Of a DNA stretch of 33,896 nucleotides, positions 1 to 33,896 are shown one piece after another. Within the stretch, counting starts at the first letter, position 1. The number at the start of each line of letters is the position of its first letter. The translations under genes and the position numbers were made by a program. Origin of the DNA: an uncultured Bacteroidota bacterium (GTDB taxonomy: Bacteria; Bacteroidota; Bacteroidia; Chitinophagales; Saprospiraceae). The notes under the pieces were generated by a model, which saw only the letters and a program-made list of their open reading frames with translations, was not told the origin of the DNA and did not search any database. The stretch is from NCBI GenBank assembly GCA_937861115.1, contig CALMBD010000057.1, positions 1 to 33,896 on the forward strand, read 5' to 3'.

Positions 1-282
1 CACCGCAATACGGCATACCTGCTGACGGCATTAGTGTTGTATTTTGTGTGGAAGCACCGGCAGACTTCGCTACCAGCAATAAAAAAAGGCAATACGGCAC
101 TTCTTGTCGTTCTGTCCCTGCAAGTACTGCTCGGTATCCTTACCCTCATTAATTGTATATCCAAAGTTCCGGTCGGCCTGGGGGTAATGCACCAGGGCGG
201 AGCGGTTATTTTGTTTTCCGTATTATTGTTTGTGGCGTACCAATTCTCCCGGACTGAGCGTTCAACGATAACCGTCAAATAA
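1..282 (+). CDS. ctaA: Heme A synthase (CtaA/COX15), C-terminal fragment
   Basis: The reading frame is open from the first base and ends with TAA at 280-282, so this is the last 93 residues of a protein that begins before the window. CtaA/COX15 is an inner-membrane enzyme that oxidises the C8 methyl of heme O to make heme A for aa3-type cytochrome oxidases. The fragment shows three hydrophobic segments. The motif LLGILTL, followed by a conserved HQ pair in GVMHQGGAV, matches the last heme-ligand region of the family. The short polar tail SRTERSTITVK ends the protein. The start and the N-terminal heme-binding half are not visible, so enzyme integrity cannot be judged. The assignment rests on the membrane pattern plus the HQ motif. 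Confidence 0.75.
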   Translation, partial: HRNTAYLLTALVLYFVWKHRQTSLPAIKKGNTALLVVLSLQVLLGILTLINCISKVPVGLGVMHQGGAVILFSVLLFVAYQFSRTERSTITVK

Positions 283-368
283 ATTTTGCTGAAAACATAT
301 TCTTATTATCACCCGAAGCGAGTAGGTTTACCGCATGGCATTAAACGTTATTGTTTGACGGTTTTTTC

Positions 369-376
369 TATTTTTG
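369..376 (+). promoter_or_regulatory. Bacteroidota -7-like element before the hydrolase gene
   Basis: TATTTTTG fits the TAnnTTTG -7 consensus and lies 25 nt before the ATG at 402. No TTG-type -33 box is found at the usual 19-21 nt spacing, so support is limited. Its position inside the longer open frame argues for the downstream ATG as the true start. Confidence 0.3.
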
Positions 377-401
377 CTCATCTTTACCTGAATTACGGCG
401 C

Positions 402-1187
402 ATGGACATACCGATAAAAGAAGAAAAGAACTTTCGTTTTATAGAGACAGGCGAAGGCAGCAGTGGGGAGACCCTCATGTTGCTGCATGGGCTTTTTGGT
501 GCATTGAGCAACTTTGAGGGTATTATTAAACGCTTTTCGGGTAAATACAACGTGGTGGTGCCCATATTGCCCATATACGAAATGCCGATCTTTGAAGTAT
601 CGGTGATGGGCCTTGTCGATTTCGTCACGCGTTTTGTCAACTTCAAGGGTTTCGATCGGGTACACTTGCTGGGCAATTCCCTCGGAGGCCATATCGCCTT
701 GCTTTACGTGCTTGCGCATCCCGAACATATTGCTTCCGTGACCTTGACCGGTAGTTCCGGTTTGTTTGAGAGTGCTTTCGGTACGGCTTTTCCCAAACGC
801 GGCGATTACGATTATATCAAAAAGAAAACTGCGGATACCTTCTACAACCCCGAGGTTGCGACAAAAGAACTGGTTGACGAAGTATTTGGCATTGTCAACG
901 ATCGCAACAAAGCCATTCGGGTCGTTGCAACGGCAAAATCGGCCGTACGCCACAACCTGGGCGATAAACTGCACAAAATAAAGACCCCTACCCTCCTGAT
1001 CTGGGGCAAGCAGGACAATGTAACACCTCCATTCGTTGGAGAAAAATTTAACGAACTCATCGAGCACTCACGCCTCCATTTCCTTGATCAGTGCGGCCAC
1101 GCACCCATGATGGAAAAACCGGAAGAGTTCAATACGATATTGGAAAACTTTCTGAATGAAGTTATTGCAGAGAATGTCGAGGCCTGA
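402..1187 (+). CDS. Alpha/beta hydrolase
   Basis: A 261-residue alpha/beta-hydrolase fold protein without a signal peptide, so probably cytoplasmic. The catalytic triad is visible: the nucleophile elbow GNSLGG (Ser93), the acid in WGKQDNVTPP (Asp205) and the base in CGHAPMMEKP (His233). The oxyanion-hole loop LLHGLFG lies at residues 28-34. The HAPMMEKPEEFN ending is typical of esterases and C-C hydrolases of the MhpC/BioH kind. The substrate cannot be deduced. The open frame extends upstream to a TTG at 351, but the ATG at 402 (MDIPIKEE) begins where homology to the fold begins and is the better start. It lies 119 nt after ctaA on the same strand; a functional link to heme synthesis is not evident. 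Confidence 0.8.
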   Translation: MDIPIKEEKNFRFIETGEGSSGETLMLLHGLFGALSNFEGIIKRFSGKYNVVVPILPIYEMPIFEVSVMGLVDFVTRFVNFKGFDRVHLLGNSLGGHIALLYVLAHPEHIASVTLTGSSGLFESAFGTAFPKRGDYDYIKKKTADTFYNPEVATKELVDEVFGIVNDRNKAIRVVATAKSAVRHNLGDKLHKIKTPTLLIWGKQDNVTPPFVGEKFNELIEHSRLHFLDQCGHAPMMEKPEEFNTILENFLNEVIAENVEA

Positions 1188-1262
1188 ATACGGTCCTGCA
1201 ATTTTTCATACCCTTTATTTCCCATACCAGGGGCATATGACCGGGGATAACTCCGGAAGATG

Positions 1263-1270
1263 TACTTTTG
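1263..1270 (+). promoter_or_regulatory. Bacteroidota -7-like element before the FKBP gene
   Basis: TACTTTTG matches TAnnTTTG and lies 32 nt before the ATG at 1303, which would give a leader of about 25 nt. No -33 TTG is seen at the normal spacing. The same octamer precedes the genes at 19338 and 32413. Confidence 0.4.
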
Positions 1271-1302
1271 TGCCCGCTAATTCAATTAACTACTTTCCAA
1301 AA

Positions 1303-1995
1303 ATGAAAAAAACTGTTTCGATTTTTATGGCTTTGGGTCTTGTGACGGCCCTGCATGCCCAGACCCCGCTTAGCTCGGGCCAGGACAGCGCCAGTTATGC
1401 TTTCGGCTTGCTGATCGGTGAAAACCTTATGCGGCAAATGCCTCCCGGTCTTAATCCGGATGTTATCATGAGCGGTATGACGGCTGTACTAAAAGATGCT
1501 CCACGGGCTTTCGACCAGCAAACGGCCAGCAAGATTTTTACGGCCTTTTCCCAGAAAGCACAGGAACAGCAAGAGGTGGAGAACCGCAAAGCGGGTGAAG
1601 CCAACAGGGCTGCCGGCGTCAAGTTTCTGGAGGAAAACAAAAAACGCAAAGAGGTCACCACTACATCAAGCGGACTCCAGTACGAGGTAATGAAACGCGG
1701 AACCGGAACCGAATCGCCCAAAGCCACCGATAAAGTAAAGGTACACTATCATGGCACCACGACCGACGGCGGCGTTTTCGACAGCAGCGTGGAACGCGGG
1801 GAACCGATTACCTTCGGACTCAACCAGGTTATTTCCGGCTGGACGGAAGGCTTGCAGCTGATGCATGTCGGAGATAAATTCAAGTTCTTTATTCCGGCCG
1901 ATCTGGCTTATGGCGATCGCAGCCCGAGCCCCAAAATACCTCCGGGCTCGGTGTTGGTCTTCGAAGTAGAACTGTTCGAGATCAATCCGAAATAA
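1303..1995 (+). CDS. Secreted FKBP-type peptidyl-prolyl cis-trans isomerase
   Basis: A 230-residue protein that speeds cis-trans isomerisation of prolyl bonds and helps fold exported proteins. The ATG at 1303 opens a clear signal peptide (MKKTVSIFMALGLVTALHAQ), so the mature protein is periplasmic or outer-membrane associated; the longer upstream frame has no such start. Residues about 25-105 are an FKBP_N-type helical dimerisation domain (SYAFGLLIGENL, then a charged helix rich in K, E and Q). Residues about 120-228 are the FKBP domain, with KVHYHGTTTDGGVFDSS, GLNQVISGWTEGLQLM, GDKFKFFIP, AYGD and IPPGSVLVFEVEL. The architecture is that of Mip/FkpA. The gene is convergent with the next one, with only 9 nt between the stop codons. 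Confidence 0.9.
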   Translation: MKKTVSIFMALGLVTALHAQTPLSSGQDSASYAFGLLIGENLMRQMPPGLNPDVIMSGMTAVLKDAPRAFDQQTASKIFTAFSQKAQEQQEVENRKAGEANRAAGVKFLEENKKRKEVTTTSSGLQYEVMKRGTGTESPKATDKVKVHYHGTTTDGGVFDSSVERGEPITFGLNQVISGWTEGLQLMHVGDKFKFFIPADLAYGDRSPSPKIPPGSVLVFEVELFEINPK

Positions 1996-2004
1996 GTATC
2001 GGTC

Positions 2005-3033
2005 CTATTTGCCTTTTTGAAACAGTGCAAGGGCTTCCTTTAACTCGTTTAAAAACCGGGCGGCGTCCAAATTGAAGTCGCTCAGATGGAGCAGGTGCAT
2101 TCGGTGGTCAAAAACGGCAAAACACGGCTGATTGGTTCTATTGGTCAATACGATCTGCAGATGCTGATTGTATTGACCAATTGTTTTTACGGCCGTTTCC
2201 GGGAATCGCTTCCGGATTGTTTCCATGCGTGAAGGGGCCGGTTCCGTCCTGTCGTCGACATACAAATTGATCAGGTTGAAACTGTCCCTGATCAGGGAAA
2301 AAACACTGGCCTGGCTGAGGACGGATGATTCCATTTTTCGACAATTTACCGCTCCGAAGCCATTGAAATACAAGAGAATAGGTTTGGTAGTATCGCTTTC
2401 AGCCAACGCCTGATCAAAATCCATTGACGCCGGTAAATCACCTGCCGACAAGGTACGCTCCGTGTTTTCCGGCGCCAGTTTGCTGAACAGAAACGTCTCC
2501 TGCTCGTAAGCGTTGAATTCCTCAAACAGCCTCCCGTAGGTCAGTGCCGTTGACTCGCCGTCTTCTTCCAGTTTTTCCGACAAAAAGGTTTCCATGCGGT
2601 CAAGCAGATCATTGTCGTTTAGTGCGCCGGCAATTTCACTTTTGATATCGGGCCAGTTTTCTGCACTAACAGGTTGGTCAAGAATACGGGTGGCCAGTGC
2701 ATTCAGTTTTTCATACCTCAGTCGGGACTCCCGATAGGTTTCAGTTTGCTTAAGAGCCATTATCTCGTTGTACACGCCGCGAACAACAGGAATGTCCTTA
2801 TCCGACGAAATCGCCTGTATGATGGTAATTCCAAGAAAGAAAGGTTGCAGATCAAAACTGTCCAGACCGCAGTGCAACAAACTTTGCATCAACGAAAAGA
2901 GGGAATCCTGACTGCCGGGCTCCAGGTAAGAGGCGATTGGGGTATTTAATACCTTGTCACATTCTATTGATGGTTGAGCTGATAAGGATAAAAAGAAACA
3001 GAAACAGAACAAAAACGCCAAGGGTGTTTTCAT
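2005..3033 (-). CDS. Secreted thioredoxin-fold protein with a degenerate CxxC (AVNC)
   Basis: A 342-residue exported protein: signal peptide MKTPLAFLFCFCFFLSLSAQ, a helical region (about 25-195) with no recognised family, then a thioredoxin-like domain (about 200-335). The segment LLYFNGFGAVNCRKMES (220-236) matches the DsbD-gamma-like thioredoxins of Bacteroidota, where the motif is usually CVNC. Here the first, nucleophilic cysteine is alanine (A228) and only C231 remains. The loop TNRTNQPCFAVFD carries the likely cis-proline (P303) with a cysteine beside it. A normal dithiol exchange is therefore unlikely; single-cysteine chemistry, binding or a scaffold role are alternatives. Its ATG overlaps the stop of the upstream protease gene (ATGA at 3030-3033), indicating translational coupling. 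It is the last gene of the 6080-2005 operon. Confidence 0.65.
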   Translation of the reverse strand: MKTPLAFLFCFCFFLSLSAQPSIECDKVLNTPIASYLEPGSQDSLFSLMQSLLHCGLDSFDLQPFFLGITIIQAISSDKDIPVVRGVYNEIMALKQTETYRESRLRYEKLNALATRILDQPVSAENWPDIKSEIAGALNDNDLLDRMETFLSEKLEEDGESTALTYGRLFEEFNAYEQETFLFSKLAPENTERTLSAGDLPASMDFDQALAESDTTKPILLYFNGFGAVNCRKMESSVLSQASVFSLIRDSFNLINLYVDDRTEPAPSRMETIRKRFPETAVKTIGQYNQHLQIVLTNRTNQPCFAVFDHRMHLLHLSDFNLDAARFLNELKEALALFQKGK

Positions 3034-4361
3034 AGCAGATACCAGTTGCCGCGGTCCCCATTTTTAAACTCAATTACATTGGCTTTGGGCATACCCTTTT
3101 CACGGGCTTTGTTGCGCGCAATTTTCGCAGCATCCAGTGTTTTATACATGCCTACCAGGATACGGTAGTTTGGACTGTCCAGCATTTGTTCGACATAGAT
3201 TTCTCCAAACTCCTTATATGCATCGTATTTTGTTATATCAAGTGTTATTTTGGAGGAGGTGTATTCCAGCTGTATCCGGTAATAAGTGCCCTCGAGTTTT
3301 GGAGCAGTACTTTCGAATTCATGTTTGTCGTAATCTGCTGTGCCTTTGCCTTTGTACAGGAAATTCAGCTTTGAGCTATTCGAAACGGGCACAACAGCAG
3401 TCTTGGGTTGGGTGGCGCCCTTGGCATTACCAGTAAGGGCCGTCGATTTTTCCGTAGGAGCACTTCCCTGAGGCACTAACGAATTGCCGCTTGCCGGCAT
3501 TTGGCCATTCTGTAATGCCATCCTGGATGGATCCGTGCCGGCACCCGGCTTGTACTGTTCTGCGAAGGCCAAAGCCCCCGGTATTTCTGCTTGCAGGTCG
3601 GCATACCGGCGTTCGTGCGACGGGTGGGTACTCGCAAATTCCGGTGGTTGTTCTCCACCCATTTCAGCCATATGCTGCCAGATTTTTGGAGCTTCATTAA
3701 CATCATATCCAGCCAAAGCCATCAAGTAAAGCCCAATCTTATCTGCTTCAGACTCGTGTTTTCGACTAAAAGGAAGAATTAATCCATACTGAGCGCCTAA
3801 CCCGTATAAAGCGCGCAGCGATTCCCGTAATTCCGCATCACTCTGATCTGTGGCCGCTTCAACGGTTGCCTGACCGAGTTCTGCCAGCATCCTCTGACTA
3901 ACACGTTCGGCGCCATGATTGGCAAGGGCATGAGCAATTTCGTGTCCAAGAATGGCGGCAAGGCCGTCTGGGTTGTTTGTAACGGGTAGTATTCCGGTGT
4001 AAACCACAATTTTTCCTCCGGGCATGCAGGTTGCATTGGCTATTTCAGGGGCATTGATTACATTTACTTCCCACTCGTATCCTTTCAAATCGCTTTCTTT
4101 CCCTATTTTTCGATAGTACAAGTAGGTGGCATCAATTAAATTTTGGGTAATTTCACGTATAGCACCGACAAGCTCTTCATCCTGGCTTAAATGGCTGTTA
4201 TCAATCTCCTTCCGATATTCCGAGAAGGAATCCTTAAAAAGAGATTTTGGGTCGATCAACATGGTTTGTTGCCTTCCGGTAACAGAAGTGGTGGTACATT
4301 GCCCGGCGAGTGTACTTACCACAAGGAGGATAATAATGCGCAGATTTAGTTGGTTTTTCAT
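3030..4361 (-). CDS. M48-family metalloprotease, probable lipoprotein, with C-terminal SPOR-like domain
   Basis: A 443-residue zinc endopeptidase. The N-terminus is hydrophobic and reaches Cys22 in STLAGQCTTTSVTGR. This resembles the lipid-modified start of periplasmic M48 proteins (C, then VTGR), although Gln at -1 is atypical for a lipobox. The zinc motif is HEIAH at 140-144 (in GHEIAHALANHGAERVS), and the third ligand is expected in HESEADKIG (about 202-210). STHPSHERR (244-252) is the usual M48 C-terminal signature. A low-complexity Ala/Thr/Pro linker (about 268-330) leads to a region (about 359-443: YYRIQLEYTS, YRILVGMYKTLDAAKIARNKA, NWYLL) that looks like a SPOR fold, which in other proteins binds denuded peptidoglycan. 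A periplasmic quality-control (BepA-like) or wall-associated protease is plausible. It is the third gene of the operon; 54 nt separate it from the hexad-repeat gene upstream. Confidence 0.85.
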   Translation of the reverse strand: MKNQLNLRIIILLVVSTLAGQCTTTSVTGRQQTMLIDPKSLFKDSFSEYRKEIDNSHLSQDEELVGAIREITQNLIDATYLYYRKIGKESDLKGYEWEVNVINAPEIANATCMPGGKIVVYTGILPVTNNPDGLAAILGHEIAHALANHGAERVSQRMLAELGQATVEAATDQSDAELRESLRALYGLGAQYGLILPFSRKHESEADKIGLYLMALAGYDVNEAPKIWQHMAEMGGEQPPEFASTHPSHERRYADLQAEIPGALAFAEQYKPGAGTDPSRMALQNGQMPASGNSLVPQGSAPTEKSTALTGNAKGATQPKTAVVPVSNSSKLNFLYKGKGTADYDKHEFESTAPKLEGTYYRIQLEYTSSKITLDITKYDAYKEFGEIYVEQMLDSPNYRILVGMYKTLDAAKIARNKAREKGMPKANVIEFKNGDRGNWYLL

Positions 4362-4415
4362 TTTTGAGATTTATTGAATCGAATCCGGGACAATATATCC
4401 CCGGATGAGAAAGGG

Positions 4416-5186
4416 TTATTGATCTACTTCATCATAGGGATGTTCCCAGTCGTAACTGTGTTTTGTATCGCGTTCATGTTGCAGGTCGTGTGCGTGTAAT
4501 TTGTCGTATTCATGCTGCATATCATAAGCGTGTAACACGTCGTACTCGTGTTGTGTGTCGTAAGCATGCTGGACATCGTAAGCGTGCACTACATCATAGG
4601 CATGGGCAAAATCGTATGCATGTGTTGCATAAACAACTCCATAGGAGATATAGGTATGCTGGCATGGCATAGTATGCGTACAAGCGATCGTATGGGTACA
4701 GGGTATCGAGTGTGTACAGGCAATCTGGTGTGTACAGGGGGTAGGGTGCGTACAGTTTGTTGTATGTGTACAAGGGGTAGTATGCTTGCATTCAATTTCG
4801 TGCGTGCAGGCTACCATATGCTTACATTCAGTTTTGTGCGTGCAGTCTACCCTTCGTTTTGTTTTTGTTGAGATAGGCGGCTGTTGCGTCGTTTGTGTGG
4901 AGACTGGCTGGGTTTCACGTACGGGCTCTTGAGCAGGTTTCGGATCAGGTGTACGGGAGGTTGTTGTGGCAGGTTTTTGCGATTTTCCTGCGGGTGCAGG
5001 AGCAGATTTTGGCTTGATTACCCCTTCAGAAGACGCCGGCTTGGTGTTGTTTGCCGGTTTTTCATCCTGGCTGGTTGCATTTGGATTTAGTGAGGTTTTG
5101 GAGTCTTTCCACCATTCGCTCTGAGCGGTAAGAGCAGATAGCTGGACTGAGGATAAAAACAGAAGGCACAGGTAGATTTTTTTCAT
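4416..5186 (-). CDS. Secreted Cys/His hexapeptide-repeat protein, family not recognised
   Basis: A 256-residue protein with a signal peptide (MKKIYLCLLFLSSVQLSALTAQ) and a Pro/Thr/Lys/Gln-rich linker (about 25-112). A repeat domain then fills the rest. Residues 115-177 hold eleven C-x-H-x-x-x hexads (Cys at 115, 121 and so on to 175). After one degenerate unit (SYGVVYATHAYD region) come eleven H-x-Y-D-x-x hexads (His at 189, 195 and so on to 249). The histidines share one register, 117+6k, across the whole domain; only residue 183 (Gly) breaks it. Such density of Cys, His and Asp suggests metal binding or a narrow beta-solenoid. No other domain is seen, and I do not recognise the family. It is the second gene of the operon, 24 nt after the EAD11-like/TPR gene. 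That it is a real gene is supported by strict protein-level periodicity with varied synonymous codons. Confidence 0.8.
   Translation of the reverse strand: MKKIYLCLLFLSSVQLSALTAQSEWWKDSKTSLNPNATSQDEKPANNTKPASSEGVIKPKSAPAPAGKSQKPATTTSRTPDPKPAQEPVRETQPVSTQTTQQPPISTKTKRRVDCTHKTECKHMVACTHEIECKHTTPCTHTTNCTHPTPCTHQIACTHSIPCTHTIACTHTMPCQHTYISYGVVYATHAYDFAHAYDVVHAYDVQHAYDTQHEYDVLHAYDMQHEYDKLHAHDLQHERDTKHSYDWEHPYDEVDQ
4431..4622 (-). repeat. Eleven H-x-Y-D-x-x hexapeptide units (18-bp period)
   Basis: This encodes residues 189-252 of the hexad-repeat protein. His opens every unit; Tyr-Asp follows at +2/+3 in nine of eleven units (variants HAHD and HERD). Codons for the same residues vary freely (CAT/CAC, TAT/TAC, GAT/GAC), so the repeat is old and kept at protein level instead of being a recent DNA expansion. 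Confidence 0.9.
4656..4844 (-). repeat. Eleven C-x-H-x-x-x hexapeptide units (18-bp period)
   Basis: This encodes residues 115-177 of the hexad-repeat protein: CTH in eight units, CKH in two and CQH in the last. The third to sixth positions vary. The His register continues into the H-x-Y-D block after skipping exactly one unit. Confidence 0.9.
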
Positions 5187-5210
5187 GGTTTTGGATTGAG
5201 ATGAATTATT

Positions 5211-6080
5211 TCAATGGCGGTAAGCGTCGAGTAGTTTTTGAAACTCTTTTTCAGTTTTGTGTTCAAGAATGCCGGGGATGTTCTGAAAATCCCATCCGTT
5301 CCAGCGTTTTTGCAGCGCCTTTTCAAAATTACTGTAGAACCCTTCCCTATCGCTTCTTTTAGTGGCAATTTGTGCCAGGGTCACGTAGGCATATGGTGGC
5401 GCCGGATTCAAAACAATAGAACGTTGGGCATCGTCGTAAGCCATATCGATCTGACCGAGCATAAATCGTGTATCGGCTCTTTCGTTGTACAGTTCGGCGT
5501 TATCGGAAGAGAGATTAATTGCCTGGTCAAGCAATTCAAGTGATTTTTGATATTCCTTCTGCCTGGAATAACGATTAGCTTCCTCCCGCAAGGTTTGCAC
5601 TTTGGCCAGCTTTTCAGTTACGTTAAGCTCGCTGCTTTCCTTAATATTATTGTTTTTCAGTATTCCGCCGTTTACCAAAATGTAAGTTGATGCTAAAAGC
5701 ACAATTATTGCTGCAACTCCCCACACCACGGCCTTATTGCTTTTCCCAGGCTTAATGGCCAGTTCTTTTTCCTGGTAGGTATTGTACATTTCATTGGCAC
5801 GGGCAATGGCTGTTGTGTCGTCAAAATCCATCTGACCGACCTCCCCCAACAAGTTGATCAGTGCCTGTCTTGTTCTGGCGAGGTTTTGCAGTGCAGTATC
5901 GTGGTTGAGAATATTACCGAGGTAATCTTGTTCTGTCTGCTTGAGATTAGATTGTAGCAGCAGACATCGGTTAAACAGGTCCTCATTTTTGCCGCGTAAA
6001 AAGTCAGCTACAAGAAAAAGGGCGAGCTTAATCTTGTTCTCCCGTATCAAATTTTCAATACTGGCAATAAATGGTCTCAT
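5211..6080 (-). CDS. EAD11-like domain, transmembrane helix and TPR protein
   Basis: A 289-residue protein, first gene of the operon. Residues about 8-82 (ENLIRENKIKLALFLVADF, then LLLQSNLKQTEQDYLGNIL, then ARTRQALINLLGEV) follow the pattern of Effector-Associated Domain 11: a short helix ending in alternating Leu/Ala, an LLQSxL helix, a Gly turn, then an RxALxxLL helix. EADs are small adaptor domains known from bacterial conflict and signalling proteins, where they are thought to pair like with like. One membrane helix (about 117-137, VVWGVAAIIVLLASTYILVNG) follows. Residues about 157-260 contain roughly three TPR-like helical hairpins (ANRYSRQKEYQKSLELLDQAI; AELYNERADTRFMLGQIDMAY). There is no signal peptide, so an N-in orientation with periplasmic TPRs is likely but inferred. 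The EAD call is from pattern memory, not from a profile search. Confidence 0.65.
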   Translation of the reverse strand: MRPFIASIENLIRENKIKLALFLVADFLRGKNEDLFNRCLLLQSNLKQTEQDYLGNILNHDTALQNLARTRQALINLLGEVGQMDFDDTTAIARANEMYNTYQEKELAIKPGKSNKAVVWGVAAIIVLLASTYILVNGGILKNNNIKESSELNVTEKLAKVQTLREEANRYSRQKEYQKSLELLDQAINLSSDNAELYNERADTRFMLGQIDMAYDDAQRSIVLNPAPPYAYVTLAQIATKRSDREGFYSNFEKALQKRWNGWDFQNIPGILEHKTEKEFQKLLDAYRH

Positions 6081-6165
6081 AAAAAACCATGAATAATTTT
6101 ATCCAATGGTGTCTTCTCCCTTCAACTGCCGTATAATTGGCCAGAGGGGTGTAAAAACTGTGTTG

Positions 6166-6196
6166 CAAAGATAAACGGGAATTTAATATGTCCAAA
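6166..6196 (-). promoter_or_regulatory. Bacteroidota promoter for the EAD11/hexad/M48/Trx operon
   Basis: On the minus strand TTTG (6196-6193), exactly 19 nt, then TATCTTTG (6173-6166) fits the TTTG-N19-TAnnTTTG consensus completely. It lies 86 nt upstream of the first start codon (6080), giving a leader of roughly 75-80 nt. It is the best promoter match in the window and supports expression of the four genes as one unit. Confidence 0.6.
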
Positions 6197-6213
6197 TCAC
6201 CCCATTCCCATAT

Positions 6214-7824
6214 TCACAACACCGAAAACTCCACAAACGGCAAATGATCCGGATAATCTGTCGTAAAGTGCAATCCCCGGCTTTCGCGGCGGTGTGAAGC
6301 GGAACGGGTGATCAGGTAGGCCAGGGTGATCAGGTTGCGCAGTTCCATGAGTTGGGGGCTGACAACGGTGGTTTTGTACAGATCTTCTGTTTCCTGGTAG
6401 AGCAAAAACAGTCGGTCAAGCGCGCGTTTGAGGCGTATGTTGGAACGCACAATACCGACGTAATACGACATGATATCCTTCAACTCCTTGATGCTTTGGG
6501 TGATCAGGACCATTTCTTTGGGGTCGGTGGTGCCTTCTGCATTCCAGTCGGGTATACCTTCCTGGATATCCCATCCCTCCATCTTGTCGCGGATATCGAG
6601 AAAAATACGGTGGGCAAATACCATGGCTTCCAAAAGGGAATTGGAAGCCAACCGGTTGGCGCCATGCAGTCCGGTGGAGGAACACTCACCCGCCGCATAA
6701 AGCCGGTGAATACTGCTTCGTCCATGTTCGTCTACCATGATGCCGCCACACATATAGTGGCAGGCCGGTACCACGGGGATCATGTCCTTCATCGGATCAA
6801 TGCCCACGCTGAGGCATTTATCATAGATGGTGGGGAAATGCGCGGTAAATCCCTCTTTATCGAGGTGCCGGCAGTCGAGGTACATGCAATCGGTACCCCG
6901 TTTTTTCATTTCAGAGTCGATAGCCCTTGCTACAATATCGCGAGGCGCCAGTGAGAGGCGCGGATCGTAGTGTTGCATGAACTCCTCTCCTTCGGCTGTT
7001 TTTAAAATGCCGCCAAAACCGCGTACGGCTTCCGAAACCAGAAAAGAGGGGTTATCTCCGGCGGGGTTGTACAGCGATGTCGGGTGAAATTGCATGAACT
7101 CCATGTTTTCCACACGGCCCTTGGCGCGGTAGGTCATCGCCACGCCATCGCCGGTAGCGATCACGGGATTGGTCGTTGATTTGTACACCTGCCCTCCTCC
7201 TCCGGTACACAAAATGGTGACGCGGGACAGCAGGGTATCTATTTCTCCGTTTTCCTTGTTGAGGGCATAGCAGCCATAGCATTCTATGTCGGGTGTCACG
7301 CGGATAACCATGCGCCCCAGGTGGTGTTGCGTAATGAGGTCAAGCGCAAAATAGTGCTCCAGTACTTTGATATTGGGATACCTGGCGGCCTCATCCATGA
7401 GCGTGCGCTGCATTTCCCAGCCGGTAAGGTCTTTGTAATGCAGGATGCGGTGTTCGGAGTGACCGCCCTCGCGGGCAAGGTCATATTCGGGAGAATCTTT
7501 TTCCTTATCGAAACGGGCGCCCCAGTCGATGATCTCGCGCACCCGCTCGGGACCTTCTTCGATTACAATACGAACAATGTCTTCTTTGCACAAACCATCA
7601 CCCGCATCGAGGGTATCAGCGATGTGTTTTTCAAATGTATCCTGCTCTTCGTTCCACACCGCAGCCACACCGCCCTGTGCATAGCGGGTATTGCTCTCGC
7701 CTTCCACGGTTTTGGTCAATACGAGTATCTGGCGGTCGGGAAATTGCTTTGCTGCTTTAATTGAAAAAGTCAACCCGGCGATACCGGAGCCTAAAACGAG
7801 AATATCGGTTTTAATGCGCGTCAT
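6214..7824 (-). CDS. nadB: L-aspartate oxidase
   Basis: A 536-residue flavoenzyme that oxidises L-aspartate to iminoaspartate, the first step of de novo NAD synthesis; NadA would use the product. The FAD dinucleotide fold is at the N-terminus (ILVLGSGIAGLTFSI). Family motifs follow in order: TRYAQGGVAAVW, EGGHSEHRILHYKD, ENMEFMQFHPTSLY, VSEAVRGFGGIL, RDIVARAID, HYMCGGIMVDEHGR and AAGECSSTGLHGANRLASNSLLEA. The helical C-terminal domain is complete. The ATG at 7824 (MTRIKTDILVLGSG) is preferred over the in-frame start at 7848. nadA and nadC are not in the window. It follows the outer-membrane barrel gene by 48 nt on the same strand and may be read with it. Confidence 0.93.
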   Translation of the reverse strand: MTRIKTDILVLGSGIAGLTFSIKAAKQFPDRQILVLTKTVEGESNTRYAQGGVAAVWNEEQDTFEKHIADTLDAGDGLCKEDIVRIVIEEGPERVREIIDWGARFDKEKDSPEYDLAREGGHSEHRILHYKDLTGWEMQRTLMDEAARYPNIKVLEHYFALDLITQHHLGRMVIRVTPDIECYGCYALNKENGEIDTLLSRVTILCTGGGGQVYKSTTNPVIATGDGVAMTYRAKGRVENMEFMQFHPTSLYNPAGDNPSFLVSEAVRGFGGILKTAEGEEFMQHYDPRLSLAPRDIVARAIDSEMKKRGTDCMYLDCRHLDKEGFTAHFPTIYDKCLSVGIDPMKDMIPVVPACHYMCGGIMVDEHGRSSIHRLYAAGECSSTGLHGANRLASNSLLEAMVFAHRIFLDIRDKMEGWDIQEGIPDWNAEGTTDPKEMVLITQSIKELKDIMSYYVGIVRSNIRLKRALDRLFLLYQETEDLYKTTVVSPQLMELRNLITLAYLITRSASHRRESRGLHFTTDYPDHLPFVEFSVL

Positions 7825-7872
7825 AGTGCAGGTATCTGGCGTAAACAATGCTTTTCGCTACAGGAGGCTTGA

Positions 7873-8490
7873 TTAATTGATAAACATATAAGCCCCGGTT
7901 AGGGTTATGCCCCAGTTTCGCGGGTCGAAATCAGCCGTTTTATTCTTGTCCAGGAAAGAAGTCAGGCTTTGCTGAAAGCGGACGTGCATCCCGATATTAC
8001 CAAGGTCGATACCTGTACCAAAGTGAAACCCGAATTCCGTTTTTTTGAGTACATCGTCAACCAGATCAATTTTTTCGCCATTCAGTTTGAAGGAATTACT
8101 CAGGAGGTAGGCACCCTGAACCCCGGCGTGCAAATCGAATATACCCATAAACTCAAAATCGAGCGATATGGGCACTTCAATATAATTCAGGCTATACCGA
8201 CCCTTGTTTTCCTGCCCCTGAACGGTTTCTTTGAGGGTTGCCCCTTTCATGTTAAACAGCAGTTCCGGTCGGATGGATGCCTTGTGTGAAAGCGGTATTT
8301 TCATAAAAGCGCCGGCTACCAGCCCGAGTTTACCCTTGTCTTTTTCGAAATCGCCCAGCTGGTTCATATTGGCAAAAGCCATACCGCCGGTCAGTCCCCA
8401 CTTGAATTCTCCGTAATTGGATTGGGCATCAGCAAACAATACACTTGCTGCAACCAACATGATTGCGGCCAGAATCTTACATGTTTTCAT
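7873..8490 (-). CDS. Small outer-membrane beta-barrel protein (porin-family type)
   Basis: A 205-residue exported protein with signal peptide MKTCKILAAIMLVAASVLFADAQ. The mature part has alternating hydrophobic/polar strands with turns, such as FKWGLTGGMAFANM, GLVAGAFMKIPL, IRPELLFNMKG, YIEVPISLDFEF, GVQGAYLLS, FGFHFGTGIDLGNIGMHVRFQ and NWGITLTGAYMFIN. It ends in an aromatic-hydrophobic strand as expected for BamA-dependent insertion. The pattern fits the OMP_b-brl_2 / PorT-like barrels common in Bacteroidota, probably eight strands. No specific ligand or function can be inferred. It starts 30 nt after the rluB-like gene and precedes nadB. Confidence 0.75.
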   Translation of the reverse strand: MKTCKILAAIMLVAASVLFADAQSNYGEFKWGLTGGMAFANMNQLGDFEKDKGKLGLVAGAFMKIPLSHKASIRPELLFNMKGATLKETVQGQENKGRYSLNYIEVPISLDFEFMGIFDLHAGVQGAYLLSNSFKLNGEKIDLVDDVLKKTEFGFHFGTGIDLGNIGMHVRFQQSLTSFLDKNKTADFDPRNWGITLTGAYMFIN

Positions 8491-8520
8491 GATCGGTATA
8501 TTTTTGATGAAAGATTCAGT

Positions 8521-9891
8521 TCATCCTTCGTCTTCCGTATCGGCAGCGTCTTCCTCAGGGGCATTTTTACTGCCGGTAGAGGGGTGGCCGGTGAAGTGCT
8601 TCAGCATGATGATCTCGCGTTGTGTCAGTTCCCGGAATGCACCGCGCGGAAGTTCTCTTTTTGTCAATCCGGCAAAATAAAAGCGGTCAAGTTTGAACAC
8701 TTCATATCCGAGTGTTTCAAACAGGCGACGCACCACCCGGTTGCGGCCGGAGGTAATCTCCAGTTCCACGATATCGCGCTCCGGATGATCTTCAGAAAAG
8801 CGAATCCAGTTCACCTCCATCAGCCCGTCTTCGAGTTCTACGCCGCGCTCAATATGCTCCAGGTCGGCCTGGGTCAGCGGTCTGCGCAGACCGACACGAT
8901 ACTGCTTTTGAATATTGTGACTGGGGTGCGAAAGCTTTTGCGCCAGGTCGCCGTCATTGGTAATCAGGAGCAAACCTGTCGTATCGCGGTCAAGACGGCC
9001 TACAGGATACAGGCGTTCGGGAAAATGCGGATCTACGATATCAATTACAGTTGGTCTGCCACGGTCGTCGTCGGTTGTAGTGATCACATTTTTGGGTTTG
9101 TTGATCAGCACATATACCATACGCTCCTGTATTTGTACGGGTTTCCCTTCGCAGGTGACGATGTCGCCTTTTTCGATACGATAGTACGGTTCTTTTTTCA
9201 CTTCACCGTTTACGGTCACCTGGCCCTGCTCGATAAACTCGACAGCTTTGCGGCGTGATGACACACCGCAGTGCGCCAGGTATTTATTCAGGGGCATGCC
9301 CTCTCCGGAAGGCAATCCGGGTTTGGGTTTGCGTTCAATAACAAAATCGTCCTTCTTGCGGAATGGTTTTTTACCAAATGGCTTTTTTCCGAAACCGCCA
9401 CCACCTTTGTTGTAGGGCTTTCGGTCATAACCGCCGCCACCGCCCTGATTTCGATCCTGCCAGGGCTTGCGTTCACCTTCGCCGCGATCCTGATAACGCG
9501 GCCGGTCGGGGTCGTAAGGGCGTTTTTGAAATCCACCGCCGCCGCTCTGATTTCGATCCTGCCAGGGTTTGCGTTCACCTTGATTTCGATCCTGCCAGGG
9601 CTTGCGCTCCCCTTCATTGCGGTCTTGCCAGGGTTTGCGTTCACCTTGATTTCGATCTTGCCAGGGTTTACGCTCGCCTTCGTTACGGTCTTGCCAGGGT
9701 TTGCGTTCACCTTGATTTCGGTCTTGCCAGGGTTTACGCTCCCCTTCATTGCGGTCTTGCCAGGGTTTGCGTTCGGATTTTTCATCCTGGTTTTCTGATT
9801 CGTCATCGGGGCGGTAGGTTTTCGGTCGCTCTTTCAGCGAGAAACCCGAGTCCGGTTTGGAAATACGCGGACGGCGTTTTTTTTCTTCCAT
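8521..9891 (-). CDS. rluB: RluB/RsuA-family rRNA pseudouridine synthase with repetitive N-terminal extension
   Basis: A 456-residue protein. The enzyme half (about 198-430) has an S4 RNA-binding domain (MPLNKYLAHCGVSSRRKAVE, then VTVNGEV) and a pseudouridine synthase domain. The latter shows the catalytic GRLDRDTTGLLLITNDGDLA segment with Asp301, plus KQYRVGLRRPL and TSGRNRVVRRLFETLGYEV, as in the RsuA/RluB/RluE/RluF branch that modifies 16S or 23S rRNA. Ahead of it, residues 1-197 are basic and disordered: seven tandem ERKPWQDRN[EQ]G units (40-116), an eighth copy at 140-150, then Gly-rich and KKPF-rich stretches. The tail is acidic (APEEDAADTEDEG). Such an extension probably contacts RNA non-specifically and resembles the disordered arms of Bacteroidota RNA-binding proteins. 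The exact target uridine cannot be told from sequence. Confidence 0.9.
   Translation of the reverse strand: MEEKKRRPRISKPDSGFSLKERPKTYRPDDESENQDEKSERKPWQDRNEGERKPWQDRNQGERKPWQDRNEGERKPWQDRNQGERKPWQDRNEGERKPWQDRNQGERKPWQDRNQSGGGGFQKRPYDPDRPRYQDRGEGERKPWQDRNQGGGGGYDRKPYNKGGGGFGKKPFGKKPFRKKDDFVIERKPKPGLPSGEGMPLNKYLAHCGVSSRRKAVEFIEQGQVTVNGEVKKEPYYRIEKGDIVTCEGKPVQIQERMVYVLINKPKNVITTTDDDRGRPTVIDIVDPHFPERLYPVGRLDRDTTGLLLITNDGDLAQKLSHPSHNIQKQYRVGLRRPLTQADLEHIERGVELEDGLMEVNWIRFSEDHPERDIVELEITSGRNRVVRRLFETLGYEVFKLDRFYFAGLTKRELPRGAFRELTQREIIMLKHFTGHPSTGSKNAPEEDAADTEDEG
9544..9774 (-). repeat. Seven tandem 33-bp coding repeats in the rluB-like gene
   Basis: Seven 11-codon units ERKPWQDRN[EQ]G run without interruption, with E and Q alternating in the first six, so the higher-order period is 66 bp. 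DNA identity between units is high, unlike the hexad repeat at 4431-4844, pointing to recent expansion and possible copy-number slippage. Confidence 0.9.
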
Positions 9892-10024
9892 TATAGGCGG
9901 TAATTAAAAGTGTTTGGTAGTCTTGCGAATTGCAAAGTTCATGCTTTTACTTATTAAAGGCATTTTTGCTGCGCTTTATTTTAATCTTAAGTCCGGTTTT
10001 GGTAAAAAATCGAGTAAAACAGGA

Positions 10025-10066
10025 GGCGCAACCTCCCGGGTGATTTACACTTTGGAAGGTTGCGCC
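10025..10066 (-). terminator. Probable terminator hairpin downstream of the adhesin gene
   Basis: The arms GGCGCAACCT (10025-10034) and AGGTTGCGCC (10057-10066) are perfect inverts. On the minus-strand RNA the stem extends to 13 bp through one G-U pair, whereas the plus-strand RNA would have a mismatch there, so the minus orientation is favoured. It lies about 68 nt past the adhesin stop and is followed by a short TGTTTTA stretch. Confidence 0.5.
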
Positions 10067-10133
10067 CGAAAAATTAAAACCCGGTTCTGTTTATTACTCC
10101 GATGTTATAACGACGATCTGTCGATTTTTAACA

Positions 10134-13100
10134 TCAATTGCTTTTTACCCATTTTACCATATGCTGGATGCCTTCGCGGGTCAGAATCCTTAGGAAATAG
10201 ATACCTTCAGGTAGTTGATCAACGGAAATTTCATCCGAAAGTTCATTGGCGTCAATATGCTGTACCATTCGACCCTGCGGGGTGAAAATCTGTGCTGACA
10301 CCGGAGATAACCCGCTCATTTCCAATCGAATGGATGTTTGTGCCGGATTGGGCCATAAGCGCACTTGAACGGCTTGTCCCGGTTCATTCGTACCCACAGT
10401 ATTGCCGATCGTCACTGGCGCCAGCATGACGGAACAACCGTTTGCATCTATTATGGTGAGGGTGTAAACGCCGGCATTCAGCCCGGTGAGGTCTTCTTCA
10501 TTTGAGAAGAAGATGCCATTTTTTCTCCAGATGATCGAATATGGCGCTGCACCACCTACAGGTGTAATGCTGATGCTGCCGGTACCGAGACCGTTCGAAT
10601 CATTGACGATTCCATTGACCAACACGTCTGGTAAGGGGAAAACTGTCACGGTAAAGGAGCATTGTGCGGTATTGCCCAGGGCATCTGTCACCTGGAATAC
10701 CTGGGTTGTCACACCATCGTTGAAGGGTGATCCACTGGGTAAGCCACTGATCAACACAGGCTGTATACCGTTCAGACTGCAATTGTCGGAAATGACGGGC
10801 GCCGGATAATTCACCACATCTGCACCGCAAAAACTGATGCCGCCCGGACAGGCAATCTGAGGAGGAATATTGTCCGTAGCAATAATGGAAACAGCGCTAT
10901 TGGCAATACAGCCGTTGGCATCTGTAACGGTAACGCTGTAAGTAGCCACTCCGAGGTTTGATATGGTAGCCGTCGTATCTCCATTGCTCCACAAGTAATC
11001 AAATGGCAGTGTTCCACCTTCGAGCGTAACGGTGGCTTGTCCGGTAGTTTCGTTCAGGCAAACAACATTTTCCGAAGAAATACTGGCTATCGGCGCGCAA
11101 TTGAATGCGTTCACAATTACACTTTGAACACTGGTGCAGCCATTGGTGTCTGTGACGGTGACGCTGTAGGTTCCGGGCATGAGTCCCGAAATCGACTGAC
11201 TGGTGGCATTATTGCTCCAAAGATAAGTATAGGGAGATGTGCCGCCAGAGGGTTGGGCGCTTGCCGTGCCGTCATTGGCACCGAGCGCCGTTTCTGCGGT
11301 ACTGGTTGCGTTGGCGGCCAATACGGGAGGCTGGCTGATACTGATGCTGAGTGATGCCGGGCAATTATTCGCATCCAGAATCTGCACGCTGTATATGCCT
11401 GGCGCCAGTCCGGAAACCATTTGTGTTGTATCGCCATTCGACCATAGGTATGTTACCGGATCCACCGCTCCCATTAAACTTACCATTGCCGAACCATTGT
11501 TGGCGCCGTTGCAGGTAACATTATTGGCGCTAATACTTGCCGTAAGTGCACAATTGAAACTGTTGACTGTGACGGTTTGCACTGCAGTACAGTTGTTCAT
11601 ATCCGTAACGGTTACGGTATAGTTGCCGGGCGCCAGTCCGGAAATACTTGCTGTTATGGCATTATTGCTCCACAGGTAGGAATATCCGGGTGTACCACCG
11701 GTCGGCGCAGCGGTTGCCGTACCGTCGTTGGCGCCGAGTGCGGTTTCAGCGCTTGCGGTGGCATTTGCAACGAGCAGGGCTGGTTGACTGACCGTTGCGG
11801 TTGCCGTAGCGGAACAATTTTCGGCGTCGGTAACGGTTACGATATAGATTCCTGCGGCAAGGCCGGAAATGGTAGCAGTATTTCCGTTGTTGCTCCACAG
11901 ATAAGTATAACTTCCGTTGCCGCCACCCGGTGTTGCGGTAGCCGAGCCATTAGAGCCGCCATTGCAACTTACCTGCACGGATGAGGCCGATGCGGTCACA
12001 ACGGGTGTCTGGTTGACTGTTGCATTTGCCGTTGCAGTACATCCGTTTGCCGAGTTGCTGATCAACAAATTATATGTACCGGAAGCATTCACCACAGGAG
12101 TCAGGGAATTGGCGCCGGATACAATGTTACCATTTGCCGTGGTCCAGAGATATGTGAAATTGGGGCCTTGCGACGAACCGGAAGCATTAATTTGTATAGT
12201 AGCATTGTTGCAGTTCAGATTTCCCGGAGTGGCAATACTGGCTACAGGCGGTGTTGTATTCTGAACCACAGATGCGGTAGCTGTAGAGGTGCAACCGTTT
12301 GTTGTTGAAGTAACCGTAAGAACGTAGTTGCCGGGCGCGGTCACGGTCGGATTCTGCTGGCTGGAGGAAAAGTTGTTCGGTCCGGTCCATGCATATGTTA
12401 CGTTGGGTGCGCCGGCCGATCCGCCGTTAAGTTGAATACTGGAAACAACACAAGTCAAAGAACCACTGGCTGAAGCGGTCGCTCCGGGTGCATTTATGTT
12501 CTGTTGGACCGTTGCTGTGGCACTGTTGGTGCAACCATTGGCGGCCGTTATCACTACCGTATAATTGCCGGGTACGCTTACTGTCGGATTTTGAAGGGTA
12601 GATACAAAATTGTTGGGTCCTGTCCAGGAAAAGGTTCCCCCGACAGGATTGACGGTGGTATTGATTTGAATGCTGTTTACAGTACAGGTCAATTGACCGC
12701 TTGGGGTTGCTGCAATACTGGGCGGTACACTGTTTTGCGTTACCGTTGCAGAAGCGGTATTGGTACAGTTATTTGCAGGATTAGTGACAGTTACGGTATA
12801 AGTACCTGCCACACTTACCGTCGGATTTTGCAGGTTGGATGAAAAGCCTCCCGGTCCGCTCCATATATATGTAACACCCGGCGTATTGGACATGGCTGTC
12901 AACATAACCGACTGAACGGTACAGGTCAGGGCGCCCCCGTTGGCTGTTATATCGGGCGGTGAAATATTGCTGGATACGGTCGTGGAAGCTGTAGCCGTAC
13001 AACCGTTTGTTGAGTTGGTCACTTGGAGGGTATAGGTGCCTGCTGCATTGACAACCGGCATGAGTGTATTGGCTCCGGACACAATATTCCCATTTGCAGT

Positions 13101-14234
13101 CGTCCAGATGTAGGAAAAGTTGGGACCGGAAGAAGAGCCCGAACCGTTCAGGGTTACTTGCGGTTGCGCGCAGGTCAGGACGCCAACCGGACCCGCATTA
13201 GCAGTTGGCTGGACTGCGTTAATACCAATATTAAAGGTAGCCACCTTTGTGCAACCATTATTGTCGGTAACAGTAAGGGAGTGTGTTCCTGCCGAAGTGT
13301 ACACCGCAGGGTTGCCGGTAGCACCGTTCGACCAGTCATATATGTACGAAGGCGTACCCCCGGAAACTGTTGCGGTTACGTTTACGGATTGCTGTAAACA
13401 CGTCAGTAAGCCGGAGGGTGTAGCTGTTGCATTCAGTATGGGGGGCTGGGTGATGGCGGCGGTAGCAGTGGCAGTACCTGATCCACTTGAACCGGTTACA
13501 GTTACGGTATAAGTGCCTGCAACAAGGTTAACGGCAGTTTGACCCGTTTGTCCATTGCTCCATTGATAGAGGTATGGTGGCAAACCACCGGAAGCCTCTA
13601 CTGTTGCACTTCCGGTATTGCCCCCGAAACAGGATACATTATTTGTGCTGATGATAGACGCCACAACGGGTGGAGGACCGCTAAAATCAAAGGTTTGGGA
13701 AAAGGCGATCGGAAAATCGCCGGTGTCCATGTTATTGTTATTGGTGAAGTTTCCAATAAAATAGAATTTGATGATGTTGCCACTGGCATTGGCAGGAGAA
13801 GTCCAGTTGAAGTTCCAGGAGACCGGACCTCCGCCTACAAAGGTTTTTCCGTTCCGGTGTTCGATATATTCCCGGCCGTTTAAAAACTCTGTCCCGGCTT
13901 GAGCGTTCACGGCTGCCAGGTTACCGGCATTTTGGTTGCTGCCGTTCACGGCAACCAATTGAAAACCGCCCTTAACAGGAGAACCTGCTGTTGGTGTCAT
14001 GGTGAGCACCATTGGGTAAGTGGTGTTGGGTTCAATGGTGGAAGGCAGACCACTGATTTCGACAATGCCATCGAAGCCACCCGGATTGGCGCCACCATGA
14101 CAATTGTTGCAATGTCCATCGAAGGGAGCACCGGTATTGCCGTTTGGTGGGTTGGCATTGTTGCCCAACCAGACAAGTACACCAAGGAGTAAACCAGCAA
14201 AAGGCAACAAGCGGGAGTTGCGGATTGTAATCAT
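10134..14234 (-). CDS. Giant T9SS-secreted adhesin with SprB-like repeats
   Basis: A 1366-residue surface protein. An N-terminal hydrophobic segment (1-25) is followed by an NTGAPFDGHCNNCHGG motif and a beta domain to about 186, as in the choice-of-anchor V / reelin-like N-termini of Bacteroidota; CNNCH has the form of a c-type heme site. Next come an SprB-like repeat (about 195-245), about seven Ig/PKD-like repeats (about 265-740; TYTVTVTNxxNGCT type), four to five SprB-like repeats (750-1110; NVSCxGxNNGSA, YLWSNGxTT, GLAPGxYxVTVTDxNxC), a HYR domain (about 1122-1200; IPPQIACP, VISDNCS, QVTDALGN) and one more SprB-like unit. The C-terminus (about 1292-1366; LWPNPAQTSIRLEM, LPEGIYFLRI, HMVKWVK) is a type A T9SS sorting domain. 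Adhesion or gliding roles are inferred from SprB. It is monocistronic. Confidence 0.88.
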   Translation of the reverse strand: MITIRNSRLLPFAGLLLGVLVWLGNNANPPNGNTGAPFDGHCNNCHGGANPGGFDGIVEISGLPSTIEPNTTYPMVLTMTPTAGSPVKGGFQLVAVNGSNQNAGNLAAVNAQAGTEFLNGREYIEHRNGKTFVGGGPVSWNFNWTSPANASGNIIKFYFIGNFTNNNNMDTGDFPIAFSQTFDFSGPPPVVASIISTNNVSCFGGNTGSATVEASGGLPPYLYQWSNGQTGQTAVNLVAGTYTVTVTGSSGSGTATATAAITQPPILNATATPSGLLTCLQQSVNVTATVSGGTPSYIYDWSNGATGNPAVYTSAGTHSLTVTDNNGCTKVATFNIGINAVQPTANAGPVGVLTCAQPQVTLNGSGSSSGPNFSYIWTTANGNIVSGANTLMPVVNAAGTYTLQVTNSTNGCTATASTTVSSNISPPDITANGGALTCTVQSVMLTAMSNTPGVTYIWSGPGGFSSNLQNPTVSVAGTYTVTVTNPANNCTNTASATVTQNSVPPSIAATPSGQLTCTVNSIQINTTVNPVGGTFSWTGPNNFVSTLQNPTVSVPGNYTVVITAANGCTNSATATVQQNINAPGATASASGSLTCVVSSIQLNGGSAGAPNVTYAWTGPNNFSSSQQNPTVTAPGNYVLTVTSTTNGCTSTATASVVQNTTPPVASIATPGNLNCNNATIQINASGSSQGPNFTYLWTTANGNIVSGANSLTPVVNASGTYNLLISNSANGCTATANATVNQTPVVTASASSVQVSCNGGSNGSATATPGGGNGSYTYLWSNNGNTATISGLAAGIYIVTVTDAENCSATATATVSQPALLVANATASAETALGANDGTATAAPTGGTPGYSYLWSNNAITASISGLAPGNYTVTVTDMNNCTAVQTVTVNSFNCALTASISANNVTCNGANNGSAMVSLMGAVDPVTYLWSNGDTTQMVSGLAPGIYSVQILDANNCPASLSISISQPPVLAANATSTAETALGANDGTASAQPSGGTSPYTYLWSNNATSQSISGLMPGTYSVTVTDTNGCTSVQSVIVNAFNCAPIASISSENVVCLNETTGQATVTLEGGTLPFDYLWSNGDTTATISNLGVATYSVTVTDANGCIANSAVSIIATDNIPPQIACPGGISFCGADVVNYPAPVISDNCSLNGIQPVLISGLPSGSPFNDGVTTQVFQVTDALGNTAQCSFTVTVFPLPDVLVNGIVNDSNGLGTGSISITPVGGAAPYSIIWRKNGIFFSNEEDLTGLNAGVYTLTIIDANGCSVMLAPVTIGNTVGTNEPGQAVQVRLWPNPAQTSIRLEMSGLSPVSAQIFTPQGRMVQHIDANELSDEISVDQLPEGIYFLRILTREGIQHMVKWVKSN
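11097..11315 (-). repeat. Duplicated adhesin segment, copy B
   Basis: This encodes residues 974-1046 (ANATSTAETALGANDGTA to AFNC), closely matching residues 823-895 encoded at 11550-11768. The offset is exactly 151 residues, which equals one pair of SprB-like modules, so a two-module block was duplicated. Confidence 0.75.
11550..11768 (-). repeat. Duplicated adhesin segment, copy A
   Basis: This encodes residues 823-895 (ANATASAETALGANDGTA to SFNC). It is the partner of the segment at 11097-11315; the proteins are alike along the whole length with no gaps. Confidence 0.75.
12024..12182 (-). repeat. Second duplicated adhesin segment, distal copy
   Basis: Residues 685-737 contain WTTANGNIVSGANSLTPVVN and repeat residues 365-417 (encoded at 12984-13142) almost without change, 320 residues apart. 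Confidence 0.7.
12984..13142 (-). repeat. Second duplicated adhesin segment, proximal copy
   Basis: Residues 365-417 contain WTTANGNIVSGANTLMPVVN, the partner of the copy at 12024-12182. The intervening Ig-like modules are more diverged, which suggests gene conversion or a later copy event. Confidence 0.7.
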
Positions 14235-14283
14235 GAGGATTTGTTGTATTAATCGTTATTGTTGATAAACTGAATATCGCTAT

Positions 14284-14291
14284 CAAAGGTA
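14284..14291 (-). promoter_or_regulatory. -7-like element before the adhesin gene
   Basis: On the minus strand TACCTTTG matches TAnnTTTG, 49 nt before the adhesin ATG at 14234. No -33 TTG is seen at 19-21 nt. Confidence 0.4.
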
Positions 14292-14414
14292 GCAGACATT
14301 ATTTCAGCGCCTTAAAAATTGATACCCAAGGAATGTTTGTTTTTGGCGAACCGGAAATTTTTTATGGTTGAGTCGGGAAATTATCCTGCTCAGCCGGGAT
14401 TTCGCCAAATTCCC

Positions 14415-14446
14415 TTTGCCGGGTTCAGTAAAACAGGCTACCTTAG
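14415..14446 (+). promoter_or_regulatory. Possible promoter of the small envelope-gene cluster
   Basis: TTTG (14415-14418), 20 nt, then TACCTTAG (14439-14446) is one base from the -7 consensus. It sits 36 nt before the start at 14483 and about 150 nt from the divergent adhesin promoter. The rest of the 14235-14482 gap shows nothing else. Confidence 0.35.
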
Positions 14447-14482
14447 CATGGCATTCCCGTATACCGTACCGGGCTACACATT

Positions 14483-14845
14483 ATGCCAGAAGATCAACAT
14501 CAGGAACTTACCTTCGATGACCTGCTCAAGAAAGTTTTGGAGCACCTCGAAACGCGCTGGGAGTACTTTTCACTGACGGCCACCGAAAAGATTTCGGTAG
14601 CAGCATCTATGTTTGCCGGGTTAATGGTCGTGTGCCTGTTTGCGCTGATCGTTATGTTTTTTCTTAGCATTGGGTTGGCGTTCTGGATTGGTGATGTAAT
14701 AGACAACCGTGCCGGTGGTTTTGCCATTGCGGGCCTTATTTTTATTCCGCTTGGTATTGGTGTATTTTACTGGATACGACCTTTTATCCGGGAGAAGGTC
14801 ATTCAATCAATTCTTGAAGATGACGATACTGAAAACCAGGGCTGA
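14483..14845 (+). CDS. Small inner-membrane protein, phage-holin/holin-X-like (DUF1469 type)
   Basis: A 120-residue protein with a charged N-terminal helix (about 8-35, TFDDLLKKVLEHLETRWEYF) and two membrane helices (about 43-70 and 78-100) separated by a short polar loop with DNRAG. A charged tail (IREKVIQSILEDDDTENQG) follows. This layout fits the holin-X / DUF1469 proteins, often found in Bacteroidota next to YtxH-like genes, as here. Despite the name these are chromosomal envelope proteins, and no phage genes are nearby. It is the first of three genes in one direction; its end overlaps the next start by 26 nt. Confidence 0.65.
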   Translation: MPEDQHQELTFDDLLKKVLEHLETRWEYFSLTATEKISVAASMFAGLMVVCLFALIVMFFLSIGLAFWIGDVIDNRAGGFAIAGLIFIPLGIGVFYWIRPFIREKVIQSILEDDDTENQG

Positions 14846-15275
14846 CGTGGACAATATTACCCAGCTCCGCCGGCAGAAAGCGCTGCTGAAATCAAAAATT
14901 GATTCAGAACGCACTGAACTGAAGGCTATGTGGCAGCAATTGCGCACGGAATACGAACCTGCCCAACTGGCTACAAGTGTAGCCCAGAATTTACTGGGTA
15001 TCGGTGAACGTCCGGGAAATGCCGGAGGTCTGGCCGGTCCGATTAAACTGGTTGCCGATCTGTTCGTGCGTGATCCGAGATACAAACTATTGTTCAAGTT
15101 TATCGCGCCGATGGTGGTTTCTTCCGTACCTCGTTTGATGAAACAAGCCAAAGACAGTATCCCCGAAAGAACCCGGATTTATGGTGCATTGCGGCGTGGT
15201 GTCGCCAACCTCCGGGGAAAGTTGCGCAGAAAAAAAGCCCAACCGGATGACCTGGAAGCAGACGCCAGATCCTGA
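14820..15275 (+). CDS. Hypothetical protein, coiled-coil N-terminus, basic C-terminus
   Basis: A 151-residue protein of no recognised family. The N-terminal third (RRQKALLKSKIDSERTELKAM) is a probable coiled coil. The middle (LLGIGERPGNAGGLAGPIKLVADLFVRDPRYKLLFKFIAPMVVSSVPRLM) is amphipathic to weakly hydrophobic and could lie on a membrane. The end is strongly basic (GKLRRKKAQPDD). The ATG at 14820 overlaps the upstream gene by 26 nt; a GTG at 14848, just after that gene's TGA, is an alternative start and would remove only nine residues or so. Its position between a holin-X-like and a YtxH-like gene suggests an envelope or stress role, but only by association. Confidence 0.6.
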   Translation: MTILKTRADVDNITQLRRQKALLKSKIDSERTELKAMWQQLRTEYEPAQLATSVAQNLLGIGERPGNAGGLAGPIKLVADLFVRDPRYKLLFKFIAPMVVSSVPRLMKQAKDSIPERTRIYGALRRGVANLRGKLRRKKAQPDDLEADARS

Positions 15276-15298
15276 GCACATAACCAAACTAACCAACC

Positions 15299-15517
15299 AT
15301 GGAAAAGCGAAATACAGTTGAATTGTTACTTGCCGGCGCCCTCTTGGGCGGAGCCTTTTATTTTTTGTTCTTCACAGAACGCGGAAACCAATTCCGGGAG
15401 CGCATGATCGATGTCGCTGCTGACAAACTGGACGACTTGCTGGAAAGCCTGGAAAAAGAATTGTCCGAATTGGAAATGGGGGTTAGTAAAATCTCCGAAA
15501 CAAAAGATCTCTCCTGA
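15299..15517 (+). CDS. YtxH-like small membrane protein
   Basis: A 72-residue protein with one membrane segment near the N-terminus (VELLLAGALLGGAFYFLFF), followed directly by a charged coiled-coil helix (TERGNQFRERMIDVAADKLDDLLESLEKELSELEM). The glycine-containing helix plus a long amphipathic helix is the YtxH (general-stress, gas-vesicle-like) pattern, here without enough length for certainty. The start follows a CCAACC-type leader 23 nt after the preceding gene. No independent promoter is seen, so it is probably the last gene of the 14483-15517 unit. Confidence 0.65.
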   Translation: MEKRNTVELLLAGALLGGAFYFLFFTERGNQFRERMIDVAADKLDDLLESLEKELSELEMGVSKISETKDLS

Positions 15518-15593
15518 ATTTTCTTAAAAGGAAATTTTGCGACAACATCATTGATCAGACGTTGTTTGCTTTTTAATGTCCTTTACTATGCAA

Positions 15594-15601
15594 TATCTTT
15601 G
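15594..15601 (+). promoter_or_regulatory. -7-like element before fadB
   Basis: TATCTTTG, identical to the -7 of the 6080 operon, lies 46 nt before the ATG at 15647. A TTTG occurs upstream but 25 nt away, longer than normal, so the -33 is uncertain. Confidence 0.4.
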
Positions 15602-15646
15602 CCCGGCGAATTTTCGCTTAGTGGCACGGATTAAAGTTTTCCCTAC

Positions 15647-18046
15647 ATGCTCAATAAACATATCAAAAAAGTAGCTGTGCTTGGCTCCGGACTCATGGGA
15701 ACGGGCATTGCAGCGCACCTTGCCGGTTGTGGCATCGAGGTGCTTATGTTGGACATACTGCCCAACGACCTGAATGAAAAAGATGCTAAAAAACCGGAGG
15801 CCCGTAACCGCATCGGGAATAGTGCATTGCAGACGGCATTGAAAGCAAAACCGGCGCCGTTTTACGACAACAAATTCGCTTCACGGATCACGGTTGGCAA
15901 TTTTGAAGATGATTTTCCCAAAATCAAAAGCTGTGACTGGATCATTGAAGTAGTGGTAGAGCGACTGGATATAAAAAAGCAGGTTTTTGAAAAAGTGGAG
16001 CAGCATCGATCCAAAGGATCTTTGGTAACATCCAATACATCGGGTATCCCCATTCACCTGATGGCAGAAGGCAGAAGCGACGATTTCAAAAAGAACTTCT
16101 GCGGCACACACTTCTTTAACCCTGTGCGCTACATGCGCTTGCTGGAGATTATTCCGACCCCCGATACGGATCAGGCTGTAGTGGATTTCTTCATGCACTT
16201 TGGCGACGTTTTCCTCGGCAAGCAAACTGTTCTGTGCAAGGATACGCCGGCCTTTATAGCCAACCGGGTCGGTGTGTATGCCATGGCCAAAATATTTCAG
16301 CTCACCCACGAACTCGGACTTGGCATCGATACTGCCGATGCGCTCACCGGGCCGGCCATAGGTCGCCCGAAAACCGGAACCTTCCGTCTGGCCGACCTGG
16401 TGGGTATGGATACCGCAGTACACGTGATCAACGGAATGCGACAGAATTGCCCCGACGATGAGCAGGTCGCAGCATTGGAGGTTCCGAAGTTTCTGACTTT
16501 CCTGACGGACAACAAATTTTATGGCAATAAATCCGGACAGGGCTTTTATAAAAAAACAGGTGAAAAGGACCCGAAAGGACGTCCGGTGGTACTGGCCCTG
16601 AATCTCGAAACACTCGAATACACCCAGAGTCAGAAAGAGAAATTACCGGTCCTGGATACACTCAAACAAATCGACGAACTGCCACGCAGGATCAAGGCAG
16701 TTTTTAAAGCCGACGACAAGGGTGCTCAATTGCTGCAACGCTCGTTCCTGGGCTTGTTCGCTTATGTCAGCAACCGCGTTCCGGAAATATCGGATACGTT
16801 GTACGCCGTCGACGATGCACTGCGTGCGGGCTTTGCCTGGGAAGCAGGCCCTTTCCAGTACTGGGATATGGCCGGCGTGGCAGAATGTGTGGAGCGCGCC
16901 GAAAAACAGGGTGAAAAGATCGGCTCCTGGGTAAAAGAAATGCTTCAGGCAGGACATACGTCTTTTTATAAAATTGAAAACGGGATACGGAAATACTACG
17001 ACCTGCGCAGCAAGTCGTACCAACCCTTGCCCGGTGGAGCGTCGTTCATCCTGCTCGACAACTACCGCTCCAACAAGCCGGTATATACCAACGCCGAGTG
17101 TACGTTGCACGATATTGGCGACGGTGTGTTGTGCCTTGAATTTCACTCCAAGATGAATGCCATTGGCGAAGGCATCCTCCGGGGCATCAATGACAGTATA
17201 CAAATTGCCGAAGAGCAGGGCTGGAAAGGGATGGTCATCGGCAACAACGCCCAGAATTTCACCGTTGGCGCCAATCTGATGATGATTGCAATGATGGCCT
17301 ACCAGCAGGAATGGGATGAGTTGAACCAGGCCGTCAATATATTTCAGCAAACTTCCATGCGTATCCGCTATTCATCTATTCCGGTCGTCATTGCCACACA
17401 GGGGTATGTTTTCGGAGGGGGCTGCGAATTTTCCATGCATGCCGATGCTGTAGTTGCCGCTGCTGAAAGTTATATCGGACTGGTAGAAGTTGGTGTTGGT
17501 ATTATCCCCGGCGGTGGCGGAACGAAGGAATTTGCCGTTCGCCTGTCCGATGAAATTACGAAGGAGGGTGACGTACAGATACCGCGTCTTATCGACAAAT
17601 TCAAAAGTATTGCCACTGCCCAGGTAGCCACATCAGCGTATGAGGCATTCAACTTTGGGTACCTGCTTCCACAGAAAGACCAGGTAGTGCACAACACTGC
17701 CCGCAATATCAGTGAAGCGAAGGCGAAGGTGCTGGAACTGGCCGATGACTATGTGATGCCTATTCAACGCAAGGACGTGTATGTGCTGGGCCGCACAGGC
17801 CTCGGTGCTTTGTATATCGCTGCACACTCGCTAAAACTTGGTCACTATGCTTCCGAGCACGATATCAAGATCGCAAAGAAAGTGGCATATGTACTTTGCG
17901 GCGGTGATCTTACCAGCCCGCAAACCGTTAGCGAGCAATATTTGTTAGACATAGAGCGGGAAATGTTTTTGTCCCTGTGCGGAGAACAAAAGACCCTGGA
18001 ACGCATCCAGTTCATGCTGGAAAATGGAAAACCATTGAGAAACTGA
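15647..18046 (+). CDS. fadB: 3-hydroxyacyl-CoA dehydrogenase / enoyl-CoA hydratase
   Basis: A 799-residue bifunctional beta-oxidation enzyme that hydrates trans-2-enoyl-CoA and oxidises the 3-hydroxyacyl-CoA with NAD. The dehydrogenase comes first: a Rossmann motif in KKVAVLGSGLMGTGIAAHLA (about 7-26), the catalytic His region GTHFFNPVRYMRLLEII, and a C-terminal HCDH domain with ANRVGVYAM and GPAIGRPKTGTFRLADLVG. The crotonase half follows (about 490-700), with the oxyanion-loop region FTVGANL and GYVFGGGCEFSMHADAVVAA, EVGVGIIPGGGGT carrying the two expected glutamates. This order is the reverse of E. coli FadB and is the form common in Bacteroidota. It is followed after 17 nt by fadA, so the pair is an operon. 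Confidence 0.92.
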   Translation: MLNKHIKKVAVLGSGLMGTGIAAHLAGCGIEVLMLDILPNDLNEKDAKKPEARNRIGNSALQTALKAKPAPFYDNKFASRITVGNFEDDFPKIKSCDWIIEVVVERLDIKKQVFEKVEQHRSKGSLVTSNTSGIPIHLMAEGRSDDFKKNFCGTHFFNPVRYMRLLEIIPTPDTDQAVVDFFMHFGDVFLGKQTVLCKDTPAFIANRVGVYAMAKIFQLTHELGLGIDTADALTGPAIGRPKTGTFRLADLVGMDTAVHVINGMRQNCPDDEQVAALEVPKFLTFLTDNKFYGNKSGQGFYKKTGEKDPKGRPVVLALNLETLEYTQSQKEKLPVLDTLKQIDELPRRIKAVFKADDKGAQLLQRSFLGLFAYVSNRVPEISDTLYAVDDALRAGFAWEAGPFQYWDMAGVAECVERAEKQGEKIGSWVKEMLQAGHTSFYKIENGIRKYYDLRSKSYQPLPGGASFILLDNYRSNKPVYTNAECTLHDIGDGVLCLEFHSKMNAIGEGILRGINDSIQIAEEQGWKGMVIGNNAQNFTVGANLMMIAMMAYQQEWDELNQAVNIFQQTSMRIRYSSIPVVIATQGYVFGGGCEFSMHADAVVAAAESYIGLVEVGVGIIPGGGGTKEFAVRLSDEITKEGDVQIPRLIDKFKSIATAQVATSAYEAFNFGYLLPQKDQVVHNTARNISEAKAKVLELADDYVMPIQRKDVYVLGRTGLGALYIAAHSLKLGHYASEHDIKIAKKVAYVLCGGDLTSPQTVSEQYLLDIEREMFLSLCGEQKTLERIQFMLENGKPLRN

Positions 18047-18063
18047 TAAATCAACAATCCATC

Positions 18064-19239
18064 ATGCAAGAAGCATATATTATCACCGGATATCGCACCG
18101 CCGTTGGCAAAGCCGGAAAAGGCGGATTCAAGTCATATCGATCAGACGACCTTGCGGTCGATGTGATCAAACACCTGCTGGCGCAAGTGCCGCAACTCGA
18201 TCCGAAAATGGTAGACGACTGTATCGTCGGTTGTGCCAATCCGGAAGGTGAGCAAGGCTTGCAGATCGGTCGCCTTATTTCGGTACGTGCATTGGGTAAA
18301 GACGTCCCGGGTATGACGGTCAACCGGTATTGCGCATCGGGTCTCGAAACAATCAGTATTGCCGTTGCCAAGATACGCGCAGGGATGGGCCATTGTTATA
18401 TCGCCGGTGGGGCAGAAAGTATGTCGTTTATCCCGATGACCGGTTATAAACTCGCCCCCAACTATAATATTGCCGCCAATACTCCCGACTATCTGGTGGG
18501 TATGGGGCTTACGGCAGAGGCGGTTGCTCAAAAATGGAATATCTCCCGTGAAGATGCCGATGCCTTTTCCTACCGATCGCACCAACGCGCGGCTGCCGCC
18601 ATTGATGCCGGAAAATTCAGGGACGAGATTGTTCCGGTTCAGGTACCGGATGTATGGGTGGAAAACGATAAGCGGATGGAATCAGTTCACACTGTGGATA
18701 TGGATGAAGGCGTTCGCCGCGACACCACTGTTGAGGGTTTGGCAAAGCTCCGCCCTGCGTTTGCAAATGGTGGTGTAGTTACGGCAGGTAATTCATCCCA
18801 GACTTCCGATGGAGCGGCGTTTGTGCTGGTGATGTCGGAAGAGTTGATGAAGTCTTTGGGACTCCAGCCTGTTGCACGTTTGGCTGCCTGTGCCGTTGCC
18901 GGGGTAGAGCCGCTTTATATGGGTATTGGGCCATGCGCCGCGATCCCTAAAGCACTTAAGCAGGTCGGAATGAAACTCGATGAAATTGAGGCTATCGAAC
19001 TGAATGAAGCATTCGGAGCCCAGGCGCTTGCCGTGATCAGGGAGGCCGGATTGAACCCTGATATTGTAAATGTGAATGGTGGCGCTATTGCACTCGGGCA
19101 TCCGCTGGGCTGCACCGGCGCAAAATTGTCGGTACAGATACTGAACGAAATGCGCCGCAGTAACCAAAAATACGGGATGGTTACGGCATGTGTCGGTGGC
19201 GGGCAGGGCATAGCAGGGATATGGGAACGGTTGAATTAA
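18064..19239 (+). CDS. fadA: Acetyl-CoA acyltransferase (3-ketoacyl-CoA thiolase)
   Basis: A 391-residue thiolase that cleaves 3-ketoacyl-CoA with CoA to release acetyl-CoA, completing the beta-oxidation cycle with the upstream FadB. The nucleophile is Cys90 in [12 protein letters not shown]. The C-terminal catalytic pair is His346 in [15 protein letters not shown] and Cys376 in [15 protein letters not shown]. The N-terminal [20 protein letters not shown] and the [13 protein letters not shown] motif are typical. The ATG at 18064 is chosen over the in-frame upstream start at 17977, which lies inside fadB and would add 29 non-homologous residues. A strong hairpin lies 28 nt after the stop. Confidence 0.93.
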
Positions 19240-19266
19240 AGAATTAATAGATACTTCAAGTTATTC

Positions 19267-19302
19267 CGGGCCGGCTTCGTATGAAAATTCGAAGCCGGCC
19301 CG
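19267..19302 (+). terminator. Rho-independent terminator after fadBA
   Basis: A perfect 13-bp inverted repeat (CGGGCCGGCTTCG at 19267-19279 and its complement at 19290-19302) with a 10-nt loop, followed by TTTCATTTT. It starts 28 nt after the fadA stop. It is the strongest hairpin in the window. Confidence 0.8.
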
Positions 19303-19321
19303 TTTCATTTTCCAATAGCCG

Positions 19322-19329
19322 TACTTTTG
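19322..19329 (+). promoter_or_regulatory. -7-like element immediately before the OmpA/PD40 gene
   Basis: TACTTTTG ends only 8 nt before the ATG at 19338. If used, transcription would start at or within a few bases of the start codon, making a near-leaderless mRNA. No -33 box is visible; the fadA terminator occupies that place. Confidence 0.4.
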
Positions 19330-19337
19330 CCCGGATC

Positions 19338-20951
19338 ATGAAGAACACTACCCTGTTTTGTTTATTTATTCTCGTTGCTATTTGTCCTGCTTACGGACAG
19401 GATTTCAAACTGGAGAAGTTGCCGGATTTTATCAATTCACAATTTGATGAGATCACACCTGTGCCCAGTCGCGACGGGCAAACGCTTTTTTTTACCCGGG
19501 TTGGCTTTCCCGAGTTTGAACACACCTTCTTTATAGACAGCGTTGACCAGTTTGCAAAGTTGGCCCCCGATCAGTATGCCCGGGTACTGGCTGGCGCCTA
19601 TACGGATATCGCCGGTTCACCGGTATACAACCCTGAACGTTCTCCGTTCAACCAGGATGTATGGATGGCCACGGGTGATTCGGTCGGTGCGTTTTCGCGT
19701 GTGGTACACCCCGGTTTCCCGTTAAACAATGCATTGCCAAACAGCATTGTTACGATCACGCCGGATCCCAATGCCTATTATGTGATCAATCAATTTGACC
19801 AGCGGGGCGATATGCAGCGTGGTTTCTCGCTCATTCGAAAAACGGCGGATTCTATTGGCTGGGCCTTTCCTCTTCCGGTTGACATTCGTGATTATTATAC
19901 GATCACCTCCGATGTGAGTCTGACGATGAGTTTCGACGGACAGGTGCTTATCCTTTCCGCTGCGCGGTTCGATTCAAAGGATATGGATTTGTATGTGTGT
20001 TTCAGGGAGGGCGAAAACCGCTGGGGGGCTCCGCAACATCTTGGCACATCCGTGAATTCTGCCCGACGGGAAACGACTCCGTTTCTTTCTGAAGATAACA
20101 CGACGCTGTTTTTTTCTTCCAACAGGGAAGGTGGTAGTGATATCTATATTTGCCGGCGCCTCGATGATACCTGGAAAAACTGGTCTGCACCGTATAAGGC
20201 AGTCGAGCCGATCAATTCGTATGCCGACGACAGCCAGCCTTATTTCAATATGACATCAGGCTATCTTTATTTTACGTCAAAGCGCGATGGCAACAGCGAT
20301 ATCTACCGGGTGCAGATTGCCCCGCCCCAGCCTACCGAGATTGAAGTTATCGGGCGGGTCATCAATCGAAAAACAAAACAGGTCATTCCAAATGCCCGCG
20401 TGCAGTATGGCACAGATGGGAATACAACCAGTTTTGTTGTAGCAGAACAGGGCACCTTCCGGCTGAAAGTACCGAAGGGGGTCAGGTTCCAGTTCAAACC
20501 CGAAAAGCCGGGCTTTACCGGTGCTTCCGAGGAGATATTTTTTCGCCGCGATTACTATTATTTTAATGAGCACTACCTCGACTTGCCTATGGACCCGCTT
20601 GAGGTAAATGCCCGTATTGAATTGCGCCCCATCTTTTTTCAGCAATCCCAAGCGATTATCCTGGAAGAGTCTTTCGGCGAACTGGAGAGTCTTGCCCGAA
20701 CCATGAAGGAAATGCCCTCATTGTGTATTCGTATTGAAGGCCATACCGATAATGTGGGAAAGGCAGAAGACCTGATACGGTTGTCTGAAGAACGGGCGGA
20801 AGCGATCAAACTTTTTTTAATCGGGAAAGGAATTGCCGCAACAAGGATCGTAACGCTTGGGCAGGGACCAAAATATCCGATCAACGACAACAGCACCGAT
20901 GAACTCCGGGCGCAAAACCGCCGGGTTGAATTTATTATCACCAAAATTTGA
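19338..20951 (+). CDS. OmpA-family outer-membrane protein with PD40-like repeats
   Basis: A 537-residue protein with signal peptide MKNTTLFCLFILVAICPAYGQ. Residues about 25-330 contain WD40/PD40-like beta-propeller blades as in TolB, e.g. DGQTLFFTR, DGQVLILSAARFDSKDMDLYVC, DNTTLFFSSNREGGSDIYIC and SGYLYFTSKRDGNSDIYRV. A carboxypeptidase-regulatory or CNA-B-like beta-sandwich follows (about 340-430; VIGRVINRKTKQVIPNARV). The C-terminus is an OmpA peptidoglycan-binding domain (about 445-537; IRIEGHTDNVGKAEDLIRLSEERAEAI, then RRVEFIITK). This architecture is typical of Bacteroidota envelope proteins, some linked to T9SS (PorE-like). The ATG at 19338 is selected because it opens the signal peptide. 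thrC starts 11 nt after its stop, so both may be cotranscribed. Confidence 0.85.
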   Translation: MKNTTLFCLFILVAICPAYGQDFKLEKLPDFINSQFDEITPVPSRDGQTLFFTRVGFPEFEHTFFIDSVDQFAKLAPDQYARVLAGAYTDIAGSPVYNPERSPFNQDVWMATGDSVGAFSRVVHPGFPLNNALPNSIVTITPDPNAYYVINQFDQRGDMQRGFSLIRKTADSIGWAFPLPVDIRDYYTITSDVSLTMSFDGQVLILSAARFDSKDMDLYVCFREGENRWGAPQHLGTSVNSARRETTPFLSEDNTTLFFSSNREGGSDIYICRRLDDTWKNWSAPYKAVEPINSYADDSQPYFNMTSGYLYFTSKRDGNSDIYRVQIAPPQPTEIEVIGRVINRKTKQVIPNARVQYGTDGNTTSFVVAEQGTFRLKVPKGVRFQFKPEKPGFTGASEEIFFRRDYYYFNEHYLDLPMDPLEVNARIELRPIFFQQSQAIILEESFGELESLARTMKEMPSLCIRIEGHTDNVGKAEDLIRLSEERAEAIKLFLIGKGIAATRIVTLGQGPKYPINDNSTDELRAQNRRVEFIITKI

Positions 20952-20962
20952 ACCGCCTGCGT

Positions 20963-22264
20963 ATGTATCTGTACAGCACCAATAATCCTGCTTTGCGGGT
21001 AACGTTTAAGGATGCCGTTTTTCAAGGGCTGCCGCCTGATAACGGATTGTTCATGCCGCTTGAAATACCACAATTGCCTGCAGGTTTTATGGAAAACCTT
21101 CCCGGGTATTCATTTCAGGAGATCGCCTTTGCGGTAGCGCAGAAGTTGCTTCATGCAGATATTCCCGACGCAGACCTTCAAACGATCATAGAAAACGCGG
21201 TAACCTTCCCGGCCCCGGTTGTCAGGCTGGATGAGCAAACCTTCATTCTTGAACTATTTCACGGTCCTTCTCTTGCCTTTAAAGACTTTGGCGCCAGATT
21301 TATGGCGCAGACAATGTCCTATTTTAACAAGAATGAATCAAGGGAACTCGTGATTTTGGTAGCCACTTCCGGCGATACCGGCGGGGCAGTAGCAGCAGGG
21401 TTTCTACACACGCCGGGAATAAAAGTTGTTATTCTGTATCCATCAGGTAAAGTAAGTCCGTTGCAGGAAAAACAACTGACTACGCTTGGCGCGAATATTA
21501 CAGCCCTTGAGGTAGCGGGCACTTTTGACGACTGCCAGGCATTGGTAAAAAGGGCCTTTCTGGATACAGATCTCCGACAGGCAATAAGGATGAGCTCTGC
21601 CAACAGTATCAATATCGCCCGCCTGATTCCACAAATGTTCTATTATTTTGAATCGTGGAAACAACTGCCCAAGGCCGACTACCCTACTGTGTTTACGGTT
21701 CCTTCCGGCAACTTCGGCAACCTGACTGCCGGTTTAATGGCCAGGCAAATGGGACTTCCTGTACACAGGTTTATTGCAGCAACAAATGCGAATGACGTCG
21801 TGCCAAAATATCTGGAAAGCGGCGAATACACACCTCGGCAATCTATCCCTACAATTTCTAACGCCATGGATGTCGGCGCGCCGTCGAACTTTGCCCGTAT
21901 GCTCGATTTGTATGGTTCCACGTGGAACACGCTGCGCTCCTGGGTTTCCGGATATGCGTTTTCCGACGAACAAACCAAAGAGGCTATGCGTGAAGTTGAT
22001 ACCAGGTATCGTTATGTTATGGACCCACATGGTGCTGTGGGGTACCTGGCTTTTCGGAGATTTCAAGCCGAAGAACCCAATACCCGATCTGTAATTCTTG
22101 AAACGGCGCACCCGGCCAAATTTCTCGAAGAGGTTGAGTCTATTCTTGGGCACACGATTGAAGTGCCGGAGCGGCTTGCAGTATTGCGAAAAAAAGAAAA
22201 GCAATCCGTATCTATGCCGGCCGATTTTCAAGTATTCAAGGAATGGTTGGCAACGCACTATTGA
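20963..22264 (+). CDS. thrC: Threonine synthase
   Basis: A 433-residue PLP enzyme converting O-phospho-L-homoserine to L-threonine, the last step of threonine synthesis. The N-terminus YLYSTNNPALRVTFKDAVFQGLPPDNGLFMP is typical. The PLP lysine is Lys107 in GPSLAFKDFGARF; the phosphate/PLP-binding loop is ATSGDTGGAVAAGF; VPSGNFGNLTAGLMARQMGLP is also conserved. The ATG at 20963 is preferred over an in-frame TTG overlapping the upstream stop. It is a type with a short C-terminus (433 residues). thrA/thrB are not present here, so the gene stands apart from the usual thrABC cluster. A parS-like palindrome is embedded in the codons for GSTWNT at 21914-21929. Confidence 0.93.
   Translation: MYLYSTNNPALRVTFKDAVFQGLPPDNGLFMPLEIPQLPAGFMENLPGYSFQEIAFAVAQKLLHADIPDADLQTIIENAVTFPAPVVRLDEQTFILELFHGPSLAFKDFGARFMAQTMSYFNKNESRELVILVATSGDTGGAVAAGFLHTPGIKVVILYPSGKVSPLQEKQLTTLGANITALEVAGTFDDCQALVKRAFLDTDLRQAIRMSSANSINIARLIPQMFYYFESWKQLPKADYPTVFTVPSGNFGNLTAGLMARQMGLPVHRFIAATNANDVVPKYLESGEYTPRQSIPTISNAMDVGAPSNFARMLDLYGSTWNTLRSWVSGYAFSDEQTKEAMREVDTRYRYVMDPHGAVGYLAFRRFQAEEPNTRSVILETAHPAKFLEEVESILGHTIEVPERLAVLRKKEKQSVSMPADFQVFKEWLATHY
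21914..21929. promoter_or_regulatory. parS-like ParB-binding palindrome, site 1 (inside thrC)
   Basis: GGTTCCACGTGGAACA contains the perfect 14-bp palindrome GTTCCACGTGGAAC and matches TGTTCCACGTGGAACA, a form of the widely conserved bacterial parS, at 15 of 16 positions; the central CACGTG is intact. It lies within coding sequence, which is common for parS. Confidence 0.6.
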
Positions 22265-22269
22265 ATGCA

Positions 22270-22285
22270 TGTTCCACGTGGAACG
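22270..22285. promoter_or_regulatory. parS-like ParB-binding palindrome, site 2 (after thrC)
   Basis: TGTTCCACGTGGAACG has the same perfect 14-bp core as site 1 and again 15 of 16 parS positions, mismatched at the opposite end. It lies 5 nt after the thrC stop, 356 bp from site 1, in the 99-nt gap before the oxidoreductase gene. Confidence 0.65.
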
Positions 22286-22363
22286 CCGCCTGTGTAGTGT
22301 CGGGTGACTCCGAATTGCCGTACATTGGCTCAGATTATACTGTTTATTTAAAACGATTGTTGC

Positions 22364-23515
22364 ATGAAACAAAAAATACGCATGGGTATGGTTGGCGGAG
22401 GCCTCGGCGCTTTTATTGGCGGGGTGCACCGAATGGCAGCGGCTTTGGATGGCGAAATCGAACTTGTCTGCGGGGCTTTTAGCAGCGACCCTGAGAAATC
22501 AAAACGATCGGGGGCAGAATTGGGCTTGCCTCCCGATCGATGCTACGGTACATTTCAGGATATGATCAGGCGTGAAAAACGGCTTAGCCCAAACAAGCGC
22601 ATGCAAATAGTAAGTATTGTAACGCCCAACCATGTGCATTTTGCTCCCACAAAAATGGCGCTGGAAAACGGCTTTCATGTTATCTGCGACAAGCCGCTCG
22701 CTTTTAATATGAAAGAAGCGCAAACGCTGGAGCGGGTAGTTGAAAAATCAGGACAACTGTTTGCCCTTACCCATAACTATACGGGTTATCCGATGGTAAA
22801 GCAGGCGCGTCAAATGATCCTGCACGGTGAAATAGGTAAAATCCGTAAGGTTGTGGTTGAATATCCGCAAGGCTGGCTAAGCACCAATGTGGAGTCTTCC
22901 GGACAAAAACAGGCTGCCTGGCGTACGGATCCTCAACGCAGTGGAATCGCCGGCGCTATGGGTGATATTGGTACGCATGCGGAGAACCTTGCAGAATATG
23001 TGACCGGACTACAGATCACTGCGCTTTGCGCCGACATCAGCATTTTTGTTCCGGGCAGGCAACTGGACGACGATGGCAATGTCCTGTTGCGTTTTGATAA
23101 CGGCGCCAAAGGTATTTTGCATGCCAGCCAGATTTGTGCCGGAGAAGAAAACAATCTCAATATTCGGGTTTACGGCGAAAAAGGCGGTCTGGAATGGCGT
23201 CAGATGGAACCCAATACACTGCTTGCAAAATGGCTGGACAAGCCAACCCAGGTGTATCGCACAGGCGTGGGCCAATTATACCCGGAGGCTCAGGCGCATA
23301 CCCGCATCCCGGCCGGGCACCCGGAGGGCTATCTGGAGGCCTTTGCTAATATATACCGCAATTTTGCCTATTGCGTTCGTGCAAGACTGGAAGGGAAAAC
23401 GCCTGATCCCATATACATGGACTTCCCTAAGGTACAGGATGGTGTCCGCGGTATGCGTTTTATCGATCGCGTTATCGCAAGTGGAAAAAGCAAGAATAAG
23501 TGGATAGAATTTTGA
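22364..23515 (+). CDS. Gfo/Idh/MocA-family NAD(P)-dependent oxidoreductase
   Basis: A 383-residue dehydrogenase. The N-terminal Rossmann domain begins with [20 protein letters not shown], and the family's (E/D)KP motif is present as CDKPLAF (Asp109-Lys110-Pro111), with the catalytic lysine. The C-terminal alpha/beta domain holds [22 protein letters not shown], where the DIGTHAENL segment supplies the usual Asp/His pair, and the beta-sheet stretch [18 protein letters not shown]. Members oxidise or reduce sugars, inositols or sugar nucleotides; the substrate is not determined here. There is no Tat signal, so it is cytoplasmic. It lies 99 nt after thrC and 35 nt before the glycosyltransferase gene, so a sugar-metabolism link is possible but weak. 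Confidence 0.85.
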
Positions 23516-23550
23516 GCCAACTATCACCCTAAACCACCAACTTTGCCGCC

Positions 23551-25527
23551 ATGCGGCTTTCCGTAATTATTGTCAATTATAATGTTCGCCACTTCCTGGA
23601 GCAGGCACTGGGTAGTGTGCGTAGGGCGCTTCATGGTATCGATGCAGAGGTTTGGGTGGTCGACAACAATTCTGTCGACGACTCGGTGCGGATGGTGCAG
23701 GAGAAGTTTCCCGACGTCCGGCTTATTGCAAACAAACACAATCCCGGTTTTGCAGTAGCCAATAACCAGGCTATTCGGGAAAGCAAGGGTGAGTATGTGT
23801 TGCTACTCAATCCGGATACCCTTGTTGAAGAAGATACCTTTGAAAAATGCCTGCGCTTTATGGATGCTCATCCTGAAGCCGGGGCATTGGGTGTGAAATT
23901 GATTGATGGCAGCGGCAAGTTCCTTCCGGAAAGCCGTCGGGGTTTTCCTTCTCCCTGGGTTGCTTTTTGCAAGACCTTTGGCTTGTCAGCAGTTTTCCCT
24001 AAAAGCCGCCTGTTCAATCAATATTACCTTGGGTATATGGGCGAGAATGAAACCCATCCGGTCGATGTGCTGGTTGGAGCATTCATGTTTATCCGGCGAA
24101 GCGCTCTGGATAAGGCCGGCCTGCTCGACGAGGCTTTCTTTATGTACGGGGAGGACATTGATCTTTCGTACCGAATCGTAAAGGCGGGATACACCAACTA
24201 TTACTTTCCCGAAACCACCATTATCCACTACAAGGGCGAAAGCACCAAAAAGGGCAGCCTCAACTACGTCCGGACGTTTTATCAGGCCATGATCATCTTT
24301 ACGCGCAAGCACTTTACCGGGCGGAGGGCTGGTCTGTTTATTCTGATGTTGCAGATGGCGATCTGGCTTCGTGCAGGAATTACCCTTCTGCGCGGTATAT
24401 GGCAAAAACTTAAATTGCCTATGCTAGACGCATTGTCGATTTATGCCGGATTGGTATTTCTCAAGTCCTTTTGGGCAAACTATTACTACAAGGATCCGGA
24501 ATGGTTCAAGACTAATGTATTGTGGTTCAATTTTCCATTGTATATACTCATCTGGCTGGGGTCTGTTTGGCTCAATGGCGGGTACGATCAGCGATACGAT
24601 CTTCGTCGGTTGGTGCGTGGCCTGGGCATCGGCACCCTTATACTGGCAGCGGTATACGGGTTTCTGGACCTGGACTACCGACCTTCGCGGGCTTTGGTAT
24701 TGATGGGGGCAGTATGGGCAGTTTTATCGACAATTGGAATCCGGACAGTTCTTCATTTTATGGAATTTCGCAATTTCAGAATAGGGAGAAGTCGAGTCAA
24801 AAATCTTGTAATCGTTGGTTCCATAGAAGAAAGCGCCAGGGTAATCGGCTTGTTGAACCAGGCGGGCATTGTAAAAAACTTTATCGGAACAGTTGCGCCG
24901 GCAAACCTAAAGGCAGGCGAATCGCTCGCGGGACAAACTCAAAATGAAATACTCTCGGCGGGCGCCTTGGGGAATATTGATCAGCTCGATGAAGTTGTTC
25001 GGATTTACAGAATTGACGAAGTTATTTTTTGTTCAAAAGACGTTCGTTCGCAGGAAATACTTGGCTGGATGACACGATTGGGCCCCGCCATTTCATACAA
25101 GATCATACCGGAGGAGAGTATGAGTATCATTGGAAGCAGCAGCAAGAATGAACCGGGCGAATTATACACCATTGAAATACGCTACAATATTGCACAGCCC
25201 GGGCAAAGGCGAAACAAACGGGTTTTGGATATTTCTATATGTCTGTTCCTGTTGATTACTCTTCCGATAGGGGTGTTTTTTCCGGGAAAAATGCAGGTTG
25301 CCTTAAAAAATTGGTGGGCAGTTTTCGCAGGTAAAAAGACCTGGGTCGGTTATGCCGAAAGCAGGCAAAACACCGCATTGCCGGCAATAAAACCAAGTGT
25401 TTTTTCTCCTTTGGATGGCTTCAAAGGTTTGAAAATAAATGAGTTGTCTGTTGATCGGCTCAACTTTCTGTATGCCAAAGACTGGAATGTATGGCGGGAT
25501 ATTGATATAGTACTTAGCCGGCAGTAA
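23551..25527 (+). CDS. GT2 glycosyltransferase fused to a relic polyprenyl phosphoglycosyltransferase
   Basis: A 658-residue membrane protein. Residues 1-245 are a GT-A fold GT2 domain of the rhamnosyltransferase (WbbL) kind: LSVIIVNYNV, VWVVDNNSVDDS, NPGFAVANN, YVLLLNPDT (Asp89) and GEDIDLSYR (201-208). Hydrophobic segments follow (about 260-280, 325-342, 358-372, 383-400). Residues about 415-510 are a Rossmann-like domain (VKNLVIVGSIEESARVIGLL), as in WbaP/WcaJ-type initiating transferases. The start (KRVLDISICLFLLITLPIG, 556-574) and end (LYAKDWNVWRDIDIVL) of a phosphoglycosyltransferase domain are recognisable. The stretch between them is only about 65 residues, and the catalytic DE region and VGPRP loop are absent. 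The GT2 half is therefore probably the only active part. It is convergent with the permease gene, 15 nt between stops. Confidence 0.82.
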   Translation: MRLSVIIVNYNVRHFLEQALGSVRRALHGIDAEVWVVDNNSVDDSVRMVQEKFPDVRLIANKHNPGFAVANNQAIRESKGEYVLLLNPDTLVEEDTFEKCLRFMDAHPEAGALGVKLIDGSGKFLPESRRGFPSPWVAFCKTFGLSAVFPKSRLFNQYYLGYMGENETHPVDVLVGAFMFIRRSALDKAGLLDEAFFMYGEDIDLSYRIVKAGYTNYYFPETTIIHYKGESTKKGSLNYVRTFYQAMIIFTRKHFTGRRAGLFILMLQMAIWLRAGITLLRGIWQKLKLPMLDALSIYAGLVFLKSFWANYYYKDPEWFKTNVLWFNFPLYILIWLGSVWLNGGYDQRYDLRRLVRGLGIGTLILAAVYGFLDLDYRPSRALVLMGAVWAVLSTIGIRTVLHFMEFRNFRIGRSRVKNLVIVGSIEESARVIGLLNQAGIVKNFIGTVAPANLKAGESLAGQTQNEILSAGALGNIDQLDEVVRIYRIDEVIFCSKDVRSQEILGWMTRLGPAISYKIIPEESMSIIGSSSKNEPGELYTIEIRYNIAQPGQRRNKRVLDISICLFLLITLPIGVFFPGKMQVALKNWWAVFAGKKTWVGYAESRQNTALPAIKPSVFSPLDGFKGLKINELSVDRLNFLYAKDWNVWRDIDIVLSRQ

Positions 25528-25542
25528 ATGTTTGAGCCAATG

Positions 25543-26637
25543 TTATTTTTGGGCAATTGCAGCTAGCCAAAAAGCAATGCAAATGAACAGTATATTGGGT
25601 ATCCACATTCCCAGTATGATAGGGAGTGTGCTGCTGATGGCAAAAGATATGGCAAATTTTGAAAGCAGGATAAAGGACGCCCCTATGCCTATACCGACGG
25701 CAAGGTGAAGGCCCATGCCGCCCCGAACCTTCCGACCGGCCACCGCCAGCCCTATCACCGTCAGGATAATATTGGTGAACGCATCGGCGGTACGGCGATG
25801 AAATTCAATAGCATATTTTTTGGAATTGGATGAGCCCCGGCTTCGATCGCGCTCGACGGCCTCCAGCAGCTCGATGGAGGTCATTTCTTCGTTCTGGTTG
25901 TTGTAGTAGGTAAAGTCTTTTGGAGAAAGGTTGATCATGGTATCCAATGGCGCCATGAACTGCGTATACCGTTCGTGAAGCCCGTCAAAGTTGCGAATGC
26001 TATAACTATTCAGTTGCCATCGGTTTGTTTCGTTTTTCCATGATGCTATGTCGGCCTCCAGGATGCTCGTAATGCGAGTGCCTTTGAAGTGCTCTATTCG
26101 CAGCCCATTGGCTGTATTGCTGCTTTTATTAAAGCCTCTGATAAACACTTTTGTATCCGGTGCAACAAGAAAATGAACATTTGTTGTACGGCCTTTATCC
26201 TGTCCGGTCGTCCAGACATAAGTGCGCTCAAACAGCAGCCTTGACTTGTTGAGTTGAGGTACAATAAAGTGGTTGAGGGCCAGGTGAAAAACAGCAATGG
26301 CGGAACCAACAATGATATACGGCCTTAACAGGCGGCGAAAACTCACCCCGGCATTCAAAATAGACAATATTTCAGAGTTGAAGGCCAGCCGGGAAGTAAA
26401 AAAGACTACGGCGATAAGGGTATAGAGCGGAAGCAGCAGGCCAGCCATGTGGAGGATAAACCCTGTAAAGTAGTCGAATACGATCTCCTTAAGGGTACAA
26501 GGCTTCTCGATAAAGCTTTTCACCTTGTCGCTAAAATCAATAGCTACCGAAATGAGGGTACAAATCAGTAGCGAAAAGAAAAATGTCGACAGGTACTTTT
26601 TAATGAAATATGCGTCGAGAACCTTGAATTTCAACAT
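25543..26637 (-). CDS. LptF/LptG-family lipopolysaccharide export permease
   Basis: A 364-residue inner-membrane protein of the YjgP/YjgQ family, the permease that with LptB extracts LPS for the Lpt bridge. It has six expected membrane helices: N-terminal FKVLDAYFIKKYLSTFFFSLLICTLISVAIDF, two more before about residue 125, and three near the C-terminus (AFTNIILTVIGLAVAGRK, GMGLHLAVGIGIGASFILLSKFAISFAI, PIILGMWIPNILFICIAFWLAAI). A central periplasmic beta-jellyroll region lies between (about 130-260). FNSEILSILNAGVSFRRLLRPY is the conserved coupling segment. Telling LptF from LptG would need alignment. It ends the acpP-to-permease run, 45 nt after gldE. Confidence 0.85.
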   Translation of the reverse strand: MLKFKVLDAYFIKKYLSTFFFSLLICTLISVAIDFSDKVKSFIEKPCTLKEIVFDYFTGFILHMAGLLLPLYTLIAVVFFTSRLAFNSEILSILNAGVSFRRLLRPYIIVGSAIAVFHLALNHFIVPQLNKSRLLFERTYVWTTGQDKGRTTNVHFLVAPDTKVFIRGFNKSSNTANGLRIEHFKGTRITSILEADIASWKNETNRWQLNSYSIRNFDGLHERYTQFMAPLDTMINLSPKDFTYYNNQNEEMTSIELLEAVERDRSRGSSNSKKYAIEFHRRTADAFTNIILTVIGLAVAGRKVRGGMGLHLAVGIGIGASFILLSKFAISFAISSTLPIILGMWIPNILFICIAFWLAAIAQK

Positions 26638-26682
26638 ATTGTAATGTGTGCAGTGCGCTGTGGTGAATACCCTGATGCTCTA

Positions 26683-27936
26683 TTAACGCGGGAGTGTGAG
26701 TTTGAGTTGCTCGATACGGCGACTGTTGGCGGCAGTAACGCTGAGCACATATCCACCCCAGGTAATCTCCGTGCCTGTTTTGGGTATATCGCCTTTCAGT
26801 TCAAGGGCAAGGCCGGCCAGGGTATCTGCGTTGCCCTTTACGGCGTCAAAGGCCCCTGAATCGAGCCCAACGATGCGGCAAACATCGTTCAAAAGGGTCT
26901 GACCTTCAAAGATATAGTTGAAGTCATCAACCTTCCTGTACCTGACTTCACTTTCTTCATCAAATTCATCGCGAATTTCGCCGGTTACCTCCTCCAAAAC
27001 ATCTTCAAGGGTCACAATGCCAGATGAGCCGCCATACTCATCCACAACAATGGCCATGTGTATTTTTTGCCGTTTGAATTCCTGCAGCAGTTCTGTCCCC
27101 CGTTTGCTTTCCGGCGCCAGCATTACATCTGTACGGATCAATGATTGCCACTCGAAATCATCTGATTTATCCAGGTGTGAAAGCAGGTCTTTGACGTACA
27201 GAATACCCGTTACGTTATCCAGGTCTTCCTGGTAAACCGGAAGTCGGGAGAACCCGGCCTCGCGTACTGTGGCAAGCAAATCGTGGAATCCTACGCGAAA
27301 ATCTATAGCCACAACCTTGGAACGCGGCTGCATAACTTGCTTTACGGTGACATCGCCAAATTTGACGATACTTTTCAAGAGTTCAATTTCGCGTTTTTCG
27401 CTGGCAAGGCTTGCCGGGGTACTATTGCTGCTTTCATTGTCTTGTTCGGCCTTATTTGCCTGGGTTGGCGTTCGGATAAACGGCGAAAAGAGGCTTTTCC
27501 AAAAAGCAATGAAAATACTCAGGTGTTTGACCCAAAAGGAGGCACTGCCGGCAACATGACTGGAAACATTGATCTTTTTAAGCGACCAGAAAAACAAGGC
27601 CAGCGCAGCAGCCAGCCCCAGGGCGCTAACACACCATACCAATGCTTCCTGAACTCCCAGCTGAAGAGCCAGGTTATATAACGTCGTGCGGGTCACATTC
27701 GACTGCCATAACCATATTGCAGGAAAGATAATCAGCAATAGTTTTAGCAGGATACGTGCCAACAGCAACGCAGCCATAGCTGGCCGAATTTCTCTGGATA
27801 AAGCTGCTGCCCGTTGTGCGGATGGCGCTGCATCCGTACGAAGTTGCTCCAAATCTTGCGGCGACATGGCCATAAGAGCGCTTTCAGCCAGGAGTACAAG
27901 AAGATAAACCAGTAGCCCGATGATGATCAAACCCAT
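26683..27936 (-). CDS. gldE: GldE-type CBS-domain membrane protein (CorC/HlyC family)
   Basis: A 417-residue protein. The N-terminal membrane part has four hydrophobic segments (1-25, 52-78, 98-118, 135-150), shorter than a full CNNM/DUF21 domain. A CBS pair follows (about 198-320; VTVKQVMQPRSKVVAIDFR, SRLPVYQEDLDNVTGILYVKDLL, KIHMAIVVDEYGGSSGIVTLEDVLEEVTGEI) and then a CorC_HlyC transporter-associated domain (about 330-417). The PRSKV, RLPVY and VDEYGG motifs are diagnostic for the family. The gene follows mutY and ssb in the order seen around gldE in Flavobacterium, where GldE supports gliding motility and GldD; gldD is not found here. Ion transport (Mg or Co) is an alternative role for the family. 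Confidence 0.8.
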   Translation of the reverse strand: MGLIIIGLLVYLLVLLAESALMAMSPQDLEQLRTDAAPSAQRAAALSREIRPAMAALLLARILLKLLLIIFPAIWLWQSNVTRTTLYNLALQLGVQEALVWCVSALGLAAALALFFWSLKKINVSSHVAGSASFWVKHLSIFIAFWKSLFSPFIRTPTQANKAEQDNESSNSTPASLASEKREIELLKSIVKFGDVTVKQVMQPRSKVVAIDFRVGFHDLLATVREAGFSRLPVYQEDLDNVTGILYVKDLLSHLDKSDDFEWQSLIRTDVMLAPESKRGTELLQEFKRQKIHMAIVVDEYGGSSGIVTLEDVLEEVTGEIRDEFDEESEVRYRKVDDFNYIFEGQTLLNDVCRIVGLDSGAFDAVKGNADTLAGLALELKGDIPKTGTEITWGGYVLSVTAANSRRIEQLKLTLPR

Positions 27937-27977
27937 TTTCGTCGGGTGTGTGTTTTAATGCCGGTTAGGCTCCATGG

Positions 27978-28424
27978 TCAGAACGGCAGGTCATCGCCAT
28001 TCGCCTCTGTGGCTACATCGGCGGTAGTAGGCATGGCAGAAGCCTCCTGATTGCGGCCTGAGGGTTCGGATGCCGGGAAACGGCTGTCGCCGGTGCCTTC
28101 GCGTTTTTCCAACAGGCGGAATGTATTGGCCACAATATCAGTCACGTGGCGCTCGGCACCATCCTGTCCGGCGTATTTGCGGTAGGATATTTTACCCTCC
28201 ACATACACCATCATACCTTTTTTAAGTTGTTTTTCAGCGCGTTCTGCAAGCTCACGCCAAACTACAACATTGTGCCATTCCGTGAGCGTCTGCCAGTTGC
28301 CGTCCTTGTCTTTGTAGCTCTCATTGGTTGCTACAGAAAAACGGCCAACAGCCGCACCATTTTCGAGATGACGAATTTCGGGATCGCCGCCGAGGTTGCC
28401 GATAAGGGTTACTTTGTTAATCAT
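27978..28424 (-). CDS. ssb: Single-stranded DNA-binding protein
   Basis: A 148-residue OB-fold protein that coats single-stranded DNA in replication, repair and recombination. The start MINKVTLIGNLGGDPEIRHLENG and the motifs FSVATNESYKDKDG, TEWHNVVVWRELAE, KGMMVYVEGKISYRKY and VTDIVANTFRLLEKR are typical. The C-terminal tail is flexible and ends in the acidic tip DDLPF, through which SSB recruits partner proteins. The ATG at 28424 is chosen over the in-frame upstream start at 28502, which would add 26 unrelated residues. It sits 35 nt after mutY and 41 nt before gldE, in one direction. Confidence 0.95.
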   Translation of the reverse strand: MINKVTLIGNLGGDPEIRHLENGAAVGRFSVATNESYKDKDGNWQTLTEWHNVVVWRELAERAEKQLKKGMMVYVEGKISYRKYAGQDGAERHVTDIVANTFRLLEKREGTGDSRFPASEPSGRNQEASAMPTTADVATEANGDDLPF

Positions 28425-28459
28425 GGCAGTAAAAATTTTTAGGTTAAACAAAGCGGGTT

Positions 28460-29569
28460 CTAAATCAACCTTAAAGTTAAAGCTTTCTCCTGCAAATACC
28501 AATCGATAACGCGCGGAACTGCGATATTTTTTTTCAATTCTGACTTTGAAACCAGCTTGCTGTTTTCAAACGGGGAGCGGTGGAACGTGCTTTCCGGGGT
28601 TTCACTGCTGAAATTTACTTCTCCAAATATTGCGGTGATCCGTCGATGGGTAAGGGTCTGGCGGTACGGTTTGGATATGGCGCTAAATTCGGCGCCGGGG
28701 GGTAATTGACCATCAAAAAAATACCCGGACAGGCATTGTAGTATTTCCTGGTTATCGGCCGGTAACGATATGGCTTCGAGCAGGGGAAACTCGTACAGAT
28801 TGCGCCAGATATCTTTGCCTTCGCGTTTTTGCACCAGCGTTTGTTGGCGGTAATTGACTACGAGATAGAGGAAAAAGCGGTCTTTTTTGACCGGATTTTT
28901 TGATTTTACAGGCAGTTCTCCTGCCTTATTCAGGCGGAGAGCACGACATTCGGAGTTTAGAGGGCAGGACGTGCATTGTGGCAGCCGGGGGGTACAAACT
29001 GTTGCCCCAAGGTCCATGATTGCCTGGTTGAAGTCGCCGGGCTGTCCGGAAGGCAGCAATTGCCGGGCAAGCTCGGCAAATTCCTTTTTTGCCTTTGGCG
29101 TATCTATCGGGGTTTCAATATCCCAAAAGCGGGAAAGCACGCGATAGACGTTGCCGTCGAGTACTGCATGCGGCAGGCCGAAAGCGAAAGAAGCAATGGC
29201 TGCGGCGGTATAATCACCGACACCTTTCAACGCGCGTATGGCGGCATAAGAGTTGGGGAATACGCCGTTTAGTTCGCCGGCGATGAATTTCGCCGTTTCA
29301 TGAAGATTGCGTGCACGGGAATAATAACCGAGCCCTTCCCAGGCTTTGAGTACCTCGTCTTCGGGTGCATGGGCGAGTTGCGTCACGTCGGGAAAACGTT
29401 CGATAAAATGCAGGTAATAGGGCATCCCCTGCTCGACCCGCGTTTGTTGAAGTATTATTTCGGAAAGCCAGATACGGTAGGGATCATTTTCTGCTTTCCA
29501 GGGCATGGGTCGATGACTTTGAGCGAACCAGGCCAGCAACCTGTCGCGAAAAAAAGCGTGCGTATCCAT
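28460..29569 (-). CDS. mutY: A/G-specific adenine DNA glycosylase
   Basis: A 369-residue base-excision repair enzyme that removes adenine mispaired with 8-oxoguanine. The helix-hairpin-helix glycosylase core is present: WLSEIILQQTRVEQ with catalytic Glu37, LKGVGDYTAAAIASFAFG, and AIMDLGATVCTP with the catalytic Asp. The 4Fe-4S loop has the classic spacing C-x6-C-x2-C-x5-C in CTPRLPQCTSCPLNSEC. The C-terminal region (about 225-369; NYRQQTLVQKREGKDIWRNLYEFPL, THRRITAIFGEVNF) is the NUDIX-like 8-oxoG recognition domain. The ATG at 29569 is preferred over an in-frame TTG at 29596. It starts 24 nt after the rnc stop. Confidence 0.93.
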   Translation of the reverse strand: MDTHAFFRDRLLAWFAQSHRPMPWKAENDPYRIWLSEIILQQTRVEQGMPYYLHFIERFPDVTQLAHAPEDEVLKAWEGLGYYSRARNLHETAKFIAGELNGVFPNSYAAIRALKGVGDYTAAAIASFAFGLPHAVLDGNVYRVLSRFWDIETPIDTPKAKKEFAELARQLLPSGQPGDFNQAIMDLGATVCTPRLPQCTSCPLNSECRALRLNKAGELPVKSKNPVKKDRFFLYLVVNYRQQTLVQKREGKDIWRNLYEFPLLEAISLPADNQEILQCLSGYFFDGQLPPGAEFSAISKPYRQTLTHRRITAIFGEVNFSSETPESTFHRSPFENSKLVSKSELKKNIAVPRVIDWYLQEKALTLRLI

Positions 29570-29592
29570 ATTGTGAAGCAGTTTCAGCGTAC

Positions 29593-30375
29593 TCAATCCT
29601 CTTCTTCCATTCCTTTTACATCCCTGACGCCCGTAGCGGAGGAGGTTCCATTGCCGCTGGGTATGCCCATTGCTACCATAGCGCGTTCGCTGGCGAGTTG
29701 TTCGGCACTTTTTTTATTGAAATCATCTGCGGTGCCGAGTTTTTTGCCATCAACATAAACGGCCACTTTAAACTTGTCGCGTTTTTCGCTTTTGTATTTG
29801 GCGACCACCTTGTACTCAATAGAACGCCCGTTTTTCTGACACCATTCAAGCAACTGGCTTTTGTAATTGTCGTCAAAATGTTCCAGTTCGTGGATGTCGA
29901 GATAACGCCGCAGGATGCGTTTTACGACGTATTGTCTGGTTTTATTGTAACCTACTTCGATATAAACGGCGCCAACAAGTGCTTCGAGGGCATTGCCGAG
30001 CATGGACTTGGAAAGGCGCGTCTGGTTGTAATTGGCCAAAAAAAGATCGAGGCCCATTTTATCCGCGATTTCGTCGAGCGAATTGCGTTTTACGATCTTG
30101 GAGCGCATTTTCGTCAGAAAACCCTCGTCGCTGTTCGGGTACTTCTTAAACAGATATTCTCCGACGATAGTGCTCAGTACGGCATCGCCAAGGAACTCGA
30201 GGCGTTCGTTGTTGGCAATGGCATAATCCTGCGAGCTAAACGTGCTTTTGTGAAAAAAAGCCAGTTTGAACAGAGACAGATGAACGGGGGTAAAACCCAC
30301 AAGCGTCTTCAGGCGCCGGGCCAGTTCTTTATCCGGGTGCAGGTAATAATTATAAAATCGTCGAATAAATCGCAC
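29593..30375 (-). CDS. rnc: Ribonuclease III
   Basis: A 260-residue double-strand-specific endoribonuclease for rRNA and mRNA processing. The catalytic signature is NERLEFLGDAVLSTIVGEYLF, with the second acidic cluster region in NALEALVGAVYIE. A dsRNA-binding domain occupies the C-terminal part (about 175-245; YKSQLLEWCQKNGRSIEYKVV, FKVAVYVDGKKLGTADDFNKKSAEQLASERAM). The tail is acidic. No ATG precedes the homologous region in frame. A GTG at 30375 (VRFIRRFYNYYLHPDKE), 23 nt after the fabF stop, is the most plausible start; a TTG at 30438 inside fabF is the other option. The order fabF-rnc is conserved in many bacteria. Confidence 0.88.
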   Translation of the reverse strand: MRFIRRFYNYYLHPDKELARRLKTLVGFTPVHLSLFKLAFFHKSTFSSQDYAIANNERLEFLGDAVLSTIVGEYLFKKYPNSDEGFLTKMRSKIVKRNSLDEIADKMGLDLFLANYNQTRLSKSMLGNALEALVGAVYIEVGYNKTRQYVVKRILRRYLDIHELEHFDDNYKSQLLEWCQKNGRSIEYKVVAKYKSEKRDKFKVAVYVDGKKLGTADDFNKKSAEQLASERAMVAMGIPSGNGTSSATGVRDVKGMEEED

Positions 30376-30397
30376 AGAATCAATGTGTTTTGAAATA

Positions 30398-31639
30398 TTA
30401 CACTTTCCGGAATATGACAGAAGCGTTGTGGCCTCCAAAGCCGAACGTATTACTCAATGTAGCCTTCACCTTTCGCTGTTGGGCCTCATTAAAGGTCAGG
30501 TTAAATTTCGGGTCAATTTCCGGGTCGTCTGTGAAGTGGTTGATCGTGGGGGGGATAAAATCGTGTTGCATGGCCAGTATGCAGGCTATAGCCTCGATAG
30601 CGCCCGCAGCACCCAGAAGGTGCCCTGTCATGCTTTTGGTAGAAGAAATATTCAATTTGGCGGCATGGTCGCCAAATACCTTTTCAATCGCTTTCAATTC
30701 TGCGACGTCGCCTAAAGGCGTGGATGTACCGTGTGTATTGACGTAATCAATGTCTTCCGGGTTCATTCCGGCTTCTTCCAGTGCAAAATTCATGACATTG
30801 ATTACTCCTGCGCCTTCGGGATGCGGGGCTGTAATGTGATAGGCGTCGGCGCTGGCCGCGGCACCTACGACCTCGGCATATATCCGGGCGCCGCGCTTTT
30901 TGGCGTGTTCGTACTCTTCGAGAATCAGGGCGCCCGCCCCTTCGCCAAGTACGAAACCGTCGCGGTCTTTGTCGTAAGGCCGGGAAGCGGTAGCAAATTC
31001 ATCGTTGCGTTCGCTGAGGGCTTTCATCGAGTTAAATCCCCCGACAGCCGTTTTGGTAACGGTCGCTTCCGATCCTCCTGCGACGATAATATTGGCTTTA
31101 CCAAGCCGGATATAGTCGAATGCATTCATCAGGGCGTGCGACGATGAAGCACAGGCGGAAACAGTAGCATAATTGATACCTCTGAAGCCATACTGGATCG
31201 ATATCTGCCCGGCTGCGATATCCGAGATCATTTTAGGAATCAGGAAGGGATTGTGTTTGGGTATGCCATTCCCCAGGATATGGTCTTCAATTTCTTTTTC
31301 CAGTGTGGCGAGACCTCCGATGCCCGATGCCCAGATCACGCCTACCCGGTCTTTATCCACAATTTCAAGGTCGAGTCCGGAATTCTGAAGCGCTTCGGCC
31401 GCAGAAACCATAGCAAACTGGGTAAAACGGTCAAGGCGGCGGACTTCCCGTCGATCGAGGTGATCTTCGGCATTAAAGTCCTTTACTTCACACGCAAAAC
31501 GGGTTTTGAACAGTGTTGCGTCAAATAAGGTGATCATATTGGCGCCACTTTTCCCTTGCTGCAATCCATCAAGGTAAGCAGGAATAGTATTGCCGATGGG
31601 GGTAATGGCACCGATGCCGGTTACAACAACTCGTTTCAT
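30398..31639 (-). CDS. fabF: Beta-ketoacyl-ACP synthase II
   Basis: A 413-residue condensing enzyme of type II fatty-acid synthesis that extends acyl-ACP with malonyl-ACP. The triad is visible: Cys163 in ATVSACASSSHALMNA, His in YVNTHGTSTPLGD and His in KSMTGHLLGAAGA. The N-terminus RVVVTGIGAITPIGN and the C-terminal NTFGFGGHNASVIF are typical. It follows acpP, whose product carries its substrates, separated by 221 nt with a hairpin and a -7-like element, so fabF may also be transcribed separately. rnc starts 23 nt after it. Confidence 0.95.
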   Translation of the reverse strand: MKRVVVTGIGAITPIGNTIPAYLDGLQQGKSGANMITLFDATLFKTRFACEVKDFNAEDHLDRREVRRLDRFTQFAMVSAAEALQNSGLDLEIVDKDRVGVIWASGIGGLATLEKEIEDHILGNGIPKHNPFLIPKMISDIAAGQISIQYGFRGINYATVSACASSSHALMNAFDYIRLGKANIIVAGGSEATVTKTAVGGFNSMKALSERNDEFATASRPYDKDRDGFVLGEGAGALILEEYEHAKKRGARIYAEVVGAAASADAYHITAPHPEGAGVINVMNFALEEAGMNPEDIDYVNTHGTSTPLGDVAELKAIEKVFGDHAAKLNISSTKSMTGHLLGAAGAIEAIACILAMQHDFIPPTINHFTDDPEIDPKFNLTFNEAQQRKVKATLSNTFGFGGHNASVIFRKV

Positions 31640-31704
31640 ACTTTCGGATTGGATAAATCAAAATGGTATGGGGTGTTATACTGGAAAAATTTGTGGATAA
31701 CGAG

Positions 31705-31712
31705 CAAAGGTA
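31705..31712 (-). promoter_or_regulatory. -7-like element before fabF
   Basis: On the minus strand TACCTTTG matches TAnnTTTG, 65 nt before the fabF ATG and downstream of the acpP hairpin. No -33 TTG is seen at the usual distance. Confidence 0.4.
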
Positions 31713-31777
31713 AAACATCAGGATTAATACCCGATAAGGTAGTGCCTGCAATTTACGCACACTGTTTCCCGAAAAGA

Positions 31778-31814
31778 TGAAAGGTTCAAAGCAAACAAAG
31801 CTTTGAACCTTTCA
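31778..31814 (-). terminator. Hairpin between acpP and fabF, probable terminator or attenuator
   Basis: Perfect 14-bp arms (TGAAAGGTTCAAAG and its complement) with a 9-nt loop, 46 nt past the acpP stop. On the minus-strand RNA it is followed by TCTTTTC, a weak U-tract. It may end most acpP transcripts, allowing acpP to be made in excess over fabF. Confidence 0.55.
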
Positions 31815-31860
31815 GTCAACAAAACCCGGGTATCAGGTGGAAAGGAACTAAAAATCAAGA

Positions 31861-32097
31861 TTAACTTGTATGCCCTTCGAGGTATTCGATTGCCTGACCA
31901 ACAGTCTGGATCTTCTCAGCCTGTTCGTCGGGAATGGAAACATCGAACTCTTTTTCAAATTCCATGATAAGTTCCACCGTATCGAGCGAGTCTGCGCCGA
32001 GGTCCTGGATGAAGTTGGCGTCTTTGTTTACTTCATTTTCATCCACGCCCAGTTTGTCGACGATGATTTTCTTAACGCGTTCGGCTACATTTGCCAT
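31861..32097 (-). CDS. acpP: Acyl carrier protein
   Basis: A 78-residue acidic four-helix carrier of growing acyl chains. The phosphopantetheine site is Ser37 in [21 protein letters not shown]. The N-terminal [15 protein letters not shown] and C-terminal [11 protein letters not shown] helices are normal, and the length is that of the family. It is the first gene of the fatty-acid segment, ahead of fabF. A -7-like TTTCTTTG lies upstream at 32141-32148 on the minus strand, with one mismatch from consensus. Confidence 0.96.
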
Positions 32098-32412
32098 GTT
32101 TTTCTAAAACTTTAGTGAAAAAATTCAATTTTTCGAGGGGCAAAGAAACGGCTATCCCTACGTTTTAAAAAATTTTTGTGCCGGAATTTTTCCTCCACCC
32201 CTGTAAGCCTGTTGAACAGGAATATGTAAATATTACACTAACTTTAGTTAATTGATAAACACTGCAAAACGCCTAAAATCTGCCGCATCTACGACAGTTT
32301 CATGTTTTAAGCAGCGTTATCACATTTTTTCAATTGGAGTATATGGAGTAAGTATGCTACTTTTGTACCGCCCTCTTATTGTAAATTTTACACTTAAAGT
32401 AAAAATGGGACG
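32098..32412. other. Divergent intergenic region acpP / pyk
   Basis: A 315-nt A/T-rich gap with no gene. It holds the weak acpP -7 (32141-32148, minus strand), a small palindrome CCTGTTGAACAGG (32208-32220) of unknown meaning, the pyk promoter (32334-32365) and a three-codon mini-ORF overlapping the pyk start (32405-32416). Nothing else is recognised. Confidence 0.6.
32334..32365 (+). promoter_or_regulatory. Promoter of pyk
   Basis: TTG (32334-32336), 21 nt, then TACTTTTG (32358-32365) agrees with the Bacteroidota consensus. The start codon at 32413 is 47 nt downstream, giving a leader of about 40 nt. Confidence 0.5.
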
Positions 32413-33896
32413 ATGACACTCGTAGAAGCTACTACCTTGCTCGAAAAAAATAAACCCGCTATGCGTAAAGACGGATCGCAGAACACCAAGATCGTCGCAA
32501 CCGTTGGCCCGGCCTGCAACACTTATGAAAACCTGCTCAAACTGGTGAAAGCCGGTGTTGACGTTTTTCGGCTTAATTTCAGTCACGGCAGCCACTCCGA
32601 TCACCTGAAGGTAATTGAACACATTCAGAACATCAACCAGCAGTTTAATACTCACATTGGTATTCTGGCTGACCTGCAGGGACCGAAACTCCGGGTAGGC
32701 AAAATAAAAGACAATGCTTTGCCCCTCGAAGAGGGCGACATCATCACCATCGTGAATGATGAACACGCAGAAGGTACCAAAGACAGGATATACATGTCGT
32801 ATCCGGAGTTTGCCGAAGATTGCCAAGTAGGCGAACGCATCCTGATGGACGACGGCAAACTTGTTTTCGAAGTAGTAGCCACCAACGGAGTGGATACGGT
32901 TCGCCTGAGATGTCTGCACACAGGGGTTTTGAGCAGCAATAAAGGCGTAAACCTGCCCGATACCAATGTCAAACTCCCGTCCATGACCGAAAAGGACAGG
33001 GAAGACCTGGATTTTATCCTGACACAGCCGGTCAACTGGATCGCTCTTTCCTTTGTTCGCCGTGCAGAAGACCTCAATGACCTGAAGCAGATCATTGAAG
33101 ACAGGCGGCATCCGGCAAAAGTGATGGCTAAAATTGAAAAACCCGAGGCGGTCAACAACATCCGGGAAATCATAAAATCCGCCAACGGTATCATGGTTGC
33201 CCGGGGCGACCTCGGGGTTGAAATGCCTATCGAACGCCTGCCGACTACTCAAAAAGAGATCGTGGGCCTTTGTATGCAATATGCCCGGCCTGTTATCGTA
33301 GCGACCCAGATGATGGACAGCATGATTGTTAACCCCTCCCCCACCCGGGCAGAAGTGACGGATGTGGCCAATGCCGTGCTCGACGGAGCAGATGCGGTAA
33401 TGCTCAGTGGTGAAACCTCGGTGGGCAAATATCCCGAGCTGGTGGTGCAGTATATGGGGCGTATCATCGCTGAAGCCGAGCGCCAGTACTGGCCTCAAAT
33501 TGAGAGCAAGCGCCCGCGAGCCGTTGAAAAATCAAAACTGTTCCACTCTGACGTAGTTTGTTTCAATGCCTGCCGGGTCGCAGAGGAAATTGGCGCCAAG
33601 GGCATTATCGGCATGACAACCTCCGGTTATACGGCGTTTAAGGTCAGCAGTTTCCGACCCAATGCACGCATTTTCATATTCAGCGACCACCTTAATATGC
33701 TGAATACCATGAACCTGATCTGGGGCGTGCAGTGCTTTTACTACGATCGGTTTACCACAACCGACGAAACCATCCAGGATTGTACGGATATCCTGAAGGA
33801 AAGCGGGTTTGTCAATATCGGCGATACGGTGATCAATACAGGCGCCATGCCGTTGCACCGCCGCTACAGGACCAATATGTTGAAAGTGACAGAGGT
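32413..33896 (+). CDS. pyk: Pyruvate kinase, 3' end cut by the window
   Basis: The frame is open from the ATG at 32413 to the last base (494 codons, no stop), so the last few residues are missing. The enzyme converts phosphoenolpyruvate and ADP to pyruvate and ATP. Visible motifs: NTKIVATVGPACNTYENLLKL, VDVFRLNFSHGSHSDH (substrate and K+ site), ILADLQGPKLRVG, the active-site lysine region KVMAKIEKPEAVNN, IMVARGDLGVEMP, PVIVATQMMDSMI and TRAEVTDVANAVLDGADAVMLSGETSVG. The B domain lies between about 90 and 170. The ATG at 32461 (MRKDGSQNTK) is an alternative start 16 codons in. The C-terminal domain is nearly complete at the window end. Confidence 0.95.
   Translation, partial: MTLVEATTLLEKNKPAMRKDGSQNTKIVATVGPACNTYENLLKLVKAGVDVFRLNFSHGSHSDHLKVIEHIQNINQQFNTHIGILADLQGPKLRVGKIKDNALPLEEGDIITIVNDEHAEGTKDRIYMSYPEFAEDCQVGERILMDDGKLVFEVVATNGVDTVRLRCLHTGVLSSNKGVNLPDTNVKLPSMTEKDREDLDFILTQPVNWIALSFVRRAEDLNDLKQIIEDRRHPAKVMAKIEKPEAVNNIREIIKSANGIMVARGDLGVEMPIERLPTTQKEIVGLCMQYARPVIVATQMMDSMIVNPSPTRAEVTDVANAVLDGADAVMLSGETSVGKYPELVVQYMGRIIAEAERQYWPQIESKRPRAVEKSKLFHSDVVCFNACRVAEEIGAKGIIGMTTSGYTAFKVSSFRPNARIFIFSDHLNMLNTMNLIWGVQCFYYDRFTTTDETIQDCTDILKESGFVNIGDTVINTGAMPLHRRYRTNMLKVTE

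Follow-up and report, generated by a model that had tools for sequence, protein, structure and literature searches.

Genes and features at the locus

The stretch of DNA analysed here (the window) comprises 33,896 nucleotides from an uncultured Saprospiraceae bacterium. It carries a gene for a small protein whose C-terminal part is an array of six-residue units, and this gene sits in a same-strand run with EAD11/TPR, M48 and weakly thioredoxin-like genes. The units are of two kinds, CxH(xxx) and HxxD(xx), here abbreviated C and H, and form a C arm and an H arm separated by a turn.

5211..6080, minus strand: upstream gene, effector-associated domain 11 plus TPR (Pfam EAD11 2.4e-8, TPR_2 2.1e-8), 24 bases before the array gene
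4416..5186, minus strand: array protein, 256 aa, stand-alone open reading frame, single copy found in the draft genome
5121..5186, minus strand: likely signal peptide, residues 1-22 (by eye)
4845..5120, minus strand: Pro/Thr/Lys-rich linker, residues 23-114 (from the sequence)
4656..4844, minus strand: C arm, 11 CxH units, residues 115-177 (unit count)
4623..4655, minus strand: turn TYISYGVVYAT, residues 178-188, 11 residues, as long as in relatives L268, L176 and L258
4431..4622, minus strand: H arm, 11 HxxD units, residues 189-252 (unit count)
3030..4361, minus strand: downstream gene, M48 metallopeptidase (PF01435, 9.8e-35), HExxH invariant in the alignment
2005..3033, minus strand: thioredoxin-like gene (PF13899, 9.2e-4, below cutoff), its start overlapping the M48 stop

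The array protein is probably exported, as judged by eye from its N-terminal sequence. No second array gene was found in this draft genome, the other match being the antisense of the same place. By inspection, the EAD11 and TPR parts of the upstream gene are joined via a probable membrane segment. Elsewhere in the window we noted by eye a pseudouridine-synthase-like open reading frame (8521-9891) whose N-terminal part contains a GERKPWQDRNQ repeat, and a 1366-aa frame (10134-14234) with repeated Ig-like segments and a probable C-terminal secretion tail.

Twenty-two units in a single register

Residues 115-252 hold 11 CxHxxx and 11 HxxDxx units in a single six-residue register. His occurs at every sixth residue at 117-177 (11 positions) and at 189-249 (11 positions), with Cys two residues N-terminal of each C-arm His (115-175), a Gly at residue 183 between the arms, and one extra His (233) outside the register. 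In the H arm, Asp lies three past His in 11/11 units and Tyr two past His in 9/11, the HAHD and HERD units being without it; the H-unit consensus is thus HxxD with a usual aromatic and not a strict HxYD. The preliminary description had placed 22 His in one period-six register with Gly at 183, and eleven Cys/His units followed by eleven His units; both were reproduced residue by residue, and its coordinates (4431-4844) are exact, corresponding to residues 252 to 115. Its Tyr-Asp rule stands for Asp and fails as a strict rule for Tyr.

When residues 113-253 were shuffled 20,000 times, the best six-residue phase collected at most 12 His, versus 22 observed. Synonymous codons vary, as had been claimed (Cys TGT 7/TGC 4, His CAT 12/CAC 11, four Thr codons), and the 18-base units are all distinct (23/23), so that a recent DNA repeat can be ruled out. 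A frame artefact is argued against by the array relatives in other phyla. The c-type cytochrome haem motif CxxCH is absent from the protein sequence, the units being CxH.

Relatives and distribution

Eight array relatives were found in Bacteroidota, Planctomycetota and Acidobacteriota, and in 9/9 proteins (window plus relatives) the array forms the C-terminal part. Their architectures and unit orders are as follows.

Window: C11-turn-H11, 11/11 rungs fitting mirror pairing
L268 (same protein as L235), Chitinophagaceae PMP191F: HExxHxxGxxH peptidase, pYEATS, then array; C9-turn-H9
L257, Planctomycetota or Planctomycetaceae: N-terminal domain common to L246, L250, L252 and L257, then array; C13-turn-H13
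L246, affiliation and domain as L257: C10 H2-turn-C2 H10
L250, likewise: C12 H2-turn-C2 H12
L252, likewise: C11 H1-turn-C1 H11, variant units allowed
L176, Planctomycetaceae: N-terminal domain of unknown kind, then array; C4-turn-H4
L286, same phylum as L246: a partial protein kinase domain, followed by a segment hydrophobic by eye, a stretch of charged residues and the array; C1 H10-turn-C10 H1 by motif, C1 H11-turn-C11 H1 by six-residue register
L258, Pyrinomonadaceae: array incomplete at contig end

The four proteins with the common domain come from four of 17 genomes of one order, and the N-terminal domains of L246, L250 and L257 are 31-34% identical to that of L252. In L268, Peptidase_M10 and Astacin score just below their cutoffs and pYEATS just above. 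The smallest array found, that of L176, packs four rungs into 58 residues. A seven-residue variant unit, HPxG[DH], was noted in the H arms of L252 and L258. The earlier suggestion of one periodic fold raised the question of whether homologues lose the period; they keep it, L252, L258 and L286 being locally irregular.

The distribution is sparse among the genomes sampled. C/H arrays were found in 1/60 genomes of the window's relatives (its own; 1 matched), the 59 others giving no array match at E 0.001, and in 1/318 of its own family (again its own; 7 matched), 2/395 of its class (4 matched) and 2/296 of its phylum (4 matched). Corresponding counts were 1/157 for the family of L268 (6 matched), 5/392 for the phylum of L246 (18 matched), 4/17 for the order of L257 (5 matched), 1/10 for the order of L286 (4 matched) and 1/297 for the phylum of L258 (17 matched). 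These samples overlap, and matches without an array were dropped by script or by eye.

A pattern scan of genome contigs gave at least 7 members among at least 115 loci. In viral contigs, four consecutive CxHxxx units matched at least 120 stretches, and none of the fetched loci among the matches listed had both arms (script); two further patterns gave 0 hits there, and a protein-based viral search none. Plasmid and phage searches returned weak matches only, the best among those listed having E values of 4e-4, 0.6 and 7e-4. Period-six arrays of one letter do exist, C-only in L331 and viral contigs and H-only in Nocardioides. L331, from the family of L268, has about 20 near-identical C units in a 158-aa frame and was set aside, by judgement, as a simple repeat; the viral C-only arrays were likewise taken by eye for simple-repeat frames. 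The Nocardioides arrays (L207, L209, L225, L226) are short, with 3-6 copies of HPYDLS, HPFDVS, HPFDIG or HPYDEG and no C arm, and sit in frames of 548-708 aa resembling subtilases on inspection. They are possibly unrelated to the C/H arrays, or an unpaired cousin.

Unit order is a mirror complement

In every one of the eight complete arrays, two units that stand at equal distance from the turn, one on either side, always bear different letters, one C and the other H. This mirror complement holds in 8/8, two of which need variant units read in register, and the window array belongs to the family so defined (C arm and H arm, period six, mirrored order). The first tokeniser was written after the sequences had been seen, and the pairing rule was framed on those same sequences. 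A parameter-free tokeniser (C.H, H..D) recovers an exact mirror complement in 6/8 arrays, the others being L252 (C11 H1-turn-C1 H9) and L286 (C1 H8-turn-C9 H1). The strict reading of L252 falls short because HPDGD and HPEGH occupy two expected H-unit places; the variant units of L286 are HxxH and VSH and, by register, also YRLE and DCA. Applied to 27,113 open reading frames (351 loci, mostly fetched by array patterns or profiles themselves; at least 3 units per letter), the strict tokeniser returned the window, L176, L235, L246, L250, L252, L257 and the incomplete L258, and, apart from an irregular L260, known members only. The turn of L286 is longer than the permitted gap, and this protein was therefore missed.

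The four compound arrays separate the two possible registers. Mirror pairing fits all rungs in 4/4 and parallel pairing in 0/4 (8/12, 10/14, 10/12 and 10/12 rungs); parallel pairing is thus excluded and an antiparallel arrangement indicated. In the four Planctomycetota arrays with a common N-terminal domain, outer blocks number 10, 12, 11 and 13 and inner blocks 2, 2, 1 and 0, both sides being equal each time; such equal changes on two sides correspond, in a protein, to compensatory changes. In L286 the order is the reverse of that in the other arrays, and the mirror rule still fits. By register, its Cys-less unit VSH (index 20 of 24) mirrors a unit without His or Asp, YRLE (index 5), a coincidence that was noticed post hoc and has a chance of about one in eleven. 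When the 12 mirrored block lengths were permuted, at most 10 matched in 300,000 shuffles, versus 12 observed; with one outer block per protein (n=8), all 8 matched in 17/300,000 shuffles. Both permutations ignore kinship.

Finer tests of the register gave mixed support. Unit similarity across rungs reached a combined z of 3.4 for the mirror versus 2.2 for the parallel register (L176 and L286 left out), with mirror and parallel p values of 0.003 and 0.19 for L268, 0.016 and 0.001 for L252, 0.09 and 0.79 for L250, 0.14 and 0.21 for the window, 0.18 and 0.63 for L257, and 0.69 and 0.03 for L246. The evidence from charge distribution is also mixed, with p 0.003 in L246, 0.057 in the window, and no signal in L250, L252, L257 or L176. 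The repeat family itself is solid, and the pairing rule, with the proviso on its framing given above, is strong.

A probable turn and a proposed antiparallel hairpin

The lengths between the arms are close to fixed by type. C-to-H turns measure 11 residues in 4/5 arrays (window, L268, L176, L258) and 8 in L257, with the motif TPYG in L268, L176 and L258; H-to-C turns measure 9 residues in 4/4, where L286 qualifies on condition that one degenerate unit is counted. At the C-to-H junctions within the arms of compound arrays (n=8), exactly two residues lie between the two His. What had been described as a single skipped unit at the centre of the window array fits such a turn. The earlier proposal of one elongated fold with two ligand faces is upheld in part: equal counts recur in the complete arrays, and antiparallel halves, not one continuous two-faced run, are what the four compound arrays suggest.

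We lean, with somewhat more confidence than doubt, towards an extracytoplasmic module that folds back at the turn into an antiparallel, metal-bridged hairpin and possibly acts as a switch. The two arms would lie antiparallel and in register, and each rung would bring Cys and His of one arm to face His and Asp of the other. Such a set of four ligand-type residues would suit one divalent metal, most likely zinc. Arms would lengthen, or change letter type, only together, and the module may fold upon metal binding.

The palindromic order of the units would also allow antiparallel pairing of two chains, C arm to H arm, to give metal-clamped dimers or fibres. Mirror complementarity fits this intermolecular duplex equally well, and assembly outside the cell is possible for exported proteins. 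A Gly-containing turn of near-fixed length by type is, however, what a hairpin needs, and would be the mismatched middle of a duplex; we regard pairing between chains as unlikely. A surface or adhesion module held by Cys-Cys disulfides, in which His and Asp are not metal ligands, would agree with the likely extracytoplasmic location and with the weakly thioredoxin-like gene two genes downstream. Against it stand the odd Cys counts (11, 9, 13), the conservation of units as C-x-H, and the mirrored register itself, in which C faces H and not C, and we consider it very improbable.

Comparison with known families and structure models

Over the array part, including that of the fused relatives, Pfam and NCBIfam gave nothing above curated cutoffs. 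The best NCBIfam model for the array protein, TIGR04526, reached 16.9 of 150 bits, mainly over the linker. Among PDB chains none was significant, with a best phmmer E of 0.086 and a best profile E of 0.33. PHROG 15341, an uncurated phage family of unknown function with no curated cutoff, matched residues 113-210 weakly (E 1.7e-4, 22.1 bits), and the L257 array had no PHROG match. The statement that no family with this pattern was known thus holds at curated Pfam and NCBIfam cutoffs and for PDB sequences, the weak PHROG match aside, and no confident match to a characterised repeat family emerged from these three sources. In these searches we found no named family with the apparent mirror-complement CxH/HxxD arrangement. 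Among the literature matches listed, with most subscription journals outside the scope of the search, none described such an array, and neither did the passages of PMC10957091, PMC3482391 and PMC7159879 that were considered.

The best PDB profile match, 1ezg, is a thermal hysteresis protein. Tenebrio-type antifreeze proteins of this kind are 12-residue beta-solenoids with disulfides. In the profile alignment 1ezg resembles the array as a short repeat protein with Cys every six residues, but it lacks CxH units, an HxxD arm and a mirrored order. This match and the period of six would agree with a solenoid arrangement, either a pair packed together or a single narrow one of 12-residue coils, with each arm binding metal alone; a narrow beta-solenoid was among the folds suggested earlier. 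A solenoid has, however, no inherent requirement for equal or mirrored counts, and odd block lengths (9, 11, 13, 1) would leave half coils. Block lengths being both odd and even, one unit per rung fits better than two-unit coils, and we judge a solenoid to be decidedly improbable.

Two AF2 models, built without metal from alignments of 6 and 4 sequences, had pLDDT values of 39.8 and 34.7, lay almost entirely below 50, and displayed no hairpin at this low confidence. A disordered prediction, together with no metal binding, had been named as a result that would count against the earlier proposal; the low scores point that way, as far as metal-free models from shallow alignments can. They would suit a disordered tail that chelates metal as histidine-rich proteins do, a metal sponge in which pairing is undefined. 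The Plasmodium histidine-rich protein PF05403 shares with the array a high His content at short regular spacing, but the compositional match (13.4 bits, E 0.068) is far below the gathering score of 45.8 and places the array outside that family. PF05403 is not known to have a Cys arm. A sponge offers no reason for the register, the equal counts, the mirrored order or the near-fixed turns in three phyla, and we think this explanation improbable.

The exported bacterial protein ZepA binds zinc through a single H-x2-9-H-[FY]-H pocket (PMC10957091). The array protein is likewise putatively exported, with zinc as the proposed metal, but the passages of that paper considered describe ZepA without a repeat array.

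Genomic context

An M48 match is present in 41/42 genomes of the genus (own included). The best copies elsewhere in the genus share 43-50% identity with the window copy, and a second copy in the same genome (G000:C256:7131-7898) shares 47% over the peptidase part; thus nothing close to the window copy turned up. The window copy carries a weak C-terminal SPOR match (E 0.013, below cutoff) and, among NCBIfam models, resembles BepA and LoiP at scores under their cutoffs. M48 peptidases of the BepA/LoiP type are comparable in that an M48 gene adjoins the window array and a weakly M48-like domain is fused to the array in four Planctomycetota, but the array itself matches no accessory domain, and the HExxH Glu is missing in 3/4 fused domains. 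The M48 link of these N-terminal domains is weak (hhalign 48%, E 1.8e-4; Pfam E 0.018 in 1/4).

In the genome of L176, the array gene has a caspase-like gene (L350:6346-7176, PF00656, 6.2e-22) as its immediate upstream neighbour, and the gene ahead of the caspase-like one matches DUF4831. Predicted conflict systems of bacteria repeatedly contain EAD, pYEATS and caspase domains. A conflict-system role of array proteins is possible; the defence library PADLOC gave no match for five proteins, and the passages of PMC7159879 considered contain nothing on such an array.

Implications

What would be new here is the unit order, which appears self-complementary when mirrored. The module could act as a rod or switch dependent on metal, presenting or regulating a fused or adjacent enzyme, such as the peptidases, the membrane kinase and, in the window, the product of the neighbouring M48 gene. 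More tentatively, and with doubt slightly prevailing, we propose a general two-letter code (CxH, HxxD) in which units pair solely with the opposite letter, antiparallel and with one metal per pair, arm length and order co-evolve, and the resulting hairpins or fibres, intra- or intermolecular, switch peptidases and kinases outside the cytoplasm. If true, no structure would be needed to read the pairing, the sequence sufficing as it does for RNA, and the array would be a length-tunable, metal-clamped protein hairpin and a new extracytoplasmic module on peptidase-like and kinase proteins of Bacteroidota, Planctomycetota and Acidobacteriota.
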